A stretch of DNA of 64,000 nucleotides, from the NCBI GenBank assembly GCA_037974965.1, contig JBBPFI010000003.1:2418001-2482000 (forward strand), in the 5' to 3' direction. This stretch comes from Dacryopinax spathularia (lineage: Eukaryota; Basidiomycota; Dacrymycetes; Dacrymycetales; Dacrymycetaceae). Shown here one piece after another: positions 1 through 64,000 of the stretch (its first letter is position 1; every line of letters starts with the position of its first letter). The position numbers and the translations under genes are program-made. The notes below the pieces were generated by a model that was not told the origin of the DNA, made no database searches, and saw nothing but the letters and a program-made list of their open reading frames with translations.

Positions 1-1177
1 GAACACGCTGGTTATATAGGTGGCATACAACAATTTACTGATGTTCATAACTTCCAATACATCGACGTGGCGTAATGCATGCGCGACACGCAGAAACACG
101 CGAATGATCGACCGCTCGATCGTGTGGCACAGACCTCTTCCCTTCGTCGGTACGCTTCTTGCGGGTCGTCAAGGCGCGCCATGCCGCCTGGCCAGCCTCT
201 GCAGCGGCCGAGGCTTGGATGGGTGAAGTAACGAGTAATCCCGGCCTGTGTATGCCCCCTTGCCCTGGGGTTCCTGGAGACAAGGAGAAAGCAACGTAAT
301 TAGCTGTCAACTCGAACCCCAAATCGGCCCAACTTGAGAGAGGGGAAAGCAGTAAGGCCGATCGGCCTAGCATATCCGCACATCGAGCTTCTTTTCCCTC
401 TTGCTTGCAGAAGCAACAATTCTACCGAAAAAGAAAAAAGAAAAGCTGGATTGTATTGGAGAGCGTGCTTGGCCGACCCGGCAGGGAGCGGAGTGAAAGA
501 GAGTTGCGGTTCGGCACGATGATTTGCGGCGTAAAGGGGTACGGATGGTATGAGACCGTGAGGGTGAGACCCGCATTCATCCATCAATCACATTGTCAGC
601 CTCAGTCTGTCTCCACTTTCCGTCTCAGCAAGCCGTCGTCGTCCGCATACCCTTCCCCTTTCCACAACTCTGACGACTTCGAGGCATACCCGTCGAGGTT
701 GTCATATTTGTTGCGAGCTCGGCGTTTGGTCGTCGTCGTCGTCTTCGTACAACCACCAGCGTTCGCGGCCGGCTCCGTCTTCTGATCCGGCTTAGACTTG
801 GCTGACAACGGGACCCGCGCGGTGATCAATACAACCCCTCGCTGGTTGCTTCTTCTTCTCTGCCCTCAGCCACGCTTACCGCCCTCCCTTCTTTTTCGGC
901 CTCTGATCACAGCCTCGGCTTCGGTAGCAGCCTAACAGCGGTTGAGGGCCGCTTTTTCGCGCCATCGACCCTGCTAGCACGACCCACCATCCACCACTAC
1001 GCAGAAGCGTTCTGATCGCGCCCAATTGCTGTTCCATCGTCGACGACCGCCTGTACAGCTTTGTCGTCACCCATTTCCCGGCGCTCGTCGTCTTCCCCAT
1101 CCATCCCCTCTCCTCCTCTCCTCCTCTCCGTCTAATCGCCTTCCCCCTCTCCTCCCTCCCTACCTAAGATCGCCAAA
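1..1177 (+). promoter_or_regulatory. Upstream region and 5' leader of the G-alpha gene
   Basis: No gene is supported here: open frames on both strands are short, mutually overlapping and resemble nothing known to me. A (TCG)n-like run lies near 728-745. The last ~95 bases before the ATG at 1178 are almost pure pyrimidine (CTCCTCC-type), as is common for leaders of well-expressed fungal genes, and the start sits in a good context (CCAAAATGG). The transcription start cannot be placed from sequence. Confidence 0.5.
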
Positions 1178-2787
1178 ATGGGCGCATGCATGTCCTCCGC
1201 AGGGCCCGTCTCGCCCGAGGACGAAGAGGCCCAAAAGATCAACAAGCAAATCGAGCGGGATCTCAAGGAGAAACAGCAAGAGATGGCCAAGGAAGTCAAG
1301 GTCCTCCTGCTCGGGTCGGGTGATTCGGGCAAGTCGACCATTCTCAAGGTTCGTCCCTCCCCCTCTGCACCATCCGCCACATTTCGTCGGACGAGGTGAC
1401 TGACGACGATGATGACAGCAAATGCGACTGATTCATCGGGTGCCGTTCACACCGAACGAGATTGAGAGCTTTCGTCAGCTCGTGTTCCAGAATTTGCTGG
1501 AGGGGATGCGGTTGTTGCTCGAGGCTGCGGAGCTGCTGGATATCAAGATTGGGCCCGAACAGCAGGTTCGTCTGATTGTCACTTAATCTATGGGCGGGTT
1601 ACTAATGAAGCGGTTATAGGACAACATCGCCATGATTGAGCATGCATCGGATTTACGAGACGAGCAGTCTTTCCCGCCAGAGTACCTTGAACCGCTGCAG
1701 ACCTTATGGAATGACCCACAAATTCAAAAGACGTATGAGCGTGGTAACGAAGTCGCTTTGCCAGAAAAGTACATCCTCACTATCACCACTACATACATGT
1801 TTCTGATAGACGCCGTCTAGCCTTTCATACTTCTACTCTAACCTCCCTCGTCTCTTTGCCGCCGACTTCAAGCCCACCGAACAAGACATCATTCGCTGCC
1901 GAGCACGAACGATCGGTATCCAGCAAACGCAGTTCAAGCTCAAGGGTCACACATTGCACATGATCGACGTCGGCGGGCAGAAGAGCGAGCGCAGGAAATG
2001 GATCCACTGTTTCCAGGATGTGACGACTATCTTGTTCCTTGTCAGTCTGAGCGGGTATGATCAGTGCTTGGTGGAGGATAAGGATGCGGTGAGCCCCTAG
2101 ATCGCTTCCACCCGCATTCGAAAGTTCCTGACGATAGCCAAGAACCAAATGCTTGATGCTATGGCTATCTGGGACTCCATCTGCCACTCGCAATGGTTCA
2201 AGCAGACATCACTCGTTCGTCATTCAAATAAATAGTTGCTATATGCGCTCATGTCAGCCCAGATTCTGTTCCTGAACAAGGTCGATCTGTTCGAGGAGAA
2301 GGTCAAGACATCCCCCATCAAGACGTTCTTTGCCGACTACGAGGGTCCAGAAGGGGACGCCGAAGCGGGCAAGGAGTACTTCAAGAAGCGATTCGTCAAG
2401 CTATCTGTGAAGAGCAACCGGGTGAAGGAGCGAGAGATCTATACACAGTGCGTGACAGAACCTCATACCCTTTGCTACCGTCGCTTACAGCTGCTGCTTC
2501 AGCTTTACGAATGCTACGGATACCGAACTACTGCGGGTCGTCATGGCCGCTGTAGAAGGTACGCTCTGTCGTCGTTGCTCGTTGTCGTGTGCTGACCTCC
2601 GTCGTAGAGTACGTCCTTCCCTCTGATTATTGTCTTCTTCCAGGTTCCTTCTTTCCTTTCTTGTCTCCGCGCACCTGCCTTCAAGCTCGCTTTTGCCCTC
2701 CCTTCGCACGCACATGCCGGACCCGAGCTCACGGTCGCTTCAAGTACCGTTCTCCGAACAAACCTCACCAAGGCTGCGCTCATCTGA
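1178..2787 (+). CDS. Heterotrimeric G-protein alpha subunit
   Basis: GTP-binding alpha subunit that relays receptor signals (nutrient or pheromone sensing in fungi) at the plasma membrane. The start MGACMSS has the myristoylation Gly2 and a nearby Cys for acylation. Visible motifs: P-loop GSGDSGKST, switch I RARTIGI, switch II DVGGQKSERRKW, NKVD box (FLNKVDLF), FTNATDT and a C-terminal tail ending NLTKAALI. Reconstructed exons: 1178-1348, 1419-1565, 1620-1768, 1821-2088, 2143-2214, 2263-2447, 2503-2558, 2608 (one base), 2745-2787, giving about 363 residues, the normal family length. The one-base exon is needed to join VVMAAVE to DTVLRTNL in frame and supplies the conserved Asp. In switch I the residue after the Mg-binding Thr is Ile rather than the usual Thr. 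Which fungal G-alpha class it belongs to (GPA1/2/3-like) cannot be settled by eye. Confidence 0.96.
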
Positions 2788-5735
2788 AACGGATGAGATT
2801 GCGCCTGCTTGTATATCCCCCCGGCTTCGACTGTACCATCACTACCACTACCACTACCCCTCCCACTCTCACTCACAGCAATACACCGACACTTTCGTTC
2901 CTCTGGCTATCGGCCCGCCTACGTTGGGTCCCCGTTGATTTCGATTTTCTGGCTTTGGCTTCGGCGCTCGCAGCCCGCTCTTCCTGCTTGCTGCGCCTGC
3001 GCCCTTCTTCCGCACCTTCCCTGGTCTCCCTTTTATCCCACATCTACCCCTGTCTTGTCGCGTATAACGTAATGGTCTCACGAGTCCGTTCTTTATTCTT
3101 ATCTCATGCAACTACTACGACAATTCCCTTGCCCTACCCGTCCCTCGGCGCGCTCTCGTCTCCGTGCTTCTCCTCCGAACAACCCGAAATCAAAATCAAA
3201 CCCGTGCTTGCCGCGCGGCTCGCATCGCGCAGTATGATCGTCACCAAGAATGTGAGAGTGTTCCACGCGGGATATGACGGACTGATGCCAATAACGGATC
3301 TGATGGCCAGATGCGCGGTATTCTCCTGTAATCTGTTGGCACACTCCGTCGGGCCCAACCTTCCTGCCGCAGATTGCCGCAGCGGACCTGGGTGTCCACC
3401 CCCGTCATAGCAAGCTTATTGGTCCCTGGGTGAGTGGAGCTTGTTCCTTCCTAGCCGAGCGGATGGACCTGGACTTATCTTCCCGTTTTAGATCGTGGAG
3501 AGAACCCTTGATGTCCCCATTTCCCATTGTCACACCCGCAGCGGCTTACCCCTTCCTTCCCCTTCTTCTGTACGGCTGTCCCATCTTTTTTCTCTTTTTC
3601 GCAGGCTCAAAACCGCATCTGGCGGCCCGTCTTCATATTCACCACACGGTCCGGACTGGCGAGGACGAACGAACGTGTTGCCATGATGATGACTTGATGA
3701 CGATCTTCTCGCCTCTATCCCGTGGCTCTTCCATTTTCCCATTTTTTCCCATGTTCACACCAGTCCACACTGCCGATCCCCCCCGTCTCACACCTGATTC
3801 CCTGATTCCCTGTGCCACAGTATGACCCCGTCCACGCGCTCAGTTGCATACGCTCACTTGTCCCTTGTGCTTGTATACTAATATGCATGTGTGGCGAAAT
3901 TCCATTTCCAAAGGCGGCTTCTTCCGTTAGGGCAGCAGCGGACCGTCCGAGACCGCGAGGCTATTTTTCTCGTGTCCTGCGCCTAACGGAAACGACGGGT
4001 CGAGCTTCAGCGCGGGATCAAGTGTGGGCCAGAACACGGGTTACGAGAAGGCAGCCGTCGCGATCGGGCGAACCAGGCAGCATGGGCGTTGCCACAAATG
4101 GAAACCGGCGGGAAGTTGATAATCAATAATCAACGCATCAAGATTGCGCAAAACCCGCAATTGACTCCCGAAACTGTTGCTGCGCGATATATTGGATATA
4201 TTTGGGGAGCCGGATACGTGCCCGCGCGAAGCCGACGGAAGTGAAGCTTTTGGAATTGCGGGCTCTCACGGTAATACGGAACATCCCTGTCGAACCCTTG
4301 CCAAGTCTGCCGAGACGGGTTGTAGACTGAACCTTGTTCACTGAGCTATCCACTCATGCTCGTTGCCCACCTAAGGCCAAGTGCAGCATGGACAGCACAA
4401 GAACTACAGAGAACAAAAAGCCGAAACACGACAGGGCGAACAGCCCGGATGTGGATAAGGTCGCCAAAAGCAAGAAATCTTCTCGCAACAGAATACGCGG
4501 GTATGTGGCCGTATACACGGGATTGCAGATCAACGGAACCCGCGTGTAGAAGCAAAGTGCTCTGATCCGCGGGGAGGGAACTCTTCGACCAACTGGCCCA
4601 ATATCGAGTCGTTGGGCGAGTTCTCCCGCTTACCGGTGTATTGGGACGGGTGGAGAGCTGTTTGGCTTTCTGATTGGCTCGGCTTGGTGGTCAGTTCGTG
4701 CTTCGGGTTGTGATGGTGAGCGCTTCGGCCGGGAGAGTCCCGTATGGAGGGGTGTGGGCCAATCATATGGCGGCTAAATGTGCGCTGCTGTTGTGGCAGC
4801 ACGATAAGTGTCCATCTCTTTCTGTCGCTGGGTGTCGCCCTCTTGGTTTCGACCACGCTTACTGTCTTGTTGTAACGCAAGAATGCTAGAGGACTAGTAT
4901 AAACATTCTGTGTAGCTCTGGCAACGCAGGCAAGTCGGAAGCGTTGTAACAGCTGCATGGGCTGGTTATGTTCGCATCAGCTGTCGACTCGAGCATAAGG
5001 GAGACGCACGTTTGATTTTCATTACGTCGAACCCAAGAAGACCGTATATTCCGCGTGCTCCACCGGAAGATATCGTCCTGCACCAGCGAATGACCATGCG
5101 AAAAATCAATGGAATAGCTGGAGTGGTGGAACATCAGCATTCGTGGTACTGCACGTCTCGTCTCGTACAGGCGGCATGTGTCTTTGTCAGACGAAGATCA
5201 AGGAGTTGTCTGATCCACGGAGTCCAATTTGCGGTCATCAGCAACGTTGCCCACCTTCGGACAAGGCAAGAACGATAGCGTGGAAGAACAGACGCCCAAT
5301 TCGCATATTCAGATCACAGTAAGCCTATTCGCTCAGTGCACAGCAATGGTATGTGGTTTGTCCAGCATCAGTATCTTGACGAGCGCATCAGAGGGAGGAA
5401 AGAGGCAAGGCAGGACCAGCGATTGACTGTTTCGTGTATGTGTCCACGGGCGGTGCACTGCATGATTGATTACAGCCACAGCGTTATTTTTATTTCCATA
5501 AGGTAAAAAGGTGGTAAATAATTCATGATGAAAGTGATGGTGAAACCACAAAGACTCAGGACTGATATGCTTAGGACTGATGACGCATCATCAGTTTCCG
5601 CATGTCGCGTGCACGATGACACCGACGCGTCCCCTAATTTACGACCCTGAGGTTGCCTCATTGTTGGCAGCCAGCATAGACCAGTCATTGGATATCAGAT
5701 CGTCTCTGGCGCCTGTTTTCTCTTGAACGATCAGC
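2788..5735. other. Gene-free stretch between G-alpha and TDP1
   Basis: About 2.9 kb without a supportable gene. The first ~1 kb is strongly pyrimidine-rich on the plus strand, which leaves long stop-poor frames with low-complexity Ser/Pro/Leu translations; it probably includes the G-alpha 3' UTR. The rest is of mixed composition with no recognisable RNA gene or repeat. An 18-nt hairpin-capable palindrome (5577-5594) lies about 140 bases before the TDP1 start. Confidence 0.4.
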
Positions 5736-8329
5736 ATGGATGAAGATGAGGATCTTCGAGCGTAACAGAGTTCAACTTGGAAGAAGTGTTCTGGGGCTGA
5801 CAGTGCTGACTAGAGCCATCGCCGCAAGTCTGGCCGAGTCCGGACCGAATCGGAACAATGATCTGATTGACTTGACTGACGACCATTCTGCGTCTGAAGA
5901 TGGAGATGCTCAGTTCGAGCGGGAACTTGCTCTTGCTCTTGAGGCTTCGAAACAGGCTGCTTCTGCTTCTACGTCATCTGCTACTCAGGCTAGTCCGACG
6001 GTTCCGCATGCTGTCGCTCCTGCTGTACTCTCTGTGGCGGCGGCAACTCCTAGCGATACCGGGACACCCGCCGAGCCGGCTAGCGGTGCTCAGTCCGTTG
6101 CGGGGACTTCTTTTCTGAGCGAGCGAGCCAAGCTGGAACAAGAACGGCTCGCTCGGCAGAAGCGTCACCTGGAAGAACGAGCTACACAGCAGGGTGGCTC
6201 AAAACGGCCGCGTACCCGGTCTCCTCCGCCGGAGTCATCTAGCGCTCCTAGCTCGCCTGAGATGACTCGGCCTGCTGCTTCGAGATCGGCTCCGAAGAGG
6301 AACGTCGAACCGCATCATGGATATTTCTGGGATGGGGAAATGCGACAGACGGCGAATGCGCATGTTAAGGTCGATCCAAAGAGACCAAGATTCAGGATTT
6401 CAGATATCGTTTCTCCAGTATGATCTCTCTCGTCTCATGACAAGCAGAGGGGGCTGATTTTGACCAGGTGTCAGACCTCGAATTTGTCCTCCTGTCATCA
6501 TATTGCACCGATACCCCTTGGTTAACCAGCATATTACCCACCGATGTAAGCAGGTATCTCTCTTCCATCATCTATCCGCTGACATGCCTAAAAGAAACCC
6601 CTTCTCCTGGTAGTCGGTTCCGATCCGGACCAGCGAGCACGAGCGAGTCTCAAGAACCTTGGTATAGGTGACTGGATTCGGGTCACACCTCGAATATGGC
6701 AGTCACGAGGTGTGATGCATATCAAGGTTGGTCTTCCATGCAGGGTACGGAGCTGAACTAGCTGACACTTTGGGTAGTTGATGATGGTAGGTCCCATCCG
6801 TCTTTCCCTGGACGTGGGGCTAATTGAGGTTAGCTGTTCTACAAATCTGGACGATTACGTGTGGTGATCCCGACTGCCAATCTGGTTGATTATGACTGGC
6901 GGGATATCGAGAATGTACCTTCACACACTCCTGCTCCGCTACCCGTCTGCTAACCCCCAGCAATAGACTGCTTTCGTCCAAGACCTTCCACCTATTCCTG
7001 ACCCATCAACGCACGACCCCCAATCACACGACTTCCCCACGTACCTCTGGAGCGTCCTCAAATCTCTCAACGTCCCAGCTGGCCTGCTGAACCTAGTCAA
7101 CACGGGCTACCACCAGCTCCCGCTCCAGTCTCTCGAAGACCTGCAGAACAAGTGGGACTGGAGCAAGGTGAAGGCTAAGCTTGTTGCTAGCGTGGCTGGG
7201 AACTACGAGGGCTGGTATAACGTGCGGATGTACGGCCATCCGCGGTTAGCCGCCGTTATTCGGGATCTTGGGGCTCAGCCGAAGAAGGGGAAGGTCTTGA
7301 ATATCGAGTGCCAGGCAAGGCCGTTCTACACTGAAGTACGCGAGTATTGCTCATGAGAGATTAGGGATCCTCAGTCGGCAACTATACAACCCAATATCTG
7401 AACGAGATATACAAGTCCTGCTGCGGAATCGACCCGATATCCTGGATAGACACGCCTAAATCAAGGCTAGCCAAGTTACCCTGGCCGCCGGTGAAGATCC
7501 TCTTTCCGACGTTGAAGACCGTGGACGAGTCTGTCTTTGGGCGGAATGTGAGTGATGATTGCTGCATGCTTTCCTGTGGATGTTGATGTGTATGGACAGG
7601 GCGGTGGATCATTCTTCTGTAGGAAGATGTACTGGAACAAAGCTGGCGCTCCTAAGCAGTTGTTCCATAACGCGAAAGCGAAGGATGGACCAGTCTTGAT
7701 GCATACAAAGGTAGCCCTTTAGGCTAACCTTATCACCAAGGTGCTGATCGAATGGCAGATGATCGTAGGAACCTACCGAGCTGGGGCACCCCCGCCACGG
7801 CGATCAACGCCGCTGGCCTTGCCAAGTAACGGCAAAGGAAAGGGCAAGGAGAAAGTTGAAGTAATCGTCCTCGACAGCGATACCGAAGACGAAAGTGTAA
7901 CGGAGCAAGAAGGTAGCGCGACAGAGGACGAGAATGAAGGAATCGAGGAGAAAGGGCCATATGCTTGGATCTATATGGGCTCTCATAACTTCACCATGGC
8001 GGCTTGGGGCAGCGTGGGGGGATCCATCTTGGCGCCGCAGTTGAATGTGAGCGACCGGACCGCCATCCTTATCCCTTACGTTGGCTGAGCAGCTCGTTGC
8101 AGATATCGAACTTCGAAATGGGCATTGTCTTACCAATACAAGACAAGGCCGAATTGGAGAGGTTGGTTCCATGGGAGCAACCGCCCAAGAAATACGGACC
8201 AAAGGACGTCCCTTGGGTAACTATGTCCTTGAGCCCGATGGTTCATGGTACTGACAACCCTCTCAGATGCAGGAGGAACACCGAGATCAGGACGAGCCAA
8301 CATGGCGAGAGCTTGCTGCGACAGATTGA
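5736..8329 (+). CDS. TDP1: Tyrosyl-DNA phosphodiesterase 1 with N-terminal ubiquitin-interacting motifs
   Basis: Removes trapped topoisomerase I peptides and other 3' adducts from DNA ends in the nucleus. Both phospholipase-D-like HxK motifs are present: MHIK (exon ending 6726) and MHTK (exon ending 7710); the second half also shows GSHNFTMAAWG. Joining 12 exons (5736-5761, 5814-6417, 6468-6545, 6595-6726, 6778-6786, 6834-6914, 6967-7314, 7365-7547, 7600-7710, 7759-8046, 8103-8216, 8267-8329) gives one frame of about 678 residues. I chose 5736 rather than the ATG at 5740 because splicing out 5762-5813 yields MDEDEDLRAAIAASLAES, a textbook ubiquitin-interacting motif; a second one follows (QFERELALALEASKQ). 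A disordered Ser/Ala-rich linker precedes the catalytic domain. Intron 7315-7364 uses a GC donor. The 9-nt exon at 6778-6786 encodes LMM. Confidence 0.95.
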
Positions 8330-8908
8330 GCCTCGCACCTTTGCAACTAGTTCTGGGCACTGTTACTGGAGTGGTGTGCTGTAGGTTGGATGTTAGATTG
8401 GATGCTGCACTAATAGAAGGGAATGATAAACTCCGGACATGGGCTCCTCGAACGGCATCGTCGCTCGGCGGCGATCCTCTCGCGTCAGCCTACCCGGACT
8501 ATCTGCGTACACAAAACCCCACTCCAGCACCCCTGACCAACCAACGAGCAGCTATTCCTGGTCCCTTCTGTTGTGCCGTACACCGGCCGGATAATTTGTC
8601 ATGTCCGTTAAGCATCCAAGAAACCTGAGACCATTTGGTCGGAATAAAAATGACGCGGCCGTGCGGGGACCCCACTGCCCAAAGTCATCGCGGCATTGCG
8701 GAGGAGGAAATGGCGGGGTAAACGAATCACGCGTTCTGTCCCTTCCACACCGTATTCCCAATGGCAAACGTCTATATAGTTGTGCCTGGTCAGCGGGGAA
8801 CCTCTGGGCGGCGATTTGTGCTTGCTCAAGATCCCCTCTTGCTCGATTTGAGCTTGTAACAGTATCTCGACGACGGGATTTGAGTAAGCCCGACTGGCAA
8901 GATACACA
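8330..8908 (+). promoter_or_regulatory. TDP1 3' region and P450 promoter
   Basis: About 580 bases with no gene. A TATA-like CTATATAG lies near 8770, roughly 135 bases before the P450 start. Nothing else is recognisable. Confidence 0.35.
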
Positions 8909-10724
8909 ATGGCCGACCTCGTATCTTCCCTCCGCTCGCTCTCATTCTACCCTCTCTTCACCCTCTCGAACGCCGTGCTCGCGGTCCTCATCTCTATCGC
9001 TGCCTTCTTCCTTCATGACTGGAGTGTTCGTCGTCGCATGCCTCCTGGGCCAACGCCCAACCCGCTGTGGGGCAACACCGCCGAGATCGTCAAGCCTAAA
9101 CCATGGATTAAGTTCGCTGAATGGGGCAAGCAATACGGGCCGATTATGACGGTGTGGATTGGAAGGAGGCCGACGATCGTCATCAACGATCCTGTCATCG
9201 CGACCGAGCTGATGGAGAAGAGGAGTAATATCTACTCGAGCAGGCCGAGGATGGTGATCATGGGCGAGCTGGGTACGAACAACGATGGGTGCGCTCTGCT
9301 TCATAGTGCTTGCACTGTGTAACTATGCTGATACGCGATATAGTATCTTGACGATGCCCTATGGCGATAAATGGCGGAAGCACAGGCGCTTGCTTCACAT
9401 GGGCCTGATGACGAAGGCGCTGCAGAACTACAAGCCGATTCAGGACCTCGAGAGCAAGCGTATGGTCTGGGATATGGTTGAGGCGCCGGAGAAATACGAA
9501 AAGCATCTGGATCGGTACTCAACCAGCGTTGTGAGTACACGCCGAAATCAGGCTAGACGATCGAGCTGATAATTTCAAGGTTGTTCTTGTCGATTATGCC
9601 ATTCGCGTCGATAGCCCCGAGGATCCGCTTGTCAAGAACGTACTGACGGCGATGCAGCATGCTGCGATGCTGAACGTGTATGCTTGTTTAAATTCGTGTG
9701 TATGCTGTTGCTAATAAACCGAGTAGACCTGGCAAGTTCTTGGCAGAGACGTTCCCGATCCTGGCATCTATCCCGGCGTTCCTTGCTCCGTGGAAGCGGC
9801 AGATCCTGGAACGTCGTGTTCAGGGACGCAAGTTCTTCGGCGGTCTGGCAGATAGCGTAAAAGCCAAGATGGAGAAGGGCGAAGCTCCGGAATGCTTCAC
9901 CAAGCACTTGTGGGAGAAACGCGCCGAATTCCCCATGACCGACATGGAGTTCTCCTTCCTGTCATCCGCATTGTTCGGTGCCGGTAGCGACACGACCGCT
10001 AGTACCCTGTGCAGCTTCGTCCTCGCTTGCGTCGCGTTCGGTCATGAGTGGATCCCCAAGGCACAGGAGGAGCTCGATCGTGTTGTTGGCCGGGACCGCA
10101 GCCCGACGTTCGAAGACCAGAAGGAGCTCAAGTACATCGATGCTGTGGTGAAGGAGACGCTGCGTTGGCGGCCGGTAGCGGTGTTGGGCGGTACGCCTCA
10201 CGCCAACATCCAAGACGACGAGTACAACGGCTATCTCATTCCCAAGGGCTCGACGTAAGTGCTGATAACACGAGGTGCTGTGCCCTGCTAACGTGATATG
10301 CTCCAGAATTCTCGGCAACCTGTGGGGTATTCATTTGAACGAGAAATACTTCCCGGATCCGCATCATTTCTACCCTGATCGGTACCTGGACCCCAACCGC
10401 CCCGCGTATCCCGATCCTGCAGGTCACTCTGCTTTCGGCTGGGGACGGCGCATTTGCCCTGGAGAGGGACTGGCCCTGAACTCGCTGTACATGACAATTG
10501 CACGTCTCCTTTGGGGATTCAACTTTGCCAAGGCGAAGGACGCGAACGGAAAGGAGATCGACGTCGATATCTTCGATTACACGGACGGATTTAACACCCG
10601 CCCGAGGCCGTTCAAGTGCAGCATCACACCGCGCGGTCCGGAATTCGTAGAGATCATGCGCCGCGAGGCCGAGGAGGCCGACAGGGAACTCCGTGAGAAA
10701 TACATCAACGATGACGAGATGTGA
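8909..10724 (+). CDS. Cytochrome P450 monooxygenase
   Basis: Haem-thiolate monooxygenase anchored in the ER membrane. An N-terminal hydrophobic anchor (about residues 15-36) is followed by the proline hinge MPPGPTPNPLWGN. Hallmarks are present in order: I-helix AGSDTT, ExxR (KETLRWRP), the PERF-like segment FYPDRYLDP and the haem loop FGWGRRICPGE with the cysteine ligand. Introns interrupt after GTNNDG, after the TSV segment, near 9680-9725 and at 10255-10306; all joins keep frame. Total length is about 520-540 residues, usual for the family. The overall look is like fungal OrdA-type P450s, but the substrate cannot be inferred; neighbours are not biosynthetic genes, so I see no secondary-metabolite cluster. 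Confidence 0.93.
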
Positions 10725-11284
10725 GGCGTGTTTGCGGTGCGGCAGCGGCGATAATGGGATGGAGATGCAGTGGATATCGGATGGAAGGCTTCTGGATAGC
10801 GGAATTGCGCAGAGAAGCGAGAAGATCGGGTCGAAGTGAGGCGACGCGAGAAGCGTGGCGCGCGGCTTCGCAGGGCGTCCATGCTGTCCGGAACCCTTTC
10901 AATACAGTGCTGTCCCTTGTTTCCTTAGTAATGGTCCAATCAGGTGCTTACAGTTGTTGACCGCATCGTTCAGGCCGGGCCTCTTTGTGGAGAATTGTTG
11001 CAGCGAGGGTCCGGGGGATTTCGAATGCATCGGTCCAACTGCTGATGCGTGCGCCGGTCTGAGTTTCAACCTTGTTCAGCCCCAGGCTTATTGCTCGGAA
11101 CCTACTTGCTCGCCTTGACCCTTCACCCGATTGACTGCTTTCTCTCATGACCTTCGCCATCTCAACATCCTAATAGTGATCTCAGTTTCTCTCTGGTCTG
11201 ACTCTATATTGGAAGTCGACGAGGTAGCATCTGCAATCTTTTGGCTCTTCAAGCCTGGTCTTCATGTATGCTGCTGCAAGTTCG
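10725..11284. other. Gene-free spacer after P450
   Basis: About 560 bases between the P450 stop and the first RTC4-like gene. It contains only short frames and presumably the P450 3' end plus the promoter of the next gene. Nothing recognisable. Confidence 0.3.
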
Positions 11285-13236
11285 ATGATGCATACATCCT
11301 GGTCTTCTGGCAGCTTCAGAGACGTAGAGAGCATTTCTGTCAATGACGGAATACCTGCTCCCGTGCAACAGGATATGGACGGTAAGCAAGTCCACTGGTA
11401 GGTTGCACATATGCTGAAGACTTGGCAGATCATGGGGAACCAGTTCGAGAAGAGCGACTCATTACTGGACTACCTCCAAGACAGCCTATATCAACCACAT
11501 CTCAAATCATAGCACCTGGACGGTGTATCAGCTTGCCGTCTCGGCCCAGTGCTGCTGTCATAGAGCAAGCAAAGCAACTTGCCGCTGCCGCTCGTGCCCG
11601 AAAAAAAACCGCAGAACATAATTCTCCACGCATATACCCAGTTGTTCAGCGGTTGAGGGCTCGCACAATTGACTGGATCTCAACAAGGCATCAAGCAACC
11701 TCGCTTCTGGGGTAAGCGCATTCTTTGGTTTCCCATGCGGCCAGAACACTCAACCCCATCATCTGGTCTTAATCTGCAGTGATCGATCGCTACAACACCA
11801 GGAGCACAACACACGGTCGATGATCTCTGAACCTCGATCTCCTGCCGATGTATCATCAAATATGCCTTTCTCCGAATCTGCGAGCATATTCCCATCTCTT
11901 TACAGTGGTACACATTACTTCCCCCATGTTCTGTGCAATTCTGATGTGTTGTTTGCACAGCGAAAGATAATTCGAAACATCATACTCGCATACACTCTGC
12001 TTCTTCCTCAGCATCCTCCTACCCACCTCAGCCTGTCACCCCTTCAGCATATTCGCCTCCACAACACAGTAGCAACTTCATCAACAACCTCTTTTCAACC
12101 CACACATATACCGGTTCATTCGCAGTTAACCTCCCCCCTACTCCTCCAGATCCACATTTCGGCTTTTTTGCTCGACAGGTCTCCCCGAACCAGCAGCATC
12201 CACCGCCAAACTTCATTTTTCAGGCTTTCGAGGCTGCTCGCAACCATGATCGACTGTTCTCTCTGCATGTTCTCCCTCCTGCGCCTGCTGCACCAGACTG
12301 GAGCACTGGTCAGAACTCTCTCGGAAATGGAGGGCTAGACCTCTCACAGACGAGTCAGCCTGGCCAAATCGGTTCTTCAGCCCACCATCTTCCGGATTGC
12401 AGACCTACTTGGACCAATTTCTCCTTGATCGAAAACAAGAATGTCAATTACGGCAAGAACTATATCGTACGCGCGGATTCATGGGAAGAGAAAGATCCGA
12501 TTCGACAACAGAGCCAGGACATGGATTTCCGAACCTCAAAAATAAGCAAGTTTTCTCTCGATTCTCTGGACGAGTACCATTCCTTCGATGTCCTCGGTGC
12601 TCAGCTTCCGCATGATCAACTGTCAACATGGATCTCTTGTACGTGGAAGAATAACTCTCATAACGTGTGAGTGGTTCTACCGCGTTTTCCTGGATTCCCT
12701 AAACATGCTGATTCCTTCATGATAGTAGCAAGGAGCCTTGTCGTCCCACTTACCTTTCATCTCGTTACTGGCCTCGATTTATCAATGAAGAATGGCTCCG
12801 AAAGGCGATCAAACGCTCGCCCCTCTTCAATATTATTCTATCCCTGTTGGACCACCCCGATAGATGCTTGTTCTACAGTACGATGAGCACGACCCAGATT
12901 CACAGAGAGAGCATGCATCGATATGTTCAAGCGGGATAGTGAGTCTATTGCTGTCATAACATTTAGTATGCACTCACCGTGTTCACCAGTTATGGGCCTT
13001 TTGGAGCCGGCATCATCTATCAGATCTTGCAGGAGCTTGCGCACACACATCGATCCCTGATCTTCCTCAAACAATATGGCTCTCTCACTCCTTACGACTT
13101 CCTGTACCTCGTTATGGTCCCAGAGGTGGTGCTACGCCTCATCATTTTCAAGTTTGCCATATCGGAGACTGCAGCGCTGGTCGTACTTCAGGAGAGTTTC
13201 GGACATGGCTGGAGGTATTTCCCTGTTGGCCAGTGA
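11285..13236 (+). CDS. RTC4-like domain protein, copy 1
   Basis: Function unknown; yeast Rtc4 is named only for a telomere-capping genetic interaction. Spliced model: 11285-11381, 11429-11711, 11780-11907, 11961 to about 12666, then an exon of roughly 12730-12940 and a last exon from about 12990. Every join keeps frame. The N-terminal two thirds are low-complexity (Ser, Pro, Gln). The C-terminal 150 residues hold the recognisable block: YYGPFGAGIIYQIL, then LTPYDFLYLVMVPEVVLRL, then a Trp-Arg-Tyr-Phe-Pro end. The same block occurs in the next gene, which strengthens both calls. The start at 11285 or 11288 (Met-Met) is the best available but not certain, since upstream exons could exist. Confidence 0.62.
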
Positions 13237-13758
13237 CGACCAAGACATGCAGGATGGATATACGAATAGGTGCAATGAAGGGATGGACGGAACAGGTAAT
13301 GGAGTCAATGTGTCCGTCAAATTTCGTCGAGAGTCGAGTCTGTAACCGAATAATCTGTACCAGTACAAAGTAGGGATCAGGTCCGGAGCATAAATACCAT
13401 GAATGTCATCAATGAACCCTTTTTCACGCGCGTCGCGTTCTTCATGTATGCGCAGCCTCAGCGTCTTCTCGGACTCGGTCGTCACCCTCATTCCGACGTG
13501 TTCGCGGCCCGACACGGGCTTCGGCCTGTGTCACGGTCCAAGGGGCGCCTTGTCTAAGATCGGAAATGTGGCAAGTGATTGATGACAATGGAGGGCGTCG
13601 AAGGCGAAGGCGGTATCGATGCCGTTTCCTATTTAATGCGCCGCTCCTGCTGCGTCCACGCCATTCAAAGTTGGCTCCCCTCGAGCGAAGCTCATAGGTT
13701 CAACCCCATACCCCGCGTATCCTCCCTACATAATCGATCGTATACACAACCGTCGACA
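13237..13758. other. Spacer between the two RTC4-like genes
   Basis: About 520 bases, no gene seen. It must hold the terminator of copy 1 and the promoter of copy 2, which are transcribed in the same direction. Confidence 0.3.
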
Positions 13759-15839
13759 ATGAGCAACGACGAACATGGTCCTCCTCAGGGACGCGGCAGC
13801 GGCGGCACACGTGAATTCGCAGGAAACCGTCATCGTACGCGTCTCTACCCAAATTTTTCTTCCTCGAGTGTTGACTCAGACGCCGCCCCTCGCACGGACT
13901 ATTCCAGTCATACGTCTAGGGCAACGCGCTGCATACTCCATGTACCGGGTCGGTGCATTGGTCGGTACGGGGACTATGCCGCCCGTCGCCCCTGGCGCCC
14001 CGCCGGCCGCGTTGTTGCCACATATTGCGCCGTTGGCTGTGCATGGAACCCAGGTCCCGGCCAGTGAGTCTCCACAATTCGCGTTTTCTCTTGTATCTTC
14101 GTCACCAACGGGTTTGAGCAGATAACGACATGAATCTTGGTGGTGCAACCCATGCTAGCGTCGGAAATGCGGATGGACACGGCACGACGACGCAACTCCC
14201 TTTGACAGTGGGTGCTGTCCTAGCTATGGATGGCAACAATGTCACCACAGAATCCTCCGTGCAGAGTAAGATTTTCATCGCACTGAGCATACGCGCATAT
14301 TCTGATGCTCTTATAGGCAGCGAAGGCACATATGCTGTGTCTCAGGATGTGGACATGACCGATGCTGCCGATGAGGACAACACAAGTAACAGCGACTCCT
14401 CTGATTCTGGGAGGACGATCAGACCGAAAGCTAAACGGATCCCTCGGCTCAGCTTGGACGACTCGCCAACTTCAACGCTGAAGAAACATAATGAGGACGA
14501 TGATGATAATATGGGCGGATCTGGCAGTGGAGGCGGAGGGACGGCAAGGTTGGGTGGGACGACTGCGGCTGGTGGGGCGTCAACCGCTGCTGCTGGTGGG
14601 CAGGGACAGCAGAGGACAACTGGAACAACGACCCACATCCAAGTTGCTCGCCATGTTCGGGGATACGAGGTTCTGGGCATCGGCCACTCTGCGGAGAAAC
14701 CTATGGTTGAGCTCCCTATGGTCGAGCTCAGTCGCACGGTTGTGGAGAACGGGCGACTGAAAACCGACCTTGGCAAGAAAGGCAGCCCAAAGATCAACAA
14801 TGCCCATCCACTATCAGATCCGGCCCCTCTACGCGGCTACCGCAGCCTAGGCACAGGCCCCCATGCGATCGACCTTGACTCTGATTCCGATGACGACAGC
14901 GATGACCAGCCCAACGACGCGGTATTCGCCGCTGTCGATGCAGCCGAAAAGGCATTTCACATCAATCAACAAGCGAAGTCCGTGCCATGCATCTGGACGG
15001 CCGAGTCTGACCCGGCCTGGAAGCGCCTCCGCGAGCTCAAGCGCAAGAAGGTCACCGCCGCACATCCTCTGCACGTTACCCAGGGCCCGGTCCATCCAAA
15101 AGGCATCCTATTCCGGCCAGACGAGAACGGCGTCGAGTGTGTCGTGGACCATACGAAGGAGCAAGCGGACATGCCCTACCCCGGCGCGATGGCACACAAG
15201 AACATCGAGAATTGGCCGACCGAGATCGACCCGGAGGAGATTCGGGTCGCGCTCAGCTGGAAGCCGGCAATCGCACGGATTAGGACTGTTACGCGTCGAC
15301 CGAAGGGGTCGGCATTCTATAGACAGGTGGTGAAGCTGTACGAGGAGGGCATGAGCTACGAGGAGAAGATCGCCCTGCGGAACTATGGGTTGTAAGCCGT
15401 CGTCATCCCTCAACAGCTGATGAGATGTACTCACTCGCTTTTCAGCTACGGCCCGCTTGGCGCCACCGCTATCCGCGAGCAAGTCGGCAGGATAATGGAC
15501 AGCGTCTCCTTCCAGTACTTCGAATACGCCCCCCTAAGCCGAGAAGACTTTGTCGAGCTCGTCCTTATCCCCGAAGCGGTCCTTATCCTCATGCGGCAGC
15601 GGTTCCAGGTGTCGCGCTCTATCGCGCAGACATTGCTGAAGAACACTCGACAGTATGGCGAGGATAGGTTCCCGCTGCCTGTACGTGAGAGAGCCGCGTT
15701 GCTGGCGAGAGCGAAGGCGCAGATGGCGGCTAAGATGCAGTTGAAGGCCAAGGCGGGTTCGTCGATGAAAACGAATGCGCATACGACGCAGGGGAAAGCG
15801 GTCGCGACCGGGAAACATAGGCGCATACAGCGTTATTAG
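13759..15839 (+). CDS. RTC4-like domain protein, copy 2
   Basis: Paralogue of the preceding gene, role unknown, probably nuclear given the acidic, Ser-rich and basic low-complexity sequence. Start MSNDEHGPPQ at 13759; removing 13835-13907 joins it in frame to LIRLGQRAAYSMYRVG. Further introns lie at about 14063-14120, at 14268-14318 (which happens to be a multiple of three) and near 15392-15446. The middle contains acidic runs such as DLDSDSDDDSDDQ. The C-terminal domain reads WPTEIDPEEIRVALSW, then FYGPLGATAIREQVG, then FVELVLIPEAVLILM and YGEDRFPLP, matching the fungal RTC4 C-terminal pattern (YYGPRGA, VPE, YGE-FP) as I remember it. A short basic tail follows. Copy 2 keeps the family signature better than copy 1. 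Confidence 0.66.
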
Positions 15840-16387
15840 ATCCACGACTTGATTCGGTGTCGAAACCTCTTTACAAGAGGAACATCATCATCTAGTTGTA
15901 GATAGTGAACAATGTGACAATAACAGTTTTTGACAAACATTGTGGGTCGCCAATAACAGCCGCGGAGTTTGAGAAAGCACCGCCACCACGTGCGTCATAA
16001 CCAAAAGCCCAGCAAAGCAAAAGCGGGCGATGCGCGAGGACTAGAGGGAGCGCGCCACGCTGAAACTCTGCCACGACCACACGCTTCGCCTTTAGCGGTC
16101 GGTTTATCATAGCTGGTGCTGGGAACGTACGATATCTTGCTGGATCTTGGGTTGTCTTGTCTTGCTTGCTTGCTGTACTCGGGTGAAGAACGACTACTTA
16201 GGCTGCTTGGCTGGAGTTTGAGGTCGACGTGGATTCTTGGACTAGAGAAGCGGAGCGAGCGCGTCATACGATCCTTGCCCTCCAGGCCCGCCCTCACCAT
16301 CCCCACCTCCCACTCCTCCATCCCCACCTCCCCACCTCCTAACTTCCAAGCAACCCCACCAACTTGACATCTCCCCAAAACGCGCGC
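15840..16387 (+). promoter_or_regulatory. Promoter region of GDT1
   Basis: About 550 gene-free bases. The last 90 bases before the ATG are rich in CCCCACCTCC repeats (pyrimidine-rich leader). No other element is recognised. Confidence 0.35.
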
Positions 16388-17519
16388 ATGGCTGGCTCCC
16401 TCGTCCGCGTCCCACCAGGGACGGTCGTCCAGCCCCACCCCTACGTCGAGGCGCTCACGACCATGCCCTCCATGTTCTCAGAGACGGAGTTACGCGCGCT
16501 GGGGCAGGCATTCATGATGATCATCGTGAGCGAGATTGGGGATAAGACGTTCTTGATGTACGTGTCGCTCTTCTCCTCCTTCTCGTCTCCATACCCCGGA
16601 CTACGGGGTGATGAGGAGAGATGAATTGTGCATATACTTATACTGACCCCCCCGAACAGAGCAGCAATCCTCGCAATGCGCCACCCGAGATGGACAGTCT
16701 TCCTCGGTGCATTCGCCTCTCTCGTCGTAATGTCTCTCCTCTCCGCCGAACTCGGTCATCTCCTCCCCGCACTCTTCATCCCAAAACGCTGGACCCAAGC
16801 CCTAGCGGCAATCCTCTTCCTCGTATTCGGGGCAAAGATGGCCAAGGAAGGATGGGAGATGGAAGGAGGCAGCGAGAAGATCAGGGAGGAGATCTCGGAG
16901 GTCGAGGTCGAGTTGGCTAAAGTGGGGGATGGGGCGGAGATTCTGCCTACTTCTTCCTCGGGAGCAGCGGGGGAGGAAGCGGCTGTGGGAGGGGGGATGG
17001 ACGTGCGCGGGACGGGCGTGAGGGAGGGAGCGGCGAATCTCGCGAGATTGGTGTTTGGACCGGTGTTTGTCCAGAGCTTTGTGCTCACGTTTTTGGCCGA
17101 GTGGGGGGATAGGAGTCAGATTGCTACGGTTGCGCTGGGGGCGGCTCATGTGCGTTCACTTTTCCTTCTTTTGTGTTTGTCTCAGGACGTGACTGACGGA
17201 TGGTGCAGAATGTGTATCTTGTGACGCTGGGAACTGTTATTGGACATTCGGCTTGTACTGCTCTGGCTGTTCTGGGAGGGAGGTTTTTGTCGACAAAGAT
17301 ATCCGTGAAGCACAGTACGTCCCATCTTCATGCCTCAATGACTACGTCTAACGACGGCACACAGTAACGCTAGGCGGCGCAGCCCTCTTTGGCATATTCG
17401 GGATCATGTACCTCTACGAAGCGTACGTTGGCGAGCCCGTGTCATTGCCGAGTGATCTGCCTCTGGGGAAGGTACCGGGGTTGGGAGATGCGGCCGAGGC
17501 GCTGCCTGGTGTTGTATGA
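16388..17519 (+). CDS. GDT1: Gdt1/TMEM165-type Golgi divalent cation:proton antiporter (UPF0016)
   Basis: Family members exchange Ca2+ or Mn2+ for protons in the Golgi and support glycosylation. Two copies of the signature E-x-G-D-(K/R)-(S/T) are visible: EIGDKT in the first repeat and EWGDRS in the second, each inside a hydrophobic helix, and the two halves are separated by an acidic cytosolic loop (GGSEKIREEISEVEVELAK). Exons: 16388-16557, 16660-17149, 17209-17314, 17365-17519; all joins keep frame and give about 305 residues with six to seven membrane helices. An in-frame ATG at 16364 would add eight residues; 16388 is preferred because it follows the CT-rich leader and an AC-rich context. 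The N-terminus lacks the long signal peptide of human TMEM165. Confidence 0.92.
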
Positions 17520-18188
17520 GCGAAAGGTATCACTTGACTGCCAGAACTCGGCGAGTTGTACCGGCTGTTTATACACTATGTATACAATTAGAGTCTTTCG
17601 TTGCTCTCTTGTCCTTCGCTCAAGAACCGTTAATGTGGTCCGAAGCCGAGGCAACCGCATCCCTACCTTCTCATAAACGTGTGCAGCCCCAATCCCAACA
17701 CGCTCGGTGGCCGATGATGACACGTATTACGACATTGACTGATGCCATCTTCCAGGCACCCGTGCACAGGGAAGGGACGGGATCACGTGCCTGTCCAAGG
17801 TCGGGGTAACTTTGGGGCCTGGGCTGTGTGACGGGGGCGGTCCCTGTCAACGGGGGAGTGAGGGGATGAGGGCGCGTCGGAGCGGGAGCCGGACGAGTGG
17901 GGATCGTTACGTCCCTCTGTACGACGACGACGACGACGACTGCACTAGGCTAGGGATTATATTGACGGCTTGACTTTCTACTGCTGCTGTAGGCTGTCGT
18001 ACGGCATTATTGGGGCTGCTGGTTCTGGTTGCTACTAGCTGGCTCTTTACGATCGATACGCGTTAACTTGATCGCTCTCGCGCTCTGCTCCTCCTCGACC
18101 TCGTCCTATCCGCACCGCCGAATTTACCGGACAACCCGCCTACCCTTCAACGCCCGCCTGCCCTTCAACGCCCGCCCGCCCGCCCACA
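17520..18188 (+). promoter_or_regulatory. Promoter and leader of the CaMK gene, with short repeats
   Basis: About 670 bases without a gene. It carries a (GAC)n microsatellite at about 17921-17941 and, directly before the kinase ATG, a tandem of CCCTTCAACGCCCGCCTG-like units (about 18140-18187) ending in CCCGCC repeats. Confidence 0.4.
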
Positions 18189-20358
18189 ATGCACTCCTCC
18201 ATCCACTCCTTCGCCGACCTGCGCGAGTCCCTCCTCCCCCAACCCGCCTCCTTCCAAAAGAAGAAGAACTACCACATCCACTCCCTCCTCGGCCGGGGCA
18301 CGTTCGGCAAGGTGTTAAGGGCGACATGGGTCGCCCATCAGCCGCATATTGATGTTGCGCTTAAGGTTATTAATAAGAAGAAGGTGAAGGGGAACGAGGA
18401 GATCGTTTTTCAGGAGATGAAGGTGTTGGAGGGGCTGGATCATCCGAATATCGTGCGTCCTCACCTGCGTTATCCGCTTCTCTTCTTTGCACTTCCGTCT
18501 TCCTCTCTCCCTTCATCTGGGATATTCTGCGCTCTCTCTAGGGAAGGGAATGTAGGGCTAATAAGAGTACAGGTCAAATTCTACGAATGGTTCGAATCGC
18601 GCGAAAAATACTACCTCTCATTCGAGCTCGCCCAAGGCGGCGAGCTCTTCGAGCGGATCGTCCAGCGCGGGAAGTTCACGGAGGACGACGCGGTTAAGCT
18701 TATTCGGTGCGTCTCATCCCCATCTTTCTATTATAGTGGAAAACTGACGCGGGGGGATAGGACGATATGCGACGCTGTTGCATATTTGCATGCGCATGAT
18801 ATCGTCCATCGTGATCTCAAGTACGTCTGCATGTCTCCTACGCAGAAGACAAGGCCACAGAGCTGATATGCGAAAAGACCAGAAAACATCCTCTACCGCT
18901 CTCATGCCGAAGATGCGGACATAGTAATCGTCGATTTCGGGATGTGCGTCCTCGTCTCCCCTACTCCCTACTTGCCTATCTGCGTCGGGAAGATACTGAT
19001 AAGGATGGGCAGTGCAACGCATCTCAACACTCCGACTGAGGAGTTGCACTCGCTTGCTGGGTCGTACGGGTATGTTGCGCCGGAGGTGTTGCTGGATAAG
19101 GGACATGGGAAGGCGGTTGATGTTTGGAGTATTGGGTACGTGTCTCGCTCCTCTTCGCCCTCTATTAGCACATATCTGAGCATGGCTGACGTGGTTCATC
19201 GGGGTAGGGTAATAACATACGTCCTCCTCTGCGGATACGCGCCCTTCCAGAACCCCGATGAGGAGGAGATGATCGACCGTACCGTACATGCGGACGTAAG
19301 GTTCCACGAGCAGTACTGGAAGAACGTTTCGCAGGAAGGTTCGTCCCCCATCCTCTCCTACCTTCAAACCATCCATTTCTTACGCATATATCCTAGCCAA
19401 AGACTTCATCAAAACCCTCCTCACCGTCGACCCACACAAACGACCCACCATCTCCGAAGTGCTCGAACTCCCCTGGATCAAACATCATACCCCCGGCTCA
19501 AAACCAAACGACCTCCCCGGTCTGCGGGAATTCAACGCCAAGCAATCCTGGAAACGGGCATTCAACACCGTCAAGGCCCAGGGCCGCATGGCCAGCTTCT
19601 CGAAAGCCTACACAGCCTCGTCGGGCGGGTGGGCAAGCAGCTCGAGCACGAGTCTGTCGAATGGCGGGTATGTGGATAGTGATGACGAGGATGCCGACGA
19701 TTCGCGCTCGGCGGCGTCGCACGGGAGCGGAGGGACAGCCAAAGCCCGAGAGAACCTCGCAAAGCTGAGGGAACAGCATGCAAAGGATCCGGGAGCGGCA
19801 CCAGTGCCCGCGAAGGGGGAACAGCAGGGCGTGTTGGAAGTTCCGAGGTTGGCTAAGAACCGGGAGGAGGCTGTACAGGCTCAAGCTGCTGCGACTGGGG
19901 GCCCGGAGCCGGTTAAGCCGACTGCGGACGCGAAGCAGGAAGCGGCGAAGGAGGAGGGTGGTGGGAGGCCGGTAGTGAGGACGGATCATCATTCGCCCCA
20001 ACCTGCTCAACCTGCCCATCCCACCGAACCCACTCAATCCACACAACCCGCTCAGTCCACCCAACCCACCCAACAACCTCCATCATTCAAACTCCACCCA
20101 CCCATCGACACCCCCAACCAAACCTCCCACCTCGCCTCCCCCATCACCCACTCCGGACCCTCCCTCTCCACATCCAAGCCCGTCGTCGACCCCGGTGCTC
20201 CGACTGCTGACGAGCGGGATGTACCGGACGATGATGAGGACGATGATGGGAGCAGTAGTATGCCGGGCAGCTTTCATCGGCCTCCTATTAGCAGGGGGCC
20301 GAGTGGCGAGGAGGGGGTGTTGAGGAGGACGTTGGAGGCGCTTAGGATCCACGAATGA
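18189..20358 (+). CDS. CaMK-family serine/threonine protein kinase
   Basis: Cytosolic protein kinase of the calcium/calmodulin-dependent group. Kinase motifs in order: glycine loop [13 protein letters not shown]-like lysine (VALKVINKK), catalytic HRDLKPEN, DFG (IVDFGIATHL), APE-like [18 protein letters not shown] and [11 protein letters not shown]. Six introns separate these blocks and every junction restores frame (for example NI|VKFYEW, HRDLK|PENILY). After the kinase domain a basic/hydrophobic stretch ([17 protein letters not shown]) sits where CaMKI enzymes carry the autoinhibitory and calmodulin-binding helix. A long disordered tail follows with His/Pro/Thr/Gln repeats ([16 protein letters not shown]) and acidic patches. 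No EF hands, so not a plant-type CDPK. Closest in type to fungal Cmk1/Cmk2, but longer at the C-terminus. Confidence 0.92.
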
Positions 20359-20650
20359 GCAACTGGTCTGCGTCTGCATCAAGAAGGAGCTGAGAAATCC
20401 GATTTTCTTGCTGATCTGAGGTTTGGGCTTGGTCTGCTTTCCATGTGAGGCTGTGAATGATTGCTGCGATGACGCTGATTCGGTTCTGAATTCCGATGTA
20501 TCCACGATGATTTCTATGTATTGCTGAAACACACGCGATAGAGTATACCAATGAAGTGAAGTGGTGCGCTTGGTTGATCCTCCGTCCGTCACATCCTACG
20601 ACTCATTCCTGTGAACCAGAGATGGAGCATGCTTTGGATTAACGATTTCG

Positions 20651-21771
20651 CTATCTACGACGATAACACCATTGTTCTGCGTAACAACTCGTGCTCTCGA
20701 ACATCCATCGCTTACCTGAGCTTCGGCAGGTCGCCAACTGGGAGGATGAAGTATCTGCTCTTGCTTCAGCGAAGTTCCTCCTAACCAGACAGAAAAAGAC
20801 ATACGAAGTATCCGGCGAGTACAAGCCCGCCGATCCGGCATAGTAGGCCGTGAAAGCAGCGATAATCCTTCCCGGCAATATTAGCTACTTGCCATGCGTA
20901 AAAATGAATCGTACGTACCCAAATGCGCCACCAGCAGTCTGGCAAGCGGGTTCGGCGAGCAAGTTTCCAATACCAAGCATGAGGAACGCCATTGCCAGAG
21001 TGAAGAACAAGAAGCTCAGTGCGACGGACGAGCGGAACGTGCCCAGGAAGAGGAGGATCGTCACTATCCCGCTGCGTTAGCAATAGCAGATTGATCGGAG
21101 CAGAGAAGTGAAGTACCGATAAACCACATTTCCAGATAGATACCGATTGCCAGGGGGAGCTGGGTGGCTGCTTCGCCTGTGTAGGCTGCGCTGACTCCGA
21201 AGCCGGGAGTGTTGATGATCTGGGCGCCTGTAAGACAATCATAACCAGAAGATGTGCGGGAAGACATACGCCGTAGGAGATCCAGAAACCGCCATAGCTG
21301 GAGAAGGCGGTCGCACCGAATGTGTTTCCGGCTGCGAACTCCCACATGCCTGCGAGCAACTGGCAGAGACCGCCGTAGCCGAATGCCATGCCGACTACGG
21401 CTTGGGGGATGGTAATTCCACGGGTGCCGACGTTGATTAGCGAGAGCATCAGCGTTGTTGAGGCGAAGGAGTAGAGACCTAGAGGGGAGGGGTTGGCGAG
21501 CCGCCGATGGCTGATTGCAGGATTAAGGGCTATCCATGGCAGGGATATGGAAGGCCTCACTAAATAGGAAATGCCGGCTGCGTTTCGCTGGTCAGTGTCC
21601 GGTTAAGGGCTGGGCCGCCCTTCTCATAGGCGTCCACGAACGTCCCCTGCGGTGCGGAGGCTTGCGAGACAACTGCGTGGAGGTCAGACGGACGATGCAA
21701 GGTTGTTACCAAGACGTACTCGTGTTCTGCGGCGTACCGCGTTCGAGATTTGCAGGAGCAGGAGCGGCCAT
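20651..21771 (-). CDS. Acetate carrier of the GPR1/FUN34/YaaH (Ato) family
   Basis: Plasma-membrane acetate/ammonium-type carrier with six membrane helices. The family signature NPSPLGLYSF (usually NPAPLGL) opens the first helix, followed by TTLMLSLINVGTRGI, FAAGNTFGATAFSSYGGFW and the C-terminal PDTSYFILPVGDLPKL. I place the start at 21771 (MAAPAPANLERG); removing the intron that begins GTACGTCTTGG joins it to the VSQASAPQGTF exon, and a further intron joins QPAFPIY to HRRLANPSPLG. The end is within a few bases of 20651: splicing after PKLR gives an almost immediate stop. At least five introns. Convergent with the kinase gene, with only about 290 bases between stops. The long upstream region carries CreA/Mig1-like sites. 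Confidence 0.88.
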
Positions 21772-23098
21772 GGCTGGGCAGGGTGCAAAGGCGAGCTGGG
21801 CGATGCGGGGCAGGCAGGGCGGTATGTAGGGAGGCGGGGTACCAAGCCTTTGAACCTTGAGCTGGCATGATTATATAGCCTTCCTGGCTGGAAGACGGGG
21901 TCGGAGCACACGCTGCAAGAAAACAAGAACAGAAAAGGAAGGTACCCCACGGGCATGATAAAGGGTCCAAAGCCGTCGCATGAGGAAAGAATCGGCTGAG
22001 CCTGGGGCACCGGCCGCCTTCTGAGCAGAGAGTGTTGGATGATGTCAGATGAGAAGGGGTTGCCCGTGAGTGTGGCGTCCATCATAGCTTGACGCCATAC
22101 GGTGTCCAACAGAGGAAGGTTGCTAGAAGTTGGAGAGAGAAGCAGGGACCGGAAGAATCCACCGGCAGCCGCTGGTTTCTCCCTTCCGCCTCTGAGCGGT
22201 AATCAAGGATTTGCCCTCAGGTACAGAAGAGAAAGCCACCAGCCAGACCACTGAGTAAGCTTATCTGTCAGATCGTATGATTCATATCACGGGGCAAACG
22301 GGGAATTCAGCCAAAACGAGGAGAGGTCAAAGCGGGGAATTATTCGCTGTCTGGCCCAGTGTGAATACCGGGTGAAGTGGATTGCCAGCAGTCGTACCGG
22401 GAGCGGGGCGTTGTACCGAGAAACCAGCGCAGGTGAGCATTGCCGAATGGTCCAGTGATTTCACGCTGTGCTGGTGAGTCCGACAGTTCAAGAAGACCGG
22501 ATCGGGCTTGAGCTGGCAACGCCCGCGAGGATGCGCGGGCAGGCCGCGCCGATAGCTCGGCATCCAGCTCCTGCATGAAGTACATAGCCTATCGATGGTG
22601 AAGCATAGAACACTCAGAGAAGATCTGTCAAGAGAAAGAGCGGTCCTTTCTGCTGGAAAGACTGCGGACGCCTAGGCAGAAAATGTGACGTGGTGGTGGA
22701 GCAGAACTGATTTCTGTTTACGCGTTTCGGTCGTGAGGGGTGTTTCAGGGCAAGCACTGACTGGTACCGCGCCATCCAGGTTTTGTCTTTCTCTAGACAG
22801 CATAGATATCTCCTTCTCTTCCTCGCAATCCAGTTATAGACTGGCCCCCAAGGTGCGCCTCCAAGACTGTCATCCCGGTCATGCAAACCCGCTCCTTTCA
22901 AGGCATCGTTCTGGATGCCAATGACTTGACTGTCGGCGTTAAGCAGACTGCGCGCAGCCTCGAGCACCCGACAAGGGAAACACAGGTGGAGAACGAAGCT
23001 TGCAATTGCGTGATGCTACAGATTGAGATACAGACGCACGTCATAAAGAGCACAACATCCCACGACCGTAAAAATAGAAATAGTCCGGTTACAGTTCT
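21772..23098 (-). promoter_or_regulatory. Long upstream region of the acetate carrier gene
   Basis: About 1.3 kb, no gene. On the plus strand GCGGGG or ACGGGG cores recur (about 22290, 22309, 22332, 22400); CGGGGAATT occurs twice within 35 bases. These fit the SYGGRG core bound by the carbon-catabolite repressors CreA/Mig1 in other fungi; binding here is inference. The left part belongs to the acetate gene, the right end to the 3' region of the membrane-protein gene. Confidence 0.35.
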
Positions 23099-25832
23099 TT
23101 ACCGCCTCGAATCACCCGACAGATCCCTCATTGGTCTTCCGCGCTCTTCTACGTATGGCCTCTCTGCTGACGGTTCCCTACTAGGTTGAGGTATTCGCAC
23201 GCTTGAAGGGAAACGACTTGATGGGGCTAGACCACTGGACGGCATACGAGAGCTGGAAGCCATGCGCGAGCTCATACGCTGTGCCCATTCCGTCGTAGCT
23301 TGTTCCAGTTCTTGTTCGAGCCCGGTTGGCGGGATGTCCCAGTTCATTGGTTTGATAGGTTTCTCGCTATCCAACACTGTTAGCGTAGGTCCAATGTAAG
23401 GTAGCACTTACGTACCCTTCCTCCGTTGCAGGGAAGTACGCTCCTCGCGGTAGCGGCTCTGCCTTGGGCAAGTGCTTGTCCACCAACCACCTTGCGATCC
23501 TGTCAATCCCACTCTCCACGCTTCCCAGCCAAGCCGGCCAAAAGATCCGCTGCCAAGAGAACCACAGGCACATAACCGCAAATATAATGGTCGTGTTGGC
23601 GAGCATAAATCTATTATAGTCCCCGGGTGTGATGAACGCCAGCCCAAGGAGGAGCGCATAGAAGAGGACGGCGGTGAGCATATTCAGCTGGCGGATCATA
23701 GCTCGATGATGTTGCAGCACGAATGGATCTTGCATGAATAAGAGAGGATGGATGGGCGCTTTACCGTTCCCGACGGAAGGAAGGTATTCGCTCGAGTATG
23801 CGAGGGCGAATGCGCTTGTCACGGCGAGCGTTGTGCGCAGCATCGAGAGAGCACCGGAGTAGGCAGGGTGGAACTCGTCGCTCGCTTCCTGAACCGCCCG
23901 CAAGGCGTCGATTAGCGTCGGGGTCGGGTAGTCTGCCAGTCTTGCCGGCGTATCCGTTAGACTTGTCAACCTCCGGTGAGCTGCCCTCGACTGAGCGGCA
24001 AGGGAGATGAGCTGCTCCGCTTTCCTAGGGTCGATATCGATAAACGCCGTCTTCCAGCTATTGAGCGTGAAGAGAATATGACTCCCCGTCGCGCCCGATC
24101 CGGCATCCTCGATTATCTGGGCTGCGTCGTCCGCAGCTACACTGGTGATCTGGACGAGCGAGGGGAGCACGGTGTGTTCGTACGGACGCCACCAGGAGAG
24201 TTTCTTGCCCGGGGGGTCGACGCGGAGAGCCATGTCCTGTCCTTCAAGATTGATGAAGAAGAGGAGGTAACTCTTCAGGAATGGACTTCCTCGTCCTTGC
24301 CGAGCTTGGAGGGCTGTGACAGGTGAATTGGCCAGCGACGGCCGGGACTTCAAAGCGGAGAGAAAGGCACGCAAGTCCATCGGTGGGAGAGAGGCGTTCT
24401 CGGGTAGAAGAGGGAGGTCGACCTTGGCCAAGTAGGGGAAGAGCGGGGAATGCATGTCGATATTCCCTACTGGACCGCTCAGGCTCCATTGCGTTGTTGA
24501 GCGCATCTCGGCATAGGCGTGCCCACCGTGTACGCGACGTATCTCGGCGGTGAGGCGAGCGCGGAAACGTTTGATGCTTGTGCGTACCCGGACTGCCCAT
24601 AGGCGGAGGAGATAGTCCGGTAAAGGGGACAGGATACCGACAGGAAGAGCGATCAGAAGGTAGAGAATACCTCCTATTGGCCAACGGCGGGCGTGGAACA
24701 AGAACCCCAGCATAACGAACAGTGGCAGATACGCAATGAGCGTACATCCCAGCACTGCCGCTGCCGCACCAGCCGAAGCATAGGAGCCATACTGCTTCAA
24801 GTCCCACTGCAGCCCCAGGACAAAATCCGGATGAACGCTCTTCCTATACGTCACAAACAGCTCATGTCCAAAATGCTCCAGTGCGCCAGACAGGACATGC
24901 CAAGCAAAGAACCGCTGCTTGAACGAGTTTGGCAGACAACGCGGAGTGAGCTGCTGAGCTTCCAGGGCGAGGTCGGCGACGTCCCTTAGTCGGAGAGGGG
25001 GTTTGAGGGCGTATGTTTGGCCGTTGCCCAGGGCGTTGAGGAGACGGGAGAGACGGCCTCCATCTTCTGTTTTGCTGAGGAGGGGGAGTTGGAGTGGGTT
25101 GGCTGGGTCTAGAGTGGGGTAATGTGCCCGCCAGGGGTAGATGAGGAGCTTGACTTTCTTCCGCTGGCGTTCGGGCAGGTCGACGTTGGAGAGGACTACT
25201 GCTGCTGGGCTGGAGAGGCCGAACCAGGATCGTACGAGTGCAGTTATAGGAGAGTAAGGACGGCGAATACGAGCGTAATAGACGGCTTCCTGATGCGTGA
25301 AATGCAGGAATATGACTGGATGGCGGGAGTCGTCGGATGTTATACGGGTGACAAGGCTGTCTTCCCCCAACCGCTGGGCGAGCGCTGCGAATTCTTTGAG
25401 GGTGAGGTGGTCGGTGTACTCTTCGGGCTCGGAGAGGGTACGTTGGCCTGACGTTGTACTCAGGGTGAGTGCGGCACGGGCTTGGGCAGGGGTGGGAAGG
25501 CCGTGTAGGGGTAGAGGGAGGCCGAGAGGGGTTGCGGGCCGGTGCGTTGGGAGGGGCCGGCCAAGCAGATGCGCCGCTTGGGATGGGGTAAGTGAGAATT
25601 GAGAGCCTGAGCCTGGACCTGACGATTGGTGGGTCTGTGGCGGGGTCGGGGTCCAGCTTTGGGGTGGAGGGGCAGGAGGCCAGCCGGAGTGGGGTCCGTA
25701 GGGATGCGTGGGGGAGACGGGACCTCGGTAAGAGGGGCTGAAGGGTGGTCTTGGGGGTTGGAGGGGACGTTGGAGCACTGCGAGTGGTGGGCGGGTGCCG
25801 TATGGGCTTGTGGGCGAGATAGGCGTGGACAT
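23099..25832 (-). CDS. Uncharacterised large multi-pass membrane protein
   Basis: I do not recognise the family. A first exon of about 810 codons (25832 down to about 23415) is joined through one intron (donor GTACGTAAG, acceptor GGATAG) to a tail beginning EKPIKPMNWDIPPTGL. Layout: Pro-rich disordered N-terminus (about 110 residues, PxxP runs); a soluble region; two hydrophobic helices (around AVLGCTLIAYLPLFVMLGFL and GGILYLLIALPVGIL); a soluble middle domain (VQITSVAADDAAQIIEDA, FIDIDPRKAEQLISLAAQ); further helices near the end (MLTAVLFYALLLGLAFI, TTIIFAVMCLWFSW); then a Ser/Arg/Pro-rich tail. One clean reading frame of this length, with membrane segments and plausible splice sites, makes it a real gene. 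The location could be the ER or vacuole; no function is proposed. Confidence 0.8.
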
Positions 25833-26618
25833 TGGGACGATTCAGATTGGGTGGTGTACAGATGAAGTAGTTTCTTGTTGTTTGTGTGAGAGCAATACAG
25901 TGGTTGTAGCCAAATGTACAGTGGGTGGCTCCAGAGTCTGTACAGATGACTGGAGGTAGCGGCGACGACAATGTCGATGAGCGGAAAGCCAAGTCGTCGC
26001 CTCCAATCTGAGTACGCAGCACCTCATCAACCAGCAGTAGAGATACAGAGAGCTAGCACAATTCAAGGCAGAAGAAGATGTCAAGACAGCAGTAAATTCA
26101 CAGAGGTGAGGCGATTTGAACCAGTCAGGTCATCATGCGTCAAGCGCCAAGCAGCGAGCTCTGCCTTGCAACCGCCTCCAGTCGCCGAGGAGCCAGCCGA
26201 GCAAGTGTACAGAGGAGTACGTGTCAGTCTACGCAGTTCGGCGCCCAAGCAGTTCTGGTAGTCTTCGCAGCTTCCAATGCAGGTGGTCTACAGCATGTCG
26301 GTGACCAACATAGGGTAGTAAGCCAGCGAGATCGGGCCCGGATCGCAGGAGATTCCATGTTGGGCGAACACGAGGATTCAGGGAGAGAATTCAACAGCAT
26401 GTGATTCCCCCCTTCCGCATTGGGCGGACTTTGCGGAAACACTGCCACTAAGGGACGGTTCCGCAACAACGAGCACTGCAGAGGAAGAGGTGATCGTCCG
26501 CCAGGTATTATTATCGACAACAATAATTCTGACAACGGTTCATCAAGTAACAAGAGGAATAATGCAACAATAGTCTGGATTCTGCTACGACGACGACGAC
26601 AATGAACGCCAGCAAAGA
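25833..26618. promoter_or_regulatory. Divergent promoter region
   Basis: About 785 bases between two genes read outwards. No gene; a (GAC)n run lies just before 26600. Nothing else stands out. Confidence 0.35.
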
Positions 26619-28860
26619 ATGCTCCTACCTATCCCGCCCTCCACACCATCGATACAGCAAACAGCCCAGCATCTCCCAACCCTCTTCCGCATCCTCTCCT
26701 CTTCACCCGCATTCCCCTCCTCTCTCCCGATATTGGGGACACTGCTCGCCCCGCTTGCATGGCAAAACCTGTCCGATATACGCTTTGGTCCTTATACGGG
26801 GGAACCGAAGACCGCCGAGGGTCAACTTCCCTGGAGCAGAGGGAGATGGGCGAGGTGGACGGAGATGGAGAGCTTGAGTGTGGCTGCTCCAAAGGCACCG
26901 TATTCGAGGAGGTGGATGTGTATGCTTGGTCGCTGGCCTGGGAGAGTACGAAAGCCCGGAGAAGAGAGGAGAGGTGTAGAAGGAGAGTGGGCGCTAGGTG
27001 TGGTGGAAATGGATGGATTGCTCTCCAACTCTGCCGAGCAGCATGGGGTGAGGTGCTGGACATCGTGGGATGCAAGATTGGCAGAACACGAGATTACATC
27101 TCCCCCACAAGAAACAAGAAGAAAAGAAGAAAAAGGCAGGAAACGGGGGAGGGAGCGGAAAAAGTGGGAGAGTATCGAGGAGCTGCGGTGGAGAGAAGGC
27201 ACAGATCGGGCGCAGAGGTTCGTGTATGCTATGTTGAGGGACATGGCGGCGAGGGACAAGACCGCCAGCCCGAAAGACGAAGGTACGTACTCCTGAGGCA
27301 ACTTGTTCCTACTTGATTCGACTTAACACCGATAATCAACAGAACAAATCCCCCACCCTCGCGCCCTGACCGACCTCCCGCTGCACCACCTCCGCTACCT
27401 CAACTCCCTCGAAACCCATTCCTCCCGCCGGAACGCCCCCTACAAGATGTACTGGAACCCCCTTATCCTCGGCATGCGGGAATCGATCCGTCTTCTCCTC
27501 CCCGAACGGATGCCCTGGTTGTCCGCTCCCACCGCAGACCCGATAGGCGTGGAAGAGGAGCTGCTGAAGGGGGTGGATAGGTGGAGCGTTGGGCCGCTTA
27601 AGGAGGAGGATTTGCAGGGCGTGTGCGATATGCTGGAGGGGAGGTACTCCGTCGAGTATTTGAGGAAGGGGCTGCCGTGGTCTTCCGCCGTGAGAGATGT
27701 GAAGACGCGAGAGTTGCGGGCTTGGGTCACAGTGAGGAATGACTGTACGTTCCGTCCTGTCCTTTCTTTTTCTTCCTTCTGCGGATTCTCCCTCTCTTTC
27801 ATCGTCCGTTCTTGGCAACTCAGAGGGCGATACTGATGAAGATCTGAATATAGTGGCTCTAATGGCACCCCAAACCGCCTCCGAAGGACTGGACGAATCG
27901 ATCAAAGCCAAGCTATTCATGGCGATGATAATCCGCACCTCCCGCCTAATATGGATGAGTCTGCGTATCACGTCCCGCAAGAAAGACAATGCTTTTGTGG
28001 ATGACATTGCCGCCTCACAACTTCACGTCTTCCGCGCACCGGAAGTCGTCGCGCCTGACCCCGATGCTGCAGCTTCTGAACCTAGCAGCATGTCGTCCGA
28101 CGCCGACGCCGACCCCAGCGCCGAACCTGAAGGAAACCCAGCATCACCCAGCCCTGCAGCATCGGCTTCTCAGAGCTTGCCCACCGGCCGTCGCTCCCTC
28201 CTTACGCCATCCGCCGAACTCCTCTCACACCTCCCGCCAGAATCACTATACATCTCTGCCCTCCTCCCCCCTTCCTCACCACTCGAGCAGATATTCCTCT
28301 CCCTAGGATTCCAACACGCCACTGAAGCGCACGGGTATGTCGACCTTGCGCTGGGCTGGAAGAGGGCAGTAATGAGGGATCCGAAGCAGCTCGAGCGAGG
28401 GCTTAATGCTGGACTGACGGAGGAGGGACAGCCGATCGAGGTCCCGCCCATGCCGGATACGAGACAGACGAGTCCGATTCAGCCCAAGGAAGAGAAGCAA
28501 GATGCGCCTCCTCCGGGATCCCCGCCACCAGGTTATGGCGGAAAGTGGCGGTTACCGCCCATCTCGCCAGTGCCGGACGAGGCGCTCGACTTCCGTCCGC
28601 TCTCCCAACCAGCATACGTCACCCCACCTCCCACCCCATCCACCCCAACCCCTCGAAACTCGCGCAACTCTACGAATGCCGCAAGCGAGCCTCTACCACC
28701 AGCGGGCGATACCTCGGAGAAAGTGGACCCGAAGGCGTATGCTGATGGGTCGAGGCTTTTCAGCTTCCCGGTGCATCAGTGGGTGTTCTATGACCAGAAG
28801 ATGAAGAATAGGATGTTCCCGGATCGAGGCGGTTATGGGAAGGACTTTAGGAAGCGGTAG
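26619..28860 (+). CDS. Uncharacterised protein (gene A)
   Basis: Family not recognised. Three exons: 26619 to about 27281, about 27343 to 27744, and about 27854 to 28860. The second intron is best closed at GAATATAG (about 27853), because the earlier acceptor would create a stop at the junction; this gives AWVTVRND|LALMAPQTA. The product is about 690 residues: a segment near the start reading FPSSLPILGTLLAPLA, a basic Lys/Arg/Glu-rich helix (ETRRKEEKGRKRGRERKK), a middle with RYLNSLETHSS and YKMYWNPLILGMRESI, an acidic/Ser linker, and a Pro-rich C-terminal region ending GYGKDFRKR. It faces gene B tail to tail and shares the LPILGxLLAPxA segment with it. Confidence 0.68.
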
Positions 28861-29042
28861 AACGTCCCCCTATACGAGGCCCGAGGAGGGGAGAGGAGCG
28901 GAAGTGGTTGAAGCGGTTTAGTCTAAGCGAGCAGCAGGCGCCCTTCCATAACGAGCAAGACTGCAAGGACAATAGAGGAGTGGATTACTGTAACTAGTGG
29001 TATAATACAACCCACGGCCCCCTCACCCGGCGGAGAGGAAGC

Positions 29043-31680
29043 CTATATATCCCACTTATCCATCTTCTCCGGATGGCTAAACACGCCCTTCATACTCTTC
29101 TGCATCTCCCTATACCTATCCCTCGGCTGCGCTTCCCCTCCCTCTCCCTCACCGTCACCGCCTTCAGGAGCATTAGCAGCGTACCGCGCATCGGCTCTTG
29201 CAGCTCTAGCCTCGGCCTTCTCTTCCTCATACTTGAGCCGCTTGTCTTCCCTCAGCTTCTCGCGCTCTTCTAAGGAGAGACCGGTCCTCCGCTCTCCGCG
29301 CTCGAGCTGGAACTGCTCGTCCGAGACTTCTTCCCATTCGTCTAGGAAGATATCGGCCGCTCCGCCATACACCTCCTTCCAGCCCGTTGCCCTCAACACC
29401 GCAGCCGTAGCCTCATCCGAGACGGGGATCTTAGCGTGCACCGGCAGCCTGTCCGGCACTAAGGCAGAAAGATTATCGACAACCTGACTGCTCTCATCGA
29501 CCGTCTGAGTGAGAGCGCGATGCACTAACCGGGCCGTCCGGCCGAGTACGATCTCGTGGAGACCTGATTGGGCGTGTTGCGGTAGGACGAGAGGAGGAGC
29601 GAGCGAGAGGTCGGTGTTGATCGTTTGCGCTGCGTAGAGCACTCCTTGCGCCGAGGGGGTGGAAGCGAGCGGACGGAGGGCGGATGAGAATGGGTTGCCC
29701 GAATACAAGTACTTCAGGTTTTGCCTCAAAGGAGCTGTGAGCTATAACCACCGTCAGTCAACCCCTTCCGTGCAGTGAGAAAGCAAGCGAGGGTGGGGGA
29801 CGCACATCATTCAACTCCCTCCTCCTCAACTTATCCAATTTCATCCCCAACCTCCGCTCAACTTCCAGTTCCACCTCGACTTCGTTCATCTTCAGGATTG
29901 GAGCGTCGGGCGGGAGGACGAACCGCCTGAAATAGGTCGTTTCGACTTTTTGCGGCCGGACGCGCAGGTAGGAAGCGATTTTGTGGATTGTGGGGACCCA
30001 GAGCTGGTTTATGTTGCTTAGGCGAAGTGCTGTGCCATAACAAGATAAGCATACATTGCCGGAGAAGGGGAAACGAAGACGAAAAGACGCACGTCGTCTA
30101 AACAAACTCCACTCATTCAACATCCCCGTCAGCGCCTGCTGTCCATTCCACCAATTCATGCCCAACGCCGGCTCGCACCCCGCAGCCTGCAACTCCCTCT
30201 CATCCCGGCTCATCGGTCTCTCCCCCCTCCCAGCAACCCACCCACCCTCATCCCCCTCCGGCAGCGGCGTATTAGTCACAATAGCCGCGCCCGTATCCCT
30301 CAGCCTCCCGCTGGCCGCGTCGTAGGCCCACCCGCGGGACTCGAGCAGCAGCCAAGCCTCGTCGGAGCTGTAGAACCTGAGGTCTATTAGGCCTGGTGAG
30401 GAAGAGGAGACTTCGCTGTCTACGTCGGCGAGGAGGATCGCCCAGTGCGAAGAGGGGTCGTCGGTCAGCTCCACGGGCTCGTTTCGTCTTCTTTCGCTTC
30501 CTTGGTCCAGTTCCACTTCGCTTTCGCCGTCGCGTTCCGATGCTTCCACCTCCAGCGAATTCGAATCTTCCACTTCCGAGCCCGCAGGAGCCCAGCGATC
30601 GTCCGACTCCCACGGTCGGTCCTGATCCTGATCCTGCTCTTGCAGCGGAGCACCGCCCCTCCTCGCCGCGCGCGGGAACTTGCCTCGCCAGAGATAATAC
30701 CTCTCGCCGAACGTCGCGTGCGGAAAAGCGACGGCCTGATTGATAGTCGCGAACCTCTTCGGCCTCGTCTTCCTCCTCTCTTCATGCAGCCACGGATGCG
30801 CAAGCGGCAACCACAACGAATCCCTCTCCGGCTGTACCGGCGGTCCGGGATCTTCCCCCCTAGCTTTGGCCTCCATCCGCTCCTGAGCGGCCTTTTGAGC
30901 CGCCTGGCGGGCGAGTGAGGAGTCGGCCCAGAATTGGTCGTCTGAGCGACGCTCGTTGTGCGAGGCGATGGGGGCGAGGAGGGAGCCGAGGATCGGGAGC
31001 GTGTACGGGAAATGGGGGGGTTGGGAGAGGGTGTGGAGTGTTACGGGTGTGCGGAGGAGGGTGGGTTTGCCTCGGGGTGGGAAGGGGGTGATGGGGTGCA
31101 GGGGGAGTCGGGGTGGGGGGCCGCGGCGGATTCGAGCTGGTGAGGGTTCGGAGCGCTCCCGGCGGGGTCGACGCTCGTGGCGCTCTTGAGCTTCGAAGCG
31201 GGAGGAGGATGAGGGACGACGTTGGGCACGGTCGGACGTCTGCCAACGGTCGTCCCGCCGAGCTGCCCCACGAGGTGGGCCAGAAATGGACGCTCCCTCC
31301 CACTTCCTCTCCGTAGTACCACGTCTCTCCCTCCTCTCTTCACCCGCCCACTGTTCTGCCCGCTCTTTCCGTCCCTCCCTCTCACTGTCCTGCCTATCCT
31401 GCTCATCCGCCCTGATCTCGCTCCTCCCATCAGTATCCTGATTAGCCTGTCCCCTCCTCCCCTCCCAAAGTCTCCGGGGCCTCTCCCACCTCTCGTCCAT
31501 AGCATACATCTCGCTCGCCGTCCGTGGCCTCAACCCACCCGCAGCGCTCGAGCCCATTACATTTTCAGGAGCGCGGAACGCTGCTGGTCCTTGCCCGACC
31601 GCAGCAGCAGCAGAAGAAGAAGAACGAGTGGCGCGCTGGGCTGCTGAAGAGGGCTTTAGACGTCGGAGTGAGGCGCGCAT
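29043..31680 (-). CDS. Uncharacterised protein (gene B), possibly mitochondrial
   Basis: Family not recognised. The N-terminus (MRASLRRLKPSSAAQRATR) is rich in Arg, Ser and Ala without acids, like a mitochondrial presequence (inference). Then follow a long Arg/Glu-rich charged region, the segment FPYTLPILGSLLAPIA, and a more ordered part (HWAILLADVDSE, LIDLRFYSSDEAWLLLESRG, NINQLWVPTIHKIASYLRVR). Two introns (about 30034-30092 and 29744-29806) lead to the final exon LTAPLRQNLKYLYSGNPFSS, which ends in an acidic/basic coiled-coil-like helix (EEREKLREDKRLKYEEEKAE). Total about 830 residues. The gene converges with gene A (about 180 bases between stops). Confidence 0.68.
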
Positions 31681-32066
31681 CGTTTCTAGTCAGCCCAATG
31701 TCCAGAACCAAAGAGGATAGAGAGGATGGACTACCAACACAGCGCGTACTTGCCAAAAGGGACGGACAAGCGCCCACCCAATTTTCGACTCCCCCACGTG
31801 CGGAGTGGCAGTGCTGACATGTGCAAATTCCCAAACTCGGCAGCGGGCGGAGTCAGGGTCCTCCGCTGTAGAATTCATCACCGGCGCCAACACCCTGTGA
31901 ATTTGGTGAATGCCGGTGGGCGGTTCGCTGGGGTATTGGGACGGAAAGTGTTGGAGCATCAAGCTGAATCCAGGACGGCTTACAATTGAACGACGATCTC
32001 TGATTTGAAGGCTGCTTGACTCTGTACTGCTCGGGCTGGACTGACGACACGACTGGTTCGACGACG
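31681..32066. promoter_or_regulatory. Shared divergent promoter of gene B and PAN6
   Basis: The 386 bases between the two outward-facing starts must serve both genes. No coding sequence and no recognised site. Confidence 0.4.
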
Positions 32067-33354
32067 ATGCGAATACCATCCTCCTCCCTCTTCCTCCCCT
32101 CCTGTTCAAGAGTCGCAACCCGGCGCGCACTCAGCACCTCCTCTCGCCTCCTGACCTCCAACCCACCCAGCTCGACCTCAACATCAACGTCAACCACTCC
32201 GACCGACCCTTCCCCTTCCAGTTCCAGTTCCGCTCCCGCCCAAAATGCAGCCCTGGAAAGCGCCATCCCCCTCCTCACCTCCCTCCGCGCCATACGAGCC
32301 TGGCGAGACCTCGCCCGCTCCCGCAACGAATCCGTAGGGTTCGTACCGACCATGGGAGCATTGCACGCCGGTCATCTCTCTCTCGGTGCGTCCTCTCCCT
32401 CTCTCCTGTCTCATTTCATACTCTGATGGCTTTGGGTGGGGGAGGGCAGTGAGGCGAAGCCTGATGGAGAATGATCGTACGGTCTTGTCGATATTCGTGA
32501 ACCCGACCCAGTTTGCGCCGCATGAGGATCTGGATTCATACCCCCGTACACTGGCGGGCGATCTCCGACTACTCTCCGAGGTTTCCGTCCCGGCTCCTTC
32601 CACCATGCCATCAACAGCAGCCTCAACAAGCGCAGCAGCGGAATCACAGCCCCAGACCCACCGGTCGGTGAGCGCGATCTTCCTCCCCTCCATCAACGAC
32701 ATGTACCCCTCCGGCCTCTCCCCCCCCAGCACCCCCCCCACCGACCAACTCGGCACCTTCGTCACCCTCCCCCTCCTCTCCCAGCAAATGGAAGGTCTCA
32801 CCCGCCCCCATTTCTTCCGGGGCGTCGCAACAGTCTGCACAAAGCTCTTCAACGCCGTCCAGCCCCTCCGGGCCTATTTCGGGCAGAAAGATATTCAGCA
32901 AGCCTTGCTTTTGAGGAGGATGTGTAAGGATCTGTTGATGCAGTGGCCTGAGGCGGGGGCGGTGCATATCGTCCCTACTGAGCGGGCGGGGGACGGGCTG
33001 GCGCTGAGTAGCCGGAACGCGTATCTCTCCCCCTCCGAGCGGAAATACGCGACGACGCTCTACCGCTCTTTATGCACCGCGCGCGAGGCCTGGGAAGCCG
33101 GCTCCGGCCGAGAGTCCGCCCTAGCGCAGGCGAAAGCCGAGATTGAACGAAGCAGGCAAGCGGCGGAGCAGGAGGGCGTGATGTTGAAGTTGGACTATGT
33201 GGAGATGAACGACCCTGCGACGTTTCGGGTTGTTGATTGGCCCACTAGGCCCGGGGATGGGAGGGCGGTGATTCTGAGCGGGGCGATGTGGTGTGGACGG
33301 ACGAGGCTGATCGATAATCTTATTTTGGGGGATGGGGGGAGGATCGTTTGTTAG
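32067..33354 (+). CDS. PAN6: Pantothenate synthetase (pantoate-beta-alanine ligase)
   Basis: Condenses pantoate and beta-alanine using ATP to make pantothenate, the precursor of coenzyme A. Signature motifs: PTMGALHAGHLSL (HIGH-like ATP motif, completed across the intron 32386-32449), FVNPTQFAPHEDL, YFGQKDIQQ, and the TER..DGLALSSRNAYLS loop. The start at 32067 follows the leader; the first ~60 residues are Ser/Thr/Arg-rich (RVATRRALSTSSRLL) and look like a mitochondrial targeting peptide, which bacterial PanC lacks. A Ser/Ala-rich insertion (about 32590-32660) separates YPRTLAGDLRLL from AIFLPSINDMYP and is extra relative to bacterial enzymes. Two exons, about 407 residues. Confidence 0.95.
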
Positions 33355-34195
33355 CTGCGGTGGGGCGTGGGGGACGATTTCGAGGGTTGAGGTAGAGGTA
33401 GCAAGGGCAAGGAGCTCGGAAAATGCAAGTAATCAATGAAGCAATGGAATACTCTCAGAGTCCGGACGGCCAATCGTCTTCCTTCTTCCAGTGCGGACGA
33501 TCACCTTATACCCGATAGGAACGAGGGCCGAGGTTATCGCCGATCTCGGTTCGTTGTGTGAAAAGGCTGATATGGAATCGAGCCTTGCTGAAGATACCCA
33601 AAATGGCAAATATGCTTTTATTCGACTCTATTGTCTTGGAGGTCCGATCGACGTTCATCGGCGATAGGTGATCTCCGGCTCCTAACGCCGACGATGAGGG
33701 CCAAAGCCTTCACTCTAGCAGCTCGAGGGCTCTGCACCTCGACGAGCAGACAGTGCCCTATCGGGAACGCTGTAATCAAACCACGAGTCCATTGTTGGTC
33801 CCTATCTGTTCATACGAGTACAGCCGAGAGCAACAAAGGAAAAAAGATCAGATCGACTCCTCGAAAAGTCAAAGAAATCAGAAAGGCCATGTTGTTGTTA
33901 CAAGCGTGAATACATCTATACGTCTCATGCGAAAAGGATACGGAACGGACCGAATTGGACCAAAAGGAAATGGCGCTGTTGTTTTTTCTTGTGGCCCTGG
34001 GCAGCTGGACGACCTTGTTCGCTTTCTTCTTCTTCTTCTGTTGGTTCACTACAGTTTCTTGTTCTTTGCGCTGGTACAACACCTGGGTGGTACAGTTCTT
34101 CATCCATCGTGTCACATCACGTCTTCCAGTCTTCAAGTCGGGTCATCTCAGCTAGTTGAGATGTGTGGCGGATGATAGCCGCCAGCGGTAGTGCA
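33355..34195. other. Gene-free stretch between PAN6 and the CCCH-RING gene
   Basis: About 840 bases between convergent genes. A 71-codon open stretch (from 33693) is basic but resembles nothing known and has no intron context. A TTC-rich run lies at about 34023-34042. No gene is called. Confidence 0.35.
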
Positions 34196-36645
34196 TTACA
34201 TCTTTACACCATCGTCTTCTTCTTCAGAGGCGCCAGAGAAGCGCAGCTCATAACAGTCAAAACCGTCATGCATCTCGCTCTGGCACGCCGTGCATATTCG
34301 CGCGCGGCAGTTCGGGCACTGGAGGACGTCGCCGTCGTCGTCGCTTCCAGAGCGGTAGAGTGTCCAGCAGTCGGGCGTGGGACACCATGCGAAGTGGGTC
34401 GGACGCGACCGGATATGATCGAGGAAAGCAGATTCTAAGAGAGCGTCGAATTCCGATTCGTCGGGGAGGGCGAGTCGGACGAGCGAGATTGGTAACATCC
34501 CGCGGCAGGAGCGAGCGGGACAATTAAGCGGTAAGGCCGCGTCCTGGATATAGCGTCGTAGGCAATCGTAACAGAATGTGTGTCCGCACGAAGAGGAGCG
34601 GAGCACGTTGTCGGTGATGGGACATGAGCAGATGTCGCATTGGTCGGATCGATCGATTTCAGATCGGGTCATGAAGATTGGGCCGGGAATCGTGGTGGGC
34701 TTCGTGCCTTGGGAAGCGAGGGCAACTTTGAGCTTCTCGGCAGCCAAGCGGGCGGACTCAGGGATGCCGTAGACAACGAGGGTGTTGCTGCGTTCGTCAA
34801 GCTGGATGGATGTATTGGTGTCTTTCTCTATCTGTGCCAAAAGGCCCTTTCCATCGACGGAGTTGGACCAAGAAACCAGAGACACCTTCTTGTGGGCATC
34901 GACGCGTACGCCAGTCAGCAAGCTGGCGACGGTCCTCATGGCGGCAAGGACATCCTGTCTATTCTTACCCTGAAGCCAAAGCGGCTCGTCAGGGCAGACA
35001 GGAATGCGAAGCCGGACCGTGTCCGCGACGGCCTTTTCGATCTTCTCCAACTCGACCTTGAAGCTGGACCAATGTCTAGGAAGGACGGTATATTTAGCGG
35101 TGTAAACTTGTTCGATGTTGAGTGCGCCATTGGCAAGGAAGTCGATCATCTGCCCCTGCAGATCCTGGATGATGGTATCGGAGGCGGATGCATCCTGACA
35201 TCGAGCATAGATGTAGATCTTGTTCTCCGTAGGTGAGGTCGGCAAGAGGTCAAACGATTCCAATTCGCCGACATCGGTCAACTTGGATCGCAGCTTCTCG
35301 ACAGCCTCGGAGATGTTAAATGTCGGATCGCCCAGCGAGAGACTGTTGGCCTTGGTAAGCTTTCGCAGCTCCTCCTGGGCCATGTCCGCGGGTAGTCCGG
35401 AAATAGTCGCGGCAAAATTACCGGCAAACGTATTACTCTTCGCGACCACTTTCCTTCCTCGGATGACTCGGCCGTCCAGCCGGTGCGCCTCTTTCTGGGC
35501 AACCCGGGCGGAGGGGTAGGTCGTATATGCGGTGCGGGTCGGCGCAGGGAAGGAAATAAGAAGGGTTGGATGATCGGATTTATTCGCCGGCATAGTCTGA
35601 GCATCGGTCGGAAGCTCGACTCGCTCCACGACCAGGCCAGCTCCAAGAGTGACGGTCGCTTCTCCACCACGGTCGGTAAGGAAAGTGCGGGTAATGCTGG
35701 ATTCTTCCATCTCCTCAGGCTCTTCAGCAACGACAGACGTGATGAGAGGTTTGTATCCAGCCGGGGCAACGTCATGGGGCATGTCCTCCACGCCAGGCGT
35801 CTCCGGCATAGGTGCATCTTCGCCCGTCTCGCTCGTGCCCGAGGATAACGCCGGCGGAGAAGCCGAGGACTCTGAGCCCTCGCCTTCTCCCTCTTCGGAA
35901 GTCTCCGACCCGGAGCGACGACGTGACTGTATGCGGTGTCATCCATCAGTATGTTGATCATTAGGTGAGGAAGGGCGCATATACGCACCATCAGGCTCGA
36001 TCCGTCCTTCAGGATAAGGCTCTCGAGCTGTACCAAGCTGAGACTGCGAGGTCGAGCTCTGTCGGCCTTGGGCAGGATCTGTTCGAGCTCGAGCTCGGGC
36101 TCTTCGTGCCTGAACGGGCAGCTGTCCTCCTTCTTGCATCGACCCGATAGCCAGAACTTGCATGTGACGTTCTGCTTCGTCCACCCCTCTGGCCTCGTCG
36201 TCCGTCCACGTTCGAGATCTTCGGCAGTGAGTCCTGCCTCGAGAGCAGCCGGGTCGTGCAGGAATGTGCATCTTTCGCCCCGTGTACACTTGCCCGCAAG
36301 GTAGAATGAACAATGGCGAGTACGGTGCTGGAGTTCTTTGTAGGACCTGAGGGAACCACGGGGCTCGTTCAGGCCCTGTCCATTTGCGGTGGAGGTGTTG
36401 GTGGGCGGGTAGAGCGAGGGGAAGTAGTCGGCCGCGTTGAAGAGCGAGAACGGGTTGGTGTCGTCGTGCGAGAAGCGACAGGCAGCGCCTTTAGTGCAGC
36501 GTCCTTGGGCGTGAAATACACAGATGTGGCGTTTAGCGTAGGATGGCTGAGTGGGGAGAGGGAGAGGCGGGTAGAGCGTGAACGAGTGCTGATGATGCTG
36601 GTGCTGCTGGTGCGGATTCGAGCCTGTTGTGGGGTCGGTGTGCAT
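34196..36645 (-). CDS. CCCH zinc-finger and RING/IBR protein (RBR-like, no visible RING2)
   Basis: Probable RNA-linked ubiquitin ligase or ligase-like protein. Two exons (36645-35989 and 35926-34196) give about 795 residues. Three CCCH fingers with exact C-x7-C-x5-C-x3-H spacing lie near residues 40-180 (CVFHAQGRCTKGAACRFSH, CSFYLAGKCTRGERCTFLH, CKFWLSGRCKKEDSCPFRH). An acidic Ser/Pro linker follows, then an RRM/KH-like central region (TISGLPADMAQEELRKL; LVVYGIPESARLAAEKL). The C-terminus has RING1 (CDIC...CGHTFCYDC...CPARSC) and a complete IBR (CPTPDC...CPNCRARICTACQSEMH...C). The protein stops about 20 residues later, after an acidic tail, so the catalytic RING2 of RBR ligases is missing. 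I found no RING2 in the 600 bases beyond the stop in any frame. Confidence 0.9.
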
Positions 36646-38482
36646 AATCTGGCTGGCCGGTGCTGCTGTGGTAGTCGAGAGGAGGGGGCAAGTAGGAGAG
36701 GAGGAGGAGGAGGAGGAGGGGACGTTCGATGAATGTGATGTCAGTTATTCGGTGAACCCGGGGGGAAGTGATGTCCGGGGGGAGATGGGGTGGGGGTTGT
36801 TGATGTGCGGTGCAATGCCCGTTACTCAGCTGGGCACGACTTTAGATGCGTTCTAGGATCGGAAGGAGAGCAGAAGGAGATGGGATGACGGTATTTCCTT
36901 CTTGACTCCGCCTTGTGTGGAAAGAGGGTTTCGTTACAGTGGACGTGGCAGGAGGGGACAATAAGGATACGGAGGCGAGAGAAGATGAAGGGGGGAGTAC
37001 GATGGGAACGATGAGATGGAGAAACGGATTGGGATTAGTGGAACGAAGCCGGTGCGGCCGACGTCGGCTTTGGGGGAATACGGGGCTGCTGCTAATGGGC
37101 GGAGGCACGTTGCAGGGGTGCTGTATGCTCGGCGGACAGCGTGCGTGCAACGCTCACGGGAACCGTCCAATGAGGGTAGGTACGCTAGGTATACACCTCC
37201 ATATATTCCTTCCCTTCGCCTTATTACCCGAACCCGAATCAGACTACAATCAACTTCGCTTTGTTCGTCCTAAACACCTCAACGCATGACCCGCACAGGA
37301 CTGCGAAGTGCGCAGAAACGAGACGCGTGCGGGAGTTGTGGGCGCGTCAGCAGGTTCATGGGAAGCAGCTTGCGCGGCTGCGATATAACTGCCAGCCAAA
37401 CCGCGAAGGTACCGCCTCACGATGCAACTGTCTCTCGTAATGAATTCCGGCTTGCTCAGCCTGTCCATACTGCCCCGCTGACGTCGCGACCGTATTCGTC
37501 TTTGTCCCATACTACTCTCCCTGGTTCGCACACGCATGGTGACTCCACTCTGGCTGGGCATGGGCCCAGACTAATAGCGAAGCGACTTATTACCATCCAG
37601 CTGACCTTTTCGAGGTGAACGAAGACACGGATGACCCGGCCGCTCAGACAATTCGGGCCGAAAATCTGAAATGCCGCGCTGTTCTGGGCTTTGGACGTGC
37701 GACTCTAATGGGGCACCCCTACCAAATCGAGGACGAATGTCATCATTCCATCCGGTGGGACGCTTACGCGAGACGGAAATACGTGTGGTTCCTCAGGTAC
37801 CCTTAAACGCTGTCAGCGATGACTCTCGGAGGTTCTCCGGGTGGAGAAACGGACGTTCCTGGCGGTACAATCCCCTAAGGTCGCGACCCTCGCTGCGTCG
37901 GGCAACGGTTCCGAGTGCCACATCGGCTCGGCGGGTTGACCGGGACGCAAGTGCACGGCCCTTAGTAGGGGAATGTTCGAGAAACATTGCCAGCTAACAA
38001 TAATGGTGGTTTCGTGGAAAACGACAATGGAAACGAGGATGGAGGATGCATATGCTGGGGGATGTGGAGGAACGTGTGCCGTCGATCGTCGATCGAACTG
38101 TTTCGGCGCGAACGTGCTGGCTGGGAATGGATGACCCGGCGGCTCGTCGGCGGAGTCATGCCTGTAACGCGACGCTCGATGCTCGCCCGAGCTTCTGGCG
38201 TTCCTATATTCATCGGTCTTCTTCCAACATTCTTGCATACTGATATAAAGCAGTCTGCTAATAGCCTTAACTATCACGAGCTAGGGGAAACGCTCTCCGC
38301 GATCAGACAATGCAATGTATGTATATTGTATGTGCAACAAAGTCTAATGGTACAGGCAACACTGGTACAGGAGTAGCCACAGAAAACAAGGTAATTATAA
38401 CGCAACGAATCCGAACCGTCCGCGACACTCTGAAAAGCCGAACCGATCAACCTCCATCCGGGCGCATCAGCACACCTTCCTT
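36646..38482. other. Gene-free stretch upstream of the CCCH-RING gene
   Basis: About 1.8 kb. The part nearest 36646 is a GGA/GAG-rich leader of the CCCH-RING gene (a (GGA)n run around 36697-36718). The rest has only short unrelated frames on both strands and holds nothing I can name. Confidence 0.35.
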
Positions 38483-39841
38483 CTAGGTGCAGCAACTAGC
38501 GCGCTGCCCCGCTAACCCCAACCTGACCCATCCACCCCTTTTCTTTGCGGCTTCGGCCTCTTCCTCGGAGGCTAGCGAGCGCCGGGCAACCTCCTCTTCC
38601 CGCAGGGTCATGACTTTGCGCGCGACGTATTCGAATACAGGGACGATGGTGGCTCGGTCTAGGGAGGAAGTGAAGAAAAGTGCCGGCTCGGGGATATCCT
38701 CCATCTCTTGCGGTGGTTCTCCGGTCAAGGGATCTGGGATTATATCCGTTGCGGGCGTATCCGCTTCTTCGGTCTCGGTCAAGGCGAACGGCGTGATTGT
38801 TGCTTCGGAGCTGGAGATGAACGATACCGCGTTTGTATCCTGACTGCTCGACGACTCGCCTCGTTTTCTGGCTGCAGCGACCTTGGGCGGCGTGGCGGGC
38901 GGTGTGGGAGTATTGACTCGGCCTAATTCTCCTTCCAGTCGGTCAAACAGGCTCGAGCTGGGTGTATGATAGATGGTGGGATGGGTCGCGATGCTGGTGA
39001 GTGTGCCGACTGTACCGACTGTAGCACTCGTATTCAGAAGGTGTCGCGATGTCGAGGCTGAGCGCAAGAAGTGGGCCTGCGAGGCCGAGGGGGTTGGAAT
39101 AGGGGCGGAAGGGCGACGAACGGGAATGGGCTGCGGTGGAGGAGTGCCTTCATGTGGTGGAGATGGTGATGGGGACAGCTGAAGGGCCGGTGACGCAAAC
39201 TTTGGCGGTGTTGGTAACGCAGGTGCAATGGAAGGCGGAGACGCAAGCAATGGCGACGAGCGTCGGCGTTTCCTCCCACGTTGTTCCTGCTGCACCAGTT
39301 CTGGCAGCAGCTCATCCAGGAACTTTCGCGCTTCATCCTCCCCCACTCCTTCCCCAACCCGCTTCAGGTCCAGCTTGTTCCCCACAGCAACCACCACAGC
39401 GTGCTCGGTCCCCTCAACGGCACTGAACTCGTTCCACCATTTCGTCAGAGACTGGAGTGACTTCGGCTTCGTGCAATCGAACACCAGCACCACGGCGTCT
39501 GCACCTCGGAAGAAGGCGCGAGAGAGGGGAGCGAAGCGATCCTGTCCGGCAGTGTCCCAGAGCTGGAGGATGCAGGCTTCATGCGGCGGGAACGTCAAGG
39601 TGAGGCTGTGGAAGTCCAGCCCAACGGTGGCTCTGTAGGAGGGCGAGAAGCGCGATGTGGTGTACTGCGAAACGTTCAGTATGGTTGCTCTGCCTCATGA
39701 TACGCTCGCGTACCTGATTTCTGAGGCTTGTCTATGGACATCGGGCGAGATATCAGCATATATGCTACCAGTCATGTGAATGAGACGCACCTTGCCCACC
39801 CCGCACTCTCCAATGATGACAACCTTGATGGTTTGCATCAT
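38483..39841 (-). CDS. Rab7-like small GTPase with a long insert between G4 and G5
   Basis: Ras-superfamily GTPase, probably in late endosome/vacuole traffic. Exons: 39841-39791, an 18-nt exon 39731-39714 (TSLRNQ), and 39664-38483; about 416 residues against roughly 205 for Ypt7. Motifs: P-loop GECGVGKTSLRNQ, switch I ATVGLDFHS, switch II WDTAGQDRF, G4 GNKLDLK, then about 190 residues of Pro/Ser/Thr low complexity, then the G5-like TSSLDRATIVPVFEYVARKV. It ends in SCCT, a double-cysteine end suitable for geranylgeranylation. GTP-binding residues are all present, so it should be an active GTPase. Rab7 kinship rests on switch and tail resemblance only; another Rab class is possible. Confidence 0.88.
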
Positions 39842-41488
39842 CTTGCCGCCCGCGTGCGCTAGAGGGCTGGCGCTCTTCGCGCCTTGCCTTCCGATGGTCG
39901 CTGTCTAGGTCCAAGCAGGGCAAAGCGCAGTATGAAGGGGGATTATACGGCCTCGACGCCGTATGGCGCGAGGTTGCCGGGTCGCGGTATCCGGTCAGCA
40001 TTCATGTGGTGGCAATGCACTGTGCCGAACTGCCGAACATGAACTCCGCGCGAAGCATCAGAGGGAGTGAAACCCTATCAATGCTCTGTTTTGCTCTTCT
40101 TTCTTCACGCTCTCGTCGGCCAATGCAGCATGCTTTGTTCTTCAGACGGGACTGCGGATAGTCCGCAAATATCCGACTTGGCTCGAGCTAACACATCTTG
40201 CTTCGTGACCCTGTGCCTGTGCCGCCGTCCCGCCCAACCTGGAGCCCTGATTGCGTTGATGCGCGACTGCCAGCAACTCCACGGCATGCTATCATCTATG
40301 ACTCGCTGACGTAGAATCGTCTGCTTGACTGCAGGAAGCTGCTCCCTGGTTTCTTTAGCACTCGTTGCTATCCTTAGAGATCAAATGACGTTCGTCGAAC
40401 TGTTGCTGCCTCCTCTTGCCTCATCGCTATCACCGCGGTCTGCGTGGAAATTTCAGGCTCGCCGGCATGAAGGGTTGAACCACAACGGCAAGCCAGCGCA
40501 GCGTCATTCTATCTGTCATGCCGGGTCTTATCGGCGGCGTCACCCCGCAGGACTGGGACCGGCCAAGGTCCGACGATCATACGATACAATCCGAAGTCAC
40601 CCCATGCGGCTTGCTCGCTGTACACTCAGCCCTCGTAGCGGCGATACTGGTCTCTTTGCTGCTCCGTAGGGCCCGTCAGCGGATCTTCCGCCGGATCTAC
40701 TACAGGTCCGGGGATGAGCCTGTTCGTTTCCTCTCAGGGTGGATCCCACGGTTTTCCGCCGGCTAAGCGGGAACAGGAAGTCGTCAACGAGATAGACGCC
40801 AGATTGAGCTACGTCTGCTGAAGTCGTGCGAATAGTCAGGAGGGGAGGAAGGTACAACCATGGGGTGATATTATCTTGTCATGCAGGCTAATCTAACTCA
40901 GCGGAAAACTTCGCACTTGATATCACAGTGGGCGTGTTCCTGGGCGCATTTCCTTCTCAAATCTGCCTTTTGCGGCCGCCCGTGGAGCCCCATTTGGAAG
41001 CATGTCAACTCATGATGGCCGTCTCACGCCTACACTGCATCAGGGGCTTGTTGAGGTATGAATCACTTGGACGATTGCTTGCGCGAAGGCTGAATACGAT
41101 GCTATGTTTAGAATCCCCACGATGCCGGGCGTCGGCGAAAGGCTTTCAACACTCATACAAGGCTTGAGAAAGGGAAACGAATCACATGGCGTCATACTTG
41201 AAGGCAAAACCTCGGTTCGTCCTCCACGTCCGTCGTCATCTCCCACATTCCGCGGACAGCGTGCAAGCTGGCTGGTACAATCAAGTTCGGTTAGCGGGTC
41301 AAATCCGAAGCTCTTCGAGGTCTTTCGGGGAGTCCGTCAGGACCGGGACAGATCGGCCGCGACCCCACATTGTTATTTAAGTCCCCGCATCTGCCCCACG
41401 GGTTAGCCCGTTAAGCACCCATCTCGTCCTGCGAAGACCTTCGACTCCGGAAGTCCCTCGTCGCCCACTCACTTGAACACTTGACAAT
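39842..41488. promoter_or_regulatory. Divergent region between the Rab-like gene and sugar transporter 1
   Basis: About 1.65 kb without a gene. The part next to the transporter contains GTTATTTAAG and CCCCGC-type cores (about 41370-41400), compatible with a TATA-like element and CreA/Mig1-type sites, both inferred. The middle holds nothing recognisable. Confidence 0.35.
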
Positions 41489-43771
41489 ATGGCAGGAGGC
41501 GCCGCCATCAGCTCGGGCGGCACAACCGCACATGAACTACTCCATCACGAGGTATGGTGGAAGAACCCTCGTGAGTTTGTGTTTTGGTACTCCAGCTGCC
41601 ATCCGGTGACTGATTACAGTATAACAGGCCGCGTCAAACTCAACCTCTGGATTCTCCTACTGCTTATTACATCATATAGTAATGGCTACGACGGCTCCAT
41701 GATGAGTAAGACCCGTTACATAGCGCTTCACGCCAGTGCTTATATTTTTCTGTCCAGACGGCCTACAGATTCTGACTCAATGGCAGCAATCGTTCAATTA
41801 TCCAAACGGTATGTGGATCGTCCTTGTGTCGATAGGCTCTTATTCACATTGACAAGGCTCTATGCTGGGATTGCTCAACGCCATCCAAAATGTTGGTTCG
41901 CTGTGCGCGACCCCATTTGCGCCGTATGTGTCCGATGGTGTTGGTCGGCGATATGCTGTGATCTGGGGGGCATCTCTTATGGTAATCGGTGAGCTGATCT
42001 GACAGGGACTCTCGTTACATGAGCTAACCGTCGTCCAGGATGCGCAATACAGACAGCAGCCCAATCGGTCGGGTGAGTTACACTCCTTATCGGCCCCTTG
42101 CGGGAAGCGATACTGACAGATCATCGCGTAGGATGTTCATTGGCGCAAGGCGAGTTGGCGGTCCTGGCATATCTCGTGCGGAAATTAACTCCCAACCGCA
42201 GATTCCTCCTTGGCTTCGGACTAACCTTCGCGGCGAATGCCGCACCTATGCTGGTTTCGGAGCTGGCCTATCCCAATCAACGCGCTCAGCTCACTGTACG
42301 TACTCAAGGCGGTTTCTTTGTACCAGCTACATGACTCAGCGTATTACTAGAGCGCCTACAACTCACTGTGGTACTCCGGCTCTATCGTGGCAGCGTGGAC
42401 GACTTTCGGCACTTTCACCATGTCGGGTACTTCTTGGTCGTGGCGCATTCCCTCCGCCATTCAAGCTATTCCGTCGGTCCTTCAAGTCCTCTTCATGTGG
42501 TGGTGCCCCGAATCGCCCCGTTACCTTATGAGAAAGGGTCGGGAAGAAGAAGCACTCCACGTGCTCGCCTACTATCATGCACGCGGCAATGAGGTAGAAC
42601 TTGTTCAGTTATCAGCATAACGTATGCTCAATACCCTCTTGATCTAGAACGATCCGCTTGTCCAATTCGAATTCAACGAGATTCGTGAAGCGATCGAGCT
42701 CGATCAGCGCGTGGCCCGCCAAGTGGGTTGGAGGGACCTGTTCACAACTCCCGGGAATCTTCGTCGCCTACGCGTGTTCCTGGCTCTTGCCTTCTTCAGC
42801 CAGTGGGCCGGGAACGGGTTGGTTTCGTATTGTACGTCGAGTTTCGCAAAATCGCTCAACTACCAAATGCTGAAGCGTCTGGATCAGACCTGAACAAGGT
42901 TTTGAATACCATCGGTAAGACAATCCTTCTGTTTGCACGACAACCTCTGAACTTGTCTTTCAGGGATAACCAACGGCACTATCCAAAACCTGATCAACGG
43001 CATTCTTCAGATCTACAACCTCATAGTCTCCCTGGTTGCTTCGTCTCTTGTTGACAGAGCGGGTCGCCGTGTCGTAAGCATAAATGACATCTGAGTTTAT
43101 ATATCGCTCTAAACCTATCGCAGCTCTTCTTAACCAGCAATTGCGGCATTCTCGTATTCTTTGTTCTGCAAACAATCTGCACCGCACGGTACAACATCGA
43201 TGGCAGCAGCGCTGCCGGAAACGCCGTCGTGGCATTCATTTTCCTATTCTATGGCTTTTACGACTTGGCATACACCCCACTTATCGTGGCATACACGGTC
43301 GAAATCTTACCTTATCAACTTCGCGCCAAGGGATTCACTCTCTTCAACCTCATGATCTCGCTAGCCCTCATCTTCAATCAATATGTCAATCCCATCGCCC
43401 TGGACACAATTGGCTGGAAATACTGTGAGTAAACCCTCCGACCTGGTGAAAACAAAAGCTTAATGTCGTTCAGATATCGTTTACGACTGCTTCTTGGCCT
43501 TCCAGCTCGTATACATGTAAGACCCTCTGTGCATATCGGGAAGCTCCGCTCAATGACATTTAGCTGGCTGTTCCTCGTCGAAACCAAGAATCGCACTCTG
43601 GAAGAGACAGCTGCTCTTTTCGATGGAGAAAAGGAAGTGGCAAACCTTGCGGATCGTGCAGCGCACGACGCGCACCTCGATGCCCCGACGGCGGACTCGC
43701 CAGTTCCGGGATCCTCTTCTGCAGAAAAGCTCGATAAGACAGGGGAGGTCGCGATGGTAGAGATGGCGTAG
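41489..43771 (+). CDS. MFS sugar transporter 1 (intron-rich paralogue)
   Basis: Sugar:proton symporter of the major facilitator superfamily in the plasma membrane. Family marks: N-terminal WKNP and LNLWILLLLITSYSNGYDGS, the loop DGVGRRYAVIWGA, PESPRYLMRKGREEEA at the end of helix 6, AGRRVLFLTSN, and VETKNRTLEETAALFDG at the C-terminus. About 14 exons are joined by 13 introns, every junction matching the protein of the paralogue at 49230. One exon (42132-42149) is 18 nt, and the intron after it (42150-42201) has a GC donor. No exon shows a break, so the gene looks functional. Codon use is less biased than in the paralogue, suggesting lower expression. Similar in type to fungal lactose/hexose permeases; the substrate is unknown. 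Confidence 0.93.
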
Positions 43772-44115
43772 TTGCCTACAAGGCTACATCGCATATGTAC
43801 GTCTGTTTCTGTAACAGCTACGTATCCTCTTCTTGTTACGTGTTCTTTCGGACTCTCATTGGTTAGACAATGGCGACTACAATCGACTTTGTTCTTCTGC
43901 GTACGCACATGTGGTAGGAACAGGCCACAGTCCTCTTAGCAAACCTTTTCCAGGTTGTATGATCAACAAGCGAAGAGATATCGATTATGAAAGTGGCGTT
44001 GTCCCATTGACCTTCATGTTTAAATTTAAGTATCTGCCATGGCCTGCAACTACAGGTACGGTGCCAGAGCTCAAGTACCACTGGAATAAAACCCATGTTC
44101 CCGCGAACCCGCTGT
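43772..44115. other. Short spacer between convergent genes
   Basis: About 340 bases shared by the 3' ends of transporter 1 and the following minus-strand gene. No feature seen. Confidence 0.3.
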
Positions 44116-46122
44116 CTACGTGGACGAAGGTAACAGTTCGTCCAGTTGTGCTTCGGGATCATGCTTCATCGTAGCAGGAGACATGCAGGGGTACAAGAGG
44201 CATGTGACGTAGCTAAGCGAGATGTCGTTAGATACAGTTGCGTCAATCGCGCCATGACCGCTCCAAGGATCGGTTAGTGCTCGAGCGATGCTTGGGGTGG
44301 TGCAGTGAAGCTCTTCATCTCCGTTAGGACCGCTGACCAAGAATGCTGCATGGAAAAGCTCTGTCCTTTCTCGACGCAAAAGTCTCCGTGCTCTAAGAAG
44401 TGAAAAGGGGTCCAAGGCGTTCTCGAGACTTTGCTTCGCTGCGTCCAAAGAGTCCTCGGTTTGCGCTGCTTCGGGGAAGGGATCCCAACGTGGGTCTATC
44501 GGCTTCCGGACTGTCAGGTTGCCTATGCGAAGATCTTGCAAGGTATCACTGACAGCCAGCAAGCATTGGCGTGTGGATCGCCCTAGAGAGATAAGATCTG
44601 TGACCTCGTACAGCTTGGCGGCTATCTTGACCCAGATAGTACTCGGGAACAGCTGCTCTGTAGGCCTGTTCATGCGGAGGGAATGGAGAGGCATTGCGGA
44701 TTCTAGACTGATCGCCTTCCGAAGCATAAAGTGCGTGTTGGGCTGAGCCGACAGCCGTGCGATTGCGTTGATACCTGCCGTACTCGGAGTGAGCGCAAAA
44801 GGCGCAGGCAAAAATTGTAATATCGGCGATCGCTTGTATGTAATCCCCTCTTCCGTAATTTCGATGCGAAGGAAGACCACGTCACGAATAGAACAGAGAA
44901 ACCCGAAGATGGTACCCTTCTTGATCCGAGTGTCCAGCTTCTCTAGGCAAGCTTTAGCCTCTTGCTCGACGACTCCGGGCGATGAGAAGCCGGTTGTGAG
45001 CCAGAAGAATACATCCGCCCGAAGCCAGATAAGGGAGAGGAGATCACCCGGTGGGTCAAGGTCCCAGGATAGGTCAGGCGCAAAGAAGTGTCCCATCCAC
45101 TGGTAAGCGGCAATGCGAGCTTCTTCTGGTAGATCACGCCGCTCCTTGTAACTGTCAAGCCAATTGACGAAGTTCGCATCCTCGTGCCTAGATTTGCTCG
45201 AAAGGAAGGTCCCAATGATCGTTTGGAAAAGGACCTCGCGAGTAGCCTCCCTCTCCGTGATTCTTGAAGGCACGTTCAAAAGCTCATGAACCGGAAAGCA
45301 AGCGGATACTACTGGTAGCGTCATGCTATCCCCAGGCTCAAGAGCAAGGGGTGGCGTCAGGGCGCGGCCTGGATCCAGCGAAGGTGAACTGGCCAAATAA
45401 CGATATTCAAGGGGCGTAGTCGCGGAAAGAGCCCTATGTCCGTAGTGATCCACCGCCATCCCCCTCACGAAGACATCTTCAGGAGGCATGTGATCCAATC
45501 TGTACATGGGACAGTTGTTGACGATGAAAGCGAGGTTGTCGAGGTCAATCTCATAGATCCAGTCGATACCGGTGTTGTTGCGGTTGGGTCGCGTACGCGT
45601 GATGGTGTATCGCCCATCGTAGTCTTCGACGTCGTCGTCCTGTTCGTCTGCCAATCATTAGACGGGCAGATGGCCAAATGAGGAAAGCGTACCTGGCTTA
45701 TACTCCTCCAGCTCGAAGTCGTGAGCGCGTCTCATCTCGGCTAGCCAGACACGAAACTCGTCTGGATCCTTAGGGATATCCCGCAGGAGGTCAAACCCAA
45801 GCCCTTCAGGGTAAGCGTCATAGTGAACATAGAGGATGAACCACCACCCCTTATGGCGATAGACCCGCCATCCTCTGGTACCCATCTCGCGGCGACAATC
45901 TCGAAGGTAGACTGAGAGGAGGGAAGGAGCAACCCCATGCGCTGGCAGGTTATATACCCACGGGTGGAGCGTATTGACGCCAAGGATACAGTCACACACG
46001 GCCGGAAAGCAACGCTTTCCGACAGCAGCGCCTTGAGGTTCCCGCGTGTCTTCTGACCATAAAAGGCAAAAGCGCGTGGTCGACCACATGGCGACGAAGC
46101 TCCGTCGAGGTGGAGGAGTCAC
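44116..46122 (-). CDS. Uncharacterised fungal family protein
   Basis: Function unknown. The N-terminal block (LPAHGVAPSLLSVYLRDCRR, GWRVYRHKGWWFILYVHYD, YPEGLGFDLLRDIPKDP, EFRVWLAEMR) and the following WIYEIDLDNLAFIVNN / MYRLDHMPPED match, from memory, a widespread fungal family of hypothetical proteins in which a host-written phrase about a YPEGLG strand is typical. One intron (about 45650-45692) is removed between EEYKP and DEQDDDVEDYDGRY. A later segment (FPSTIWVKIAAKLYEVTDLI) faintly resembles an F-box helix pair. The start is uncertain: 46122 is the outermost ATG, but the true N-terminus may lie near 45960 or use a short upstream exon. It sits between two related sugar transporters without an obvious functional link. 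Confidence 0.72.
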
Positions 46123-49100
46123 GATAGTGCATTGTCAGGTCTTCCGGATTCCTGGCGATGTCCCGACTCTGAGCTGTAAGATAATATGGCAGGCAATAAT
46201 GTTGCACCTGGCAGGAAGCCACAGCTTGAGGTTCTCTTGGATCAGACATAGCAATATTCGACTTTGAGCGCGCTTGTGATAGGTTGGAATGGAGCAGAGC
46301 GACGCGCCTTGCTTGTCGAAAAACGGACGGCATAGCCTGTCGTTAAGAGAACAGTTGCGTCGATCATGAAAACTAGATCCCTATTCGAAGCACAACCGAG
46401 ACACCTACGGCTGGCCTCGCCTGAAGGGGACCGGAGTTGCATCTTATGATGCCGTTGAAAGAGCTGAGGAGGCCAGACATACTTTCATATATCGATGGGC
46501 CAACCTGTGGTCCGAAAGGTGAGACAACTTGCGGACCATCGTGAACGTATCTGCGCACCTTGTCCGATAGCAGTTCAGGCCGTGTAAGTACACTGCTTGT
46601 TGCTAGTGAGCGTACCCGGTGCAGATAATGTAGGTGGCCCCCCACACTTAGCCTCACGCTCCCGTTTCGCCGCGACTGTCTTGCCATGAGACACATCAAA
46701 CGTCAGTTCCAACCTTGAGCAAAAGGCAGAAGTCACGGTTGCTCGTCCGACAGCCGAAACTTGCCCGTTTCGGGTTGCCATTGTCCGATGGCGGAAGGTG
46801 TCTGCGCCAACAAGCTCCATCTCAGCGGGTGTACTACTTTTCATGGTGCGAGTGTTGGCATCGCGGTGACCTGACGCCGTCTTACCGCCCGGATAATCCG
46901 AACGAGGGTGCATAACCCCGAAGCTTTGCCCTGAACGTATTCAGCTTCAACCATAGGGATATCGAGCGCGGATCTCTCCTTTGAGCCGTATGTTGCGGCC
47001 GAGGCGCATAGCGTGAGTCCGTCAGAAAGCGGTGCCTGGTAACCACTTTCGGCCAGAGTCTTGCATGACACAAGCCAGAAGTCAAGGTACGGTAGTGCTG
47101 CCCTGTGTCGCAGCGAGCACAGAAAGCCGGAGAATATCCGCAGCGATTTTGCCTCAAGTCCGAGCATACTGCGGCATCGGGACGACTAAGGACAAAACCT
47201 GCCTACTCAGGGATCCGTTCCTCCGGGATCGATCGGGCTTCTTCACGTGGCGGAAATCTGTTGCGGAACGAGCCGGATCATTGCTCAGCTCTTTGGCGGC
47301 TGTGTTCAGGGAAAATCAATAGTCCGCGGTTTTCCCCATTGGCTGATACGCCGTCTCAGGACATCAGTAGCCGTCGTCTGTACCATCAGGAAGCGTTCAC
47401 GCTTCTCGATGCGGCTCGGTCAGAATGCCTATTTCTCACTGGCTAGCAGTCGGCGATGGTTGGGGATTGCAGAGGGCGTCAACCAGAGTCAGGTAGACTT
47501 GCCCCATGGAGACTTTTCACGCCAACGCCGATGCGCTCTTCTTCCCAGCGCCCAGAGCGATAGCGACCCAAACACCGGCTGGTCGCTGCCAGCGCGGCAC
47601 CGCAAGCGCGAGCTTGTGCGATGCGTTCTTACCCAAAGTTGATAACCGAACCCCCCGGGGCTCCAGCCCCCTGATATGCCGCCCATGGGGTAACCTTCGG
47701 CTTGCACTATTTTTGCCTGTGCTCGGCCATCCCCTGATATGTGAGCTTCCCGAAGTCGAAGACGTTGGTATCGTCAAGCACATCTCATCCACTTATCCGG
47801 CAGACTTTTCTTTTAGGTAAACGACTATCGCGCGCCCCAGAGACTACCGGACCAAATTTTCTCTCTTCCACTCCCTTCAAACGATCGGTTAGGAGCTTGC
47901 CTGGCTGGCGGCACTAGCGGTCCGCCGCCTGCGCCTGGTGCAAAGACGTCATCCTGCAGCATTGAGCGACTGTATGCCCCAACCCAGCTACAGGTGCGAG
48001 CAAATCGCCTCTGCCTTGGGCCAGGGCGACAACATCACCGAGCCCAGACATAGTCTTTCCCGAGATACTCCGACTGCCCCTCGGCGTCCCTGAGTTTATG
48101 ACGCAGTCTGCAGGAGAATATGAGACAGTCAAGCCAACGCACGGAGATATGTAATTCATTGCTATTTGAATATAGACCGGGCGGGGATACCTCGGATCCC
48201 TGCGCCGCACGTATGAGGCCGCCGCACGGGCAAAGCGTACCAAGCAACCCAAGGCCTCATCGTGTACAGACCCAGAAAAGATTGCAGCCTTGACTGCGGC
48301 TGTGCTTTGCTTGGCAATCGTGGAAAGCCCCGAACCATCTCCGCCCTTCCTTGGGTTACGTATTGGTTCCTCCAGGTGCCTTCGGCTTGTGTCGCGACTG
48401 AAGGGTGTGGAATATCCGTGGGCATCTTCTGTCGCCTTTGCACTGGTATCGTACTACAAAGATGCACGGCTGCTTTGGTCTGAAGATCGGCGTCGGAGGT
48501 GACTTAGAATAGATAGATGTCCTGGCGAGCCCACAGCGCAGCGTGCGCAAAGGCGTCAAGTTGGCGCAGGAATGTCAGGTGCCTGCTACGGCTAAGGAGG
48601 GGCACGACGCATGGTGAAGCTAAATTTTCCGAGGTCCGGAAGCGCCACTGACGCTCGGCATCCCCGCTTCATGCCTTAGTGAATCAATCTCCGGTAAATC
48701 GCCGGGTGCGACCTGTGGCAAACGATCGGGGATGAAGCGGAAGCAACCCTAAGTGGGCATCAAAGGCATCTTCGAACCACGCGGCGCGGAAGCGTCACTG
48801 AGCGTGTTGCACGGGGTTGGTCTCACCGCCGCTCCTCTCCTCTTCACGATTCGCTTCGATTTGGGTGCACAACGGAAAAATGTGAGTGCATCTGCTGATG
48901 GAAGACGTACAGGGAAGGCCAAAGATGCTTCTCCGTGCCTTGCCCCATCCTGGCGCTCCTTGTCCGCCCGCTTCGGCATGCCAGATGGGGAATGACCGCT
49001 CCAGATCTCCGCGCGTGTGCTGCCATAACATGAGAACTATGTTCGAACAAGGCACAAGGCCCGCAAGACATATAAGCCCGCCTCCCCACCGAGCCCCTCG

Positions 49101-49229
49101 CTGCTCCCCACGGGATCCCCGCATTCATCTCCCCCCCGCGCGCTTCGCTCCATCGCCCACTACGCTTAGCAGTCCCTCGCCATTGCAGCGTCGATAACCT
49201 CTGGGTAACGAGACTGAGATCACAACAAG
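46123..49229. other. Long gene-free stretch between the transporter paralogues
   Basis: About 3.1 kb in which no open frame over ~150 codons looks coding and none resembles the transporters or the neighbouring gene. Composition is mixed and no direct terminal repeats were noticed. The right end is the promoter of transporter 2: a TATA-like CATATAAGC at about 49068 lies 160 bases before the ATG, followed by C-rich cores. It could hold decayed genes, a non-coding RNA or only regulatory DNA. Confidence 0.35.
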
Positions 49230-50929
49230 ATGGCAGGAGGCGCAGTTGCATCCAAGGAGCCCACATCGCTCGCGATTGCTGAGCTTCTCGACCCACGTCC
49301 ATGGTGGAAGAACTCGAGGTTGATTATCCTCAATCTCTGGATTCTCCTCCTCCTTATCACCTCCTACACGAACGGTTATGATGGATCTATGATGAGTACG
49401 TTGGACTTGGTTGCGGTTCTATGAATTAGTACTGAGGGCAGCGCAGACGGTCTCCAGATCCTGGACCAATGGTCTAACGCGATGGGCAACCCAACTGGTG
49501 GCAAGCTCGGTCTCCTGAACGCCATCCAGAACATCGGCGCACTTGCTGCCACTCCCATGGCACCGTATGTCACTGACGGCATCGGACGGCGACTCGCCAT
49601 CATCTGGGGTGCATCGCTCATGATTGCCGGCACGGCGATCCAGTCCGCTGCGCAGAGCGTCGAGTACGTGTTATCTTACCTGATCGTTTGGTACGCCCTC
49701 TGATGACTTTCAATAGGATGTTCATTGGCGCCCGTTTCCTGATCGGCTTCGGGCTCACGTTCGCTGCGAATGCCGCTCCTCTTCTGGTCTCTGAGCTCGC
49801 ATACCCGCCTCACCGTGCGCCGCTCGTCTCGACCTACAACTCGCTCTGGTACTCCGGCTCGATCGTCGCTGCCTGGACAACTTTCGGTACTTTCCGCATT
49901 CCGAACCAGTGGGCTTGGCGCATCCCGTCCATTCTTCAGGGTCTCCCTTCGGTCCTCCAGGTCTGCCTTATTTGGTTCTGCCCTGAGTCGCCTCGCTGGC
50001 TCGTCTCCCGCGGCAAGGACGCCCAGGCTCTGCGCATTCTCGCCTACTACCACGGCCGCGGCAATGACCAGGACCCTCTCGTCCAGTTCGAGTACAACGA
50101 AATCAAGGAGGCTATCGAGCTCGACCGTGAGATTGCCAAGACTGTTGGCTGGATCACGCTCTTTGCCACTCCAGGCAACCGCCGCCGCATGCGCATCATC
50201 ATCGCCCTTGCTTTCTTCTCCCAATGGTCCGGCAATGGTCTTGTCTCGTACTACCTCAACCTCGTCTTCACCGCCATCGGCATCACCGACAAGACGGAGC
50301 AGACTCTCATCAACGGCATTCTCCAGATCTTCAACCTTCTCGTGGCACTTATCGCCTCCTTCCTTTGCGAGAGGGCTGGTCGTCGTCTGCTCTTCCTGAC
50401 TTCCAACGTGGGCATGCTGCTCTTCTTCGTCGCCCAGACGATTTCGTTCGCTCGAAACTCGATCACCGGCTCGCACGCGGCAGGAAACTCGGTCATCGCG
50501 TTCATCTTCCTCTTCTACGCCGCCTACGACATTGCCTACACCCCGCTCATCGTCTCCTACACCGTGGAAATCCTGCCGTACCAGCTGCGCGCCAAGGGCT
50601 TCACCATCTTCAACTTTATGATCTCGCTCGCCCTCATCTTCAACCAATATGCCAACCCAATTGCCATGGGCAACATTGGCTGGAAGTACTACATCGTCTA
50701 CGACTGCGTCCTCGCCTTCGAAATCTTCTTCATGTACTTCTACTGCGTCGAGACGAAGAACAGGACCCTGGAGGAGACGGCTGCGCTGTTCGACGGCCAG
50801 GACAAGGTCGAGGCCATCGCTGCCCGTGCTGCGAACGATGCCGGCTTCGATCACCATGTTCCTTCCCGCCACGCCGACGACAAGTCGGACGAGGTCTACG
50901 AGGAGAAGAGCAAGGCAATCCATGCCTAA
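49230..50929 (+). CDS. MFS sugar transporter 2 (intron-poor paralogue)
   Basis: Close paralogue of the gene at 41489, same family and expected role (sugar uptake at the plasma membrane). Exons 49230-49395, 49447-49663 and 49717-50929 give about 531 residues. Motifs: LNLWILLLLITSYTNGYDGS, DGIGRRLAIIWGA, PESPRWLVSRGKDAQA, FFSQWSGNGLVSYYLN, AGRRLLFLTSNVG, EILPYQLRAKG and VETKNRTLEETAALFDG. It retains only two introns, at positions also used in transporter 1; the last 1.2 kb is one exon where the paralogue has eight introns. Codons are strongly C-ending (CTC, GTC, ATC, TCG), suggesting high expression. The C-terminal tail is hydrophilic, with Asp/Lys/Glu. Confidence 0.95.
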
Positions 50930-51282
50930 TAGCCTTCCGCCTGATGATTTCTCTGCTTGCATAGTTTTTCCTTTGGATACAGTAATGACGAACGATGACG
51001 GTTCTGTATTTTCTACTACATCACACCTCTTGGGCGCTCTTGCGCTGCGGGCATTCCTGTATGGAATGGACTCAGACAGTGGAAAGTGCAATATATCTCA
51101 TGACTATTCACACATGACAAGGTGCTTCACTCTTTGCGTCGCGAGATCGTTATGATTGCAAGTTGTGAAGATAGCGCCGAAGCTACCGTGCTCCTGGAGC
51201 GGCGTGCATGAAATTCGGAGTGCAATATGCGGATGCCCGCTCTGCTGAACGGCGAGCCGTTCCAATTATACTCACCTTCTCA

Positions 51283-51413
51283 TAGACCTCGTCCGACTTG
51301 TCGTTGGCGCGGCGGAAAAGAACATGGTCGTCGAAGCTGGCATCGTTGACTGCACGGGCAAAAAGGGCCTCGACCTTTGTCCTGGCCGTCGAACAGGGCA
51401 GGGGTCTGCTCCA
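51283..51413 (-). pseudogene. Inverted fragment of a sugar-transporter C-terminus
   Basis: Read on the minus strand, this stretch aligns base for base with the end of transporter 2 (about 50772-50905): LEQTPALFDGQDK against LEETAALFDGQDK, then the frame shifts by one extra A (AAAGG for AAGG), then NDKSDEVYEK against DDKSDEVYEEK. By eye identity is about 85% over ~135 bases. It lies about 350 bases past the transporter stop in the opposite orientation and 150 bases past the MDV1 stop. No other transporter sequence flanks it. Either a partial inverted duplication or the last trace of a third family member on the minus strand. Confidence 0.85.
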
Positions 51414-51566
51414 GCCTCAAACAGCATCGGACAGCATGGGATGTGGACGAATGATTCACGCAGACCGAGCACCATTTGGCCCCAATTCGCAGCCCAAAGC
51501 GACTACAAGGCTGCACGGAGGGATCATCATTAGGCAATAATATTCATGCCCGCTGGCCCGTAGTTA

Positions 51567-54120
51567 CTATAAAGCCCACGTCTTGACCACCCCGTCCGCC
51601 CCGCCGGAGATCATATACCGATCTATATACCTCAGCTTTGTCGCTGGCTGGGTATGCCCGTTTATGGAGAGTGTCGACATCTGGCGGGAGGTGCGGTTCC
51701 AGATCTGCCAAATGCATCATCAACCGATTGCTTCACTAAGAATGAAGAGGAAGAAGGAACCTTTACGCCGTTCTCGCTTGCGCAGGTGACCACTTTTCGC
51801 GAGTCGAACTGGAGTGACGTGACTGGTCCGTCATAAGAGATAAGGTCGACGGTGCTGCCCATCCTTAGGTCCCATATCTACTGCGCAGTCAGCCTCGCTC
51901 TTGCCGAAACAAAATAGACTCGAAAAAAAAGAAAGAGCGCAAGAGAGATAAGGGAGGGAGAACGCACCCGAACAGTCTTATCCAAGCTCCCACTCAAGAT
52001 GTTCAGCTCGTCAAACTGCACACACGTCACAGGCGCCGTATGACCCAACAACGTCCTGTGCGGCTGTCCCGTGCGCATATCCCACAGCCTCACACCTCCA
52101 TCCCCGCTCCCGCTCACCAGGGCATACCCCCACGCCTGCACGCCGCCGACGTAGTCTGTCCAGACTTCGCCCGTGGACGGGATGGGCCATGAGAAGGATC
52201 CTGAGGCCGCGGCGAGGAGGCCTGAGGGAGAGAGAGCTTCGATTGACGGGGTTAGGGGGGTCGTTATGGGTGGGTGGGAGATCGCCCAGAGGATGTCCAT
52301 GGTGAGGATACATTGGCCCGTGGTGAGGTCCCATTGGCGGAGGGTCTTGTCCGAGGCGCCTGTGACCTGCAACATCCGTCGAGTTAGCAGCACTCAATCA
52401 GCTGAGAGCATAAGACGCACCAAGCTAGTATCCTCGAAGTATAACGCTGTGACGGCCTTCGAGTGCCCCTCCAAAACATGCACCAACGGCCCCCTCTGTT
52501 CCTCAGGCTCATGTTCCCCCAGCGCAGCATCCCCATTCATGACCACCTTTCCCTTCCCCTTCCCTTCCCCGCTCGCATTCGCATGTCCCTCAAGCTCAGC
52601 AGCAGCAAGCGCAGCAGCAGCCACAAGCTCCCCCTCCTCCACTTTCCGCAGATCCCATACTCTTACCGCTCCGTCCTCCCCGCCTGTTATGCAGACGTCG
52701 CCTTCGACTTGGATCGCTTTGACACACCCGCTGTGTCCGCGTAATCGGCCAACTTCCTCGCCTTCTAAGAGGTCCCAGACGCGCACGGCGCCTTCCCGGT
52801 CGGCGCTGATGAGCGTGCCGTAGGGCTCGCTGAAGTCTAGGGCTGTTATAGGCGAGGAGTGGGATAAGGTCTGCATATACTGTCAGCTAGAACGTAGCCG
52901 ATATCGAATGGGAGCATACCATAAATGCGACCCCTGGCGGTAGGTCGTCATGTTCTGAAGGTAAGAACGCTGGCCCTGTCGCACAACGTCAGAATATACC
53001 GCATATACCTGAACCCAGGTAAGATACGGACCCTTCTTTCGGCGTGCAGCAGGACTAGGCACATCAGGCTTGGCAAGTTCTCGCTCCGCCAGCTGTTCCT
53101 GCACGCCAATGACTAGAAATCGAACGTGTCAGCTTCTATCAACAGAATGGAGCAGATGTCGAACGTACGCTCGTCATCTAGCTCTAAGTCCTCTTCTTGC
53201 AGTTTTAGGAGATCTTGATGTAGCTGATTCCGGATCGCGTCGAGTTTTGCAATCTTTTCCGTAATCTCGTCTATCTCCGCATTGACCAGTGCCTACGACG
53301 CATCAGTACTGCCGCATAAGAGGCAAGACAGAGTAAAAGAGACGCACCCTCCGCACATGCAAGTTCTCCTTATCCCACTTAATCTCCGCGACCTGCGTGC
53401 TCAGCTCCTCCTTACTCAACACCTTGCCCATCTCCCGCTCTTTCCTTCTCTCCTGCCTGCCCTTTCCCTTCCTAGGCGTTGCCAGTCCCCGACTAGGTTC
53501 CTCAGGGACGCTCTCCTCGGTCAACATCCCCCTCTCGCCCATGCCATGCTTCAGCAGCCCCGCCCGGCCCTCGCTCATCCTCACTTTTCTCCTTCGTGCC
53601 TTGCCCCTCTCAGCGCTAGGGATGGTCGCCTGAAACCCCCGGAGCAAGCTCACATCCTGCGCTACGCCCTGCGGTTCTGGTACGTCTGCGTGCAGGAGTT
53701 CGGGCGTCGCTTCGAGGATTTGCATATCGGCCGAAGTGACCCGTCGCTTGTTCATCGTTATCCTCAGCGGGGCCCGGCCGAGAGCCGCAAAGTCCGCTGC
53801 TCGGGGAGCAATAGGTCTTGAAGAGGTCGAGGCGGAGCTAGCGACGCCCTTGATCATCCGAGGCGTCATAATAACCGGAGCCACTGTCCACAACCCGCAT
53901 GAGCAGTCCACTCTCACGCAGGACAGGGAAGAGGAGGGAAAGAGGGGGACGTACGGTCCTTGAGGATCCGCGTGGAATCGCTTCGAGAGCCAGAGAAGGG
54001 CGTCATGATCGTTTTGCTCAGAGCGGCGAGGTGGGACGGTCCGCTCTTGCTTGATGAGGCTGAGCCCTCGACGATGGGCTCGAGGGCCTCGCGTGGCTCG
54101 CGTTTTTGTGAGGTGGGCAT
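51567..54120 (-). CDS. MDV1: Mitochondrial division protein Mdv1-like WD40 adaptor
   Basis: Adaptor that bridges Fis1 on the mitochondrial outer membrane and the dynamin Dnm1 during fission. Layout as in the family: N-terminal extension (start MPTSQKREPREALEP at 54120; an intron joins TRILKD to LAPVIMTPRMIKG), a coiled coil in the middle (ALVNAEIDEITEKIAKLDAI, LHQDLLKLQEEDLELDDE), then a C-terminal WD40 propeller. Repeats are seen at GAVRVWDLLEG, GAVRVWDLRK, KTLRQWDLTTG, GGVRLWDMRTG, KTVR..WDLRMG, a GVK..WNRTS blade and GVVKTWAL at the stop. A long Gly/Ala/Lys-rich loop (about 52535-52640) is inserted in one blade. About seven exons; junctions in frame. Caf4 would be the alternative name, but non-yeast fungi have a single Mdv1-type gene. 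Confidence 0.88.
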
Positions 54121-54521
54121 CCTGCCCCTGCTTTCCTTTCGCCCCTGTCGACCCCTGAAGTGTTCTGCAGCTCAAAGCAGTAGTAGAGATAGTAGAGAGT
54201 TAGGAGTTCACTGGGAGCATATAGCTGCAGGAATAGGCAATCTCAACCGTGGCTTGTGAAGGGAGAACCCGGCCGACCCTGGGCAACGATCAGTGACGCA
54301 CAACTTCAGCGGGACCAACAGAGCAACTTCACAACTGCACCCGGAAATGCGCGTCTTCTCCCTCGGTTCCGGCTTCTACCTTTTTCTCGCGAATTTACGT
54401 AGAGTACACGCGAGCTATATGTGTGCAAAGAGAGAGCAGCATGCAACCCTGATTCATTTCACGTAGTAGTATACAGTATTGGACAATATTCTGAGCTCGG
54501 TGTAAGACCAGAGACTAGCGA
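54121..54521. other. Spacer between MDV1 and the RING gene
   Basis: About 400 bases: the MDV1 promoter on the left and the 3' region of the RING gene on the right. Nothing else seen. Confidence 0.3.
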
Positions 54522-56903
54522 CTAGCGACGCGTAACGGGCAAAACGGCCGGCCTCCTCTGGCTACGGCGCATAGGATTGCTCCTCACAGTGACAACGCCC
54601 TCATTGGAAACTCTTCTCCCCGGTACCGGCTGGTTTCCGCCTACTGCTGGGTTGGCGTTGCTAGGGCGGACGCGGTTGCCCAGGCCAGAGGGGGCGGGCA
54701 CGCGCCGCGCTCTCTGGGACCGTGCAATTTCTTGAGCTGCGGGAAGGAGCACAGGGTGAGAAATAGAGCGCCTGTGCCCCGCTGTTGGTGTGGTGGACGT
54801 AGATCTCGGACGAGCGGGTGTAGGCGTACGCGTACGGTCCGGCGAGCTGCGGCTGGGAGAAGGCGGTGTGAGCGGGATCGAGCGCCTGACGGGCGGAGTA
54901 GGGGGCAGGACGAGCTGGGGGGATACGTAGCGCCTGTGCGTGCTTCCGGTCGGAGGAGGGCTGAACCGTCTATGTGTGCGGACTATAGCTGGCGAGCTAG
55001 GCTGAGAACGAGGTTGGGAGGGATGACGCCTCTCTGCGCGTTGCGGGCTCGACCCGAGTTGCTGTAACCGGCGGAGCTGGTCTTGCAGGCTGCCTCGAAC
55101 GATGGCCTGCTCGCGCTCCTCATCCGAGTCGCCGGGCGTGTTCTGCTCCGGAGAAGGGGCACGACGCCTGCTGATGACGGCGGAAGGACGTGCGGGAGGT
55201 GTAGCATCACGGTCGGGGAACAGTGACGGGGCAGAGCCAGCACTACGAGTTCTCTGGCGCGGCGTGCCATGATGTGGGGCCTGTGCGGGTTGCTCGCCCG
55301 CATGGGGCGGAGTCGGCGGCCGATTGCCCCGCAGGAGGCGTTCGTTCAGTCGACGCAACATCCGTCCGAGGACGTCCTCCTCCCCCTCTTCCTCTTCCCC
55401 TTCCCCTTCTTCCAGCTCCATGTCCGAATCTATCTGGTCGTTGCTGTCGCTGCCCGACATATCAGTACCGAGCCAGCTCATATCTTCACTCGCGCCATCT
55501 TCGTCATACCGCTCTATAAACGGTGCAACGTCGTCAGAATCTTCATGTAATTCTTCATCTTCGTTCGCGTCTTCATCGTACACACTTTCACGGTCGTACA
55601 TGCCCTCTATAAAGTAAGGCGCGTCCTGGTAGTCGGGAGCATCTTCATAATCAGGAGCATCGTCGGGCGGAAGGACATCGTCCTCCCCATCCGAGAGCCA
55701 TTCTTCCCCACCCTCAAGCCAGGGCACACCCTGTATAGGGCGCAGAACAGCTTGTATCTCCTCGTCCGAGTCAAGATCATTGATAGGGCTAGCCAGGCGC
55801 GCAGGCCGTGCAGGAGCACGCCGCACGGCCGGCTGCGTGACCTGGCGGGGCGGGAGCATGCGTGCCAGACGAACGGCCTGACGCTGAGCCGCGTGCCGTT
55901 CACCCATGTATTCGATATCGGTGTCACTGCCAGCGCTTGAGTCCAAGTCGGAGTCCGAGTCTGGGCCCATCTCCGCCTGCATGCGGCGAAGCTCGTTCTC
56001 GGCTCTGGTCAGCCTCTCGACGTCGGCGAGTAGCGCGCCTCCGATTGCCGGTGCGCCATCTTGCGCAAGCAGGGCGTTGATAGCCTCAATGTCGAACACA
56101 TCCTCATCGTCTCTCCAGCGATTCGCCCTGACCGCAGCAGGATCAGGCGGAGGGCGATTCTTGATAACCGTCCATTCCCTGCCCAAACCATATCAGACCC
56201 GAGTGCATATACGCAGCGTACGAAACAGGACGCACCCCATCCGTTTATCCCAATCTTTCCGCTTCTGCCCTTCCTTCCCCCATTCCGCACATCCACTCGC
56301 TTCGAGCACAGCGACGTGCTTCTCGATAATGCTGTCCAAACTGCGGCAGGGTATGAGCGCTTTCGCGGGACTGGCCGGCTCGCGGCAGGTATGACATGTA
56401 GGATTTGGTTTCTGGGCGCATACATTCAGCTTTTCCCATTTCACGATGCACGAACATGGAGAATGGACAGACCTGGGTTATCCATTGATCGGAGCATATA
56501 CCGCAGGCCATGTGCCCACAGGGGTTGATAAGCTGCGAGCCAACCCTACAACAAACGCGTCAGCACGCTCACTCCCATCTCACCAGCGCTAAGGATGGAG
56601 GATAGGAGGAAAAGGGACGCACATAAGCTCCAAGCAGATAGGACACGTCAAGTCATCTTCGAACGCGCTCTGCACGTCCATCTTCGCCGCATGGGCTTCC
56701 TCGGCGGTGGGGGCGACCTTCTGCCTCTTGCTAGGCTTGTCATTCGCGTTTCCGTTGGCGGGGGTGGTGACAGAGTGGGCGCGTCGTTTTCTTGAGTTTC
56801 TGAGCATGTGCATGGTTGATGAGTGCGAGTTTGAGGGCGAAGAGAAGAGGGGGACGTACGAGCTGGACGGCTGGTCCATCGCCAGTCTTGCGCGTAGACT
56901 CAT
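54522..56903 (-). CDS. RING-finger protein with long acidic/Arg-Ser-Pro tail
   Basis: Probable nuclear E3 ubiquitin ligase. I place the start at 56903 (MSLRARLAMDQPSSS); removing an intron of about 56 bases gives NSRKRRAHSVTTP and a basic nuclear-localisation-like patch (KPSKRQK). RING residues: CPICLELM, then across an intron NPCGHMACGICSDQW, then CHTCREP, completing a C3HC4 finger. After ALIPCRSLDSIIEKHV an intron leads to REWTVIKNRPPPDP and a ~540-residue last exon rich in Asp/Glu (DDVLPPDDAPDYEDAPDYQ; LEEGEGEEEEGEED) and later in Pro/Arg/Ser. The short helix after the RING resembles that of CHFR/Rad18-type ligases, but no FHA or SAP domain is visible, so the substrate is unknown. Confidence 0.85.
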
Positions 56904-57410
56904 CTTGCTTATCCACGCCCTTCCGCAACGCCGTCTATCTTCTACAGACAGCCCTGTCACCTACCGCCTACAACTACCTCCTACTAAAGCAAGCGGCAGG
57001 CAACAAGCAGAACGAGGGGCTACAGGAGCTAAACGAAGCAGTAGAGGGACGAGAGGAGGTAGGAGGTAGGAGGAGAAGGTATGACCCGGCCCAGCATGCA
57101 CGAGCACGCACTGGCGGTGATCGGTGGCGAAGCAATTCTCGGCGGCACGCGAAGGGAAGCTAACGAGTCGGATGCACGCGAGTCAGCCTGAGCTTCAGGG
57201 ACCGAGTTTAGGGCTGGTTCCGATATCGCCGACGGACCCGACACATTTCTCCGGTACATACTTCTGATGTGGGGAGGTGACGGCAATTGCAAGCTGAAGC
57301 TTACCAGACCGTACTACGTTGTACGTAACTAACATTCGAGAGTATTTCTTACCCATTTCTACAGTATCTTCCATCATGCACCCCTGCCGTCCGTCGGTGT
57401 TAGCTTGAGC
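56904..57410. other. Spacer between RING and dehydrogenase genes
   Basis: About 500 bases: promoter of the RING gene and 3' region of the dehydrogenase. No feature recognised. Confidence 0.3.
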
Positions 57411-58922
57411 CTAAGCCTTCACCCCCACCGGCACATTCCTCGCATCCCTCGGCCTCCTCCCCGCCGTCCAATCCTCCAAATTCTGCAGCACCTCCTTCTC
57501 CTTCCCATATATCCCCACATGCGTCGCCCCCGCCTGATGCGGATACAGAGCGACGTTGTCGCATGACAGCAAGTAAGGATGGGGGTGGGGCTCGTTCTCG
57601 AATGTGTCTAGGCCTGCGCGGGCGATTTGGCCGGATTTGAGCGCTCGGACTAGGGCTTCTTCGTCGATTACTGTTTTTTTGTCGTGGGGTCAGTGGCTGC
57701 CTCTTCGATAGGGATCATGAATCGAAAGTTTAGGGAGGAGAAGGTGGAGAGAAGAGAAGGAGTGAGAAAGCAAGACGGGAGGAGAACGTACCTGCCCCAC
57801 GAGAGACATTAACAATATAACTCCCCCTCCTCATCCTCCCAAACTCCCTATCCCCAAACAAATGCCAATTATCCTTGTTCAGCGAGCAATGCAACACGAC
57901 ACACTGGCTCTGCTCGAGCAGCTCGTCGAACGACACATACTTGGCGCCCTTCTCTTCGGAGGCGGGGAGCGGGTGGCGGTTGTGGTATATGACGGACATG
58001 CCCAGGGCTTGGAGTTTGTCGCGCGTCAGCTATAACATAACATATGGTCAGGATCTGTCTTGCGCGCGGGGTGAAGGGAAGGAGAGGGAGAAAGGAGGAG
58101 GTTGTTGGAGGAAGAACGCACCTTCCCGATCGTGCCCATTCCGACGATGCCGACGACCATCCCCCTCGTGTCCAACGCATAGTCGAACCCTTCCCGCCAG
58201 CCGCCGCGCTTGATTGCGGCGTCGGCGGAGATCGCGTTGCGCGTGCACATGAGGACGAACATCGTTGCTGTCGTCGCGACTGGGCTATCAACAAATCATC
58301 AGCATACAGCGCCGATGCGCAAGCACGGCCATGGGTAAGGGGCAGGAAGAAGAACGCAGGAAGGCGAAGCTCGAAGAGAGAGGGAGATAAACGGAGAAGG
58401 AAGGGAGTGAAGAGAGATGATGACGGGGAAAGCTTGTACGCACTCCGCCACCCCCGTAGGGGCATTCGAGAACCACACCCCCACTCTCGTCAACCACTCC
58501 ACATCAACACTATCGAACCCGGCCCCCACATACCCCACGAACCCGAGCTGTCCCACGAGCGGGCCGAAGAGCTCTTCGTTCATCTCCCCTGCTGGGCCGC
58601 CGAATTTCGTGATGCTTGTCCAGCCGCCTTCTTTCGCTAGGTCTTTGATCTTCTGGATGACTTCGGCGCGGGGGGCGTTGCCGAGGTACTGCTCGCGTTT
58701 GGTCAACACTCAACACCGGTGCAACACTACCGTCGCCCCCGCTCGGAAGGCGAAGAGGGTACGGGGAGAGCGGATGGAGGGACGTACAGCAACCTTAGCA
58801 TACTTCTTCTCAAAGGCAGCCACTTCATCCTTCGCGAACCTCGGTACACCAAGGACGATCACCCCATGCGGGTTCTTCGTTCCATTCGCGTCCGTGGTCG
58901 TTCCATTCGCGGTGGTGGCCAT
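57411..58922 (-). CDS. D-isomer-specific 2-hydroxyacid dehydrogenase (glyoxylate/hydroxypyruvate reductase type)
   Basis: NAD(P)H-dependent reductase of 2-oxo acids such as glyoxylate or hydroxypyruvate. Start MATTANGTTTDANG at 58922, stop at 57411; six or so exons. Substrate-side segments: VGYVGAGFDSVDVEWL and VWFSNAPTGVAE. Rossmann motif GIVGMGTIGK (GxGxxG), then HNRHPLPASEE after the second strand. Catalytic triad: Arg in IVNVSRGA, Glu in GLDTFENEP and His in YPHQAGATH. The His motif is PHQAG rather than the common PHIGS, a form seen in the fungal GOR1-like branch. Length about 355 residues, normal for the family. It sits next to the sirtuin, with no operon-like link. Confidence 0.92.
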
Positions 58923-59870
58923 CCTTGCAACCAGTACAGTCCAGAGCAGTCCGTAGCCAGCTTGTCGACGAAAGCGCCATCCTGCAGCTGTTTATAACCC
59001 TCTCTCCTAAAGACAGCAGAGAGAGGTGGAGGCAGCCAAACTCGCGCCGAGCCCAGACACGCACTTGACGAAAGGGTACACCTCCAGGTCTCGGGGGAAC
59101 AGGCCGGGGCCTGGAAGCCTGTTAACCTCTCAGGGTCCACCCCATTGAATCGTGCCGAAGCCGAACCGCCGAACGGAAACGCGGGGAAGAGATGTGCGTG
59201 TGACGTGACCCTGTTGCCTTCTCTTCTCTTCCTTCCACCCTACCCTCCATCGGACTGCGTGCGTCGTCAGGGAGAGATGCCGGGCACGTGTCCGGAAACT
59301 CGGAGCGGTCGCTGTGTGATGCCGGTTGCTCGTTGCCTGAGGAGAAAAAGAGCGGTCGTTAGCGGAGTTATCGGGCATGAGAAGCGGGATGTTCCATGGG
59401 GGGAGGGGCATATAAACCTGCGCTTGCCCGGTTGGGGAGGGAGTCGTGCTCTTTCTGGTCCCACCATCCCCCCTTTACAAGCGCATCCATACCCTTTCCT
59501 CGTCCTTCCCCTCCTCTGCTGTGATGCCAATTGCTCTCTCTTGATTTTGCTCACGCTCGCTGGGAATGTTGAATGAGATATGAAGCAACCTCATTGCATG
59601 GCTGTTGAAGCAGCCATGCCATGCGGTCGCTTCGCACACCTCCGAACGCGCGCTTGCTACTAACTCCTTCTAGCCCGGTTGGAGGACAATGGCAACCATG
59701 AGGATGATGACCACGACGACGACAACAACTGCTGCCATCATACGTCGACCTTGGACGACATTCAGCCATGCGACACTCGATGACGATATCAACCTTTCAT
59801 TCCTACACCTATCAACCCGGACGACTACGCATACACGTCCATAACTACCGCTACATATAACGACCTAGAT
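58923..59870. other. Gene-poor spacer between dehydrogenase and sirtuin
   Basis: About 950 bases. A plus-strand TATAAA sits at about 59413 in GGGGCATATAAACC, followed by a CT-rich stretch, but no convincing plus-strand gene follows. A (GTC)n-derived 23-codon hydrophobic frame lies on the minus strand at 59670-59741. The right end is the sirtuin 3' region. Confidence 0.35.
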
Positions 59871-61387
59871 CTACAGCACGCTCTTCGACGACTCGTTCTC
59901 CTGCGCTGAGGCCGGCTCGGGGGCCTTAGCTGTCCCGTCTGGCTTGGGGTCGTCGGCCTTAGCTTCTATACTCTCCGACTTTGCAGCTTCCTCCTTCGGC
60001 GGCTCATGCTTCACCTCCGTCTTGGTCGCCTCTTTCTCCGACGTCTCTTTCTCCGCAGCAGGCGTCTCCTCCTTGGTCGCCTCGGCCTCCTTCGCCTCCT
60101 TCTCCCCACCCTTCTCCGCCCCCACCGCTCCCTCCTCAACCGGCCTACTCACCTCCCTCCCCGCCAACCCCTCCTCCAACACTTCCTCCACGACCTCCTC
60201 GACCTTCTCCTCCAACCTCAACGCCCTCCCAATATCCCTCGTAATCAACTCCACCTCGTCCCTCTCCCTCACCACCTCCCCCAACCCAGCCGTCTCACCC
60301 CACATCCTCTCCAGCTCTTCTTCCCACCCCAGTTCCCTACAGAGCTGGCGGACGATCGTATCGCAGTCCCCGAGCGCAAGGACGTCGTCTGGTCTGCTGC
60401 CGATGTCGCCGACGGCGTCGAGGTTGATGAGCACCCGGGGGCAGGAGGGGGGTACGAGCTGACATATGCCCGCGAAGGGCATGACGGTTAGGGATGTGCC
60501 GAGGATGAATAAGAGGTCGGCAGATCGGAGCTTGGGGACGTTGGTAAAGAACGATTTTGGAAGCTGTCGTCGTCTTGTCAGTCTCATGTACTCCCTCGAC
60601 CAGCGCAGTGTAATCGAATAGTGCAAGAGTGGATGTGCACGCACCCCCTCCCCAAAAAAGACGATATCAGGCTTAACCAACCCCCCACAAACCGCACACC
60701 TCGCCACCTCACCCCTCTCCACGCACTCCCGCATCTCATCCCCCTCAAACGGAGCCCGACAATCCACACAACTATTACTTGCAAAGCTCCCATGGGCCTC
60801 TATGATCTTTTCACCCCTCAAACCGGCTCGGCGCTCGAGGGTGTCGATGTTCTGCGTGAAGACTAGTTCGAGCAGGTGTTTGGAGTCGAGGAGGCGGAAG
60901 AAGGTGTGTGTGGGGGTGGGGCGGAATTTGGTGGGGTTCATGTCTTTTGCTAGGGTGTAGACTGACGCATCATAGAAGTCAGCATTTCGGAGTCCTGAGA
61001 GCGAGATGGGTGAAGCGATGAGGAGGACGTACAGGGGATCGGGTTCTCCCTGAAATAATCAATATCAAACACCGCTTCCGCATACGGCAGATTCAAGCGC
61101 TGCAAATTCGCCTACGATCTTCTTGTCAGCTGGCTGCTCTGATCAGGAGAGCGAGGAAGGAAAGGGGACGTACATACAGCCCCGTCTCCGGACTCCTAAA
61201 ATCCGGAATCCCAGCGCTCGTACTAATCCCCGCTCCTGCCTGCGATGCATTAGACCTTCAGAGTGTAGGAGGCATGGAAGGGAATGAGACGGACCATGAC
61301 GAAGATGCGCTTGCATTTGCCCGACTTTATGTACTCCGCGACGCCTTTTATGTCCCTCGACTTGAGCGTGCGTGGTTCGGAGGGCAT
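59871..61387 (-). CDS. Sir2-family NAD-dependent deacetylase (Hst2-like)
   Basis: Removes acyl groups from lysines using NAD. Start MPSEPRTLKSRDIKG at 61387; the first intron joins RIFVM to AGAGISTSAGIPDFRSP. NAD and catalytic motifs: GAGISTSAGIPDFRS, TQNIDTLE, the catalytic His in IEAHGSF, zinc-binding CVDC...CAVCG, KPDIVFFGE, and LGTSLTVMPFA. The class I architecture and PETGLYANLQ resemble cytosolic Hst2/SIRT2. The C-terminal ~130 residues are a highly charged Glu/Lys/Ala tail (EKEAKEAEATKEE), not conserved in the family. Exons interrupted at about 61230-61295, 61120-61180, 60965-61030 and 60565-60650. Confidence 0.94.
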
Positions 61388-61960
61388 CGTTGGTCGAGTC
61401 CGTTCTTGCTTCTACGGATACCTGCTAGAGAAATGATCGCGAGAGATCGGAAAGATGTTAGATGGGTAGAGATGGTATAGATGAGGGAGGCTACAAGGCG
61501 GTTGGGCAAGGGAGTTACTGGTAATGTAGGCTCGCTGGCGTCTATGACGCAGGGGGTGGCAGTGCTCTCGGATATGCATGGGCGCTTATTCGAAACGGGT
61601 TTAGAGCGCCTGTTCGGAGTCGTTCGATACACCGAGTACGCATAACCATCATCCATCATCTTCATCGCTCGTTATCTGACCATAACACATCTATACATTA
61701 CATACATTTTCCCCACAGTGGCGGGCGTCTATCATCCTCGGCTTCTCAATATGTATCTCTACAGCCTCGAGTGTTCTCCTCTCTTCTCCTCTCCTTCTGC
61801 GTCTGGTTACATGTTCGACCTTCGCGGAATGGTGCAAGAATCGGCATGGGTTGATGTCGTGTGGCTGGTCTTGAGTCAAGAAATGTGCGACGTCGATGTT
61901 CGCGGTGGGTTGGTTGGCAACAGGCAGCATATGCGGGGAAATGAGGTCGGAGGGCAGATG
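61388..61960. other. Spacer between sirtuin and MFS genes
   Basis: About 570 bases: the sirtuin promoter and 3' region of the MFS gene. Nothing recognisable. Confidence 0.3.
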
Positions 61961-64000
61961 TTATAGCGCGCTCATCTCCGCCGCCTCGTACGCTTCCTCC
62001 ATCTTATCATTCTCGTCCTTATCGTCCGTCAACGTCTCCGCCAGCGGGTATTCTTTCATCTACGCCACACCATCATCAGCCACAGAAGGAGGGCAAGGTA
62101 AGGGGAAGGGGGACGTACGAATAAGACCAGGATCGTAGCAATTAGCGCGAGCATCCCGTTTGCTAGGAAGACGGCGTGTAGGGAGGTGGCGTAGCTCGCT
62201 ATGGATTCGTCTCGCTGACTGAGGGGCAGGTCGAGGATGGAGGTCGCGTTCCTCCTTACTTCCGCAACAATCTGCCGCATATATCAGCATCGATCAACAT
62301 GCCGACGTCGTTGCAGCACAAAACTCCCCAAAGCAAGAGGAAGGAAATTGCGAGAGAGAGGAATGGGAGGAGTAGGAAGAATGACGTACGGCAGCAGCAT
62401 CCACACCCTGGATCTTACTCGACAACTCCCTCTCAAGCACGCTCTGCTGGATAGCGCTCGACACTGCCATCCCGATCACCTGCCCACACGAGCGAAACAT
62501 GAACGCGATACTCGTTATGAGCGCAATATCCGCCCGCCGGACAGCGGAGAGCATCGCAACTACGCCAAGGTATCAGTCCTCTCCTCATAAATGTAGCTAC
62601 CTTGTCCGCGCAGGAGCCGTGCGAGCGGGAAGGAAGGGGGTGAAGGAGCGGAAAGTGGAGGGGAACGCACTGAATGTAGACCCGTTATACCCACTCCCCC
62701 CGAACCCCTGGGGCATAAGCACGACCCAAGTGAACATCTCCCATGTGTTCCTCCCGATTAAGGCGAGCAGGAAACACGGTACGGCCTGAAGCACGCAGAG
62801 GATTATGATAAGGTGCCAGTATTTGCCCGTGGAGCGGATGTACTGCTTCGCGTATCAGCCCAATTCTGCTCTCGTTCGAAGGGGAGAAGCCCGGGGGAAG
62901 AGGCAGGAAGGCGCACTCTCGCAGAGAAGGAGAGAGGGGAGAAAGCGGACGTACGAAACCGGAAATAACGCCCCCGCAGGCCCCACTAATCGTATTAGGG
63001 ATCAAGTGCAGCCCTGCCCCACTCGCCGAGTTCCCCCTAACGATCTGCAAAAGCATCGGAAAAAACAAGCCCAGCGCGATCGTAGCCGCGCTCGCCAAGA
63101 ACGTGCTCCATGCCAACGCCGCCACGTGCAAAGATTTGAGCAAGCGGAGGGAGAGGACGGGCTCCGGCGCTATGTAGGATTCGACGTATATGAACCCTGC
63201 TAGGCAGAGGAGTGAGAGGAGGAGGGTGAGGTAGACAGAGGGGTGGGTCCAGGGGAGGCCTTCGTTTGTCTTAAATGCGAGGGAGAATACTAGGGCGCCG
63301 ATCTGCGCGAGGGCGTTAGCCTCATTCCTGCCTGGCCAGATAGACAGAAAGAAAGAGCCGCAACAACACCAGAAAGGGGAGAAGGAAAGGGAAGGAGACG
63401 TACGCCAGTAACGAGCAACCCACTCCCCCACCAATCCAGCCTCCTCTTCACGGCCTCCCAAACCCGTCCCCTCTTCTCCTGCCCCTCAACCTCATACCCC
63501 ACCAACCACAACAACCCCATCATAACCAGCGCAAGCGGCGGCAACTGCAACAAGAACGCCCATCTCCACCCTAACGCATCCGCCACCAACCCCCCATACA
63601 CCCCTCCGAGCCCGGCGCCCGTCGCCCAGCAGACACTGGAGATCCCGTTGAGCAGGCCGCGGGAGCGCAGGGGGACGATGTCGGATATGATTATTGCTCC
63701 TAGGAGGCCGGAGCCGCCCCCGCCGGCGCCTTGTAGGAGACGGGCGAGGATGAGGACTGTCATGCTGTGTGCTAGGCCGCATAGTGCGCTGCCTGCGCGC
63801 TGGGTCAGCAGCGTGCGGGAGAAGCATGCGGGAGAAGGGGGGGGGGGGGGGGGGGGGGGAACGCACCGAGGATGAAGAGCGAGAGACCGATCCCGATTGC
63901 CAGACGGCGACCGATTATGTCGCTCAGTCTGCCGTAGAGCGGTGTACAGCACGCCACGCTCAGCAAGTACGCCGAGTCTGTTCCATCGTCAGCGAGCTTC
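61961..64000 (-). CDS. MFS drug:proton antiporter-type transporter, partial (N-terminus outside window)
   Basis: Multi-pass exporter of the 14-helix DHA2 type (multidrug or vacuolar basic-amino-acid carriers). The reading starts beyond 64000; the first visible segment is YGRLSDIIGRR, the MFS motif A loop after helix 2. Then ILARLLQGAGGGGSG, IVPLRSRGLLNGI, WATGAGLGGVYGGL (motif C-like) and WRWAFLLQLPPLALV follow. Later exons give FIYVESYIAPEPVLSLRLLK, FFPMLLQIVRGNSASGAGLH and FMFRSCGQVIGMAVSSA. The tail is MKEYPLAETLTDDKDE to a stop at 61961. About eight short introns, all minus strand, including one with a 23-G tract. Substrate unknown; Vba-type vacuolar carriers are the nearest match by feel. 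Confidence 0.88.
63837..63859 (+). repeat. Poly(G) tract inside an intron of the partial MFS gene
   Basis: An uninterrupted run of 23 G on the plus strand (C on the coding strand), preceded by GAGAA and followed by AACGCACC, the complement of a GGTGCGTT donor region. On the transcript it forms a C-rich run just inside the 5' end of the intron. Homopolymers this long are prone to length error in assemblies. Confidence 0.95.

Follow-up and report, generated by a model that had tools for sequence, protein, structure and literature searches.

A probable one-nucleotide exon in a G-alpha subunit gene of the fungus Dacryopinax spathularia, with a second probable case in KRR1

One-base exons mark the lower limit of splicing recognition, and those that have been published are mostly absent from genome annotations. 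A single-nucleotide exon in the Arabidopsis APC11 gene has been proven experimentally, and its function was demonstrated with reporter constructs (Guo and Liu 2015, PMC4674806). In plants more broadly, 1-nt microexons in APC11 and VPS55 are reported as conserved across land plants with support from RNA-seq and RT-PCR, as absent from annotations and, in VPS55, as having a conserved GTRAGT donor (PMC8831610). The one-base exon of CYP621A, described as the first for a fungal gene, is conserved in 20 Fusarium orthologues and covered by 18 SRA reads (PMC12940212). A single-base exon has also been reported in placozoan mitochondrial cox1. Among the titles and abstracts of open-licence papers that our literature searches retrieved, none described a one-base exon for a G protein, for KRR1 or for any basidiomycete gene.

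Here we examine a window of 64,000 nucleotides from Dacryopinax spathularia (contig JBBPFI010000003.1, positions 2,418,001 to 2,482,000), in which a G-alpha subunit gene probably contains such an exon. The features are given below in window coordinates, with slashes marking splice junctions.

1178-2787, plus strand: coding part of the G-alpha subunit gene, 9 exons including the candidate one-base exon, 363 aa (joined-exon translation, Pfam, PDB)
2503-2558, plus strand: exon 7, ending ...AAVE plus one base (G)
2559-2607, plus strand: intron 7a, 49 nt, GTACGC ... CTGAC, 12 nt to the acceptor, TAG
2592-2596, plus strand: CTGAC, branch-site candidate of intron 7a
2608, plus strand: candidate one-base exon, an A that forms the second position of the Asp codon G/A/T (parse enumeration)
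2609-2744, plus strand: intron 7b, 136 nt, GTACGT ... CTCAC, 13 nt to the acceptor, AAG
2745-2787, plus strand: last exon, T/ACC... = TVLRTNLTKAALI and then the stop (translation)

The stop codon occupies 2785-2787, and the one-base-exon model has eight introns, with introns 4 and 5 at 2089-2142 and 2215-2262. Translation of the joined exons with A2608 included yields a product of 363 aa with the C-terminal ...VVMAAVEDTVLRTNLTKAALI, in agreement with the length of about 363 residues in the original prediction. This protein scored 410.9 bits against Pfam PF00503 (cut-off 48.8; profile positions 2-333 of 333), and it matched PDB G-alpha chains across residues 10-360, with an E value of 9.3e-93 for the best chain. 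All of the other six introns splice in frame. The P-loop, encoded at 1313-1339, reads GSGDSGKST, with Asp where five PDB alignments have Glu (GTGESGKST).

The junction coordinates proposed earlier for this gene were all exact. Exon 7 reads GTA GAA G up to 2558, with GTACGC directly after it; the last base of GTCGTAG is 2607 and the first of GTACGT is 2609, on either side of A2608; CAAG runs up to 2744 and T ACC GTT begins at 2745. A direct join of 2558 to 2745 is indeed out of frame, being short by exactly one base, and it was correctly stated that no other AG supplies the right phase: among the 8 AG sites in 2559-2800, the six up to 2743-2744 are in the wrong phase for the donor at 2559, while 2771 lies inside the last exon and 2796 beyond the stop. 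The branch site claimed for the first intron is present as the candidate CTGAC, 12 nt before the 2607 acceptor. A2608 is situated between an AG and a GT, and both of its neighbours are complete introns with donor, branch site and acceptor.

This arrangement resembles that of APC11, in which one A also lies between AG and GT and is required for the frame, and whose authors prefer a successive removal of both introns, as is proposed here; the differences are that APC11 is a plant gene and that its intronic stretch is 422 nt in all (PMC4674806). Some plant lineages make alternative transcripts with and without the APC11 and VPS55 exons (PMC8831610), in contrast to the constitutive exon proposed for G-alpha. 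The Fusarium case is fungal and likewise concerns a mid-codon base inside a conserved motif, and its intron interval of 139 nt in F. graminearum exceeds twice the median; the base is a G, however, and the protein is a P450 rather than a G protein (PMC12940212). In stwintrons, which are known in fungi, adjacent introns also force a sequential removal, but the inner intron splits a splice motif of the outer one, with zero exon bases between them, whereas one would have to be kept in G-alpha (PMC6616335, PMC5639578). We rejected the stwintron as a candidate, as removal of 2559-2744 without a retained base is out of frame and gives an altered 413-aa product. The comparisons support the placement of the putative G-alpha exon in a known, very rare class, and the KRR1 case described below strengthens it. 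APC11 had been put forward as the precedent; it holds as a reported one-base exon, while the implied uniqueness was overstated, since VPS55 in plants (PMC8831610) and CYP621A (PMC12940212) have been described as well.

Splice sites were scored with a strict set of 36 introns, which had been identified in 315 kb of the genome by frame and motif, without RNA, at lengths of 42-75 nt. The set is small and approximate; it replaced an iterative splice-site model that had drifted to false introns. For training, one intron of the G-alpha gene itself was dropped (n=35). The strict introns (n=36) had a minimum length of 45 nt, a median of 54 nt and a 5-95% range of 47-64 nt, with a median branch-to-acceptor distance of 12, GTACGT as the commonest donor (8/36) and AAG acceptors in 6/36. 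The donors of introns 7a and 7b both outscored all 35 training donors. The signals of intron 7a are textbook: its length of 49 nt falls inside the 47-64 range and its acceptor ranked 24/35. Intron 7b is long for the genome, with 1 of 41 introns in the 135-149 bin in a search up to 158 nt, and its AAG acceptor is modest (8/35) but has a precedent in the same gene, being forced by the frame in intron 4. In that intron (2089-2142) a TAG five bases upstream of the AAG is passed over, perhaps because no more than roughly 6 nt separate it from the branch-site A.

We enumerated the parses in which one or two GT-AG introns of at least 35 nt, with donors in 2511-2744 and acceptors no further than 2774, leave exon 7 in frame with the stop at 2787. 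Among the 109 parses obtained, the one-base model ranked at the top with 37.3, followed by 22.4 for the runner-up, in a score that contains an ad hoc branch-site term. The helix AAVEDTVLRTNLTKAALI was intact in the one-base parse alone; three others gave proteins of equal length with an altered helix. To preserve the length with a single intron, 185 nt would have to be removed; among introns of this size with their first base in 2535-2579, none had GT-AG, GC-AG or AT-AC ends. In all four paralogues in the genome for which the C-terminus was read, excluding two weaker G-alpha-like matches not read to their ends, exactly 13 residues follow the D/E position, as in the one-base model, and the PDB G-alpha chains in the five alignments read were gapless across AV-x-DT and the last exon. 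All five also have the Asp that the original prediction expected from G/A/T. Any base at 2608 restores the frame, so that an A giving Asp is an extra one-in-four match. The Pfam score discriminates little: three rival gene models reached 407.0, 406.3 and 408.7 bits and ended at 329-331, a small margin of 2-5 bits for the one-base model. If A2608 is skipped by joining 2558 to 2745, the product is a frameshifted protein of 413 aa with a foreign tail and without the normal C-terminal helix. Parses, paralogue lengths and PDB homologues thus all indicate that A2608 is needed both for the frame and for the conserved motif.

The frequency of such an arrangement by chance was estimated from 20,000 dinucleotide shuffles of 2559-2744, in which the single base had to lie 40 nt or more from either end. 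By itself, AG-N-GT was common (5451 shuffles), while CTNAY-N6-14-YAG-N-GTNNG occurred in 51, of which 7 had A as the base and 4 a GTRNGT donor, the criteria having been chosen post hoc with the site already known. An earlier run with slightly different trimming gave 49, 11 and 2.

We also scanned both strands of 29.2 Mb of the genome for the composite CTRAY N6-14 YAG N GTRCGT. This yielded 27 occurrences with one base and 27 with two, as compared with 71 and 39, respectively, for the backward-pattern controls, and two further composite patterns gave 9 (backward control 16) and 55 (control 34) matches. In the absence of genome-wide enrichment, the composite is not a general feature. We examined 22 of the 27 occurrences, the G-alpha site included, and few of these resemble exons: two are probable one-base exons as judged by the conserved protein, 19 were read by eye, a weak test, with nothing convincing, and one further site is without a suitable donor. 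Six of the sites of the pattern with 55 matches were examined by eye and none looked real, and at the single site inside the window of the pattern with 9 matches the acceptor is absent. Among 22 looser composites within 315 kb, 5 had both a donor and an acceptor suitably spaced, and the one-base join was open in all five; an open frame is thus not discriminating by itself, and the case depends on the conservation of the protein. An automatic coding score favoured a one-base insert at 7/22 sites and was too weak to judge them; it also missed the two candidate exons, choosing zero bases at G-alpha and, at KRR1, the right introns with two bases.

The genome-wide composite scan led to the KRR1 site, which is new in this analysis and is a second probable one-base exon.

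C1:1486188-1486079, minus strand: probable one-base exon of KRR1 at C1:1486133, CA/C/TGG between 55-nt and 54-nt introns

The gene was identified by the Pfam KRR1 KH1 domain (108.7 bits), and its peptide KPWDTDDIDHWKVDKF... aligned to KPWDTDDIDKWK... of PDB KRR1, with a best E value of 9.7e-21. The coding sequence reads GAT ATT GAC CA, a 55-nt intron, C, a 54-nt intron and TGG AAA. Among three in-frame parses, the one-base model gives DDIDHWK (DDID-H-WK), and both of its donors are GTACGT, with CTGAC at 12 nt and CTAAT at 13 nt. The single-intron rival has a donor, GTCCTC, that scores below all 35 training donors, and it adds one residue. In the three alignments to PDB KRR1 that span the site, a single residue likewise separates D from W (K, K and G), although the His of the model is unlike the residue of the PDB chains. 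KRR1 of the same genome thus probably carries a second one-base exon, and with this second case the fungus seems to tolerate the arrangement.

Given the parsing, the four paralogues, the PDB homologues, the shuffles and the second gene, the one-base-exon interpretation of the original prediction is supported, and we estimate a probability of roughly 0.88 that A2608 is a constitutive one-nucleotide exon of the G-alpha gene. The main rival is an assembly or sequencing error, whereby exon 7 or the last exon would lack a base and 2559-2744 would be an ordinary intron of 186 nt. In favour of such an error, the direct join is one base short and the outer donor is strong, and the region is single-copy in the assembly according to a DNA search, so that there is no allele for comparison. 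On the other hand, there is no homopolymer longer than two at the junctions, and an intron of 186 nt would be more than three times the median of 54 nt (from a set searched up to 75 nt). An error would also leave unexplained an intron-like unit of 49 nt with YAG-A-GTACGT exactly where an A is needed for Asp, when CTNAY..YAG-A-GTNNG arose in just 7/20,000 shuffles. Moreover, KRR1 shows the same pattern, and chance assembly errors would account poorly for the two genes together. Taken together, we consider an error to be unlikely.

The use of another splice-site pair with a variant helix, such as 2552-2727, 2581-2744 or a longer internal exon, has the 109 in-frame parses with one or two introns to draw on. 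We judge it very improbable, as the donors of the two single-intron options that were scored (GTAGAA and GTTGTC) fall below all 35 training donors and the resulting proteins replace or lengthen a helix of constant length across the four paralogues and the PDB homologues. Even less credible, to the point of being nearly negligible, is that the gene is frameshifted and decaying, or that the 413-aa form represents its natural C-terminus. The skip product is open for 413 aa, but the other six introns are in frame, the PDB match extends over residues 10-360, and the exact C-terminal helix and the stop are kept downstream, which would be unexpected if they were unused.

Short introns in fungi are generally considered to be the units of recognition. 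By such intron definition, the spliceosome would take each of the two flanking introns as a unit. The acceptor of intron 7a and the donor of intron 7b are one base apart and could not be bound together, for which reason the introns are expected to be removed in turn; the sequential removal proposed earlier was a sound inference from this spacing. Intron 7a (49 nt) would probably be spliced first, because it is short and canonical, leaving AAGA/GTACGT as the donor for the 136-nt intron 7b. The reverse order would also be workable and would leave TAG/ATACC. In an intermediate that has lost only intron 7a, the reading frame continues without a stop as far as 3400 at the least, across what is presumed to be 3' untranslated sequence (window 2608-3400). 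No excess structure was detected when we searched for RNA structure that could bring the splice sites together (z-score 0.86). A recursive zero-base site in intron 7b (CAG/GTTCCT, 2643/2644) is less likely and not needed: every one of the 35 training donors outscores its donor, and the first half of the split would be 35 nt, as compared with a minimum of 45 nt in the strict set, for which the search began at 42 nt. An origin by tandem duplication of the exon-donor junction was not supported, the alignment score of 19 being reached by 2083/5000 shuffles. A bolder scenario, in which one-base exons recur in the fungal lineage and inclusion or skipping of the A switches the G-alpha product from a 363-aa protein coupled to a receptor to an uncoupled one of 413 aa, is at present a long shot.

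Two probable cases in conserved genes of one compact fungal genome would point to an arrangement that is less of an exception than the small number published so far implies. They would also offer a small and tractable system, consisting of a 49- or 55-nt intron, one base and a 136- or 54-nt intron, for overlapping splice sites that are used in turn. The gene models of this species for G-alpha and KRR1 probably contain errors at these joints.

Elsewhere in the genome, a helicase gene that we take to be of the RecQ-like family (C12:542080-542630, minus strand) contains an apparent microexon of 12 nt, encoding Ser-Ala-Phe-Gly, between two introns, as read by eye.
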